DNA of 64,000 bases from Utricularia gibba (lineage: Eukaryota; Streptophyta; Magnoliopsida; Lamiales; Lentibulariaceae). This document shows positions 1 through 64,000 of this stretch, piece by piece. The stretch spans positions 7,793,501 through 7,857,500 of the forward strand of contig CM007989.1 of NCBI GenBank assembly GCA_002189035.1, in the 5' to 3' direction. The notes beneath the pieces are model-generated. The model made no database searches and was not told the origin of the DNA. It was given only the letters and a program-made list of their open reading frames with translations. Each line of letters begins with the position of its first letter. The stretch's first letter is position 1. Made by a program: the position numbers and the translations under genes.

Positions 1-1739
1 ATCTATTTTTTTAAAATAAATAAGAAATATTTTAAAATTTCAACTTATTTTATAATAAAAATTGGTCATATTTGCTAATAAAACAAATTTTGAAATGGTT
101 TTTAAAGATAGAAACTATTCCAAACACAAAATAAATTATATTTGGTGGTTCGTTTAAAGATTATGCAATATGATTTCAACTTTGTTTAGTAGATGGATTT
201 TAGTTATATTAGATTTAATTGTGTTAAAGAGTGTTTAATTTGATATTTAAAATTAATTAAAATTTATTTTAAGTTTAAATAAGGATTATTAGGAAACACT
301 CACTTTAAATAAAATTTAAACTATGTGGGAATCAACAATGTTAGCTGATTTGTGTGATAAAGGATGATAAGGTACATCTTATTCGTATTTTTTTGCTACA
401 AAATTAATATATTTAATAGTACAATTAAGTATTTTATTTATAATTATTAATATTTTAGTAATTTTAGAATTATTTGTATTTTTGGACTAAATCAATAATT
501 TAATATACGTTATGTTTTCTAATATTTTCCTTAGTATAACAATACTTCTTGGATAAATCTAACCTAGTTTATATGAATAAAAATCATAGGACACAATGTA
601 CAAAGAAGAGATATGATAAATTATTTTAACAACACCTACTCTATAAGTCACTCAAGGTTCCAATCAAAGGTAGAATATAGTGCAAGAAATTAAAGATATT
701 TTTGTTTATTTAAAGAATAAAAAGAGAACATATTTTTCAAACATTCTATATAAAATATAAAGTAAAGAGAATTTGACTAGGGGAATGAAGAAGATGAGTC
801 AAGAGGGGACTTTGACTGAAAATTCTTTTAGCACTAAACTCAATTCTCAGTGTGATGTTTTAAGAATAGAAGGGATATATGTTGGTTTAGGGTAGGCACC
901 TAAGATTGAATATGTTCAGATGACTTTTTTCAATATTTTAGAATATATATAGGATGAGAAAAAAAGAGAATACCTAATTTAAGAAAATTCAAAAGATTGA
1001 TATATAGATATATGAGTAGATTTTCTTGAATAAAAACCAATAAGATCAAGTATACTAAATCTTGTCTGGAATACTAATAGCATACCCCCAGTGTAAGATA
1101 GAATAAAAAATTATAATTAAAGAAGTTATAGAAATTGGTTGGGATAAATTTACATTATCTCAGGTTAGGAAAACACACTATAGTTTTGAAACTAAAAACT
1201 AAATCAACACATCCTTCTGAAACCATGAGATATTTACATTTTTAGTTTTGTAAAGTTAAATAGTTTATTGTACCATTACTTTAAATTAGGTATCTTATTA
1301 TTTACGTCCAATTAATTTTAGTTAAGATCTAAAATCAATCGTGACAACTAGAATGTATCGACTTTTATATCATTACCAACACTTCCTTGTATTTGATCTA
1401 AAAACCCACTTTGCATCTTATGTTTAGATTATATTACACGTATATTAAAACTTTTATAAATTTATTTAGTACGAAAAATATTTATTTACAATAATTAGAG
1501 AAAATTTTCATTTATCAAAAGGTAACATTGTCAATTTCAGAAGTACCCCTCCTTGGGTTTTGGGATACTCGAATTTAGGAAAAAAGTCACATTGAATCCA
1601 AAAGAAAATTTTATATAAATTTCGCGAATATTTAATTTCGAAGACCCCACCCTCTTTTATCATACAGTGCACCGGGGTCGGTCGCAGGGGCGAAAACGTA
1701 ATTACGGGCATGGGCGATTCTGAGAGGTTCAGGGTTTGG
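1..1739. other. AT-rich intergenic region, no gene seen
   Basis: No open frame with protein-like composition, no RNA gene and no clear terminal repeats were seen. Base composition is strongly AT until about 1620, after which it becomes mixed, consistent with the approach to the promoter and leader of the kinesin gene that follows. Short ORFs here are in AT-rich, stop-poor stretches and look like chance. Confidence 0.6.
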
Positions 1740-2499
1740 TCTGCCCGGGCCCGGGTTATACCGGAAAATATAACGAAGCCCCAGGGACGATATTGTCCGA
1801 ACAGGTATTTTCGGTTGAAGAGAAAAAAGAATTCTGGTTTGGAAAAATGACACCCATTAAATTACATGTTTTGGATTCCTTGTTTCTCCAGAGCTTAAGC
1901 AAAAGCGATGCAGGATACGCAGAAGTACGTATAATCATCGCCTCTGGCGTTGCATCTCAAAGAAATCTCGACGACAGGTTCTCGCGAAGGTTGTGTTTCG
2001 AGGGGCAGGTTTCTGCGCGTTCTGGTTTGGTCGCTTAGATCTGTCGGCATTTCATGTTTTAGAATTGATTCTTGAATCAGGTGAGGGAGGATCGATCCTC
2101 GGTTCAGTTTTTATGTGCAAGCGCTGAGCTGTGCTTATATTGAGAACGGATTGTAAATTGTTCGTGATTCCGGGGGAGATGGGTTTTTTTTTTTTTGAGT
2201 TTCCGTGGATTTTGGATATGGAAAATAGGGAAAAGGGAGATTTGAATGGAGTTGATTGTTGCGGCTTTTTTTTTAGTAGGAAGAAGATGCAGTGTGCGCT
2301 TTTGCTTGCTTGTTCGTCGGTGTTGCCCCTTTTTATGCTGTTTCTTTCGTTTTTTTTGGGCGAGAGACTTTTTGATTTGGCTAGTTGGATTCTGAATTGA
2401 TGTGTGATTCTAGCAGATGCATACTGAACCTAAATTTCTGTCTTCTCCATGAAGTCTGGAGGAAGTAGATCTTGAAAATTGGCTCCTCTAAAGAGATCC
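1740..2499 (+). promoter_or_regulatory. KIN13A: KIN13A leader: probable 5' UTR exon, leader intron and uORFs
   Basis: A GC-richer stretch ends at a good donor (CAG|GTGAGG) at 2080/2081. A matching acceptor (TTCTAGCAG) ends at 2416, which suggests a 336-base leader intron. Directly after it come two short upstream reading frames, 2417-2452 (11 codons plus stop) and 2449-2475 (8 codons plus stop), which overlap through an ATGA. The second stop is in frame with, and 25 bases before, the KIN13A start at 2500. The transcription start itself cannot be seen. Confidence 0.5.
2417..2475 (+). promoter_or_regulatory. Two overlapping uORFs upstream of KIN13A
   Basis: The first uORF starts at 2417, possibly at the very first base of the exon, and stops at 2450-2452. 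The second starts at 2449 within the same ATGA and stops at 2473-2475, in the KIN13A frame. Such terminate-and-restart arrangements usually reduce translation of the main frame. No peptide conservation can be judged from one sequence. Confidence 0.5.
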
Positions 2500-6369
<3,870 letters not shown>

Positions 6370-7609
6370 ACTCTACTCTCTCATGGGGAGCATACTCTAC
6401 TGTACTGTTCCCTTTCTCTGCTCGTGATTGAATCTGAAGATCTGAAGAGAAGAAGCCGGGGAGAAGCATTTCTGGAATTTTGGAACTCAGGTTCATTCAC
6501 ATGGGCAGGTAATATAACACGCTGCTCTTGCCTTGTACCTTTTGTCATTTCTGGAATGTAAAATCATCATCTTCTTCTGTGACTCATACTGTAAACTACA
6601 GTTTGAATTCATTCCTGTTTTCCTAGGCGCCTTCTCCATCGGCTATGTTGCATTCCTAACTATGCTGTCAAATCTCATTGGATCCCCAATTAAAGTAGGG
6701 GTACTAACAAAATTGGTTCAAATTGTTTATTTTTGTTTGAATATTATAAAGAAATAAAAATTTACAAAATTTGTGTTCAATTAATTTAATAAATGAACAC
6801 AAATGAGATTGATGTTCAATTATAATCGATTTTGTTTGATTATAATATTAATATTTTATCAATATTTAATATTTTGAGTTAATATAAAATATATGATATT
6901 AACCAATAGTATAAATATCTTATGATTATTTTTATGATATATTTGGCATTAGAGGTTATTTTTATCAATTAAAACATATAAAATACTAATTTATATTGGT
7001 AATTAAGTGAAAAAAATCATAACTAATCCAGATTCTAATTAGTAAATCCCTAAAATAAAATTGGAAATACACAAAGTACCTTTCCTTTGTATAAGAGGGA
7101 CTAAGAACCCTTTTCATAATCCTCTACTTCCGTAAATTGAGAAACCCGGGTTATCCCCAATCCAATCAAACCCTACCATTTATTTAATAATAGAAATGAA
7201 TGAATCTATTTATAATTTTTAATAGACATGATATTTATATTTAATTGAAAAATAGATTAACATTCATCCAAAATTCAGATAATTAAATCCATTTTTATCC
7301 AATTGGATAATCCATTGGCACTGGCACCCCTACCGCTTTTTCGACTCTCTTGCTCTCGCCGGCGGTGCCTTGCTAGTCGGGAAAGCATGAAACTCCGCTG
7401 TGTCACGTAATTGTTACCCTTTCCCGAAGCCCGACTACGAGCGTTTCCTCATATTTGGTGGGTAATGGCTTTTGCTTCATTGATGTAACGATTATGATGC
7501 CCCGAATGGTTAATATGGCTGGCTACCTGGTGCTGTATCGGATCGGATTTTCCATTTAAGAGAATCCATTGACACCCCTACCCAGTTCGAGTTTTTCTAT
7601 TTCACCAGA
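6370..7609. other. Intergenic: KIN13A 3' end, AT-rich DNA, IleRS promoter
   Basis: After the KIN13A stop there is a 3' UTR-like stretch to about 6650, then AT-rich DNA to about 7300. The motif TAGGGGT at 6696-6702 is matched inverted at 7326-7332 and again at 7574-7580, possible ends of a degraded inverted-repeat element. The GC-richer part from about 7310 is probably promoter and 5' UTR of the synthetase gene. No coding exon was found. Confidence 0.45.
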
Positions 7610-13705
<6,096 letters not shown>

Positions 13706-14682
13706 ATGAATGACTGAGGAGCTTGTCACTTGGGTACCAAGTTCTTACAGCAACACATTCTTTTAATTACCCTTTATTTTTTTAATAATATTTTATAATA
13801 TAATATTACTTGATTTTAGTAAATAGCACTTCTCTGTGGAATTATTTATATTTAAAATATAAAATGTAAAAATAAAAAGTTTAAAATATTTAAAAACAAA
13901 AAATGATTTTTTATTATTATTTTTTATGGTGTATATTAGGAAAGTTGACGTCTTCCGTTCTAGAATATTCTAGTTTCCAGAAACGGAGATCAGGTCATCG
14001 TCACCACCTCAGGGGAGAGACGACAAAAGAGATGTGTGGTCAGCTTCTGGTGAAGGCAGTGGGGTTATTTTAATCCTTGAATGCGTAACGATCACACGAA
14101 ATTCAACGCATTCCGAGGGACAATTTTTGTCGATTGCTGGCGCTGGATTTGGATCCCATTCAGTGAAGGGACGGGAGAAGTAGAATCCCCACCGTTTGAT
14201 TCTCTTTATTCCAACCGATTCACCGCGATATGCGACGCTTTGGAATATCCAGAGCCAAACAGAAACCTTTTGATACGGTTCATATTTGGGATTCTCTCTG
14301 CTGTTGCCTAACCAGAGGATCACCATCGTGGTGCTCTGTTTACCCGCTGGGCGTGCTTCATTCTTCGTTGCTTGCTACTGCATCCTTTTGAACCTGGGGT
14401 GAGGTTCCATATTTTCCTTGTGTTCCTCTGACTGGTGGGGTGATGGGATTTAGCGGGTTTCCATGACTTTATAGAGAGAAAAATCTTATCTTTGGTGGTT
14501 TTGTGTTATGTATCTTGTGAGGATTGACGGTCAGATATGCTTTTTATGCGATAAACTCATGGTTACTCTGTTATTACGTAAATGGGTGTTCTGTATTTTC
14601 CCCTAAGCCTGAGGAAGAAGTGGTTCATTATTCTGGCTATTATAGTGTACCTTTTTTGAATTTTCTTTGATCTCTCTCAGCA
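13706..14682. other. IleRS 3' flank and PP2C promoter/leader
   Basis: AT-rich 3' flank to about 13930, then GC-richer sequence that is probably PP2C promoter and 5' UTR. A plausible leader intron runs from a GTGAGG donor near 14399 to the acceptor TCTCTCAG just before 14681, so the ATG would sit two bases into the next exon. No coding exon is visible. Confidence 0.45.
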
Positions 14683-16604
14683 ATGATGATGGATGACGAG
14701 GAGACGTTTTCTAAAGAGGAAGTGATCAAAATCAGTTTTGGTTATCAATGCAATTTGGATATTGATGGTTCTTTCGAGAGGAACAAGTGCATCGGCATCC
14801 AATCCACTAGTAAACTTACCCGAGCCAGCAGTAGTTTCTCATGTCTCACAGGAGCTGCGTTGAGTGCCAATCCGACATTAGCCAATACAAACATTTGCAA
14901 CGGATTGATTGCTTCCGAAATACTGCCAACCTTGGATTCACCTCGTTCATTTCGAAAGATCCCTTCTTGTCAAAAGTTGGATCTGTTATCTTCTATTCAG
15001 AGTAGCATGTCAAGCTTGAGTTTAAGTCCACCATCACCTTGCGATGTTCTTGATTCCGGTTCCTTTTCGCTCAAGTCCACAATTGCTCAAAGTGACAGCT
15101 TTCTCAATATGATGGATTTACAGATAGCTGGAGGGGCTGCTGGTGAAGATAGGGTGCAGGCGGTCTGCTCTGAGGAGAATGGCTGGCTGTTCTGTGGTAT
15201 TTATGATGGCTTTAATGGAAGGGATGCAGCAGATTTTCTTGCTGTGACACTCTATGAAAAAATTACGTCAAACCTCAATCTGCTTTCCTGGGGCCTAGGT
15301 TCAGAACCTGCCTATGCTCGTGATATTTTGATCATGGAGAAAGATAGCAAAGCTGGCTGGTCTAGTGCCTCATGGAACAGTCCTAATGCACAAAATGTTC
15401 TTGAAAGTCTTCACAATGCCCTGAATCAAGCTGAGTCTGAATTTCTTTACATGGTTGAACAGGAAATGGATGAGCGTCCTGATTTAGTATGCATAGGATC
15501 TTGTGTGCTGGCTGCTCTTCTCCATGGCAAGAACTTATACTTACTAAGTCTTGGGGATAGCCGAGCCGTGTTGGCCACATTTAGTGAAGGAATTGGTGAT
15601 GTTCCACAAGCAGTTCAGCTAACAGAGTGCCACACTGTCGACAACGCTGTTGAAAGAAGTCAGCTTGTGAATGATCACCCAAATGATCCTCATACGATTG
15701 TTGGTGGGAAAGTTAAAGGCAAGCTAAAGGTTACTCGGGCTTTCGGTGTTGGTTACTTGAAAAGGGTGAGTAACAGTTATTTTGCATTTGGTGCTGTTCT
15801 TGTACACAATCAAACACACCTTCAAAACAATTTTCCAACTTGGTAGGAATACCTTTTAGTCTATTTCTTGGCCTTTTCCCGGACTACTTTCTTCAACAAT
15901 CTGCACTTCTCCAGTTTTCCCATGCTCACTCCTGATCTGCTTTTCTCCAGTTTTGTGCCTCAAGTTCATCTTCATGCTCTTTTTTTCATAGTTCAAGCTT
16001 TACCGTATTCGGTGTTTCTACTATACCAGCCTTAAGTAATTATTTTCATCCTTGCCTACAGGCGAACCTGAATGATGCTTTGATGGGGATTCTGCGAGTT
16101 AGAAATCTCATCAGCCCTCCTTACATATCCTTGCAACCATCACTTCGCGCTCACAAGGTTGCAGATCATGACCACTTTGTGGTACTAGCAAGCGACGGTT
16201 TATTCGACTTTTTCAGTAATAACGAAGTTGTGAAGCTTGTGCACTCTTATTTACTACAAAATCCATATGGTGACCCGGCCAAGTACTTGGTTGAGCGGCT
16301 TGAAGCAAGAGCAGCACATTCAGCAGGTCCTTTTCCCTGTCCTCTTGTTACATCTGTTCCATCAATGCTTCGGTTTCTAAACAGTAATATCAACTTGTGT
16401 ATGAGGTTACAGTGATGTGATTCTTCTGCATATTACTTCTGAACCAGACTTATTCTTGTGGCACCTTCGTGTTCAGGCTTTAGCATGGAGGAGCTGAGGA
16501 GCGTCCCTCTCGGAAGGCGGCGGAAGTATCACGATGACGCCACCGTGATCGTAATCGTTCTTGGCTCCAAGAACCATACCTCCAAGGCATCCACATTTCT
16601 CTAG
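14683..16604 (+). CDS. Protein phosphatase 2C, POLTERGEIST/PLL type
   Basis: Three coding exons, 14683-15765, 16062-16326 and 16477-16604, give 491 residues. PP2C metal-binding and core motifs are present: EDRVQ, GIYDGFNGRDAADFL (Asp at about 175), GSCVLAALLHGKNLYLLSLG, KVTRAFGVGYL, LASDGLFDFF and the final HDD near YHDDATVIVIVLG. The reading DGFNG instead of the usual DGHGG, plus NDALMGILRVRNLISPPY and the ending TSKAS, are typical of POL/PLL phosphatases. These dephosphorylate plasma-membrane receptor-kinase signalling components in meristem and leaf development. The N-terminal region is only about 150 residues, shorter than the 600-850 residue family members I know. The start has two Met codons following it closely; no upstream in-frame coding was seen, so a missing 5' exon remains possible. 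Confidence 0.9.
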
Positions 16605-16958
16605 TATGGCCAACGTACTCATCTCCTAGGCTTACATGCAGCGGCACATGTTCATAAGCACACTCGTCCTTTTCCCTTGAAACTCAAACTGCTTTTTCTG
16701 ATTTAGCTACCACAGTTTGATATGGTTGTTGATGTTTTTTTTATCTCAATACCCCATATTTCCTGATAAATTTTATATTGAATGGCATGGATGAGAAAGA
16801 CAGAGCAATCAGTAGTTTATTGGAGCAGCAATTCATGCTTGCCTACAACAACAGCTTATATTGTTATGAGAAACATGGTATATATACTATGCTTCTATTC
16901 TAATCAGCAAACACTAGGAGGAGACTATGGATGAAGATTCAGCAAATTGGACAATCTG
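16605..16958. other. Convergent 3' flanks of PP2C and FPF1
   Basis: The 354 bases between two convergent stop codons hold only 3' UTR-like AT-rich sequence. No gene or structured RNA was seen. Confidence 0.5.
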
Positions 16959-17270
16959 CTAGGCATCCCGAACTTCGAACTCGTTGCGGTTCTTGATCAC
17001 AATATCATACATATGGATGGATTTGAACTTGTTGAAGTCTTTAGGGAGGGAGATGAGATGGACAGACGATCTCTTGTGGAACTGAAGCAGTTCAGGGTCA
17101 TTGTAATACCTCTCCCACCCCAGAGACAGCAATTTGCTCTCCAGCATTTGGTAGGATGTAATGCGTTCACCGGAAGGTACGTGCACGAGCTGCTTGCGAC
17201 GGGTTCCATCACTGCCGGCGTTCTCAACCAGGCGGACAACCCCGTCTTTGAACACCCAAACACCTGACAT
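16959..17270 (-). CDS. FPF1: Flowering-promoting factor 1-like protein (FPF1)
   Basis: Single-exon 103-residue protein beginning [19 protein letters not shown], the hallmark of the small plant FPF1 family, followed by [31 protein letters not shown] shared across the family (quoted here in parts: [15 protein letters not shown] and [13 protein letters not shown]). Family length is about 105-120, so this is complete. FPF1 proteins promote flowering competence and gibberellin-related growth in several species; the biochemical function is unknown. A strong TATA box lies 61-66 bases ahead of the ATG and a CACGTG G-box at 17798-17803, about 530 bases upstream. Confidence 0.93.
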
Positions 17271-17330
17271 AGAGAAAGGAAGGGATGCCTTGAGAAATGT
17301 TTGGGGAGTTCAAGACACAATGCTCATGCA

Positions 17331-17338
17331 TTTATAGA
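17331..17338 (-). promoter_or_regulatory. TATA box of the FPF1-like gene
   Basis: On the minus strand the sequence reads CTATAAAT-like (TCTATAAA), 61-68 bases before the FPF1 ATG at 17270. This spacing would give a leader of about 30 bases and fits a TATA-driven, regulated small plant gene. Confidence 0.6.
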
Positions 17339-19372
17339 GACAGAATAATCAAAGTGCTGCAAGATGAAACCATTATCAGTAAAGGAACATTATGGACACT
17401 GCAAGGATAAAGACATTTGCAGTCAAGTGATGTGGCTGGTCTGCAGCACAAAGCACACATCATCAGTGAAGGAACAATGCGACTGGATTGACAGGAATCT
17501 GACTTCATTATTTAGAAGAATGTGGATTCCAGCGAAACTTTTCCAGGGAGCAAGGCGTCATATAACATCACACTCTGGGTAAAGCGACATAACACACATT
17601 TTACAAGTGGTCTAATGTGGTCAGAAACTCTGTGCCATAAAAGAACCATGAAAGAAGAATATTTCCTTGGAGCAAAAGACAAAAAGTTTGGCATTTTGAG
17701 AAAACAAAGGTAATGCAACAGGTGGATCAGGTATAAACCTAAATATGCCAAACGTGAGGGAGTCCAACGCAGTACAGGTGCATTGTATTCCACTGCCCAC
17801 GTGAGTAAAGTTCCGCCCATGTGTATAAAGAGATTCTTCATTGGTGGTGAGGGTATCTGCAACAAGGAAGCGTATTGTAAAACTTGACTAGCATCATTTA
17901 TAAGCGACCACCATCGTTTTACAGACATGTAGATGACAAAATAAGAGTCCCTTTCTCAGCATGATAGAGCTGATTTCATTAACACAAATAACGTATTCAG
18001 ATCAAAACAAATTATGCTATTCTAGGAATCCCATCTACTCAATAAGGAAACAGGAACATATGAAGATACATGGTTCAAAATGGATAATATCATAAAAAAA
18101 AAATGGATGGTCAAGACATCCTGAAAGGAACAATTCATCTACAAATAAAACACAAAGCCCAAAAAACCTAAAATCCAAGGGCTTGTTCTGCATAAATTCT
18201 TGTAATAAATTCTACTTCTCCTAAAATGAGAATTTGTTAAAAAGAAGGAGAATGAGAAGTAACCCACCCTGGTGTTACTTCTCATTTCTTAAAGAAATAA
18301 AGAGAAGGAGAAGAAGATTGGGAAGTAAAAGAAAAAGGAGAATGAAGTATTGTTCTGCAAACAACTTTCTCCTTTTTTTTTTAAGTATAAGTAGAATTTA
18401 TTTGATAAGAAGTTGTATAGAACATGCACTAAGATAAAAAAAACCCCCATATAACAGAGTAACATGACGTATTACCAAAGAATGGGTGTGCAACCCAGGC
18501 CAGCACAACTCATTGTTCTGTTCACTCCCAAGTGGAGACTTGTTGAGGCCCTAATCCCAACTCTTTGTCGACTCAACTTTCAAGCTCATGTAACCTTGAA
18601 TGAAATCCCATAACTACTTCATGTTTAATTTAGGACGGAATTCAGGTCACCCATTGTAAAGCAGAAATGAGTTTTTCTAGGAAACACGGATATCCAAGTA
18701 GAAACATCAAGCATACTCTGGCTTACAGTATTCTGCAATAATAGAGACTCGAGATGTTGAAGAAACAAGCTCATCATTATCCCATAAGAATCTGAGAAAA
18801 GGAAACAAACAATAGCAGGAAAAACATGTTCCATTACGCAGCAGTAAAAAATTCCAGAATGAAGAGTTTCGAGTCACGTTTTCATGAATCAAGGGAACAC
18901 AAATACACACTAAGTCCTGTAAAACGATGTGAAAACGTTGGAAAGCAAGCAAATTTACTTTCAAGGCACCAAAAGGTCCGGATGCAAACAAGGTAGCCTA
19001 TTCATTGTTCAAATGACCACATCTTCACCAAATTCAAGGAGAATAACTTACCCAAAAAATCAAGTTTTCCTTTTCTGGAGATGCCGAATGGATAAGCCAG
19101 TAAAGAATCCGTTCAAAAGCATAAGACTGAGCACTATACAACAAGAACATGAATAAATTCTCAAAAAAATTGAAAAGAAACGCCAAATACAGTCACACGC
19201 ATTTGCAGCAACAATAAGCGCATTAAGATAAGAAGCCCAAAAGGTTTTTCTACAATTTACAATGTCACTAGACAATAGCGTATCAAATATGCAACCTTTG
19301 GTATGGAAATACCGCTTGACCTCTAATAAAAATGTCACCTTCATTAAAATCCACCAAGACAACAACCACAAG
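17339..19372. other. Intergenic region with no recognised gene
   Basis: Contains the FPF1 promoter side (G-box 17798-17803), a small foldback element at about 18181-18426, and otherwise unremarkable AT-rich sequence. A 138-codon minus-strand ORF at 17512-17928 has no recognisable domain and is interpreted as chance. Confidence 0.45.
18181..18426. repeat. Small foldback (MITE-like) element
   Basis: The left arm, beginning GCTTGTTCTGCATAAATTCT, is matched in inverted orientation by the right end, whose reverse complement begins GCATGTTCTATACAACTTCT and continues into ATAAATTCTACTT, as in the left arm. Inside sits a second perfect 13-bp hairpin: AATGAGAAGTAAC at 18251-18263 against GTTACTTCTCATT at 18274-18286. 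Length about 245 bp, no ORF. No clean target-site duplication was found, so family assignment is open. Confidence 0.5.
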
Positions 19373-19938
19373 CTAAGTATCATCCTCCGTTTTTAAATTT
19401 TCTCCAACATCTGCACGCCGATGCCCTACGATTCCATTCGGATCCATCTTCCTGCAATCCATGGTGCTCTTTGGCGCATCGCCAAATACCCAAGGCACAT
19501 CCGACATTGAAAAAACCACTATCCCATCATTAAACCGAATGTCCCAAGTCATCCTGCTCACGCCACCTTTCAGCACACTGTCCCCAGACAAAAACTCACC
19601 CCCAACTTGGGTTTCAGCCATACCTCATGCTTCGCATTCGCTGCCAACAGATTCAAACACTGAACAGTGAGATGGAACCCCCGGTTTTCATCAATCTCCC
19701 AATCTGCCTTCCCATACCTCATAACTTATCATTCTTGACATTCCCAGCCCGTTTTTGCGAGTGACACCCAGACAGAGTAAACGCGTCTCTTCTGGAGCCG
19801 CACGCCATCCCCGGAATGGGATCCGGCCCCTCGTGCGACTGGGATTCCAAAACGATGTCCCTGAGATTATTCCCGACGAATGGGGCCCTTCTGGAGCTCG
19901 AAGACGAGGGCCGTCCCGTGCTCGCCCAGAGCCCTCAT
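19373..19938 (-). pseudogene. NIP7: NIP7 (60S ribosome biogenesis) pseudogene, intronless and frameshifted
   Basis: On the minus strand, pieces in different frames line up in order with the NIP7 protein, which binds RNA through a PUA domain during 60S subunit and 27S pre-rRNA maturation. The pieces are an N-terminus MRALGEHGTALVFE, then NNLRDIVLESQSHEGPDP, RLQKRRVY, FHLTVQCLNLLAANAKHEVW, VLKGG and VVFSMSDVPW, ending DCRKMDPNGIV with a final RADVGENLKTED. Frame changes fall near 19880, 19800, 19700-19745 and 19580. The whole match spans about 565 bp, close to the roughly 180-codon length of NIP7, so no introns remain. That suggests a retroposed copy, although no poly-A tract is left at its 3' side. 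The last 82 codons are open only by chance. Confidence 0.85.
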
Positions 19939-20235
19939 GGCCGTGCTTCCGAGGATTAGGGCTTCAACGTTTGATGAGATCCATCTTCAGCGTCTTTTGG
20001 GCTTTCGGCCCACCACTACGACCCAGCCCAATTCGGACTCATCGTTGACTTCTCATAATAATTAATCATTTTCTAATAAAAATAATTAAATTAGAAATGG
20101 AGCTCATCAATGATGTACGACTTGTACAAAAAACCACGCACTTGAAAAAAAAAAGCATTTAGAAATCTTATTCTCATGCTTCTTTTCTTCTGTAAGACAC
20201 GCTCTGTCATCTAGCAGCCGCCACTGCAAAGATTG

Positions 20236-23200
20236 TTACAGGGGCTTGTCTCCCTCCCACGTAGCTTCATTGCCAGCATGAAAATGGGGCTGCCAAAGGG
20301 CTTCTGGGTTTTCCTGTTTAGGAGCTTCAAACTGAGGTGATCCATTGGCATCCCTGCTGTATGAACACTCATTTTCAGCTTCTGTTGCCTGGGAGTCTGC
20401 GGAGCTGTTCATGGACTCGTCCGGCAGTGTCCTCACACGGGCTCGCTTGGGCCGCCGTGACGGCAGGCTTGTTTCGAATTTTGGTCTTCTGTTCACGGTT
20501 AAGTATCCATTCACTAAGGCTTCCATTGCTCGGGATGTCAGAGCCCTGCTCCTTTTGGTGGGAATTCCAGGATTTTGATCTGGGAGTGCTTCAGCTGTTG
20601 AAGACTCGGGCAGGGAGATCATCTCTTCCTGCTTGATTGAAGTGCTTTCTTGCTCTTTAGGGGAAGTCTGGGCCAATTTCAAACTAGGAGGATGAGAGTT
20701 CTCCATGCTCTCCATGGGGCTGCCTCTGCATGATCCCGCAGAAGACAACTTGTCTGCGCAAGTGCTCATCCGGGAAGAAGTGATCTCGGCTTCGTTAGTG
20801 CCTGAGCAGCAGCCCTGCATTTCGGTATCGGCTTTCGAGCCTGTACTGGATCTAAGAAACATGGCATTTGTTTCCTCTTGAGTACAAGCAGGCAATATCC
20901 GGCATCTTTTTGTGGTAGGAACCATATGATTACCAGGACTGCGTTTCAGCTTCTGGGATTTTGAGATCTTTTCCGATGGATGTTTCTTGGAGGGATTCTT
21001 CCTTTTCTTTGATTCTGGAGCAAGTGTAGCGGAGCAGGAATCTTGATATGTGGCCTTAATATTGTCTTCCTTCTTACCAGGAAAACTAGCCTTCTTCCGA
21101 TCAACAGAGCCTACCATGTTCGATTCAGCACTGATCTCATCATCATAAACATGAGCAGGAGATGCAACTGAAATCTCTGAAGGAAGAGCTCTAAGCTCCC
21201 TGATTTCACCGTCGGCCATTGTATCTATCACTGTGAACTTCATGACAGTGATATTTCGTTTAGGCGTTTTAGGTTGCAAAAAACATGGTTTCTGTCGAGC
21301 CGGCTGATCAATGTCTTCTTGTTTCCCATTGTTCCACACATATCCTTCCTTCTTCACGCTGTCATCATCTCCCTCATTCTCAAGACGAATCAGACCAGGT
21401 TCATGTGCAACTTTGCTCAGAACATCAGTCACTGAGTCAAAATAGTGATCACCCTTCACCAGTTTTCGTCTGGAGAACTTTTTAACATCAGGAACGATGA
21501 AAACCAATGAATTCTTAGCACCGGGATAATACCCCTGATCCTTAGGCTGCTCTGAGTGCCACCCTCGAGCCAACAACCGTGGCCAAACCGCTTCCCAGAA
21601 GAGGTCACTTGATCTGGCTTTGCTTAATCTGTAGTCACCACTTAAGAATTTGACAATCTCAGTAGCTGTGAGAGCAGAACATGCTTTTCCCACAGGTATC
21701 TCGGGACGAAGCGGTATCCCTTGGTTGGATCTTGTTGTTTCCATTACCATTGTAGTCAAATCCTGCTTGCCAGTGCCAATACCAACTGCTTCTACCAGAA
21801 TCTGTATACCCACCATTTTCTTCAGAAGAGACACATAATCTGCTAATGACATTAACTCGTCTGAAAATGTCTTGGAGGCCTTGAGAAGAAGCAACATAAA
21901 AGATTCATACTGGTTACAAAAATGACGGATCGAGGTTGAAACTCCCAACTTGAGGGAAGGGAAAAATGAGAGAAGTGGAAGCATGCAAAGTGAGTGTTAT
22001 CAGAAGAAAAGAAAGCCCACAAATGATGCCTATAGCACTAGCAAAAAGTTTATGCAGCTGGGGAAATGAGCATGTACTTGCTTGTAATGTTTTCACAAAC
22101 CAAAATGCCTGGCAAAGTATGCTGCTGTAACTAACAGGAAGGGAAAATGTAAACAATGTGTACCTCAAGAAGTGCAGTTTGATGTTCATCTGAAACTCTT
22201 GGAAGTATACGAGACAACAGTTCTTGCTGCCTCAACCCGGAAAACAGCCTTCTTCCACAAACGCCTTTCCTTCCCTTCACATTTTGGCAGTCACACCATC
22301 TTCGATATTGTTGAGAACCATAGAATTTTCCATAGTAGTAGGACAACAGAGCACCAGTCCCCTTCGTTTCAAGAAATTTCTTAATCTCGACAAAATCTTT
22401 CTCAAATATATACAAGCCTAGAAGGAAACCATCCTTCTCAGATGCACTCCAGTGCACATCAGGCAATCCAGCAACCAAAAGGCAATCGCACATGCATATC
22501 TTCTCAAGATTCTTAGCATTAGCAGAGTCTCCAGAAACTAGTTGTGTACCGTCTTCGTGATGATTGGTACTGGAAACATGGCAGCTACAACAAACCAAGT
22601 TTCTATCCCTTAGATTGACACGCTTCAATGGTACTGCTAGACCAATGAGAAAATCTAGATTGGGGGGGAATGCAGATTCAGACATATATGCAGAATTTCC
22701 AATGAGAGGAGGAAGTTGAACTTGGAATTCATCTCCGATTCTCGGCTGGATCTCTGATTCTCCTTTACTATTACCTGGGAATAGATTTTCATTTTGAATG
22801 CTCACAGACCAAACAGCATCCTCACCAACATCATGAGGATCCATCTACCAAAGAATAAACAAAATGGTTACAAAAAAAGAAGAGGAGCTAACCAATCACT
22901 AAAACAATCTGTAGTGGTGCTTCTCAAATATTAGTCTACGAGATAAGATTTCTGTATTGTAACACTTAAAAAGCAACACCATTGGTAGGAAACAACATAA
23001 GCTCATGATTTATCACAGGATGAAGCCACAACTCACACAGAATCCATCTAGTAGTCAGAAAATAAACTAGTTTTGTAGACAAACTTGACTCTGCGAGTCA
23101 ACATATCATTACATGAAAAAAGAAAGCACTGGGAGAATCCAGGATACGCATAGGGAACTACATTTCAGAACCAAATAAAGAGCAAAGCAAAAGATGGAAT

Positions 23201-23971
23201 GCCGTTTCACAGATCTAGTTCTTATCATTCTAACTCATAACTCTAGTATAAATGTGAAATATAGAACGAAAAAATAAATCCCAGAAATTTAAAATGATAT
23301 AAAAACGAGCAGATCTTAAACACTATTTCAGAAAACAGGAAAACTGATGCAGAGGACCAAACAAAAAGCATCAATCCCCAGAGCAAGGACTCACCTCAAG
23401 TACTAAAGACATGTACGAAACACTAGAAAAGTGAGCAATCTCATATTTTCGTAACAACCCTTAAAAGAAACTCACTAAAAAAACAAGCAAAATGATGATA
23501 GCAAAAAATAATAAAATAAAAAACTTCAAGCCGAAGAGAACGAATCAAGCACCCCGAAATCCCAATGCGATCCAAAGAAATTAAAACTCAGCAACCGCTT
23601 CACAACTTCTTCATACCGGACAAGCATAATCTAACATCACCCACAAAGATCAACGGCAACAGACACAAACATACACGCCGAAATCATACGTATACACACC
23701 CACCTATGCATGTCAAACACAGAAGAAGAACTTAAACAGCATGCGGGTAATGGAAGCTGGGTAAATGGGTTGAGATGCGAAGCAAAGAAACCAAAACAGT
23801 GAAAAAAAAAGAATAACAAGTGCTGTAAGCAAACACAAACCATAGAAGAAATATAATATGCATTATGCACACACTTTATTCGTCAACAGATATGCATACT
23901 TGAGTTGTATGTCCACATGAAGGACTAAACCGAACCTGGGTTTCCTCCTCTTCCAGGCCAGAGCTTTTCAT
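20236..23971 (-). CDS. ELM2-SANT domain nuclear protein (plant SANT/HDA6-complex family, At2g47820-like)
   Basis: Three exons on the minus strand: 23900-23971, 22164-22844 and 20236-21879, 798 residues. The first exon encodes 24 residues and splices in phase to MDPHDVGEDA across a 1,055-base intron; Met 25 is the start if exon 1 is skipped. An ELM2-like stretch PRIGDEFQVQLPPLIG (about 59-74) is followed by a SANT/Myb-like domain with HWSASEKDGF and YYGKFYGSQQYRRW (about 155-207). Then comes the conserved block RLSKARSSDLFWEAVWPRLL and WHSEQPKDQGYYPGAKNSLV, and a long basic, Ser-rich tail with KRSRALTSRAMEALVNGY. Plant homologues, annotated as arginine-glutamic acid dipeptide repeat proteins, are reported to work with histone deacetylase HDA6. 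A nuclear corepressor role is inferred. An alternative acceptor near 21914 would add 12 in-frame residues to exon 3. Confidence 0.9.
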
Positions 23972-26900
23972 GTCGAGAATTGAGAATCGAAGAGAGAGAC
24001 AGAGAGGCCGAAGAGAGAAGGAGAGAGGAAAAATAATTTTTTTTCTTTTTTTCGATGCGGTTTTCTATTTGTCTGCTTCGTTGTGTTATCGTAGAAAAAG
24101 TAAAGAAAATTGCTGTTTCCCCCCCAGTTTATATACGTATTAGCATTATGACCCTTCTTTAATGCCAAACATGGAATAACAAGTATTTAGAGGACTCAAA
24201 CTGCAAATATTACCTCCAAATTGCGGGATTCTTCAATATTACAAAACATCAACATATCAAATATTGCTAATATTATAAATACTATGCTCCAAAAAACAAA
24301 CATAGTAATATTTAAATTATCGAAGAAACCGTAAATTTTTACAGTATTGATTCGTGACCCAAAACGATTCAATTTTATCAAATTTAATCCAACATTTATT
24401 TAAATGGTTTACGTTTCTAAGTGGTTCAATCGTAGTTTTTAAACACTACAAATAATACAAATCTCGTAATATTTAATCATATATATTTATTTATTTATTT
24501 CTCATTTTTACCGAAAATTCACCCGCAGGTAGGGTCTATCGGTTGGAAGAGCATCGCACGTTACGTGGTGTCCAGTGCCTTGAAAATCGGATTTAAGAAA
24601 TGGATCATTTTTTTGAATATTAATTTTTTTAAAAAAATCATCTAAATAGTAGAAAAAACTCCGTTTTTATATTTATATACGGAAATGGAAAGGGAAATTG
24701 ATCTCGAACACCTCTTTAAATGTTCTTACACACGGTCTCATATTAATAAAGAAACAGCTTACTTTGGTCACGACATTCATTAATTATTTTTTCAGAAACT
24801 TTGGTATTTAAGTTTGTTTGGCATTTATTGAGTCATTTCTTGGAATTTTTTTGAGAGTTAATTCAGTTTAATAAGATATACATCTATTTTCTACCAATTT
24901 TGGGGTGATTTTTTCATCATATTCAAAGTAGAAGATATCATATAAGAGAAAAAAGAGAAGTAATAGATAGTATTATGAGTTTAAAAATAGAATAATAAAT
25001 TATAGAGTTCTTTATGGCTAGTTTTAAAATAAGTTTGGAATTACATGAGTTTTTTTTAAAAAAATTCTGTGTACACATGTTTATTTAAAATCACATACTT
25101 TCGTTTATAAATACTTAATCTCATTTTCCTAATAAACAATAATTTTCAAAATTCCAATCCACAAATCAACTAAGATATTCATTTATAATTTAATAGGATT
25201 TGGATATTAGAAAAATTATATTCCATTATTTTGATTTGGATATTTGGAAAACAAAGATTATGAATTTGAATTTCAAATATCCAATACTTGTAAAATCAAG
25301 TAGAAAAGAGATTGTGGGATTTATATATCACATATTATATGATACAATTTTATTTCTTTTTAATAATCACTTTTCTGCATTTTTCTTTTTTGTTTTTTGG
25401 AATTTTATTGGATGGAATGCTCTAGACTAAAAAACATGGATACAATAGTCTTTATACAAAAACAAATTCATAAAAAACATTTAGGTAAAAATCGTTTTTT
25501 AAATCACAATATTTTACCTATTTTCATTTTACAATCAAACACTTTAATTTATGCAAAATACAGTCAATAAGTTTATCAATAAATTCAATTTATGGCATAT
25601 CGGTTAAAAACTATTTTAAAATTTTTTAAAATTTTTTAAAATTTGAGATAAATATTTTTAAAGAGAATTAGAATTTAATATACATTTTTAAAAAATATTG
25701 TAAATTTTTAAAAAATTATGAAAAAAATACTAAAAAATTATGAAAAATTATTACAATTTTTTCTAATTTCATTTTTTATAATTTCCTACAAAATAGTATT
25801 ATATAAATAATAATTCTATATACAAAACTTCATTTATCTCTTTGTATTTCAATTTTAATTAAAGACATTTATGCAAATTCAAGTATCAAAATGAAAGTCT
25901 TGTTAGTATATGTGATACATTTGGTGTAATCGAAAAAAAACATACGAGGATGACATAGTAATATTAAGATGTTTTAATTTCAAAAAAATTGGATTATGGA
26001 AGTATAATAGAAGAAATATTAAAAATTGAGAAAATTAATTTTTAAAAATATTTTAAAATTTTAAAAATATATTGAATTTTAGTTCTATTTAAAAATATAT
26101 ATCTCAAATTATAAAATATTTTTTGGTCGAAATGCCATAAATTAAGTTTATTTGTAAACTTGTTACTGAATTTTACACAAATTAAAATATTTGATTGTAA
26201 ATGAAAATGATTGAAACATTATAACTTAAAAAATGATTTTTCCCAAACATTTATTATCTAATTTTCAATTTACCATCTAAATACATTTTTTAATTTATCA
26301 ATTTTTCCAAAATCAAACCAATTATCTCCTACAAAACACATTGTTATTACATGTGCAATACACCTGACTTCATCAAGTTGTCAAAAAACAATATAATAAT
26401 TTATTTATTTAGTTATTATGAGCAGTCTAATTCAATCTATGTAATAAAATACTTCATCATCCCATATTTATTATAAGCATCACATGACCCATGACTTCAA
26501 ATCCATTGTACGGATCGAACTAAATATTGATGGGCTTTCAATCCCATTGAAGGCTAGTGGATATCTACACATTAAATAGCACACACCCCCCTAATCCAAA
26601 ATTTTAAAAAATAATATAACTCAAAGTTCTATTAAAAATGTGTCATACTAATTTTAGTATTTGATAAAATTGAATATTCTTAATTAAAATTTTTACTTAA
26701 ATGTGTGAAATAAAATGTACTAATGATCATTTTTCTAAATGGGTCGGGTCGGGATGATTGGAAAAAATCCATATTATGCATGTGTTTTGAATGAAAATGT
26801 GGATTTCAAATAGTTTCTATTTTCAAATTAGTTTTATTATTAAAAAATAATCGAATTTTATTTTAAAAAGTATTTTTTTTTAGTTTTGAAAAATGGGAAA

Positions 26901-27303
26901 ACAATTTGAATGGAGGACGCCGACAATAGTGAAGGTCTTTTTCGTAAAAAAGGGGAGGGGGGAAATAATAAAAGAAATAAATAAATAAAAAAGAAGTCCA
27001 CCGGAAAAGAAGGCACAACAAATATCACAGAGACGCACACTGTGTGCGTGTTTATAAGACCGTACGGCGTGTTTAAAGGAGGCACTCGGTCGCAGGGGAA
27101 GGGAGTCTTTGATGAGCTCCCAAATTCTCTCTCTCTCTCTCTCTCTCAAGTGCAAGAGGCGCTCCGGAAAGGCGTCTTCCTCTCGATCGTGTCGCGGGTT
27201 GCGTTCTGTAAGTATCGTTACATGCTTGTAAAGTGGTAGAGTTGATAATACTGTACGGTGTGAAGAGAGAGAGGGAGAGGAAGCGTTGTGTGTGGGTGTG
27301 GAA
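23972..27303. other. Divergent spacer between the ELM2-SANT and CCCH genes
   Basis: Promoter side of the minus-strand SANT gene to about 24150, then very AT-rich DNA with a large foldback element at about 25474-26255, then the CCCH promoter and leader from about 26890. The leader holds a (CT)n tract at 27126-27147, typical of plant 5' UTRs and core promoters. No coding exon was seen. Confidence 0.55.
25474..26255. repeat. Large AT-rich foldback transposable element (long terminal inverted repeats)
   Basis: About 230 bp at 25474-25700 reappear as reverse complement at about 26025-26255. Matching landmarks from the outside inward are: GGTAAAAATCGTTTTTTAA against the complement of the right end GGGAAAAATCATTTTTTAA; TTACAATCAAACACTTTAATT against TTACAATCAAATATTTTAATT (each read on its own strand); AATTTATGGCATATCGG against the complement of GAAATGCCATAAATT; and GAGATAAATATTTTTAAA. 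The roughly 330-bp centre has no ORF. The structure fits a non-autonomous foldback or MITE-type DNA transposon. Arms differ by scattered substitutions, so it is not recent. Confidence 0.75.
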
Positions 27304-30275
27304 ATGGAGAGGTACGGTGAGAGCCAGGCAATGGAGGGGGCAGCGCTGGATCCGGTGGAGGAATGGGTAGCTCCGGGTGGTGAAACTGGCCTTGAAGGCG
27401 AGTGTTTTTTCTCTTTTTTTGGTACTTTGATTTCGCCTGAATTTGGGCTTGATTTCGGGTAATGTTGATTATGCCGTCTCTGTATCTGTGAGTGCAGAGC
27501 CTATGTGGCAATTGGGGTTGGGAGATGGTCCTCAGTCGTATCCGGAGAGACCTGGTGAGCCAGATTGTATCTATTATTTGAAGAGTGGAATTTGTGGGTA
27601 TGGGAGCCGATGTCGCTTCAATCACCCCCGTGACCGTAGAATGGTAAACCTATACCATCTTTTGCATGTTTTAGTTGGTTGGATCGTTCACTGAACAACG
27701 AATTGCTGCTGGTGATTTGGGTTGATTTTAATGCTTTTCGTGTCCGTCTGGGGATTTTTATTTGGGGGAGGTATGGCGGGTTATACGGGGGAGGGGTTAC
27801 ATGAATCGGAACGCTTTTATTTCAAATGTTGAGTCGCAGTGTGAATTCTTAGGGAAACGTTTTTTTATTGGATCATTTCATGAGTGTATGATGTTTCTGA
27901 TGAAAAAAGGGGAATTCCAACGAACAGTCCTTTGTCGGCTGCATGAATCAGTTGTTAGTTTCAACAAGTAGATGCGAATCCTTGGAGGAAATTGGCATTT
28001 CTTTGGTAATAATCACAAAGAAAAGATTTCTATCTGATTGAGGGTGTGCGACTCAAGTGGTCAAAATAAAAAAGTAGATCCTCCAAAGATCGCATATTTA
28101 TTAAATAAGCCGGTTCGTTGAAAGGGTGGTATTCTAATGTCTGACTCTAGATAGAAAGGAATATCTTCTAAAACTTTATAGGAATTTTCCATTTGCAGTG
28201 TCTGTAAGACTAAAAGATGAATCGTGTGATTTTCTCTGCTGATTTAGCTCTTACATATCTGAATGCTGCCTACACAGGCAGTGGCTGCTTTCAGATCTGG
28301 AGGAGTTGATTACCCAGAACGTGCTGGACAACCCCTCTGCCAGGTATATTTCATGAAATGCATTCATGTTTGATGCTTTTTCCAATCATTGCATTTTCAA
28401 TTTGCGGCTTTGTTTCCTTTTCTTAGTTTTTTTTTCATTATTGAAGGTATTTATCTATGCTGTCAGGCTGTGATCCGTTTAGTGCCATATATGGAGAACG
28501 CTCTGAAGTTTGCTCTCTCTATGATCACACATAAGAAGATAGAATATGCTTCCTTTTTTAGTGTTTTATGTTATTTGATTTCTGGAATTTATTATCTTTG
28601 TTTGTCTATGATCCTAGGCCATCTGCCTTGTGCGCTGCATAGTTTGGGTTCAAAGTTTGCTTATGCTGGAAAAATTCGGTTCTGTTGGTTGCATCTTAAA
28701 AAAAAATTGCGTTAACTGCTTATGAAATGTACTAACTTTATGAGGGCTTTTCTGTGTTTAGCTAATATATTTATCAGCTAAGAGTCCTAGGAAATAAGAA
28801 TATCGATTTTTTGCATTTTAGGCTCACGGCTTCTGTTGCATTTTAACATGGAGTTTTTGTTTGTTCCACAAAAATCTGCCCTTACTTGAGTGTCTGTTAA
28901 CATGCTTTTCCCATTCTCTTTCTGCAGTACTACATGAAGACTGGAACATGCAAATTTGGCCCCACCTGCAAATATCACCATCCTAAACATGGAGTTGATT
29001 CTACAGCGCCAGTAACAATGAACGTCTGCGGATATCCTTTACGACCGGTCTGCCTCATTTTTCATTTCATTTTATGCAGAAACGTTTACTTGGGCCAGGA
29101 TCGATCAACCGGTTAAATTGATCCTTTGCAGGGGGAAAAGGAATGCTCTTATTATGTAAAGACAGGACATTGTAAATTTGGTGTTACCTGTAAATTTCAT
29201 CACCCACAGCCTTCAAGTATGCAATTGCCTGTTCAAGATGCAGGCCATGGACATCTAGCTAGTCCTGCATCCAAGCCTACACCAGCACTTTATTCTACTC
29301 TCCAGACACCTCCTGTTCAATCGTCTCAACAATATGGATTAATCCAAGGAAATTGGCCTATAGCTCGGCCTGCGATACTCCCTGGTTCTTATGTCCCTGG
29401 AGGTTATGGACCAATGCTCTTTTCTCCTGGTGTTGTTCCGGTTTCTGGTTGGACTCCCTATCCAGTGAGTGTAGCTGAAATTTGGTCATATCTCCTTTTA
29501 CTTTCAACGCCTCTATCTGTGATTAATGCATTGAGTGCACATTATTAGGCACATCTTACCTCAGGTTCCTCTCCTGTTAGTCAGCCCACATTTGGTGTTG
29601 GCCCTATTTATGGCATCACCCCATTGTCTCCTTCGGCTCCTGCATATCCAGGGCCATACATGTCCATTGCTGGTGGTGCCTCAAGCAGCAATCAGAAAGA
29701 ACCTGCCCTTCCGGAGAGGCCTAGCCGACCAGAATGTCAGTATTACTTGAGGACCGGGGAATGTAAATTCGGCCCTACATGTAAATATCATCATCCGCCA
29801 GAGTGCATTTCTTCAAATACCAATGTTATGCTCAGTCCCATGGGGCTGCCACTACGTCCTGTAAGCGTTGTGCTATTCTTTTAAAAAGCTCATGAACCAT
29901 TCAGTCTTTGTTTCTTCCATGAGGCTTACTTTTGCCGGTTCTCAGGGTGCACGGATATGTTCCCACTACTCACAAAATGGAGTATGCAAATTTGGACCTT
30001 CCTGCAAGTATGATCATCCTATGAGAGCTCTGAGTTACAGCTCCTCAACATCTTCTCTCACTGACATGCCGGTGGCACCTTACCCCATGGTCTCGATAAA
30101 TGCAATTCTGACTCCTCCATCCTCATCGGACACGGGGCCTAACAAAGAGCATTTCTCAAGAAGTAGGATGGGCTCTCAGCTAACCATTCAACATTCACTG
30201 CAAGACAGCATTCCTTCGGGCCCTGGTAACAGCAGCAGTACTAGTCAAGGAGGTGAAGCTCAGACATCTCACTGA
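27304..30275 (+). CDS. Five-finger CCCH zinc-finger protein (ZFN/C3H32-like)
   Basis: Seven exons, 27304-27397, 27498-27643, 28278-28343, 28928-29047, 29132-29464, 29549-29860 and 29946-30275, encode 466 residues with all phases closing. Five C-X8-C-X5-C-X3-H fingers are at about 55-74, 101-120, 147-166, 316-335 and 362-381. Fingers 1-3 and 4-5 are separated by a Pro/Ser/Gly-rich linker with [16 protein letters not shown]. The layout and the start [12 protein letters not shown] with [14 protein letters not shown] match plant ZFN-type proteins related to HUA1. These bind RNA, or DNA in some reports, and act in transcript processing or stability in the nucleus and cytoplasm. Intron 1 begins with GC (GAAG|GCGAGT), the only donor that keeps the conserved TGLEEPMW reading. 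Its 3' UTR holds a 21-bp tandem duplication at 30487-30528. Confidence 0.95.
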
Positions 30276-30486
30276 GAAAAAAAAAGAGAGAAACAGAGCT
30301 TTCTTTCTTTCTTTTTGTGCAACTCTTTCCCTCAAGAAGTCAGCTCGCCACATTTCCATCTTGAATAAGTGGTGAAAGATCCCCTGCAAGGTGCCTTCTT
30401 CTACCAGGACTCGGATTTATACTCTCCCACTTTAGGTAATATATATGCACTTCCTTCCAAAACTCTCGCAGTCCTGCCGCGAGTGG

Positions 30487-30528
30487 CCATGGCTACACAC
30501 CGGTTGTCCATGGCTACACACCGGTTGT
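30487..30528 (+). repeat. Two-copy 21-bp tandem repeat in the CCCH 3' UTR
   Basis: Two perfect adjacent copies of a 21-bp unit beginning CCATGGCTACACACCGG, followed by four bases of a third copy. It lies about 210 bases after the stop codon. Confidence 0.9.
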
Positions 30529-31269
30529 CCATCTGTATTTAACATCTTATTTACACCTCTTTTTTTTGGGAGGAAAAATCACATGTTGCTCCCACTCTTG
30601 TCATGGGGGCTGGAGCAGAAGCATTAAACTCACCACTGAACCAATTTGATGCATGTATGGGACTTATCAACCTCCTCCTATGTTTGATCATAAGCTTTTC
30701 AAAACTTGTTCCATGTCTGCACATCATCTTCCTGAATGGTGGAAGTGGCAGAAACTCCAGGTTACAGTGCAAGTAGAATCAATAAAACCAGTATCTACAC
30801 CTGAGGGTAATAATTTCTGCTACCTAAACAGGATTTTGCTAGTAACAGGCACTGATGAAGGAAGAATAATGTCATTGATCTTATAATCAAACTCCAGTCA
30901 TCAAATTAATGACATCCACACCAGCGCAACTCATGCAGTTGGCTGCACTCAAGTAAGAATTAACACAAGATCAATCCCGATATCGTCTTGTCTCAGAAAG
31001 GTGAGGCAAAGAAGACAGTGGCACCAACCAACTCGCCCCCGCCCATTGACCAGATACCCAGCGCCCTTACGACAAAAACCTTCAACATCAAAGCATCCAT
31101 CACCCATGTGAGTCCCCAAAAGTAAGAAAGATGCCTCATGGGGGTTTGACACCCGAGTCCGATACGGCCAGACAATGCAGCTCGCTTGTACCAGAGCAAA
31201 CAACCAGGCCATGGATGAAGAAGCTTGTGGCCGTTTTTAGGCCATCCATGAATCATCCTTAACCCTGTG

Positions 31270-31509
31270 TCATGAAGAAAACAAGTGTGGGGCGATGACC
31301 AAGTGAAATAAGATATTCACAATGTTGAAGATGATGGGAGGGACCACGGAGATCCCATCCAGGATTTGGAGGATGGTTAGCAGTGCAGCAGCCCAGAGGC
31401 AGCTGATGCTCAGCCTCGCCTCCCACAGAGCTTCAAGATTGTTTGGTTCTTGAGAGATCATGGCTGGCGCCGCTTGGGAGCCCATCTTCACTTCGTTGTG
31501 AAGAATCAA
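31270..31509 (-). CDS. Possible small hydrophobic protein, unknown
   Basis: A 79-codon minus-strand frame with a hydrophobic C-terminal half (AALLTILQILDGISVVPPII and NIVNILFHLVIAPHLF) that could form one or two membrane segments, preceded by a plausible soluble N-terminus (MGSQAAPAMISQEPNN). An internal Met at codon 9 is an alternative start. I do not recognise a family. There is no supporting splice structure, and the frame could be chance or part of an unrecognised gene that continues into the adjacent minus-strand frame at 30993-31256. Confidence 0.25.
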   Translation of the reverse strand: MILHNEVKMGSQAAPAMISQEPNNLEALWEARLSISCLWAAALLTILQILDGISVVPPIIFNIVNILFHLVIAPHLFSS

Positions 31510-32350
31510 TCATCCCCTCGTTGTTCAGAAACTTGAGTCACATATCAAGTGAAGTGCATGCCATTATTGCTGGTTATTATCATCATGTTTTCAGACGAGG
31601 AGGAGGAATGCGGGTCTTGCATTTAGTTCCAAATGCTCGCTCAGCAATGAATGCAGTGTCCCGGCGGACACCACGATTTCCAATGAAATGATACTCCACT
31701 GTCCACAGCCTGGTGTCGTTAACGTACCCTACTGATGGATATTGCGGGTGTCGGCTAGTGGGCCTCCTTTCTACCAGTTACCTCGCCGGAGGGGGGCCCA
31801 TCCGATACAATTGTCTCCTCCTCCTCCTCCGGTGGTTCCCAGAAACTAACTTTTTTACCGTTCCCATTTCGGAGGAACCGTCGCGCCAAAGCAAAAAAAA
31901 GAAGAAAGGTTAAATTTTGGAGATTGCTCCTATAACTGTCATTTGAAGTTGTGCTTGTGGTTGCTGGCTTCTCTCTCGAACTCGGGCTCTCTCTGCGTCC
32001 TCCGTTTTCACTTGGAATCAGTTGGGTTTTTGGGTTCGGTAAGATTGAGAGGAAAAGGGAAAGCGCCTGGGCTCGATCTCCCAGAATTTATGCTGCTTCT
32101 GCGTCGCCATTATTGCGGTTTCTCTCTTGTCGTTGGAGTTGTTCCATCACCACGGGTTCTTCAGGGGTCACGCAGCCGAAAGAACACAACAGAAAAAGCG
32201 AGCTGATCCGATTCGATTGGATTCGGCTGACAACGGAATCGATACACACAACAAGAAGGCAAATCAGAATCGAACTGGGTCGACAAAAGACCTCGCCTTT
32301 ACATATACGACGCTTGACTTGAAGGTTTGAAGGTTTTGTTTTCAAGAACA

Positions 32351-32872
32351 ATGGGGCTCTGTAAACTGCTCAGTCTTGCAATTTGGGTTCTGATTCTCGC
32401 CAATTCTGAGATGGGTTTTGGGTTCGCTCGCGCTGGAGGTTAGTTTCGATTGCCCAACGAGTTCGTTTATCGTTTCGGTGAAGATTTAGAACACCGGCTT
32501 CTTGTTTCTGATCAGATGCGAGAACTCTCCGACAGCACGGCGGCGTTGCTCGCCATTCAAAGGTAAGAGCGATCACGAAGCATGAATTCCTTCACTGTTG
32601 TTGATCTCTGAGTGACAATCTTCTGACATGGTATGTATATCGAAAAGTTGGTGCTGAGGACCCAAATCGGCTCGCGGCCGCCGCGGTGCTACCGGCGGTG
32701 CGCGACATGCGGGCGGTGCCAGGCGGTTCAAGTTCCGACGAACCCACGTTTCAGGAGCAACCTCTCCGCGGCTCCGGCGATGATCGCCTACGCCAGAGGC
32801 GGCGACGACGCTTCGAACTACAAGCCGATGAGCTGGAAATGCAAATGCGGGAACCTCATCTTCAATCCTTGA
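32351..32872 (+). CDS. EPIDERMAL PATTERNING FACTOR-like secreted peptide (EPFL)
   Basis: Three exons, 32351-32438, 32516-32562 and 32648-32872, encode a 119-residue precursor. The first 28 residues are a clear signal peptide (MGLCKLLSLAIWVLILANSE...). The mature C-terminus carries the EPFL cysteine pattern at 59, 63, 66, 69, 110 and 112 (SRPPRCYRRCATCGRCQAVQ and the ending YKPMSWKCKCGNLIFNP). EPFL peptides are disulfide-folded apoplastic ligands of ERECTA-family receptor kinases, acting in stomatal patterning, organ shape and inflorescence growth. The loop with AYARGGDDASNYKPMSW resembles the EPFL1/2/3 side of the family more than stomagen; I would not assign a number. The exon 3 acceptor (GAAAAG) is weak, but the frame and conserved start of the mature region support it. 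Confidence 0.9.
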
Positions 32873-34157
32873 ACACCCTTCATGCAGGGGTGGTGAAGAA
32901 GGGGGTCTGTGTTGGGTCCCGGTGACCATTTACCGTTGTCCGGCCGGCGGGGGCGCCTGGAAGAATCACAGCACACCAACCGCCGGCATTCAAAAACATG
33001 CAAGAATTAGATGAGGAGAGGACACATTAGCGTCGGCCGTGGTGTACTGATTCCCAGATGCTGTACTAAACGCACGTGAATTTCCCAAAACCTTCTTCTC
33101 CGTCTCCCCAAGTCCACTTGCTCAGTATTTTATTACAATAAAAAAAAGAAAAAGAAAATGCACCTGGAATAGTATGTTTCCAAATTGGCCGCCACTTTAA
33201 CTAGTTAATCTATTTTTGGCAATTCACTTTTAATCGATTGTTTGATTATCGATTTTTTATACAAGTTTTTTCAGATTTCAAAATTTAATTTTTAAAAATT
33301 AAAATATAATTAAAAAACTAGAAATTCAAAATTTTATTTATTATATTATTAATATTTACTTTTGATCATTTAATATTTTAATAATATATATTAATTCGGG
33401 TTTGACCAATCGAAACCAGATTTGACTGGTCAAACCGATTTTTGAACCAAATTGGTTTCATACGGACCCAATCTTAAATTCTGAGTTAGAAACACTCCGA
33501 GTAAGTAAAAGAAACATATAAAATTTAAATATTTAGATAAGTTTTTAATTTTAAATTTTAATACATAAAACATATTTCATTAAATAATTTTATTTACATG
33601 TATGCATTCTTATTTTTGGAAGAAATATTGATATCTAATTACCTATAACATTTTTTCAAATCATAATTGAAAAAATACTCATGCAATTGACGATTCTGTT
33701 GACCATTTAATGTAACATTAAATCCGAAAATGGAAATAAAAAGAGCAGAATAGTGTGGAGGTAGGCATTGGATCGAGTAGGTAACTAGAAGCTAAAAATA
33801 GAAATGACTTACCATATGAGGTGTGTTGGGATTTTATTTTTGGTGGGGATGGAGCTTTGGCCGGGGAACCCTCGCAGGTAATTCTGATAACCACTGGTCA
33901 TAAGAAGCCCTGTCGCCTTTATTTAAACAGGGAGGTGCCATTGCTGACCATGTACCTACCTCAAAACAAAACAAAACAAAACAAAACAGACTCCTCTTTT
34001 TTTTTTTTGTTTTTTAGGATCTTCTCATAAGGTGGTGATCTTTTTTGAATGCAACTGCTGCTGCTGTTGTTTAATTGACTGACATTTTGGGTTGATCCTG
34101 CAGGGAGAGGAGTTGGAATAAAGGAAAAGAAAACTATAACAAAAAGAATAAGCAAGT
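32873..34157. other. Intergenic AT-rich region
   Basis: EPFL 3' flank, then AT-rich DNA. Near 33400-33460 there is a short region with TTTGACTGGTCAAAC and related inverted motifs, of the kind found in old plant DNA transposons, too degraded to delimit. A pentanucleotide (AAAAC) tract lies at about 33963-33988. The last 100 bases are probably leader of the next gene. Confidence 0.5.
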
Positions 34158-35060
34158 ATGTTCAGGCAATCACCTCGTAGGAATGAAAGGCCGAGAGGGA
34201 TGAAGGTGAAGCATGTGGTGCAGGTGATCTTCGCTCTGGGTGCCTCCACATTGCTGCTGTATCAAGTCCAGGACTCACGGAACTATACTCCGAGGGCAAT
34301 GGAGAAGGTTGGGTATGGGAATGGGGATGTGAAGCTGGGGAGGAAGGATCTGCAGGCTCGGGTGGATGTTGTGAAGCGGAGGGATGAGCCGCAGACGGAG
34401 GATTTGGAGTTGGATCAGCTTCAGTTTGCAGGGAAGACGGACAAGGAGGGTGAGATTGAAAAGTTGCTGGGGCTGGAGGAGGATGCCAGAAGCCAGGAGG
34501 AGGTGAAACGGGAGACGGATGATCAGGAGGAGAAGCCAGAGGTGCTGTTTGAAGGCTCCTTCCCTGATTCGGATTCAGTTGAATCAGATGTGCCTCCTGC
34601 TTCATCTCCATCTCTTAGTTTTGACGCCGGTGGCAGAATGCGGCGTGCAGGGTTATTAGAATTAACCTCAGGGTTGAGCCCTGCTTCGTCTCCAATGAGC
34701 CTCGGTGAAGATGGCAATGGCCAAAATGGAAATGCAGGAACATCGCCAGGATTCAAGAACTTGGGTGCAAGTCCTGCTCCATCTCCGGCATACGGGTTTA
34801 TTGAAGCAGCGCTGAAAAGGTTCCTTGGTGAGTTCACTGATGGGATTGAGCCTGTAGTGAAGGCCTCAGGTATATCTGCTCCGAGTGAGAGTAAAGCTGA
34901 TAGGGACACTTACTTGATTGATAACATCGGGGAGGAGGATGATGACGATGATGATGACCATGCCGAAATAGCTGAGTTCTCAGGAGAGGATACGGAAGTT
35001 CCTGCTCATCAATATGGCATCACGGAGGCACCAACCGGAGCACTGGCACCATCTACATAG
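34158..35060 (+). CDS. Single-exon acidic membrane-anchored protein, unknown function
   Basis: A 300-codon intronless frame. The N-terminus is basic (MFRQSPRRNERPRGMKVKHV), followed by one hydrophobic segment (about 20-37, VQVIFALGASTLLLYQV). This predicts a type II single-pass protein with a short cytosolic tail. The rest is strongly acidic (runs of Glu and Asp, including a long Asp stretch near residue 255-263), with Ser-Pro-Ala clusters such as SPASSP and ASPAPSP like arabinogalactan-type glycosylation motifs. I recall plant proteins of similar design beginning MFR.SPRRN, so it is probably a real plant-specific family, likely in the Golgi or endomembrane system. No enzymatic domain is visible. 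Codon composition is GC-richer than the flanks, supporting coding. Confidence 0.75.
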   Translation: MFRQSPRRNERPRGMKVKHVVQVIFALGASTLLLYQVQDSRNYTPRAMEKVGYGNGDVKLGRKDLQARVDVVKRRDEPQTEDLELDQLQFAGKTDKEGEIEKLLGLEEDARSQEEVKRETDDQEEKPEVLFEGSFPDSDSVESDVPPASSPSLSFDAGGRMRRAGLLELTSGLSPASSPMSLGEDGNGQNGNAGTSPGFKNLGASPAPSPAYGFIEAALKRFLGEFTDGIEPVVKASGISAPSESKADRDTYLIDNIGEEDDDDDDDHAEIAEFSGEDTEVPAHQYGITEAPTGALAPST

Positions 35061-36401
35061 AATTGATAAGTTCAGAAATGCAACCATTGGCATGGTTGCT
35101 TTTCTTAGAAAAACAGAGTGACTATGTTTAAATAAAGAACTCAATACCGAGAGAGCTCTGGCCTATGTATTGCCAGGGTAAGTGTAAAATAGCTAGTTTG
35201 TTAGCAAATGTACCTCACATTTTGATACGAGTGTGACTATCATAATAATCTCGCTATATCGAGTTGATCAATCTTGTTCTTCATCAAGCCACCTCGAGAA
35301 CACAAGAAGAATAACCACATTGAGAATGAACCCCGAAGCAATTCACTAGTCCGAGGAATCCAAAAGCACCTCTGCTTATCCTTTACACCAACGTGTGTGC
35401 ATGAATCCAACGTGAAGGATAATAGCTTATTTGGAATACCTGGTGGCTACAGTTGATCAATCCCTGAATGCTTTGCAATGGCATTATCAAGGCATCTAAG
35501 CTCTTTACGAGTATGGCAATTCGTTTCCTCGACTTCCAGGAGAGCCTTTGTAAATTCATCCTCTCGTTGGCTTCTTGGATCATGGAATCCATTTGAGATA
35601 ATTCATTTTCCATTGCCTTCTCCGATGTTCTAGACTGAATCCTTGACTCCTACTCAACCAATTCCTTCCCCAGCCGCAAACTAACCATTTTTCTTTTTTG
35701 TGCGCAAGAAGAATGATTACCTGAAGATCGTTAATGACTATCTGGTATTGTACACGAGAGCTACTGTACCTACATCCTTCGGCAATTCAAGGATTTTTTC
35801 ACAGTTACATGGCCTTGAAAGTGTTCTGGTTTCCTCGGAGCCCGAATTTCTAACTCCCAGCATACCTAGTTAACATTCACCTCAAATCTCAATCCTAAGA
35901 TCCTACTCGGAGCTTCCATCACCCGAAATAGAGATAACAGCAACGCAACCAAAAAAATCAATAAAACCAAAAGCAAAACTTCGTCGGAAAAGCGCAATAA
36001 TGTTGAGCATCACTCAAGAAAGAGCACAAGCGGCAGCAGATACCTCTCACAGAAGACGCTTGCAGTTGGAGGTGCCCGTTCAATACCCGAAACGTTAAAC
36101 GAATGATTCACAGTGAAAACCGTTTCGACGCACTCCGTCACCTTCTTCCTTCGCCGTCTTCCCGCTCGAGGCTAATATAGTAACTTCTTTTTCGCAGATT
36201 ATTAGAACATTTTTTAAATTCCAATGAATACCTGAATTTATTCATATTCGAACAAACAAATTCGAACATGTAATGTTATACATTAATGTTGATATAAGGG
36301 TACACAGAACAACGCAGCTCAAAGGATTCACTTCGGGTGCTGGTGGCTCCGGGGGACTAGGCGTCTTGGCCCTCGGGATCCGGTGGCGGGGACGATCATT
36401 T
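35061..36401. other. Intergenic region with a possible coding remnant
   Basis: Includes the 3' flanks of the membrane-protein gene and of SPT2. A minus-strand coiled-coil-like remnant at 35452-35690 is listed separately. Sequence at 36000-36180, read on the minus strand, resembles a 5' UTR exon ending in a GTATCT donor, but no coding start could be tied to it. Confidence 0.4.
35452..35690 (-). pseudogene. Possible coiled-coil gene fragment with an in-frame stop
   Basis: Minus-strand reading gives MVSLRLGKELVE, a TAG stop, then ESRIQSRTSEKAMENELSQM and further charged heptad-like sequence (IQEANERMNLQRLSWKSRKR). The two sides of the stop are in one frame and read like one continuous coiled-coil segment, so this looks like a decayed or partial gene. 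I do not recognise the parent. It could also be a real short exon with unusual splicing. Confidence 0.35.
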
Positions 36402-38682
36402 CTACCTGCTTAACTTGCGCTTCTTGGCCCGTTCACGCCGTTCCTCCTCTTCGATCATTCGTAGTTGCTCCTCGTCTTCTTGCCGAGCAATTTTCGCGCT
36501 GCAGGGACGCCATGGTGAAACCAGTGTGACAGCCTGGGAAGAGAAGAGAACAGGTAATGCAGATAGTACGAGGAAGTACCTCTTTCGCTCCTCCCGCATG
36601 ATATCATCGAAGTTGGCCTCCATGTCACTGTCGTCGTCGTCGTCCCGGAACCGGTTTGGATTATACCTGTAACGCGGCATACAGGTTATGGGAAAATAAA
36701 GGCGCCCGCGAGCAGCAAGTTATGGAATACTAAGTTTAAAGTGTTATGGAAGGAAAAGGTTGCTCACCCGAACATCTTTCTGATCATGCTTATGGCACGG
36801 CCACCTTCACCATCTGACTCCGCATCATCATCAAGCGGTCTCTTGGGTTTTGGCTTTGGCAGTTTGTCAGGAAAACTATCACGAGCTGAAGGTGGGGGAG
36901 GTCTATTGTGCTGGCAACAAAGATGGACAGCGGCATAAGCAAAAATCAAAGCATAATGGAGGGAGGCTGGAAAATGTAAAGTTTCCAACCTGATGTTTTG
37001 AGGGATGTGGAGCGTGCTTTGTATTGCCGTTTGGAGCGCTGGTCCCATGATATTCCCTTCTCGGCACCAATGGTCTATTTGGGGCGGAAGGTTTACCGTT
37101 GGAAACAGTAGATCTGTTGTTCGACTGTACAGATGCTTGCACTGGTTTCCGGACACCGCTTGGAGGGATATAAGCATTGGGTTTCGGTACAACGCCCAAT
37201 GCTTTTTTGTTGTTGAAGGTGCAAGTTTTCCTACAGGAGAATCAGCATGCTTTGTCGCAAAGCCATCCTTACTTCTTCCAGGCAGGACATGCCCAGTGGC
37301 ATGATTGCTGCCAAGCTGCTTGCGGGCTCCTACTGATGAATTAGAAATCTTGTCCAACACAGCTTTGGGCCTGCTGTTGATGCTTCCTGGCACCAGATTT
37401 TGTCCGTGTGAAGAATTTGTGATTCCTCTCCCGCTACCACTGACTGAAGTTGGAGGTTTTCTCCCAGGCAGCACTTGAGCATATCGGGCATCTTCATTGT
37501 GAACACAAAATCACATAAGTTCCCTTTACAGAAGCATCATCGCAATCAGCACATTATTAAAAAACCCAAAAGTTCGAGGAAGGGTGTCATACCAGCCTTT
37601 GTGGGAAGTGAGTTTGTTGATAAAGGGTTTTTAGCCGTGTGCGAAAACTTAGCATCACTAGACTGAAGAAAGGAATAGTCCCTCGTTTGCTTGAGAATTT
37701 CAGCTTTCTTTCTCAACTACAGGATTATCAGAGGGCACAATAAAAAAAACTGCCACACCAGTAAACGATAACCTCCAAAATCAATATAACGTCACTTTGT
37801 GGTACCCCGTTAACAGGAGGTGCAGGATGCTTGTGATGAGGCTTTGGCTTGAATTGGGCAGGAGCATTGCTCTTATTATTCTGTCAGGAAATGTGCATCT
37901 TCATTATAACAGAAATCCCGCTTTAATATACCATGAGGGAAACAGAACACTAGGGATGCTTACAAATGCAGGACAAATCAAAAGAAAAAGGAAAAATGTA
38001 CTGCATGCATCCCAGCCCAAACACATGCAACATTCTTTGACATATTTGCAAACATTTGTGCAATTCACCACAATTAAAAAATCCCAAAACTTACAAAAAA
38101 TTAAGCAATCAAACGTACAGTGGTGCTCTTAGGTCGAAAAATCTTGGCTGCTAACTGTGGGTTCTCCAACAATGTCTTACTTTCTTCGATCACTCTCTGA
38201 GCTATAACCGGCTGAGAAGGTCCAAAGAAGGAGCCGTAACTACAAATAAGTGCACTCAAATTGAGAAGCGGCCTTAAATATCCATAGCAGAAAATTAACA
38301 AAAAAAAAGAAAATTACAGCTAATCAAATTCAAAAATTTCCCCAAGAACTTTGAAAGTCCACCTATCCTTACGAAACCCACTGGTTTTATTTACAGGGCC
38401 AGAACCACCGAGCTCTTTCTTCAACTTCCTCCGAATTCTATCTTTTAGCTTCTGCCGTAATTCAAGATAGTCCAACTCCTCCTTTGTTGGCTTCTGAGGT
38501 TCCTCATACCCGTCTTCACTACCTCCTTCCTCATCATGCTCCTCAGCATCGTCCTCATACTCATCCCAGTTTTCATACCGCTGCATTCAACATTACTTAG
38601 TTTCAATCAACCCTCTGGAGAAAACTTTCAAAAAAAAAAAAAAATCTGATTAGTTGCTCACATCTCTTTCGTAAACTTGCAT
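36402..38682 (-). CDS. SPT2: SPT2-family chromatin protein
   Basis: Nine coding exons on the minus strand: 38662-38682, 38363-38580, 38119-38239, 37806-37880, 37593-37716, 36990-37491, 36768-36910, 36580-36666 and 36402-36498. This is about 462 residues. The acidic N-terminus is followed by TKEELDYLELRQKLKDRIRR, SYGSFFGPSQPVIAQRVIEE, a Ser/Pro/Lys-rich middle, and the C-terminal SPT2 domain (ISMIRKMFG, YNPNRFRDDD, MEANFDDIM, EDEEQLRMIEEEERRERAKK). In yeast and animals the C-terminal domain binds histone H3-H4 and preserves chromatin during transcription; the plant role is inferred. Exon 36990-37491 is one base short: at the T run 37203-37208 (A run on the coding strand) the frame changes from KLAPSTTKK to ALGVVPKPNAYIPPSG. 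Adding one base restores phase through to the end, so a sequence error is likely. A 5' UTR region extends toward 39280. Confidence 0.88.
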
Positions 38683-40427
38683 GCTTTTGATCAATAAAGA
38701 GAATAGCTTCGATGTCCCTGAAGATACAAGGAAATTGATTGCTATTAGCACCAGACAAAATGAATTTCGGTGGGACGAGATCGGATTTTTCCCGAGAAGT
38801 ATCTGCATTTCAAAATATACATCAGTAGACAAGCCTAGATTTCGAAAAACTCGATCAATCAAAAAGAGGCGCGAAGAAGCAGAAAAAGGACTAATTTCAT
38901 CGGAAATCGGGAAAACCCTAAGATAGATCAAATGGAACGATTCTAAAGGAAATTCGAAAAAAATCTTGGATAGATCGAATAGATTCATTCGAAAAAATAA
39001 GTAATCATAACCCAAAAAGAACTCAAAATCACAAGAACAATGTATAGCACCAATTACCGTAAAAACAAACGAAAGCTTCGACAAAATCACCGAAACAAAG
39101 ATTAGAACACCGTGATCCGTCAAGAATCCCCAAAGCACGGATTCGCCAGCAAGCACCCATAAGCGATAGAGAACAGATTCCCTAGCGGCGAAGGAAAGGC
39201 TCGGGACGGAGTTGCGATTAGGGATTCCAGGGACCCAGAAGACGCAGTGGAAGATGCTAACGTACACCTCCCCCATTGACGTTTAAGTACTACCACCAAA
39301 TGGGCTGGGCTCGCTTGAGGGATCAATAGACAATAATTTCCAAATTAAATTCCTCTTCTGTATCTCAGGCCCAGCCGCTTACGAACCCAAGGTCCATGAG
39401 ACTAAGAGCCCAATAATAACGCCTTTTTTTATTCTCCCTTTATTGTGGGTTGTGGAGCCTTTGAATCAATATAGTAATTTAAAACCGAATCCAGCATCCT
39501 ATGATTTCTTTTTCCTTCGTTTTTCATCAATTTGGTATGTTAAACACGAGCATACATGTGCAGTTACTATTAAGTATCTACAGTGAAGTTTCACTTGTGT
39601 AAGTTTTTGTGTATATAATCATTTTACTTTATTTTTTTATATTTAATTCAAGGTTTGATTTTATTTTTTATTTTTTTTTACTGATATGCTTTTTAATATC
39701 ATAAAACCTTAAAATAATGTGTAAGAATCTAGCGTTGTCCTTTCGTACTTAGTGAGAAGGATTTAATCAAATATCATTAATAATATACATTCGACTTAGT
39801 TCAAAGTCACTTTTATTATTATTTATAAAATCCATATTTTATTTTGCTTTTAATTCTTTTCAAATCCTTATTTTTAATAAAATCTAAATAATTGATTTCA
39901 CATGAAAACGATCTTTATTTATTATTTTCATAATCTTATGCATTTATAGAATTAACATCACATGTAATATTCAATTAATATAATTATAAATAAGAACTTA
40001 GGATTAAAAAATGACACCACGTGCCAAGATCATCAATGACCACGGGAACCGCCGACCAAGGCTATACGAACCCTTCAATAACTATTTTTATAAATTATAG
40101 TTTTCCAAATATTTAAAAATAAGAAACGTTTTTATATTTTTTAATTTTTTGTATTAAAAATCGTTCGTATTTAGAATGATTTAGGGAGTGGAAAATACGA
40201 TAGAAACTTCCTTGTAACTGTACATGAAATACTTAGTAACGAACGTGAAATGATATAGTTCAAAAACTTAGTCCATTTTCAGGGTCGTGCTTCAAAGTGG
40301 CGATCTGATCTTATTGACTCCCAAAAGTACCCGTACCCGTACCCGCGTACCAGCTCACATTCTCTCTCGCACTCTAGAGATTCTCCATCAGAACCAGACC
40401 ATGAAGCACACACCACTTGGGTAAGGA
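38683..40427. other. SPT2 leader/promoter and AT-rich intergenic DNA
   Basis: 38683-39280 is presumably SPT2 5' UTR with an intron and promoter. From about 39420 the sequence is AT-rich with no gene recognised. The tail from 40260 is 3' UTR of the next minus-strand gene. Confidence 0.45.
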
Positions 40428-41034
40428 TCAGTTGGGAGCAGCGTCCTGTTTCCCCATCGGAAAGCTTTTGGATTTGGGGAGCCACGAAACCCATTTCTTC
40501 ACCTTGCTCTTGTTGATCATCTCTGTGGTGTAGGGAGGGTGTCCGTCCTTCTTGCAGAGGCCGAACTTCCACTCCCCGCTCGACTCGATCCGGTCGGCCG
40601 GATCCAGCTCTGCGATTCAACAGCACCCCACACAGTAAATTACTTGGAATCTGGTTATTGACGGGAGGAATATGGGGAATGATAGCATTGATATTACCGC
40701 CGAGGGCAGAAGAATCTGTTGGGTAGAGGGAGAAGGTGTTGGTGTCGGATCCAAGCTGGGGCACACGTTTCTCACGGGCGTAATGCTTGAGAGCCTTCTG
40801 GATCACCTCTTTCACATTCTCGTCTCCGTTGACGACGAATCTGATCGGCCCGGCACTTCCCACGACGTCGATCGTCACCAGGAACCTCCTCCCGCCCCCA
40901 TCCTCGTTCTTCTTCTGCAACGACGCCCCGTCGGAAACAGCTCTGCTCATCCTCTTCTTGGACGCCGCCTCATTGCCCGCGAACACGGCAGGAAGGCTCA
41001 GTCTCTTCTCGAGGAACCCCTTCTTGATCGCCAT
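40428..41034 (-). CDS. DUF7054 family protein (At4g22758-like)
   Basis: Two exons, 40698-41034 and 40428-40609 (minus strand), spliced at GGCG|GTAATA and CGCAG|AGCTGG, encode 172 residues. The conserved core is FLVTIDVVGSAGPIRFVV, with VIQKALKHYAREKRVPQLG and FSLYPTDSSALGELDPADRI, then FGLCKK. This pattern is shared by plant uncharacterised proteins of the At4g22758 type. The fold resembles a ubiquitin-like beta-grasp domain, and the biochemical role is unknown. The N-terminus is basic and Ser-rich (MAIKKGFLEKRLSLPAVFAG). A continuous read-through frame across the intron exists but loses the conserved LCKK end, so the spliced form is preferred. A TATA-like TTTAAATA lies about 115 bases upstream of the ATG. 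Confidence 0.88.
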
Positions 41035-41145
41035 GCTTTCTGCGGAGCGACGGGGGACACAGTGCAGGCGTTTAACTAGAGCGATCCCGGAGGAAGAAGA
41101 GTGGCTCTTGGTCTTGTCTTCCTGGAGGAAGTAGCAGCTTTGAAG

Positions 41146-41157
41146 CAGGGGTATTTA
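41146..41157 (-). promoter_or_regulatory. TATA-like element of the DUF7054 gene
   Basis: On the minus strand TTTAAATACCCC lies about 112-123 bases upstream of the start codon at 41034, a normal distance for a plant core promoter with a short leader. Confidence 0.4.
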
Positions 41158-42484
41158 AAGCTGAATTCCTTGCGAAAATGCATCTGCTCCATTCCCATAG
41201 TCAAAGCCACTTAGAGTAGGGTTCGTCCCCCTCCCCAACTTGGCCACGAATCACCACTGCCGGATCGGAAGAGATATCGTTTTTAAATGCTTCAATTACT
41301 TTGACGGGATGATCTTCACGACAGTGCATTCTGTCGACTCATGGGACGCTGATCCCACATCGGAATTCGAAAAAACAGATAACAAAGATACGGCCTATTT
41401 AACGGCTAATTCCCCACTTACGCATCCCGTCTCTTGTTTAGAAAATATTTAAGTACACAAAAATTCATCTTCTTAGAAGTTTTGAGTTTGTACGGGGAGT
41501 ACATATATTTATGGCATAAAAAAATGGAGAAGGAAAATTGTGGTGTCAAAGTAGAAAATCACTCAAAAATCCGACTCTCTTTTAAAAGTCACGTTGGCAG
41601 TACAACAATAATTATATCTTTAAAGGCACTACAACTAGACCCTTGGAAAATTTCTCGTATTTTAAATATGTTTTTTTGGTATTTTGCCAGTGAGAAGTTT
41701 GACAAGTGTACGGTTCAAAGTTTACTTATGAATTAATATTTGGTCATAATTTTGCAGCTTATTATGGTTTTGTTGGCAAGACTATTGTGAGTGCTATATC
41801 TGCCTATTCACTCATTTTAAACTTGTTTAGTATAAGATTTTAATTTGTTCAAGATTGGATGTAAGCATCATTAATTTGAATAGAAACGAAAAATTTTATA
41901 AAATTTAGATGAGTTTGGCAGAAGATGTTATTTAAAAAATAGAGTAAGTTAGTGAAATCACCCTCTGCAAAATTTTTATTTCTAATTAAATATTAAATAA
42001 ATAGTTATATTTGTATATATTTATTGGTTAAATAGCTTTACTTTTTAGTTATATTATATGATAATATATATTATACATAATAAATATAACTAATTTATAT
42101 TTTTAAGACAATAAATATTGCATATTAAAAATGAGTATATGTCTATATGTATATTTTTTTGTATATCGCATTTATAATTACCTATTTTGTTATATTTCAT
42201 TATATTTTTGGGATGTTTAATAATAAAGATAATTAGGCCCATTAGAGCCTTAAGTTAGTGGGCCTGGTGCGTGCTGGCCAATGAGATCTCTCGTCTCTCT
42301 GGCAAGTTATGGGCCACTGCCAGCCATCACCGGAGGATGGAGATTTCGTTGATCTGTTTGTGGAGAGTGGTGTTCGACAAGGGGAAACGTATATGTTATG
42401 TATGTATGCTGTACGGCTAGGGGCTTTGGAGATTTGGGGGTGATCGTTAGGGGAAGCGGCAGGAGCTCAAGGAAGTGTGGTGTA
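41158..42484. other. Intergenic region and SOS4 leader
   Basis: Divergent promoter region between the DUF7054 gene (minus) and the pyridoxal kinase gene (plus). Mostly AT-rich from 41430 to 42230 with no gene. From about 42240 the sequence is GC-richer and is the probable SOS4 promoter and leader, with an in-frame upstream ATG at 42398. Confidence 0.5.
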
Positions 42485-45077
42485 ATGGCGCCTCCCCCTG
42501 TTTTGTCTTTGGCGTTGCCATCGGAGACTGGCCGGGTTCTCAGCATTCAGTCTCACACGGTCCAGGTTTTCATCGAATCTATAGTTGACTTGTTCTTTTG
42601 CTTTCTGTGTCAATGAGAAAATGCGGAATCGGCTTTTGCCTTTTCTTTTGTGTGGGATGATGCTAACAGGAAGACGGAATCTATCTTCTATTTTTTTTGT
42701 CGTGGGTGCTGTGTCTTGATCCTCGTCTTGTTGTTTTACTGTAAAAAAGAAGGCCCGTTGCGATCCTGCAATACATAGATGTGACGTTTGGAGTTGATGA
42801 TCGTTTTTTGCGTATCATGTTTCCTTCAACCGGCTTTTGGTAATTGATGGTGCTAATTAATGCTTTAGGGATATGTGGGCAACAAATCGGCTGTCTTTCC
42901 TTTACAATTGCTCGGTTACGACGTTGATCCAATCAATTCAGTGCAGTTTTCTAACCATACTGGTAAGCTGCTTTTATTCCTCTTGCGGCAGCACGAAGAA
43001 AGATGGTGGGGCAAAGAAATATCTGGCATTACTGCATTTTAATTTCATGCAGGATATCCTACTTTTAAGGGTCAAGTTTTGAACGGTGACCAACTATGGG
43101 ATTTGATCGAGGGCCTTGAAGCTAATGGGTTGTTGTACTATACACATTTACTAACAGGTAATGCTACTGTGGGTTTTATTGCTAAATTATATAAGATCTG
43201 GGAATATCTACTTGTATCTTCCAAATGGAACCTCCATCATATTCAGTAGTATCAGTTATTTGACATTATACCGGAGTATGCATTGCATTCCTGTCTAAAC
43301 CGTAGTATTTTGTAATGGATTCAGATGTGTGTGCTTCTGATTAAAATTTTGCTGGCTATGTGCCCTTTTATGTTAGTTGAAATTCATATGATAAGCATCA
43401 ACGGCTAATTGCAGGTTATATCGGCTCAGTTTCCTTTTTGCAAATGGTGCTGAAAGTTGTTGATAAGCTTAGGTCCATCAACCCTCAGCTGACATATGGT
43501 TAGTAAGTATTCTGCTACGGCTGAGATCATTCTGATGCATGTGCAAGCTTGTTTATAGGGTTGAAACTGGCGGCCATGATTTTTCCTTCCATTCAGGACA
43601 TCCATTCTGGATAAATCAGCAATTTAATGGAATGCGGCTTTCATTTACTCTCTAATATTTCCATTTTGTTTTGCAGTCTGTGATCCAGTTCTAGGTGATG
43701 AAGGCAAGCTCTATGTTCCTCAAGACTTAGTTTCTGTATATCGAGACAAGGTGCTTTTCTTTCCTTTCTTTTCTTCTTTTTTCAATGAAGGGTATGCAGT
43801 TAAATACAAACGGTGACTCTTGGTGATCATATATGTAAAGATCTCATATTTATAATTGTCCCCTTCAATGAGTTTCTCCAACTGCAAATTCATTACCCTT
43901 TTTCATCAGGTTGTACCAGTTGCTTCAATGCTGACACCTAACCAGTTTGAAGCTGAATTATTAGTGGGCTTCAGGTACCCTCAGATACACTGGTCTCATG
44001 AATCATTTTTAATCATGAATGATTTCTGTTGGCGATTCATGCCAGAATTGAAACCGAGCAAGATGGAAGAAAGGCTTGTGACATTCTCCATGCTGCTGGC
44101 CCATCAAAGGTCCTTCTGATATGCTTCTCCTGTGAAAGCATCCATATATTCTTCACTGCCTAACACAATGTTGGTTTATATGACATAGCATATATTCCAT
44201 GGTTACCCAGCGTATACATCCCTTGAACAGTTGAGGCGCTGAGAAAGATCCAACCCTTGTACATGATTCATAACACATGAAGATGTCTTCTTTCAGGTGG
44301 TGATAACAAGCTTAAATATGAACGATAGCCTTTTTATAATCGGTAGTCATCAGAAAGAGAAGGTATATTCTATGGATCGCAACTTCATTCTGCTCCTTGT
44401 ATAGCTTACACTAAATACTGATTTCCCTCATAATCCTTTCAAAATAACTTTTTTAATCTTTGTGAATGGTTAATGTCATCCACTCAGAATCAAATAACAG
44501 AACATCCAGATGTACCTTTTTGTGCTATGACAGGATCAGGCTTCTGTTCAGTTTCGGATATCTGTATCAAAAATTCCTGCATATTTTACGGTGCTGATTT
44601 ATTTCATTATTTCATTGTCTTACATAAACAAACTGTGTGTGCTTGGACTTGCATACAGTATCATTGATTTGCTCTGCAGGGCACTGGAGACCTGATGACT
44701 GCGCTTCTGCTTGGATGGAGCAATGTAAGTCCTCACATTTCAGTCTTACACCACACACTGTATCTGATTGCTCTTGCATTTCACCCTTGTTTTCTAAAGA
44801 AATACCCCAACGACCTCAAGAAGGCAGCAGAACTCTCTGTTTCAAGCTTACAGGTACTGTCTTCGTTCACTGATCTCGTACTTCAATGGAATCCTGGATA
44901 ACCGGGGTGGTTTTTTGGTTCATTTGTTGCTTTCAGGCAGTTCTGGTGAGGACGCTAGATGACTACAAGAAGGCTGGGCATGATTGCCAGTCAAGCAGCT
45001 TGGAGATTCGATTGGTGCAGAGCCAAGATGATATTCGTGACCCGGAAATTAAGTACAGTGCCGAGTTATACACCTGA
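42485..45077 (+). CDS. SOS4: Pyridoxal kinase (SOS4)
   Basis: Phosphorylates pyridoxal, pyridoxine and pyridoxamine with ATP in the vitamin B6 salvage pathway; the Arabidopsis gene SOS4 affects salt tolerance and root hairs. Twelve exons: 42485-42565, 42869-42962, 43053-43157, 43415-43498, 43677-43750, 43910-43974, 44046-44109, 44297-44362, 44534-44590, 44680-44724, 44800-44853 and 44937-45077. They encode 309 residues, the same length as the short Arabidopsis form. Seen: [66 protein letters not shown] and the ribokinase-fold catalytic motif [13 protein letters not shown]. An upstream ATG at 42398 is open in the same frame and would add 29 residues, so two N-termini are possible. Confidence 0.97.
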
Positions 45078-45447
45078 GTTCATCACATGTGCTATAGCAG
45101 CAATTTGTTACACCATAAAGCTCAAAATCTGAGAGCAACAATTTATCCCTTCTGTTGAATTATCATTCAGCAAAAAGATTCAATTTTTGATGCCATGGCC
45201 TGCTTATTCCGATCAGTAACAGAGGCCAGGAAGACGACCAGAGCGGTCGAACTACGGGTCAGCAACCAATCCGGCCCAGAGGCGTTGTCTTCGCAATGAA
45301 GCACAAATCCAGATAGTATCGAAAGAGGAAGGCCAACAACACGATAAGATATTCCAAAGACAACTGACTGCGCAAGATAGTCGATGGCATGCCGGCCTAC
45401 CGTGGAGAACAGCCATTGATGCTCGGTTTCTACGTGTAAGATCAAAA
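45078..45447. other. SOS4 3' flank and alpha/beta hydrolase promoter
   Basis: A 370-base tandem spacer. No additional gene was seen; an antisense ORF through this region continues into the next gene's complement and is a shadow. Confidence 0.5.
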
Positions 45448-47613
45448 ATGGCGACTCTCAATAATTTCCAGCTCCTCGCCGCCCATTGCACCGTCTCCGG
45501 AAGCCCTACAAGGAGCCCAGCCACCGGCGCCGTCATCAATCTCCGCGGCGGGAAGACTCTGCGGGTGATATTTCGCGGAGTCCCAACCGCCTCCTCGCCG
45601 GAGGCGACCAAGAAAGTTACAATTTCTCAAGCTTCTGGACTCAAGAGCGACAGCTACAAAATGCAGATCCCGTTCGAGTTGAAGGAAGGGCAATTCCGCC
45701 GCTTCCACAGGCTTTCCTCTGGTTTGAACATGGAATTTATATTCCAGAAGGGCCAGCAAAATGGAAACTTGGAGCAATCCCAGAAATCACCCTTAGTATT
45801 TGTCCATGGGAGTTTTCATGCCGCATGGTGTTGGGCTGAGAACTGGTTGCCCTTCTTTTCTGAAAATGGGTTTGATTGCTACGCCCTAAGCTTGCTTGGA
45901 CAGGTGAGCCGGTATTTCTCTTTCGGTCGCCAAATTGAGATGCTTTTTAGATACAAAACTCAGAAGCCAATACCACCTATTCACGTTCAATTTCGACATC
46001 TGCAGCATTCCCCATTGGAATGAATTGGGGGTTAAGTTATGTAGCAGTAGCTGATTCATTCACATTGTTAAATTTGATAATGGGGAGGTTTTCTGTGTCA
46101 CTGGATTTGGTCGTAATTCTATTCATTTTTGTCTTTCTCAGGGAGAAAGTGATTCTCCAGAGGCTTCAGTTGCGGGCACGCTCCAGGTAATTTTTCTTTA
46201 TGTAATGTTCTAAAAAAATCATTCTTGCATGCACAATGAATCCTGACAACTATAAACATGTGCAGTAGACACATGCAGCTGACGTTGCTAACTTCATTGA
46301 AAAGGAGATTAAGTTTCCACCAGTGTTGTTCGGGCATTCTTTTGGTGGCCTGATTGTTCAGTACTACCTTTCAAATCTCCGGCACAACTATGAAGGTGAG
46401 TAGCTACATAACGCAGGTTCTAATGCATGGTTTTAAAATGGAGAGGTCTTAGTAAATTGGTAGTACAGAACGCATATGGCTCACCCTGCTTTTCTGGTCA
46501 AAGGGAAATTCCTTTTTTTTTTTTTTTTGGTTTTTTGCTTGTTGAGGTCTGAAACATAAAAATAAGTTGCTTAGAGCGGAACAGAACGTCATACCAGTAT
46601 CCCTGGTTAAGCATTCCTTCTTTACTCTGGCTGATGTATACCTCTTCTCATTAACATCATGCTATCGTGCTGAACTTCAGACAAGGGAAGCATTTGCTCA
46701 CACCCACGTCTTGCTGGAGGTGTTCTTGTTTGCTCTGTACCTCCTTCAGGGAATAGGTGACTCCCATTCTATCAGACTGTTTTGTTTCAACTTTTCTTGC
46801 AGAAATTTAACTTGCGTTTTTTCCCCATGTCAAATAGTGGTCTTGTTTGGCGATACTTGTTTTCTAAACCTATTGCTGCATTCAAGGTACTTGCAGTCTA
46901 TCCGAACCAGTAAAGCAGTCAGCTTGTTCTTCTTCATTTAACAGTTTTGAAACAAATGCAAAGCAGGTAACCCGCAGCTTGGCAGCCAAAGCTTTCCAAA
47001 CGTCCCTACCCCTTTGCAAGGAGACCTTTTTCTCATCAGCTATGGAGGATCATCTCGTGGTTCGGTTAGTACACAATTACTTTAGAGGGGTTTTTATATA
47101 TCAATAGTGCTCCTGGCTTCGATGAAAATGTTTGGCTATATTCTTGCATTATGCCTACATGCTTTCAAGGGGAAACAAGAATCCGCTCATAGTTTGTGCA
47201 TAATTGGCATATTTTGGTATAAAGATTGTTATTTTCCTGAGCCAATCAGCTGGGAACTCTGTTCCAGGTACCAAAAGCTCATGACAGAGAGTTCAAGGAT
47301 GCCATTGTTTGACCTTCGGAAGCTCAACACCTCCCTCCCAGTTCCTGCCATGAAAGATCCATGTGTCAAAATCCTTGTAGTGGGGGCGGAAAACGACTTC
47401 ATAGTGGTAAGTGAACTCCTGTTTCATCCTCAATGAACACTCTCAGCAATGGATGTTGTGCAGGACGCGGAGGGTCTCCAGGAAACTGCCAGGTTCTACA
47501 ATGTATCACCTCTCTGCATTGAAGGTGTAGCTCATGACATAATGCTGGACTGCTCGTGGGCGCGAGGGGCAGAAGCGATCCTCTCCTGGCTTCACTCTTT
47601 GAGCACTGAGTAA
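45448..47613 (+). CDS. Alpha/beta hydrolase, probably chloroplast-targeted
   Basis: Eight exons, 45448-45903, 46142-46186, 46269-46395, 46681-46756, 46838-46886, 46967-47064, 47268-47406 and 47464-47613, encode 379 residues. The N-terminal ~60 residues are Ser/Thr/Arg-rich and poor in acids, like a plastid transit peptide (MATLNNFQLLAAHCTVSGSP...). The hydrolase core has the oxyanion segment FVHGSFHAAWCW, the nucleophile elbow GHSFGG with Ser 191, the acid in VGAENDFIVD and the catalytic His in GVAHDIMLD, so the triad is complete. The family includes esterases and lipases; the substrate cannot be told. It follows SOS4 in the same direction at 370 bases. Confidence 0.9.
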
Positions 47614-49272
47614 ACAAGCCCATCGGAGATTATCTCAGGCAACTTTGAAAAAAAAAATGCTTCTTTTGTTTTTAGGACAACAGAGACGACCCAACTGTGT
47701 AATAAATGGATCGGGCAAACTGGGGCAGTTGCCAGTTATGAGCTCTAGGGTTCCATGGGTTTCAGGGAGCTGTCTTTTTTAGCGCCGCAGCGATCGCCTT
47801 CCACGAAGAAGATGAAGGCGATGTCTGTCTTCTTGATTCCGGCATTGTTTTGTCACAACTCCCAAACCGCAGCATCAGTGACACCAAATCGCAAAAAAAA
47901 GGGGTTTCAGTGAGCAGCAAAAGGATGGGTAGCTTTCTTCACAGTAATTCGCTTTTACCGTGAACGATCCACCTGCCGTTGATGCTGTCTGTCACACCAA
48001 GATTTTACCATTTCCGGTCGACGCTCATTGACTGGCGATGCGCGAAGATGGCGGCAGTGCCATTGCGCCTGGGCCACTCCCAATGCAATGTCACAGCGCT
48101 GTCAAAACTTTGTCTAGTTATTTTTGAGGATGGGTTGTCCGTATTCGTGTCGGAATTCACGTGTGTGGTGTCGTGTCTCTGTTGCAAAACTCAGATCTGT
48201 CGTCGGAGATGACCGGATTCACGTCACTGATGCCTGACGCGCCGTCGGAGTTGAATAATCAACCTGACCGAACAGTGGGGCCCGGGTGGTAAGGCCAGTT
48301 CATTAAAATAGCGTGTATTTAAATTAATGTATATGTATATAATTAAAAATTGTTTAATGTATACATTTTAAAAATATATTGAAAATACTATCATTTTTTA
48401 AAATTAACTACCTATTATTTTTTATATGATATTGTTCTTTTATTACACTTAATTATCACGATTTTATGATATATTTTTTTGAAAAAAAATACTTTATATA
48501 AGATTAATGAAATATCTATTTAATAACATTTACTTATTCATATGTAACTAATGTGGGATACCGTCTAAGGTTTCTTATCTTAAGCACTCAAGGTACTCAC
48601 TGAATGTCCTCATCTTACCATTGGCACGAACATAAATTTTACTCTAATACTAAATGTAATGATTCAAACTTTTTTTGCACAATATTGTTCGTTTCGAAAA
48701 CTCAACTCTCATGTATACGTGAAATAAAAATCTAGTAAATAGTACTCTGAGATATACTATGCAAATACTTCATAAATATTAGAAAACATGTTTATCATGA
48801 TAAGTTTGAACAATTAATATTAGACTTAACTTATGATTTAAAGATTTGGATCATTATGAATTATCAATAATTGAAAAATATCGACTATTATATAAATGGA
48901 TAAATATGGTGATGTGACATGTTAGATGAGAGGGAGAGAATTGGGTATTTATGTGACACCTGATAAGTATCGCAATCACATGTTATTCATGTCAATGAAA
49001 TTTATGTAGACCATCCAATTTCTCTTTGAATTTAAAAATGACATCTACTTATTTGGAAGCATAAATAAATATATTAAATTCGATCTGAATCGATGATACA
49101 TTCTTACTATATATTTTGATATTTTTTTTAAAAAAAAGGCTTATATTTTATGTAATAATTCATTTAATTAGGGATTTATTGTTATTTGGAGCAAAAGGCG
49201 CGTACAATGACTGGCTGGAGTGATATTGGAGGCAACAACAATCAGGGTCATCGGCGTCCGTACAATCGTAAC
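47614..49272. other. Intergenic region, no gene recognised
   Basis: 3' flank of the hydrolase gene, then a moderately GC-rich patch to about 48290 without protein-like frames, then AT-rich DNA. The last part is the 3' UTR of the minus-strand KCS gene. Confidence 0.5.
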
Positions 49273-50827
49273 CTAGAGCTTGACGACTTCCGGGATGACG
49301 ACGGGATACTTGTGGATGCAGTCGCTCCAGGGGCCGTCGACGGGGGGTTCGATGACGCGGTTGCATCTCAGGACGGCGCTGTTGCACTTGAAGCCGCCGC
49401 CGAACCCGATTTGCCAGATCCTGTCACCCTTCTTCATCCTCCCTTTCGCCTCGACGTAGGCAAGCGCGTACCAGACGGAGGAGGAGGACGTGTTGCCGAA
49501 CCGGTGGAGCATCATGCGCGACGGCTCCACGTGCTCCGGCGTGAGGCGGAGCTTCTTCTCTATCTCATCGATCACGGCCCGGCCGCCGGCGTGGATCAGG
49601 AAATGGTCGAATGCCTGCTTGAAGTCCGGGATGTACGGTCTCCACTTCGGATTGATTATCTTCCTTCCTATTAATGTCAACACAAACAAGAGCTGCTCCG
49701 ACGCAGGCAGAACCAGCGGCCCCACTGTCGCGATGTTGGTTTTCAATGCTTTCCCTGCAACATGCATCACCTGCCTTGACAGGTTTACCCCAACTTGGCC
49801 TTCTGAGTCCTCCTCCTGAAACAGGCATCTGTAACACGCATCGTCTGCACCTGTTAATCCAACGAAGTTCAATCCATTAGTAGGTATAACGACGATATGG
49901 GCTTGTTTTCTTGATATATGGGGTACCTTTATGGGTTCGGACGATGTGGAGGAGCTGGTATTTGGCACGGTGGCGATCGCGGAGCTTGTTGGAGAGGAGC
50001 ATGGCGGCGCCGCCGACGCGAAATAAGCAGTTGGCGAGAAGCATGGGTCGGAATGTGCCCATGTAGTTATTGGGAGTGACGATTTCCGTACTCACGACCA
50101 GAGCATACGAATTGGGATGCGCTTGAAGGCAGTCACGAGCCAGGTCAAAGGAGATCACGCCGGCGCTACACCCCATCCCTGAAAGGTTGAAGCTTTTGAT
50201 ATTACTCCTGAGCTTGAACTTATTCACGATCATGGCGGAAAGTGACGGCGTCGGGGAAAACAGGCTGCAATTCACCACCAGAATGTCGATGTCCCTGGGC
50301 TTAAGCCCCGTCTTCTTCAACAGATCATCGATGCAGGTGAACATCACCAGTTCGGCCTCCTCTCGGGCATTCTCCATCGTTGGCTTTGGGGGAATGTAAT
50401 GAACCGCCGGCGGCAAAAACGTTTCGTCCCCGAGTCCCGATCTTTCCAGAATCTTCTTCATGAAATCGACGCTCTCCGGGCTATCCTTAAAAGTATAGTG
50501 CGCATGCTCTATGAACGCCGCGAAAGGCGCCCGGAAGCTGATCGGTGGCTTGAAACAAGCGTAATCCACCACATAAATAGACCGCGGCCTGGAAAGGAAA
50601 TACACAGTAGCCACGAAGACAACAGCGAAAACAGAGCACAGAACATGAGTGGACTCGAAGTCCAGAGACTCCCAGACTCCAATTATCTCCGCCGCGCCGA
50701 GGCTGTGGAGCCTCACGCCGGCGGCAGCCACCATCGCCACCAGCGTGAGGACGATGAAGTTATCGACCAGACTCTGGTAACATGCCCTGAGGTACTTATG
50801 CTCCATTATCCCCGAGGCGGGCGGCAT
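49273..50827 (-). CDS. 3-ketoacyl-CoA synthase (KCS, fatty acid elongase condensing enzyme)
   Basis: Two exons on the minus strand, 49927-50827 and 49273-49850, encode 492 residues, the normal KCS length. The enzyme condenses malonyl-CoA with long-chain acyl-CoA in the ER to make very-long-chain fatty acids for waxes, suberin, sphingolipids or seed oil. Seen: two N-terminal membrane segments ([15 protein letters not shown] and [16 protein letters not shown]), [16 protein letters not shown], and the catalytic triad Cys 220 (SGMGCSAG), His 387 ([10 protein letters not shown]) and Asn 420 (HRFGNTSS). The join [11 protein letters not shown] is conserved in the family. The starting Met at 50827 fits; an upstream open extension (MLHLARKEEKR) lacks support. 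The tail after [13 protein letters not shown] ends [15 protein letters not shown] would not assign a KCS number. Confidence 0.95.
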
Positions 50828-50876
50828 TCTCTTCTCCTCCTTCCTGGCGAGATGCAGCACCGGAGGAGGAAGGAGA

Positions 50877-50984
50877 TTTAAAGACGGAAACTCAGGACAG
50901 CATCCTGGCGCATTGAATGCCGATGGGGCGAGACTTCAAATCCCATCCACACAGCATTCAGCTGGTTTAAAGACTGAAACTCAG
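50877..50984 (-). promoter_or_regulatory. Duplicated 19-bp box in the KCS promoter
   Basis: TTTAAAGACGGAAACTCAG at 50877-50895 and TTTAAAGACTGAAACTCAG at 50966-50984 differ at one base and are 89 bases apart. The nearer copy is 50 bases ahead of the KCS ATG. TTTAAA (a palindrome) could act as a TATA variant, so this may be a duplicated core-promoter element; that is inference. Confidence 0.55.
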
Positions 50985-52907
50985 AAGCTGAAGCACAACG
51001 CGCGTCCAGACAGCAAGGGCTCCATCGAAGACATTATTACCAAGCCCAATAGAACACAAACAACGACAGAGATTTGGAAATTTCATTATGTTCAAATGTG
51101 AAAAAACTGAACAATTTAATCGCATGAATAATGTAATGAATTAGACATTATTACTATTAACACAAACAATGAAAATATTGAAAAGTAAAGTGATATGATT
51201 AACTATATATGATATTATGAATCATTAGTAATAATTTGAACTTAATACTTTTAAATATAATATATGTTTTTTTATGTACTTAGTATTTATGCACGTACTT
51301 TTGAGACATAATTATATATCTTAATTAATATTTTTAAATCATGACTTCAACTGGGGTTTAGATCTAACTCAATTTAAACTCATTATTAAATAGAAAATTG
51401 AATTCAGTATATTTAAACAATAATTTTTATTGAACATGCTTTAATTCATTATAAAAGGGTTCAATTCAAATCCATGATTAAAATGAAGAGTAGGTTCAAT
51501 CCAACACATTTTTAAAACCTAGACTTGGAAATTTACCCTAAAAAATATGTTTGATATATTTTATCTAAATTTCTACTCAAATACAAATTTGGTATCCAAA
51601 TATGAACATTTACCCCTCAAAAGTTCTTAAATTACACACTCACCCCCCCCCCCCCCCCAAATGTCCATTCAGTAGTGCTGCAACCCCAACTAGAGTATAT
51701 TCAATTTTATATTAATAAACATTATTTTTAAAAAAAATAATAAATGCTGCACTTGGAAAGAATAACAAGACAAAACTCTTTTTATAAAGTTAATAATTAC
51801 TACTCCATTATTTATTTTCAATTATAATTGCAACTTGTACAAGGCTGACATGGCAGAGAAAAGAAAAGAAAAAACTTACTACAAAGCTGCCCACCAATTT
51901 ATACCTATTTTACATTTTAGTCCCTGTACTATAGGTGTACAATAGTACCAAACTCCAAACATGAATCAAATTTAATCAATAGTTTTGGTTCCATTCTTTA
52001 AAATTTGGATCCCGAAACTCTGGTTTTTTATCCGAAAATCTATAAAAGTTACATTCTAAACACATGAATCTAAAAAATATTTTTTTTCATTCCGAATTCT
52101 AAGTCTTATTCTAATATTTTTTTCATTAATGCATTTTTTCTTCACTATTTCAATTAATTTCTTTAATTTTTTTTTTCCTAAGGTTTCAAATTGTTAGAGT
52201 TTGAATGTATTGTATGGAAAACATTCATGCTTCCATTCTTTTATAACATTGATTCATTATATTAAAGAAGATTAGACCTAAAGTGATTAATTGTGATCTA
52301 TAATTTATTACGTATAACCCTAATTCACTTTCAAATTCTCGATTGTTATAATATGTGGGTCGTCTGCTAGGCGCAGGAGCGAGCCAGAGGCGGAAAGGGC
52401 GATGGGACCGGAAAGGCGGGGAGAGTACATGTGCCTCAGTGGGGAGTGCTGCTGCTGCTGCTCATCATGTGAAAACTTTGATCCAGTTAGCATCGTTGTC
52501 ATGGGCCATGGGTTCAATCCAATTTGGAGTTGCTGTTCTACTGTCTGTTCACCACAGGGAGGCGGCTATGGCGATCGGTCTTAATAGGGGCATTCTGTAC
52601 AGGGATTCTCCTGTGCAGCAACTCTTGAGGTTCCCCGACCGACACTTGTCTGCTGCAAGGGGATTGACGTGGATTCCATCTTATAAAGAAGAGAAGCTTG
52701 CTGCATTTTGATACTCCTTCCTCCAACTCAACAACTCTCCCCTCCCCAGCTTCTTCTGTCTACTTGGGAGGAACCACTCCGATGATTCCTTCTTACGGCT
52801 CCGCTGCGGGAACCGGAGCACGCACGTTTTCGCCTGATAGCTCACTATTCCCTGGTATCGGCACTTCCATTCCTTCCTCAAACAGATGCCCCTATTAGTC
52901 TTAACAG
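50985..52907. other. Intergenic region: KCS upstream, AT-rich DNA, possible HD-Zip upstream exons
   Basis: AT-rich from about 51070 to 52330 with a run of 16 C at 51643-51658. From 52340 to 52900 the sequence is GC-richer and contains several open frames, for example 52508-52708 and 52698-52898 (Ser/Thr/Pro-rich). They could be promoter, leader or unassigned exons of the HD-Zip gene. None could be joined in phase with confidence. Confidence 0.4.
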
Positions 52908-53506
52908 ATGAACAGTGCTTTACTTTCCTTTTCGCTGTGTGAAGTTTTTGAGTATGGTCTGAGAGAGGAGCAGGGGCGGCGGAGTAGCTGCACAAACAGG
53001 CGGCTGAGCGAGGAGCAGGCCAACCTGCTGGAACGCTACTTCCTCGAGGACCCAACACTGGAGACAGACAGAAAAGAGAGGTACGCACAGGAACTAGGAT
53101 TACACCCCCGCCAGGTGGCAGTTTGGTTCCAGAACCGGAGGGTTCGATGCCGGAACAAGAAACTGGAGGAGGAGTTCGCCAACCTCCGCGTCCGGCATGA
53201 AACCACCGTCGTAGAGAAATGCCGCCTGGAAATGCAGGTTCCCGTAGGAAAAAAAAATACCTTTTTTTTTCTGAAAGAAAAAGAAAACCAGAACTGCAAA
53301 TCATACTGACGACTTCTTTACAACTCCGGGTACAGATCCTAATGCTGAGGGAGCAACTGCGTGAAGCTGAAAATGAGATCCAAAAGCTTTCAGCATGCGC
53401 CCCATCTCCTCCTCCAATGGAGGAGCTTCGTCTTCTTCAAAGGGGATTTGAGTTTGATGACCATGCTACCCCTGCGGTCGCCTGGGATTCACTGTACTGC
53501 TTGTAG
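52908..53506 (+). CDS. HD-Zip class I transcription factor (ATHB-21/40/53-like)
   Basis: Two exons, 52908-53237 and 53336-53506, encode 166 residues. The homeodomain (about 27-86) has LSEEQANLLERYFLEDPTLE, LGLHPRQVAVWFQNRR and is followed without a gap by a leucine zipper of heptads (KKLEEEFANLRVRHETTVVE, LREQLREAENEIQKLS), the defining HD-Zip arrangement. The wording ETTVVEKCRLE points to the ATHB-21/40/53 branch. These bind pseudopalindromic AATNATT sites as dimers and often act in ABA and bud-dormancy responses. After the invariant WFQNRR, positions usually Ala and Trp are Val 79 and Cys 81. The N-terminus is short, and an upstream exon may be missing. The end WDSLYCL is compatible with a C-terminal activation motif. 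Confidence 0.85.
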
Positions 53507-54626
53507 CTTTTGATGTGCAAATTATTCTTTTCAGTTTTGATGAGCAAGGGTTGTGTTTAATTTACCAGCGAAATTTGAATTAAATATATTTGATCTAATT
53601 TTAATACATACAATTAATTAATCATCTAATCATATCAACTTGAATTATTAAAATATATTGATTTTTCGTATTTAAATTCATTGGTAATTTATAAATTATA
53701 CTTTATCTATTGGTTGTAATAATAAATATTCAAATTATTCGAATCATTTATCATTCATTCGATTCAAAATAAATGACATATTTTCGTGTTTTATACATTA
53801 TTTTATAAATATATTACGAGATGTGCGTTTATTTTTAATTTGCATAAAAATAAATGATTAGGTAGAACTTAGATGTATTTGATAAAAAAAATATAATTTA
53901 AAAAACGATTAATTATATATATTTATATAATGTTTTATAATTAAATTATTAACAATATGATGATAACAATAATATTATACACATAAAGCTGGAGAAAAAC
54001 CTTTTTGTATCAATAAAATTAATATTATCTTTATAATTATAAAAATTATATAATAAATAAGTTAGTTTTTTTTACCATAATTATTATGGAATAGGAAAAA
54101 AATTTTATGCAATATAATATTCATTTTTATTATTGAGTATCCGTACATTCACCAGGTACACCGGAGGCCCGAACCGAACCCGGTTTTCGCCGGCAATGTA
54201 CTGGTGTTTGGTCCTTCCAAGAGGCGCTTTTTCAAGAAGTGCGGTTTTCCGGCATACCCCAAAACCCGAACCTTCGGCGTTATCCGTTTGTTGTTTGGGG
54301 GTTAAATGGGAGTTGGGGGTTCATTGATTGCGTTCAAAAACAGATATTTCCAAGTTTGATTGGCAGTTCTCCTCCGGCTCCACCTCATCGTCCGTTCTCA
54401 TCAGGTTAGGTCAGTTTCAGGCCCCCTTCGATTGTACTTTCTCCCCGTTGATTTGGTCCTTGGACCTCTTTTTCATTTACTTTACCTTTTCTTTTTGAGC
54501 AGAGCTTGGGTCTTTTCGTGTTTTGTCAAGTAGCGAGTCTTGTGTATTCACTGTTCTCTGCGAATGAATTCTCCGCTTCTGTGTTTTTACTGGGTTTCAC
54601 TATTTTAGGAACGAGGGTGATTGCGA
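53507..54626. other. AT-rich intergenic DNA and bZIP leader
   Basis: AT-rich to about 54130, no gene. 54140-54610 is GC-richer with a probable leader exon and intron ending at the acceptor TTTTAG just before 54609, 18 bases ahead of the bZIP ATG. Confidence 0.45.
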
Positions 54627-55746
54627 ATGGAAACTGGAAAAACAAGCGTGCCCGCTAAATCATCTAAACCTCCATCATCACCGCCGGTTAGTGTAATTAA
54701 AATCATTTCTCCGGTGAAGTTGAATGTGGTCGGGGTACAATTGTACTTGATGAAAAGAATGTGCATCTGTATTTGCCTCACAGGAGCCGTCGGTGGCGCC
54801 CAAGACAACTGCATTTCCCGATTTGCTGAACTCTTCTCAGGTTATTCGCGTTCTTGTATTTCCTTTCTGTATGTTGCAGTTAGTTTTTTTTAGTCTTCTT
54901 TTTCTTCATGAAAGTATCACACAGTGACACCATTATTACGCACTAGTAGACTTCCAGTGATGCGGAGCCCGGAGGCACAGCAGTTTCCGTTCTGGCTGAA
55001 AACCTTGATCCTGGAATGAACTCGGGGATTCTTCTCTTGGGTCGGAAGATATGGAGGAGCAGGCAAAACCTCCTCAATCTACTGTTGTTCAATCCAGCAC
55101 TCCAACTGTGAATCCGCAGGTATGTTGTGCGGATTGATTTAGCTTCAGTTTCTGATACGCTGTTCAGGCACCTCAGTTTCTCAACGTAAAGAGGGTGTAT
55201 TGAACGCAAGCACGTCCTTGTATATGCGGCATTGCAGGATGATCGTGAACTGAAACGGCAAAGGAGAAAGCAATCTAACCGTGAGTCTGCTCGGAGATCA
55301 AGGCTAAAGAAGCAGGTAACTGAGGATGTTACAGTTAATTACCAATGGTGATGGTTTTTCCATGGTCTGTGCTTGCAAACTTGACTAGTTGCACAGCAAG
55401 CCTAGAATTTTTGCGGAGAATCGATGACCCTCTTGGTCATTTATCTGTTTAACAATTCCAGGCGGAGTGTGAAGAGCTACAGCAAACAGTGGATGCATTA
55501 ACTAACGAGAATTGCATGCTCCAAGATGAGCTGCGGTCGCTGTGGAAAGAGTGCGAGAAACTCGAATCTGAGAACACCTTTTTGAAGGTCAAGCTTAACC
55601 AGATACCTCCGTCTTCTTCTGTTGTGCTCCATAGCCTGATGGCACTGCGTATGAAACAGGAGGAGCTGACAAGGATTTCCCCCCGGGAAGCGGTTTCTGA
55701 TTCAGACAACAGCCGCTCCCCTTCACCAGCCAATGAAAGTAACTGA
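54627..55746 (+). CDS. G-box-binding-type bZIP factor with shortened N-terminus
   Basis: Five exons, 54627-54686, 54784-54840, 54950-55119, 55238-55315 and 55462-55746, give about 216 residues. The basic region (about 97-122) reads RKQSNRESARRSRLKKQ with the invariant Asn 110 and Arg 118, and is followed by Leu-rich heptads (CEELQQTVDALTNENCML, LESENTFLKVKL). The intron after RLKKQ is conserved in plant G-box factors. The N-terminus keeps the SSKPPSSPP start of the GBF MFMR region and a short AFPDLLNSSQ piece. It lacks the long Pro-rich activation segment and most of the usual 300-400 residues. Exon 3 is one base short at the G run 55024-55027: the frame must change there for SSLGSEDMEEQAKPPQST to join the basic region. 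This is likely a sequence error, or else a pseudogene. Confidence 0.8.
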
Positions 55747-58203
55747 CTTTGAAGAAGCAACTTGTTAGGAGAGCACGTCCTCTTGATTGTGGAGCAATGT
55801 TTCAAGGAAATTGGCGTTTTCCACAACGAGAGTCTTGAACCGCCTTTTTGGTGCCAAGCAGCAGCGTGAACTAGAGATACATAGCCAACAAGCAGGCATT
55901 TTCCTGAGCTGTAAATGATCCAGGAACTTGAGTAGTATGGTAACAATGTTGTCTTGTTTTGACCGAGAGATGGGTAAAAGTTTGATCTTTTGAACATCTG
56001 GGATCCGATTCGGTATCGCCATTGGACATCAAAGCAGCAGGCCTTCCATGACAACAAAGCGGCATTTCAGCTTGGCGTTTCACTACTTTGGAACCCTCTG
56101 ATCTGCACTTCCCTCAGCAAACAGTTAGCCTGAAAATCAGTAAATTCGTTGGGCTCAGCCCCGCCGCCTGACGGCCCCCATCGTCTCCGTGATCTTCGTG
56201 TACAGTTCATATGTTTCTATTCCTCTCACAAGCATATACCGCCTCTCAGCTCCTGGGAGAATCCGCCGGTAGAATGCTGACACGCCGGCGCATAACCATA
56301 TACCTGAAAATCTCAAAGAAGCCCATAATCCACCCCTGGTATCTCAGGAAAGCAGAAAGCCCCCCTGCAAACTCTGGGAGATTAAGTTAATGGTTCTGCG
56401 GATCAGGCTGAAGATTTTGCAAACAGGGGAATCGTCGCCGATCAACCCCCAGGTCACTGATCGAAGAATCCCAGACCTCCAACTGGGGGATTGATAAGTA
56501 CATGATTATTTTCCAGTTGAAAAATCTCACCGGAATTGTTAGCGACAGGGCTAGGACATCTTCTAAGATCAAGAACAGATTTTGGAAGCAAGTTCCCAAC
56601 GGCGGCGGAGCAACCGTGGTGGTAACTGGAGAACTCAAGCTCCCGCTCTATGCCGCTATGATGTATGTTTTACAAATGGGCATTTTCATTTCGACGTGGA
56701 ATTTTAATCTCGGAGAACAGACGCCATTGGAGCAGAGATTCTCTTAGTAAAGCTCTAATCTTTTGACTGCCACGGACACATATTAGAAGCTTGCCGACGA
56801 AGGATCGCAAAGGAGACGACGCTTTTTCCCTTCCGATCGTCTCCATCATTCCCTCTCTATGGGCTGGATTGGATTTACACCCGTGGTCCAATTTGGGGAG
56901 CCCAACAATACTGGCCTCGGCCCAATCCCAAAACAACTCATTTATATAAATAAATGGAGAGTTGACCGTACGATCCAAATACAGAAATATTGACAAAAAC
57001 AGGGTTTGAAAAAAAAAAATCTTTAGACAAACACGGGTTTGACTTGTTCTCCACTAAGACAAGGATGACGTGGATTTGCCACGTGTAATTAATCATGAGT
57101 TTGAAAAATAATCCTTACACAACCCTATTTTTCAAACCGACTTTGATGGAATAGACCCTAAAATAAAAAAAATATTAATTAATGCGTTTTCATATATCAT
57201 TCTAATTTCGGAAGATTCAAACGAGCACATTAAAAGTATATTGTTTTATATTATCAAACGAAATAATTTTACACTTCAAAATTTAAAATTGATTTGATTT
57301 TATATAATTTCAAATTACATGATAGCCCAATATTAAAATAAAAAATATCAAAGATAATTATTTTTATTATTCAAAATATCACATCAATTAGAGGCTTATC
57401 TATTGATTAGACCGCCAAATTGGCTGCATTCGTCTGGTCAAATGATCCTCATCAAATTCCTATTTAATAAATAGGAATAATAATTTAGAAAACGCGGATT
57501 GAAATTGTCTGCTTTAAGCGTTGCCGTCGTGGAGATGATGGTGAGGGTTGCTCGAGTGACTGGGTGTCATTCAAAAGGGACGGCTGGAGTTTCTGCTTTC
57601 TACGCCCTCTGCTACTTGCTTGATGGCCACCCACATCATCGTCGTTTCCCATCAAAAGTAGATTGCTGTGCTCTCAAGTTATTATCCCCACTTGTTCCAT
57701 TCATGACCGTCGTGGATTGCTGGCAACAAAAGAAACGTATTTGCTTCTGAAGTGGGAGCCAAAACTTGCATTTCCTCATCGGAAATACTGTGTTTGTGTT
57801 GTTTCTCTTTGGATGGTTGGACTTGCCGCCTTGATCAGATATATGTTCCCGTTTGTTGGAAACCTCCGGTGAACGACGGAAACTCTTATTGAGTGACAAA
57901 GAGAGGTACCCAGTTTGTTCTTGTTCGTTTGCTATGCTTTTATTGACAGGGTTTGTCTGCCTTATTAGAAAAAGGGGTAAGTAGCCAGAGCTAAATCACT
58001 TGCAGTTCATTTGACCGGCTGTTGATTCTGAACATGTGGTGCAGAATGATCGACCCTGTTCGTTGTGAATATGGTTTATGGATGGTTTGGATAAGAGTTT
58101 GTTTTTTATGTTGTGCTATGAAGTTTAGGATACGACTTAGAAAAAAATTACATGATGTTTTCTCTTGCAGGAAGCACAAAGCTTATAGGAACTCAATTTT
58201 TTC
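55747..58203. other. Intergenic region with unassigned coding-like frames and PUB5-like leader
   Basis: bZIP 3' flank to about 56100. On the minus strand, 56155-56300 and 56387-56640 hold protein-like frames (listed separately). 57000-57480 is AT-rich. 57500-58203 looks like leader of the next gene, with a probable leader intron ending at the CTTGCAG before 58171. Confidence 0.4.
56155..56640 (-). pseudogene. Protein-like minus-strand segments, possibly a decayed or unannotated gene
   Basis: Reading the minus strand, a frame ending at 56155 gives AFYRRILPGAERRYMLVRGI followed by ETYELYTKITETMGAVRRRG and a stop. An adjacent frame just upstream gives EFAGGLSAFLRYQGWIMGFF. Further upstream, 56387-56638 is open. 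The composition looks coding, but the pieces sit in different frames with no clean splice sites between them. I do not recognise a family. It could be the 3' end of a real gene, a pseudogene or chance. Confidence 0.25.
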
Positions 58204-60793
58204 ATGGGAAATGATGTTGCAGCTGTAGATGGACTCATATCACATCAAGCTATTAAGGTATCAACACCATTTTTCAACTCCGGATTATCCTCCTCCACTT
58301 TGCATAATGATGTTGCTGCTTCACACTCTTCTTCAATTTCTTGAAACCTTCTCATTCTAATGATTCAGTTCCTTCTTTTCACAATGAATGTTCAGATTAT
58401 GGTTGTAACTATTATGTGAAAAAGTGAATCTTATCTATCTGATTGTGGGTTGGTTAATCAACTGAAGTTCTTTTAGGTATGTTTATTTATGACCGCAGCT
58501 GTGTATACAGGTGCATGCTCAATTGTGTTCAGAGCTTGGGAAATTAATTGACAAAGTTTCAAGAATTTTTTCAAAAGTTGAAGCGGTTCGCCCAGGATGT
58601 GCATCTGGGATAGAGGCACTATGTCTGTTGAACAATGGAATTGTCAAAGCCAAGTCCCTGTTGCAGCAGTGCAGTGATTCAAGCGTGCTCTATCTGGTAG
58701 CTATATTATTTAGTGTATATATTTTTGGGTTTAGACTCGTTATGGAGCTGTTGTCACACTGGATTGTCTTGAAACTTTTTCAGGCACTCACCGGAGATGC
58801 CGTTCTATCCAGATGCAGAAGGTCCAAGAATTTGTGGGAGCAGAGTCTGAGCCAAATTCAGAATATGGTCCCCGCATGCTTGCTACAGAGGTAAGCCACC
58901 AGGGTCCAAGTGAACAGAAAATAGGGAATAAGATGACTAGGAAAACAAACATTTTTTTTTGTTTCCTAATGATACATGGTTTGCCAGATTTGTGGGATTA
59001 TTGCTGATCTAAAGGGTGCCACATTTTGTTTGGATGCCCGAGAGGCAGAAGCTGGCCGGGTTCTTCATGATTTGCTCTGCAGATATGGTTCTTCTGTGGA
59101 TTTTCTTGAGGATTATGCACTCTCCGCCATTAGCACTATTTCCACCATGTTGCAGCTTTCCACGAAGAAGGCTCTTCTCATTGAAAAAAGATCAATCAGA
59201 AAGTTATTGGATAAAGTTGATGAAGGTAATAAAAGTAAGAGGAACATCCTCCTGTTCTTCCTAAATCTTTTAAAAGCCTATGAAAGGACACTATCAAGTG
59301 AGCCAAGGGACAGTGGTGCATCAGGTGATGCTGTTCCTTCAAAATGCAGAAGCCGTATCTGTTCAACTAGTGAGACAGAACTCTCTGAGACGTATAGTTC
59401 ATGTGAAGATCAGAGTAACATGACAACGGAGCCTCTGCAAACCGGTGAATCCATATGCTCTTCCTCTTCAAGGTGTGATCCTGCTCTCATGTCGTCAGAC
59501 CGAGCATGTGAAGGCAAGTGGATCGAAAAGTGGCTGCATAGAGAGGATAACATCTACCTGTCTGAGTTGAATACGGATATGGAGAAACTAATCTTGAAAT
59601 GCTCCTCCCCAGGTTATCTTGCTAATAGAGACCTGAATGTTGAAGATGCATCAGCTAAATCGATGAATCATGCATCAAGTCTTGGCAGTTCCATGAATGA
59701 TCTGATTCTTCCTCTGGATTTGAGTAACACTTCAACAGAATCTGGTCATGGTTTTGGTCTGCCTACTGATAAGATACGCAGCGGTGTAAACTCATCTCAC
59801 AGACTATGCACAGACTTCGTTTTGAGCTTCCATAGGCTTTCTTGGGATTCACGGTGTAGAGCAATCAAAGATGCCAAGATACTTGTTATGGACAACAGCC
59901 AATCCTTGTCTGAGATTCTATTAACAAATTTAGTTGGGGTTGTGATCAGATTCTTGAAGGATGCTTGGATGTTCCTCGACATGGAAGCACAGAAGACAGG
60001 ATGTCTCTTGCTTCTCGAGATTGTGCAGAAATACAACAGGGAGGAGATACCAGCATACATGACAGAAGATGGGTATGGTCTGCTGGCATCGTTCCTGGAT
60101 ACAGATGTCTCTGCACAAGCTCTCACCATACTGGAGGCATTGTCCTCCCGCCAAGAGTGCTGCCCTGACATCGCAAAATCTGGTGCTCTTGCCGGAATCT
60201 CCGCTGTACTTGATGGCAAGATTCAGGATTTGCTCTCACCTTCCTTGAATACACTGATGAATGTGTCTTCCACCATCGATTTTTCTCCTTACATTTCCCT
60301 CCCGGAGCTGACCCAGAAGCTGATCCGCCTTCTGGAAGATACTACCACACTAACAGTTCCATGCATGGCCATTTTGAGTAATCTGTCCAAAACAGCAGAC
60401 GGGCGGAAGTCGATCGCTGAAACGGAGGGGTGCATCGCGTCTGTTACAAACTATCTGGAACAAGAGGATCAGGAGCTCCAGGAACATGCTGTTTCTATAC
60501 TTGTCTCACTGTGCTCAAATGGGGCAGACTACTGCGCCATTGTCATGGAGGAAGGCGTCATCCCAGGGCTCGTCGGCGTCTCCTCCACCGGGAACACCAG
60601 AGCCATAGCCATGGCGGTGGAGCTTCTCAGGATCTTGAAAAATGAATTCAGCCCCACCGGAGAAAGGGTTGCAAGAGACGCCATCATTGAATCAAACAAA
60701 CCATGCAACGTGACCACTCCTTGGAGCAGCCGGGGTGTGTGGAGTAAAATTTTGTGCAGACCAAGCGTCAATAGTGTAAAGAAGAAATGGTAG
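58204..60793 (+). CDS. PUB5-like armadillo-repeat protein with eroded U-box
   Basis: Four exons, 58204-58257, 58511-58696, 58784-58890 and 58988-60793, give about 717 residues. The N-terminal UND-like region (LCSELGKLIDKVSRIFSKVE, ARPGCASG-type RPGCASGIEALCLLNN, KAKSLLQQCSDSSVLYLALTGDAVLSR in parts) and the C-terminal ARM repeats (about 390-680) match plant U-box protein 5-type E3 ligases. Where the family has its ~70-residue U-box, only about 30 residues remain (around 288-320: GKWIEKWLHREDN then LNTDMEKLILKC). They match the second half of a U-box with the N-terminal loop and Cys-Pro turn missing, so E2 binding and ligase activity are doubtful. Exon 3 lacks one base in the C run 58870-58873; adding it restores VPRMLATE|ICGIIADLKG across the intron. 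Confidence 0.88.
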
Positions 60794-60837
60794 CTTAAGA
60801 AATGGTTTTTTTTTCTATTTAGCACATCTCCAGACTT

Positions 60838-60854
60838 GCTGGAGTAGCTCAGTT

Positions 60855-60887
<33 letters not shown>

Positions 60888-60911
60888 AAGGTTCAAGCCC
60901 TTCCTCTAGCG
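60838..60911 (+). tRNA. tRNA-Asn (anticodon GTT)
   Basis: A 74-base cloverleaf without intron. The acceptor arms GCTGGAG and CTCTAGC pair over seven positions with one G-T wobble, leaving a G discriminator base. The D arm has AGCTCAGTTGGTTAGAGC. The anticodon loop reads CTGTTAA with anticodon GTT. The T arm GAAGG/CCTTC encloses TTCAAGC. A and B box promoters are intact, and a T5 tract about 10 bases downstream is a pol III terminator. It begins 44 bases after the stop codon of the PUB5-like gene, on the same strand. Confidence 0.97.
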
Positions 60912-63345
60912 GGGGCATCTTTTTGTGATAATCACAATAATGATTCCTTTTAATGTTATTTTCACTATTTTCAAATATTGGGAAAATTGTTCATCATTAT
61001 TATAAATTGATCACAAATATTTGATTTCCACTTTATTAGTATTCATCAATTTTATATAAATAATACTCATTAGCAAGTTATTTAAAAAATTGGTAAAATT
61101 AGTCCTCAATTAATCATATCTAGTTTTTCAATAATTGTAGATTAATTATACACTTAAAAACAAATTATGCCAAGTACATGGTAAACTTTGAGAATTAATA
61201 ATATAGATACATCAAATTTTAGATGATTGATTTTGTCAATGATGACCAATTACATAAATTATATTAAAAAAATTAGGACTAATTTGTCATCATATTAAAT
61301 ATTGGGGTTTTTTCTGTAATTTTATTATTTATTTATTTATTTATTTATTTATTCATTAAAAAATTGGAATAAATTTATTTAATTGGTCAAAAATTGGGTT
61401 GTTGAAATTGAAAAAAAAAAGGCTATCAGGCAGCGGTTACTTGTCCGAAGGGGCAAGACATTGCCTGCTTCGACTCTTCACATTTAATTTAATGGAATTC
61501 CTTAATTAATTAATGGTTCGAACCCCCGTCACATCCATATTTTAAAATAATATTATTCATAATTTTTCTTGTATAAATGATCTTTTTTTCTAAATCTTAT
61601 CTTCATTTAATTTTTAGCTCATAAGTCGTTTGGTAGTCGATTTTAAATGATTTTAATAAACGATGTTGTTTAGTAGATGATTTTAACAAGATTTTTGCTT
61701 TAATAAATAATTTTATATAAGATGAAAGAAAAATAAGATATGGGATTATTTTATTTAAAGAATGGTGTTATATTTTGTTTTGGACAATAATATTTCTAAA
61801 ATAATTATGTAATTACCTTCAATAGCTTTTTATATTACTTTAATTATAATTTACATTCTAACAAATTTCTTCTCTTTTATCATTAAATATATTTTTAATA
61901 CATATCAATCAAATATATTTTTTTAAATAAATAACACTTAAACATACACTTAATGAAATTTTAGCGTACTTAATCCATCTTTAAATACATTTACTGATTA
62001 CCCGCTTGGGTTATTAAATGGTAAAACACATCCTAAAATATGTTTAAGAAAAGTCGCGGTCAAAACTCCGGGAAATATCTTCCACAAAAAATCCCCCCTA
62101 CAAACCGCCTCAAAATATCTATAAATAAATGCTTCGTGTAATCACGTGCTCATTTGGATTCAATGGATCCGAATAAAGAAATAAATGAACATTAATTTTA
62201 AAAAATATATTTATTATTTTTAATTTTCTTCTTTTGTGGAGTGGCGGGGACGCCAGGGCATTGCTTTACTTTGCACTCACGAAACTTTAAATGCCACTCA
62301 CCGCCTCCACAAGTCAAAGACCCGCCTTTTTCCTTTCAAATATAATATCTCAATAATCAATTTCCCTTTATTTATTTCTTTTTTTTAAACAAAAATAATT
62401 TGAAAATTATTGATATATACATATATATATACAGTGTAATTAAAATAATTATAATAAATGGTAGAAGTTTTTGAAAGAAAAGTCTAATATTATATTTTGC
62501 CATTGTATTATTAATTAAATCGAATTAACATCAATTTTTTATTTTGATTAAGAAATTATTTACATACATAATCTTTATTAATAAATATCAATACTTATTA
62601 AATATGTAAATAATATGATATAATGATATCTTCTAAACCGTGATAATACACAATATTCCTAACATATTATTTTGAAACTCGTTTCAAACCGATTGTGTTG
62701 GTGCATGAAAGGATGATAGTCCGATTTGATCAAGATTCGATTCTATTTTTGAAATTCAGGATTTGATCCGATTTAATTCAAATTTATGATTTTTTAGATT
62801 CGGATACAATACTTTTTTACACAAAATTAAAAAATTTTGAAATTTAGATATTTTTTTTAAAACAATGGTTCAAACTTGAATTAATTGATTATATTAAAAA
62901 AATTAATTGAGGAGGGGAAAAAAGGAATTTGTTGATGGGCCAAAGGAGACTTGTTGGGAAAGAAAACGCAGAAAAGCAAAAAAGGGTAGGTGGAATTTGG
63001 CTTGCCGTAGGCAGCCCACCCCATCGGCGGGGCGCCATCAGCGAAAGATGGGGTTTTTTTGGGGGTCCATGAGGAGGAAACCAACAATCGAGAAACAGCT
63101 CACGCCTCCTCCTCCTCTTCTCGTGCATTCCCGTCGCTTGCTTTCATTGATGTTATCGATTTCCGTGTCAAGCAAGCATCATCGTCACCACCCAATTCCC
63201 CCATTTACTTCCAGTGGGCGATAAAATCTCTTTTGCGATTCGTTTGGTCACTTGATGGACCCATTCCTCCTCGCCTTGTGATTTACCCTTCTCCTTCTCT
63301 CTCCCCTTCATCTCTGTGTTCCCCTTTGTGTTGGTTTTCTTAGAC
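60912..63345. other. AT-rich intergenic DNA and NAC gene promoter/leader
   Basis: Long AT-rich stretch with a (TTTA)n tract at about 61322-61353 and no gene recognised. From about 62900 the sequence becomes GC- and pyrimidine-richer, with CT-rich stretches near 63280-63330 typical of a plant 5' UTR leading to the NAC start. Confidence 0.55.
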
Positions 63346-63568
63346 ATGGGGCAAGAGGCTGTGGTGGTGGCGGGTGTCAACATGAGGTTGAAGCCTTCCA
63401 GGCTGGGGGCTCCTCCCCCGACTTCCTTGGCGCCGGGGTTCAGGTTCCATCCCACTGATGAGGAGTTGGTCAGATATTATTTGAGGAGGAAAGCTTGTGG
63501 TAAACCCTTTAGGTTCCAAGCTGTCGCTGAGATTGATGTGTACAAATCTGAGCCTTGGGAGCTTGCCG
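63346..63568 (+). CDS. NAC-domain transcription factor, first exon only (cut by window end)
   Basis: Exon 1 encodes 74 residues ending in phase 1 at a GCCG|GTATCT donor. After an 18-residue lead comes [20 protein letters not shown] and RKACGKPF (NAC subdomain A), then [17 protein letters not shown] (subdomain B start). Intron position after WELAG is standard for NAC genes. Subdomains C-E and the regulatory tail lie beyond 64000. The wording [10 protein letters not shown] is seen in NAC050/052/078-like proteins, a weak assignment. Some of that group carry a C-terminal membrane anchor, which cannot be checked here. Confidence 0.93.
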
Positions 63569-64000
63569 GTATCTTGATTCATTCATGGATCTCATTCGAA
63601 TGAATTTTTTTTTCTGCAAGATGTGCTTTTGCTTTTTCATGGGTATTGTGGTGTGGTTGGTATGCACGGAAAGCTGTGGCCTTTTCTTGCTTCTTCATGT
63701 GTTTATGTGTTCTGGTCTTAACCCGACTTAGGTTCACATTCTTGTATTCAAGATTGGATTTTTACACCCGAAGAGTTTGAGTAGAATTTTGGGTTCAAAT
63801 TTGAATTGATCTGAATAATTATGTTGACGATGACGAAACCATTGTTGGATAAGATTCGAGAAAGAAGCAAAAAACTAAAATTTGGGGACAGATCTGGAGT
63901 AGCAGAACAATGGCCCTTAATTGGTTGTATTAGTTGACTGATGGGGCGCAGGGGGTCATGAGAGCTTTCACTTTGATTTATGTGATGCTCCTCTATGTCT
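63569..64000 (+). other. First intron of the NAC gene, continuing past the window
   Basis: Follows the exon 1 donor; no NAC subdomain C coding sequence is seen before the window ends, so the intron is at least 432 bases. Confidence 0.7.

Follow-up and report, generated by a model that had tools for sequence, protein, structure and literature searches.

A PUB5-like ARM-repeat gene of Utricularia gibba with an eroded U-box: a possible ligase turned binder

Introduction

The U-box is normally the best conserved part of plant U-box/ARM (PUB-ARM) proteins. A gene in which this part is worn down, while the sequence on either side of it remains readable, therefore raises the question whether it still encodes a working protein and, if so, of which kind. 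Such a gene is located in the window analysed here, a stretch of 64,000 nucleotides of the Utricularia gibba genome (assembly GCA_002189035.1, contig CM007989.1, positions 7,793,501 to 7,857,500 of the forward strand). An earlier note, made from the letters of the window, described the product as a PUB5-like ARM protein that has lost half of its U-box, and suggested a ligase turned adaptor or decoy, or a lineage-specific loss. The structure of the gene, the state of its U-box, the integrity of its reading frame and its relatives within the genome have been analysed to weigh these possibilities.

Gene structure and relatives

On the basis of splice signals and homology, the locus was modelled as a plant U-box/ARM protein gene of four exons, all on the forward strand, spanning 58204-60793 of the window. 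Exon 1 (58204..58257) was assigned from its ATG, GT donor and frame, and encodes the protein start MGNDVAAVDGLISHQAIK; it was also aligned to a sequence of AtPUB5, an alignment that serves as a lead only. Exon 2 (58511..58696), bounded by AG/GT borders, is 186 nt long, as is exon 2 of the nearest paralogue, and the whole-genome search gave 41% identity between the two. The equal exon length and this identity indicate the presence of the U-box N-terminal region, to which none of the Pfam models could be matched. Exon 4 (58988..60793) comprises the remainder of the N-terminal region, a linker, the U-box remnant, the ARM repeats and a basic C-terminus; it consists of 601 open codons and a stop, and is thus open throughout as claimed earlier, when 602 codons were counted. 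The claim that the N-terminal region is well preserved holds for its conservation but not for its reading frame, which is interrupted as assembled because exon 3 (58784..58890) measures 107 nt, one less than the 108 nt of its counterpart in the paralogue. A tRNA-Asn (GTT) gene is found on the same strand at 60837-60912, starting about 43 bases beyond the end of the PUB5-like coding sequence.

The PUB-type ARM-repeat region lies at 60005..60649 (+), where exon residues 340-554 match the ARM_PUB model (PF25598) with 37.6-38.1 bits for the exon and the whole protein, a score above the curated cut-off of 33, in keeping with the preservation of the ARM repeats asserted in the earlier note. Matches of the ARM part in the PDB are to designed ARM chains and to importin ARM chains. 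Of the 56 ARM_PUB matches across the genome, 17 lack an accompanying U-box match within 5 kb, the window's own being counted among the 17; these may be ARM-only proteins, split genes or decayed ligases.

The genome search covered 100.09 Mb in 516 contigs. The nearest relative over both the N-terminal and ARM parts is an intact gene (L046, C375:3089300-3094200), which is read as a PUB45-type gene. The two genes are colinear over the N-terminal region, the linker and the ARM repeats, and share the 186-nt exon 2 and the ARM_PUB match, whereas L046 possesses an intact U-box, a full-length exon 3 and an ARM part split by a further intron. Residue identity in the N-terminal region is 83/205 to an AtPUB5 sequence against 70/224 to the PUB45-type paralogue; this comparison, to be read as a lead only, would place the window gene with the PUB5 rather than the PUB45 group. 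No second PUB5-type copy was found in the genome, some stretches of which read N, and hence the intact twin for which the earlier note had left room did not come to light.

Loss of the U-box

The Pfam scan revealed no match to the U-box model PF04564, whether for the last exon (even at E 10), for the 85-aa stretch by itself or for the full protein, and the PUB45-type paralogue scored 67 bits with the same model in the same scan. The check with PF04564 asked for earlier thus confirms that the full domain is absent from the window protein. A further profile was built from 26 U-boxes of the U. gibba genome itself, and no U-box was found with it in any of the six frames of 57000-61500. There is therefore no hidden U-box exon in this region; a U-box in another frame is likewise ruled out, and with it the extra exon or alternative reading by which the earlier note thought that a full domain might be restored.

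A U-box remnant in which erosion has affected both E2-facing loops lies at 59447..59602 (+; ESICSSSSRCDPALMSSDRACEGKWIEKWLHREDNIYLSELNTDMEKLILKC), a stretch devoid of any Pfam match. The remnant, DPALMSSDRACEGKWIEKW, is weak and spans the middle of the U-box domain. With 2.6 bits and an E value of 0.0064 (for this protein alone), the own-genome profile places DPALMSSDRACEGKWIEKWLHRE opposite U-box positions 21-43, the stretch that follows the first loop and includes the central helix. The best local alignment to the U-box of the paralogue picks out the same residues, at a score equalled by 30 of 5000 linker shuffles, and in the six-frame search of 57000-61500 the score of the remnant is indistinct from noise. 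Because the score is so close to noise, most of the case for the identity of the remnant is carried by its position, flanked by the conserved N-terminal part on one side and by the ARM repeats on the other, which, together with the alignment to the paralogue, suggests a former U-box. The AtPUB5 sequence was aligned as well, as a lead only.

Alignment to the paralogue by eye places Cys-Ser-Ser opposite Cys-Pro-Ile in the first loop, with about 2 codons missing; a further stretch of about 8-10 codons, in which the second Cys-Pro would lie, has been deleted. The E2-binding loops are thus not intact but altered or deleted as compared to those of the paralogue. This agrees with the reported loss of the E2-contacting first loop and the Cys-Pro turn, as both E2-facing loops are gone. 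The description of a U-box of which only the second half remains needs correction, since the remnant occupies the middle of the domain. As judged from the alignments, the U-box is eroded throughout, and most strongly in the two E2-contacting loops, rather than cut in half.

Whether the frame was maintained during this erosion was addressed by a simulation of neutral drift, in which the 601-codon exon was mutated without selection and indels were optionally introduced at one-tenth of the substitution rate. At a substitution level of 5% per site, 6.7% of the copies remained open when only substitutions were allowed, as did 1.1% at 10%; with indels added, 0 of 1000 copies stayed open at either level. 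Because the U-box has changed by far more than 5-10% and yet the 601-codon exon is open, the simulation indicates that the erosion of the U-box took place while the rest of the frame was kept under selection; it does not bear on the present-day maintenance of the gene. That the U-box was lost while the remainder stayed open, as proposed earlier, is supported by the open exon as well as by the simulation.

The exon 3 frameshift

The shortage of one base in exon 3 as compared to the paralogue amounts to a one-base frameshift, which is absent from the earlier note. The likely site of the frame change is 58868..58878 (+; GTCCCCGCATG), between QNMVP and MLATE. Under normal splicing, the sequence as assembled yields a product of just 123 aa. 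A rescue by other splice sites of exon 3 was considered and rejected, as none of the GT/GC-AG combinations tried that include the exon gave a full frame.

As a gauge of whether the missing base is real, the GRAS genes of the genome were searched. GRAS genes usually lack introns; 25 of those found carry an undivided domain, and about 11 shift frame inside a domain that is otherwise almost continuous. Twelve broken GRAS genes were read, and in L078, L079, L080, L081, L085 and L088 (on C375, C142, C2, C1, C255 and C480) the frame changes at or next to a C or G run that looks shorter by one base than the family sequence requires. L083 calls for an additional base in a shorter C run, and the other broken genes read are less clear. 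The frame change of L080 falls in the string CCCCGC, which is the same string as in exon 3 of the window gene. Of the GRAS genes read, only L078, L079 and L080 have DELLA-like sequences (the 25 unbroken genes, which were left unread, may include intact DELLA-like ones); all three of them are broken. Within the window, the exon of a bZIP gene (54950-55118) changes frame at about 55020 around TCGGGGATT, a G run, with the bZIP_1 domain downstream. Most of these frame breaks in GRAS and bZIP genes are taken to be assembly errors, because it seems hardly credible that a single type of lesion should have inactivated all three DELLA-like genes. The long-read assembly of U. gibba was obtained from PacBio reads with HGAP and comprises 581 contigs with an N50 of 3.4 Mb (PMC5793159, a review). 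Elsewhere in the window, an FAE1-type ketoacyl-CoA synthase frame (49880-50935, reverse strand) is matched by its profile only to position 227 of 290, and a second frame at 49276-50091 on the same strand overlaps it.

Since single-base losses in C or G runs recur in other genes of the assembly, the base missing from exon 3 was most likely dropped from a C run during assembly, and a genuine inactivating mutation is the less likely cause. More generally, a single-base frame break in this assembly, taken without reads, should not be equated with gene loss; otherwise the three DELLA-like genes read would have to be counted as dead.

If the deletion in exon 3 were real, the gene could be a recent pseudogene, in which the U-box was eroded first, the lost base then ended the protein, and no function is left now. 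The short exon, the 123-aa product and the failure of every splice form retaining exon 3 to restore the frame are what such a history would leave behind, and bladderwort genomes are known for gene loss. However, there is no other lesion in about 720 codons, and under neutral drift a frame of 601 codons would not stay open for long; moreover, one-base losses in C or G runs are common in the assembly, in genes that are unlikely to be all dead. A recent pseudogene is accordingly regarded as possible but doubtful.

A working protein might also be reached by another route, either by skipping of exon 3, which keeps the frame and gives 681 aa, or by a start at the in-frame ATG inside exon 3 at 58876, just before the exon border, with the N-terminal region shortened. 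Such a route appears improbable, as the portion of the N-terminal region contributed by exon 3 is conserved, and the loss of the base is more simply explained by an assembly error.

Discussion

The reading favoured here, to which a probability of about one half is given, is that the window gene encodes a single-copy PUB5-type protein which has lost its ligase capacity and may persist as a binder acting through its ARM repeats. The U-box would have been worn down in frame, with the loss of both E2-touching loops. Because the loops that contact the E2 are gone, the protein would hardly be able to function as a U-box ligase. Its N-terminal and ARM regions have been retained, and if the protein works, it would most likely do so by binding partners through them. 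It could then serve as a passive adaptor, or as a competitor of intact PUB-ARM ligases, without ubiquitinating its partners. The eroded U-box could conceivably still fold and bind an E2, which would make the protein an atypical active ligase and would accord with the retention of DP, an SS pair and the IEKW helix, and with AtPUB5 itself, which has CT where the first CP is expected, but this is highly improbable with both E2-facing loops altered or deleted, and the fold model is unusable (AlphaFold2 on the last exon alone, as a single sequence, gave a pLDDT of 40.7, uninformative on the fold of the remnant).

The reading of a ligase-deficient ARM binder can be carried further, to the proposal that the only PUB5-type gene of the lineage passed from a ligase to a non-catalytic ARM binder under selection, the clade having become a regulator or competitor instead of being lost. 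This extended form is considered unlikely. If the gene is indeed kept by selection, it would represent a natural plant ligase turned binder that is not accompanied by an intact copy, in a plant whose genome is very small.

Neither ARM-only plant proteins nor CHIP U-box mutants turned up in literature searches directed at them. Comparable cases are found among PUB proteins. One is the Brassica oleracea AtPUB5 homologue Bol018658 / Bo7g118020, which is likewise of PUB5 type and without a U-box, was found by homology, and was kept by its authors as a transcriptome gene (PMC6947298). It differs from the window gene in that U-box-bearing AtPUB5 homologues remain in B. oleracea, and it is not stated in that report whether its lack of a U-box reflects a remnant or a truncated model (PMC6947298). 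Expressed by itself, the PUB13 ARM domain blocks the work of the ligase, and offers a model for a U-box-less ARM part as a competitor (PMC4449551); it is, however, an engineered construct and not a natural gene, and belongs to another PUB clade. HvARM1 of the Triticeae is a partial copy of HvPUB15 without the U-box, and is reported to bind the same partners and to influence mildew resistance (PMC6092874). Like the window protein, HvARM1 is a PUB-derived ARM protein in which the ARM part is kept and the U-box is lost, but it arose as a partial duplicate beside an intact parent, whereas the window gene retains a U-box remnant and has no intact PUB5-type copy that could be found. Losses of the U-box are already known in the PUB family, and the window gene adds another case.
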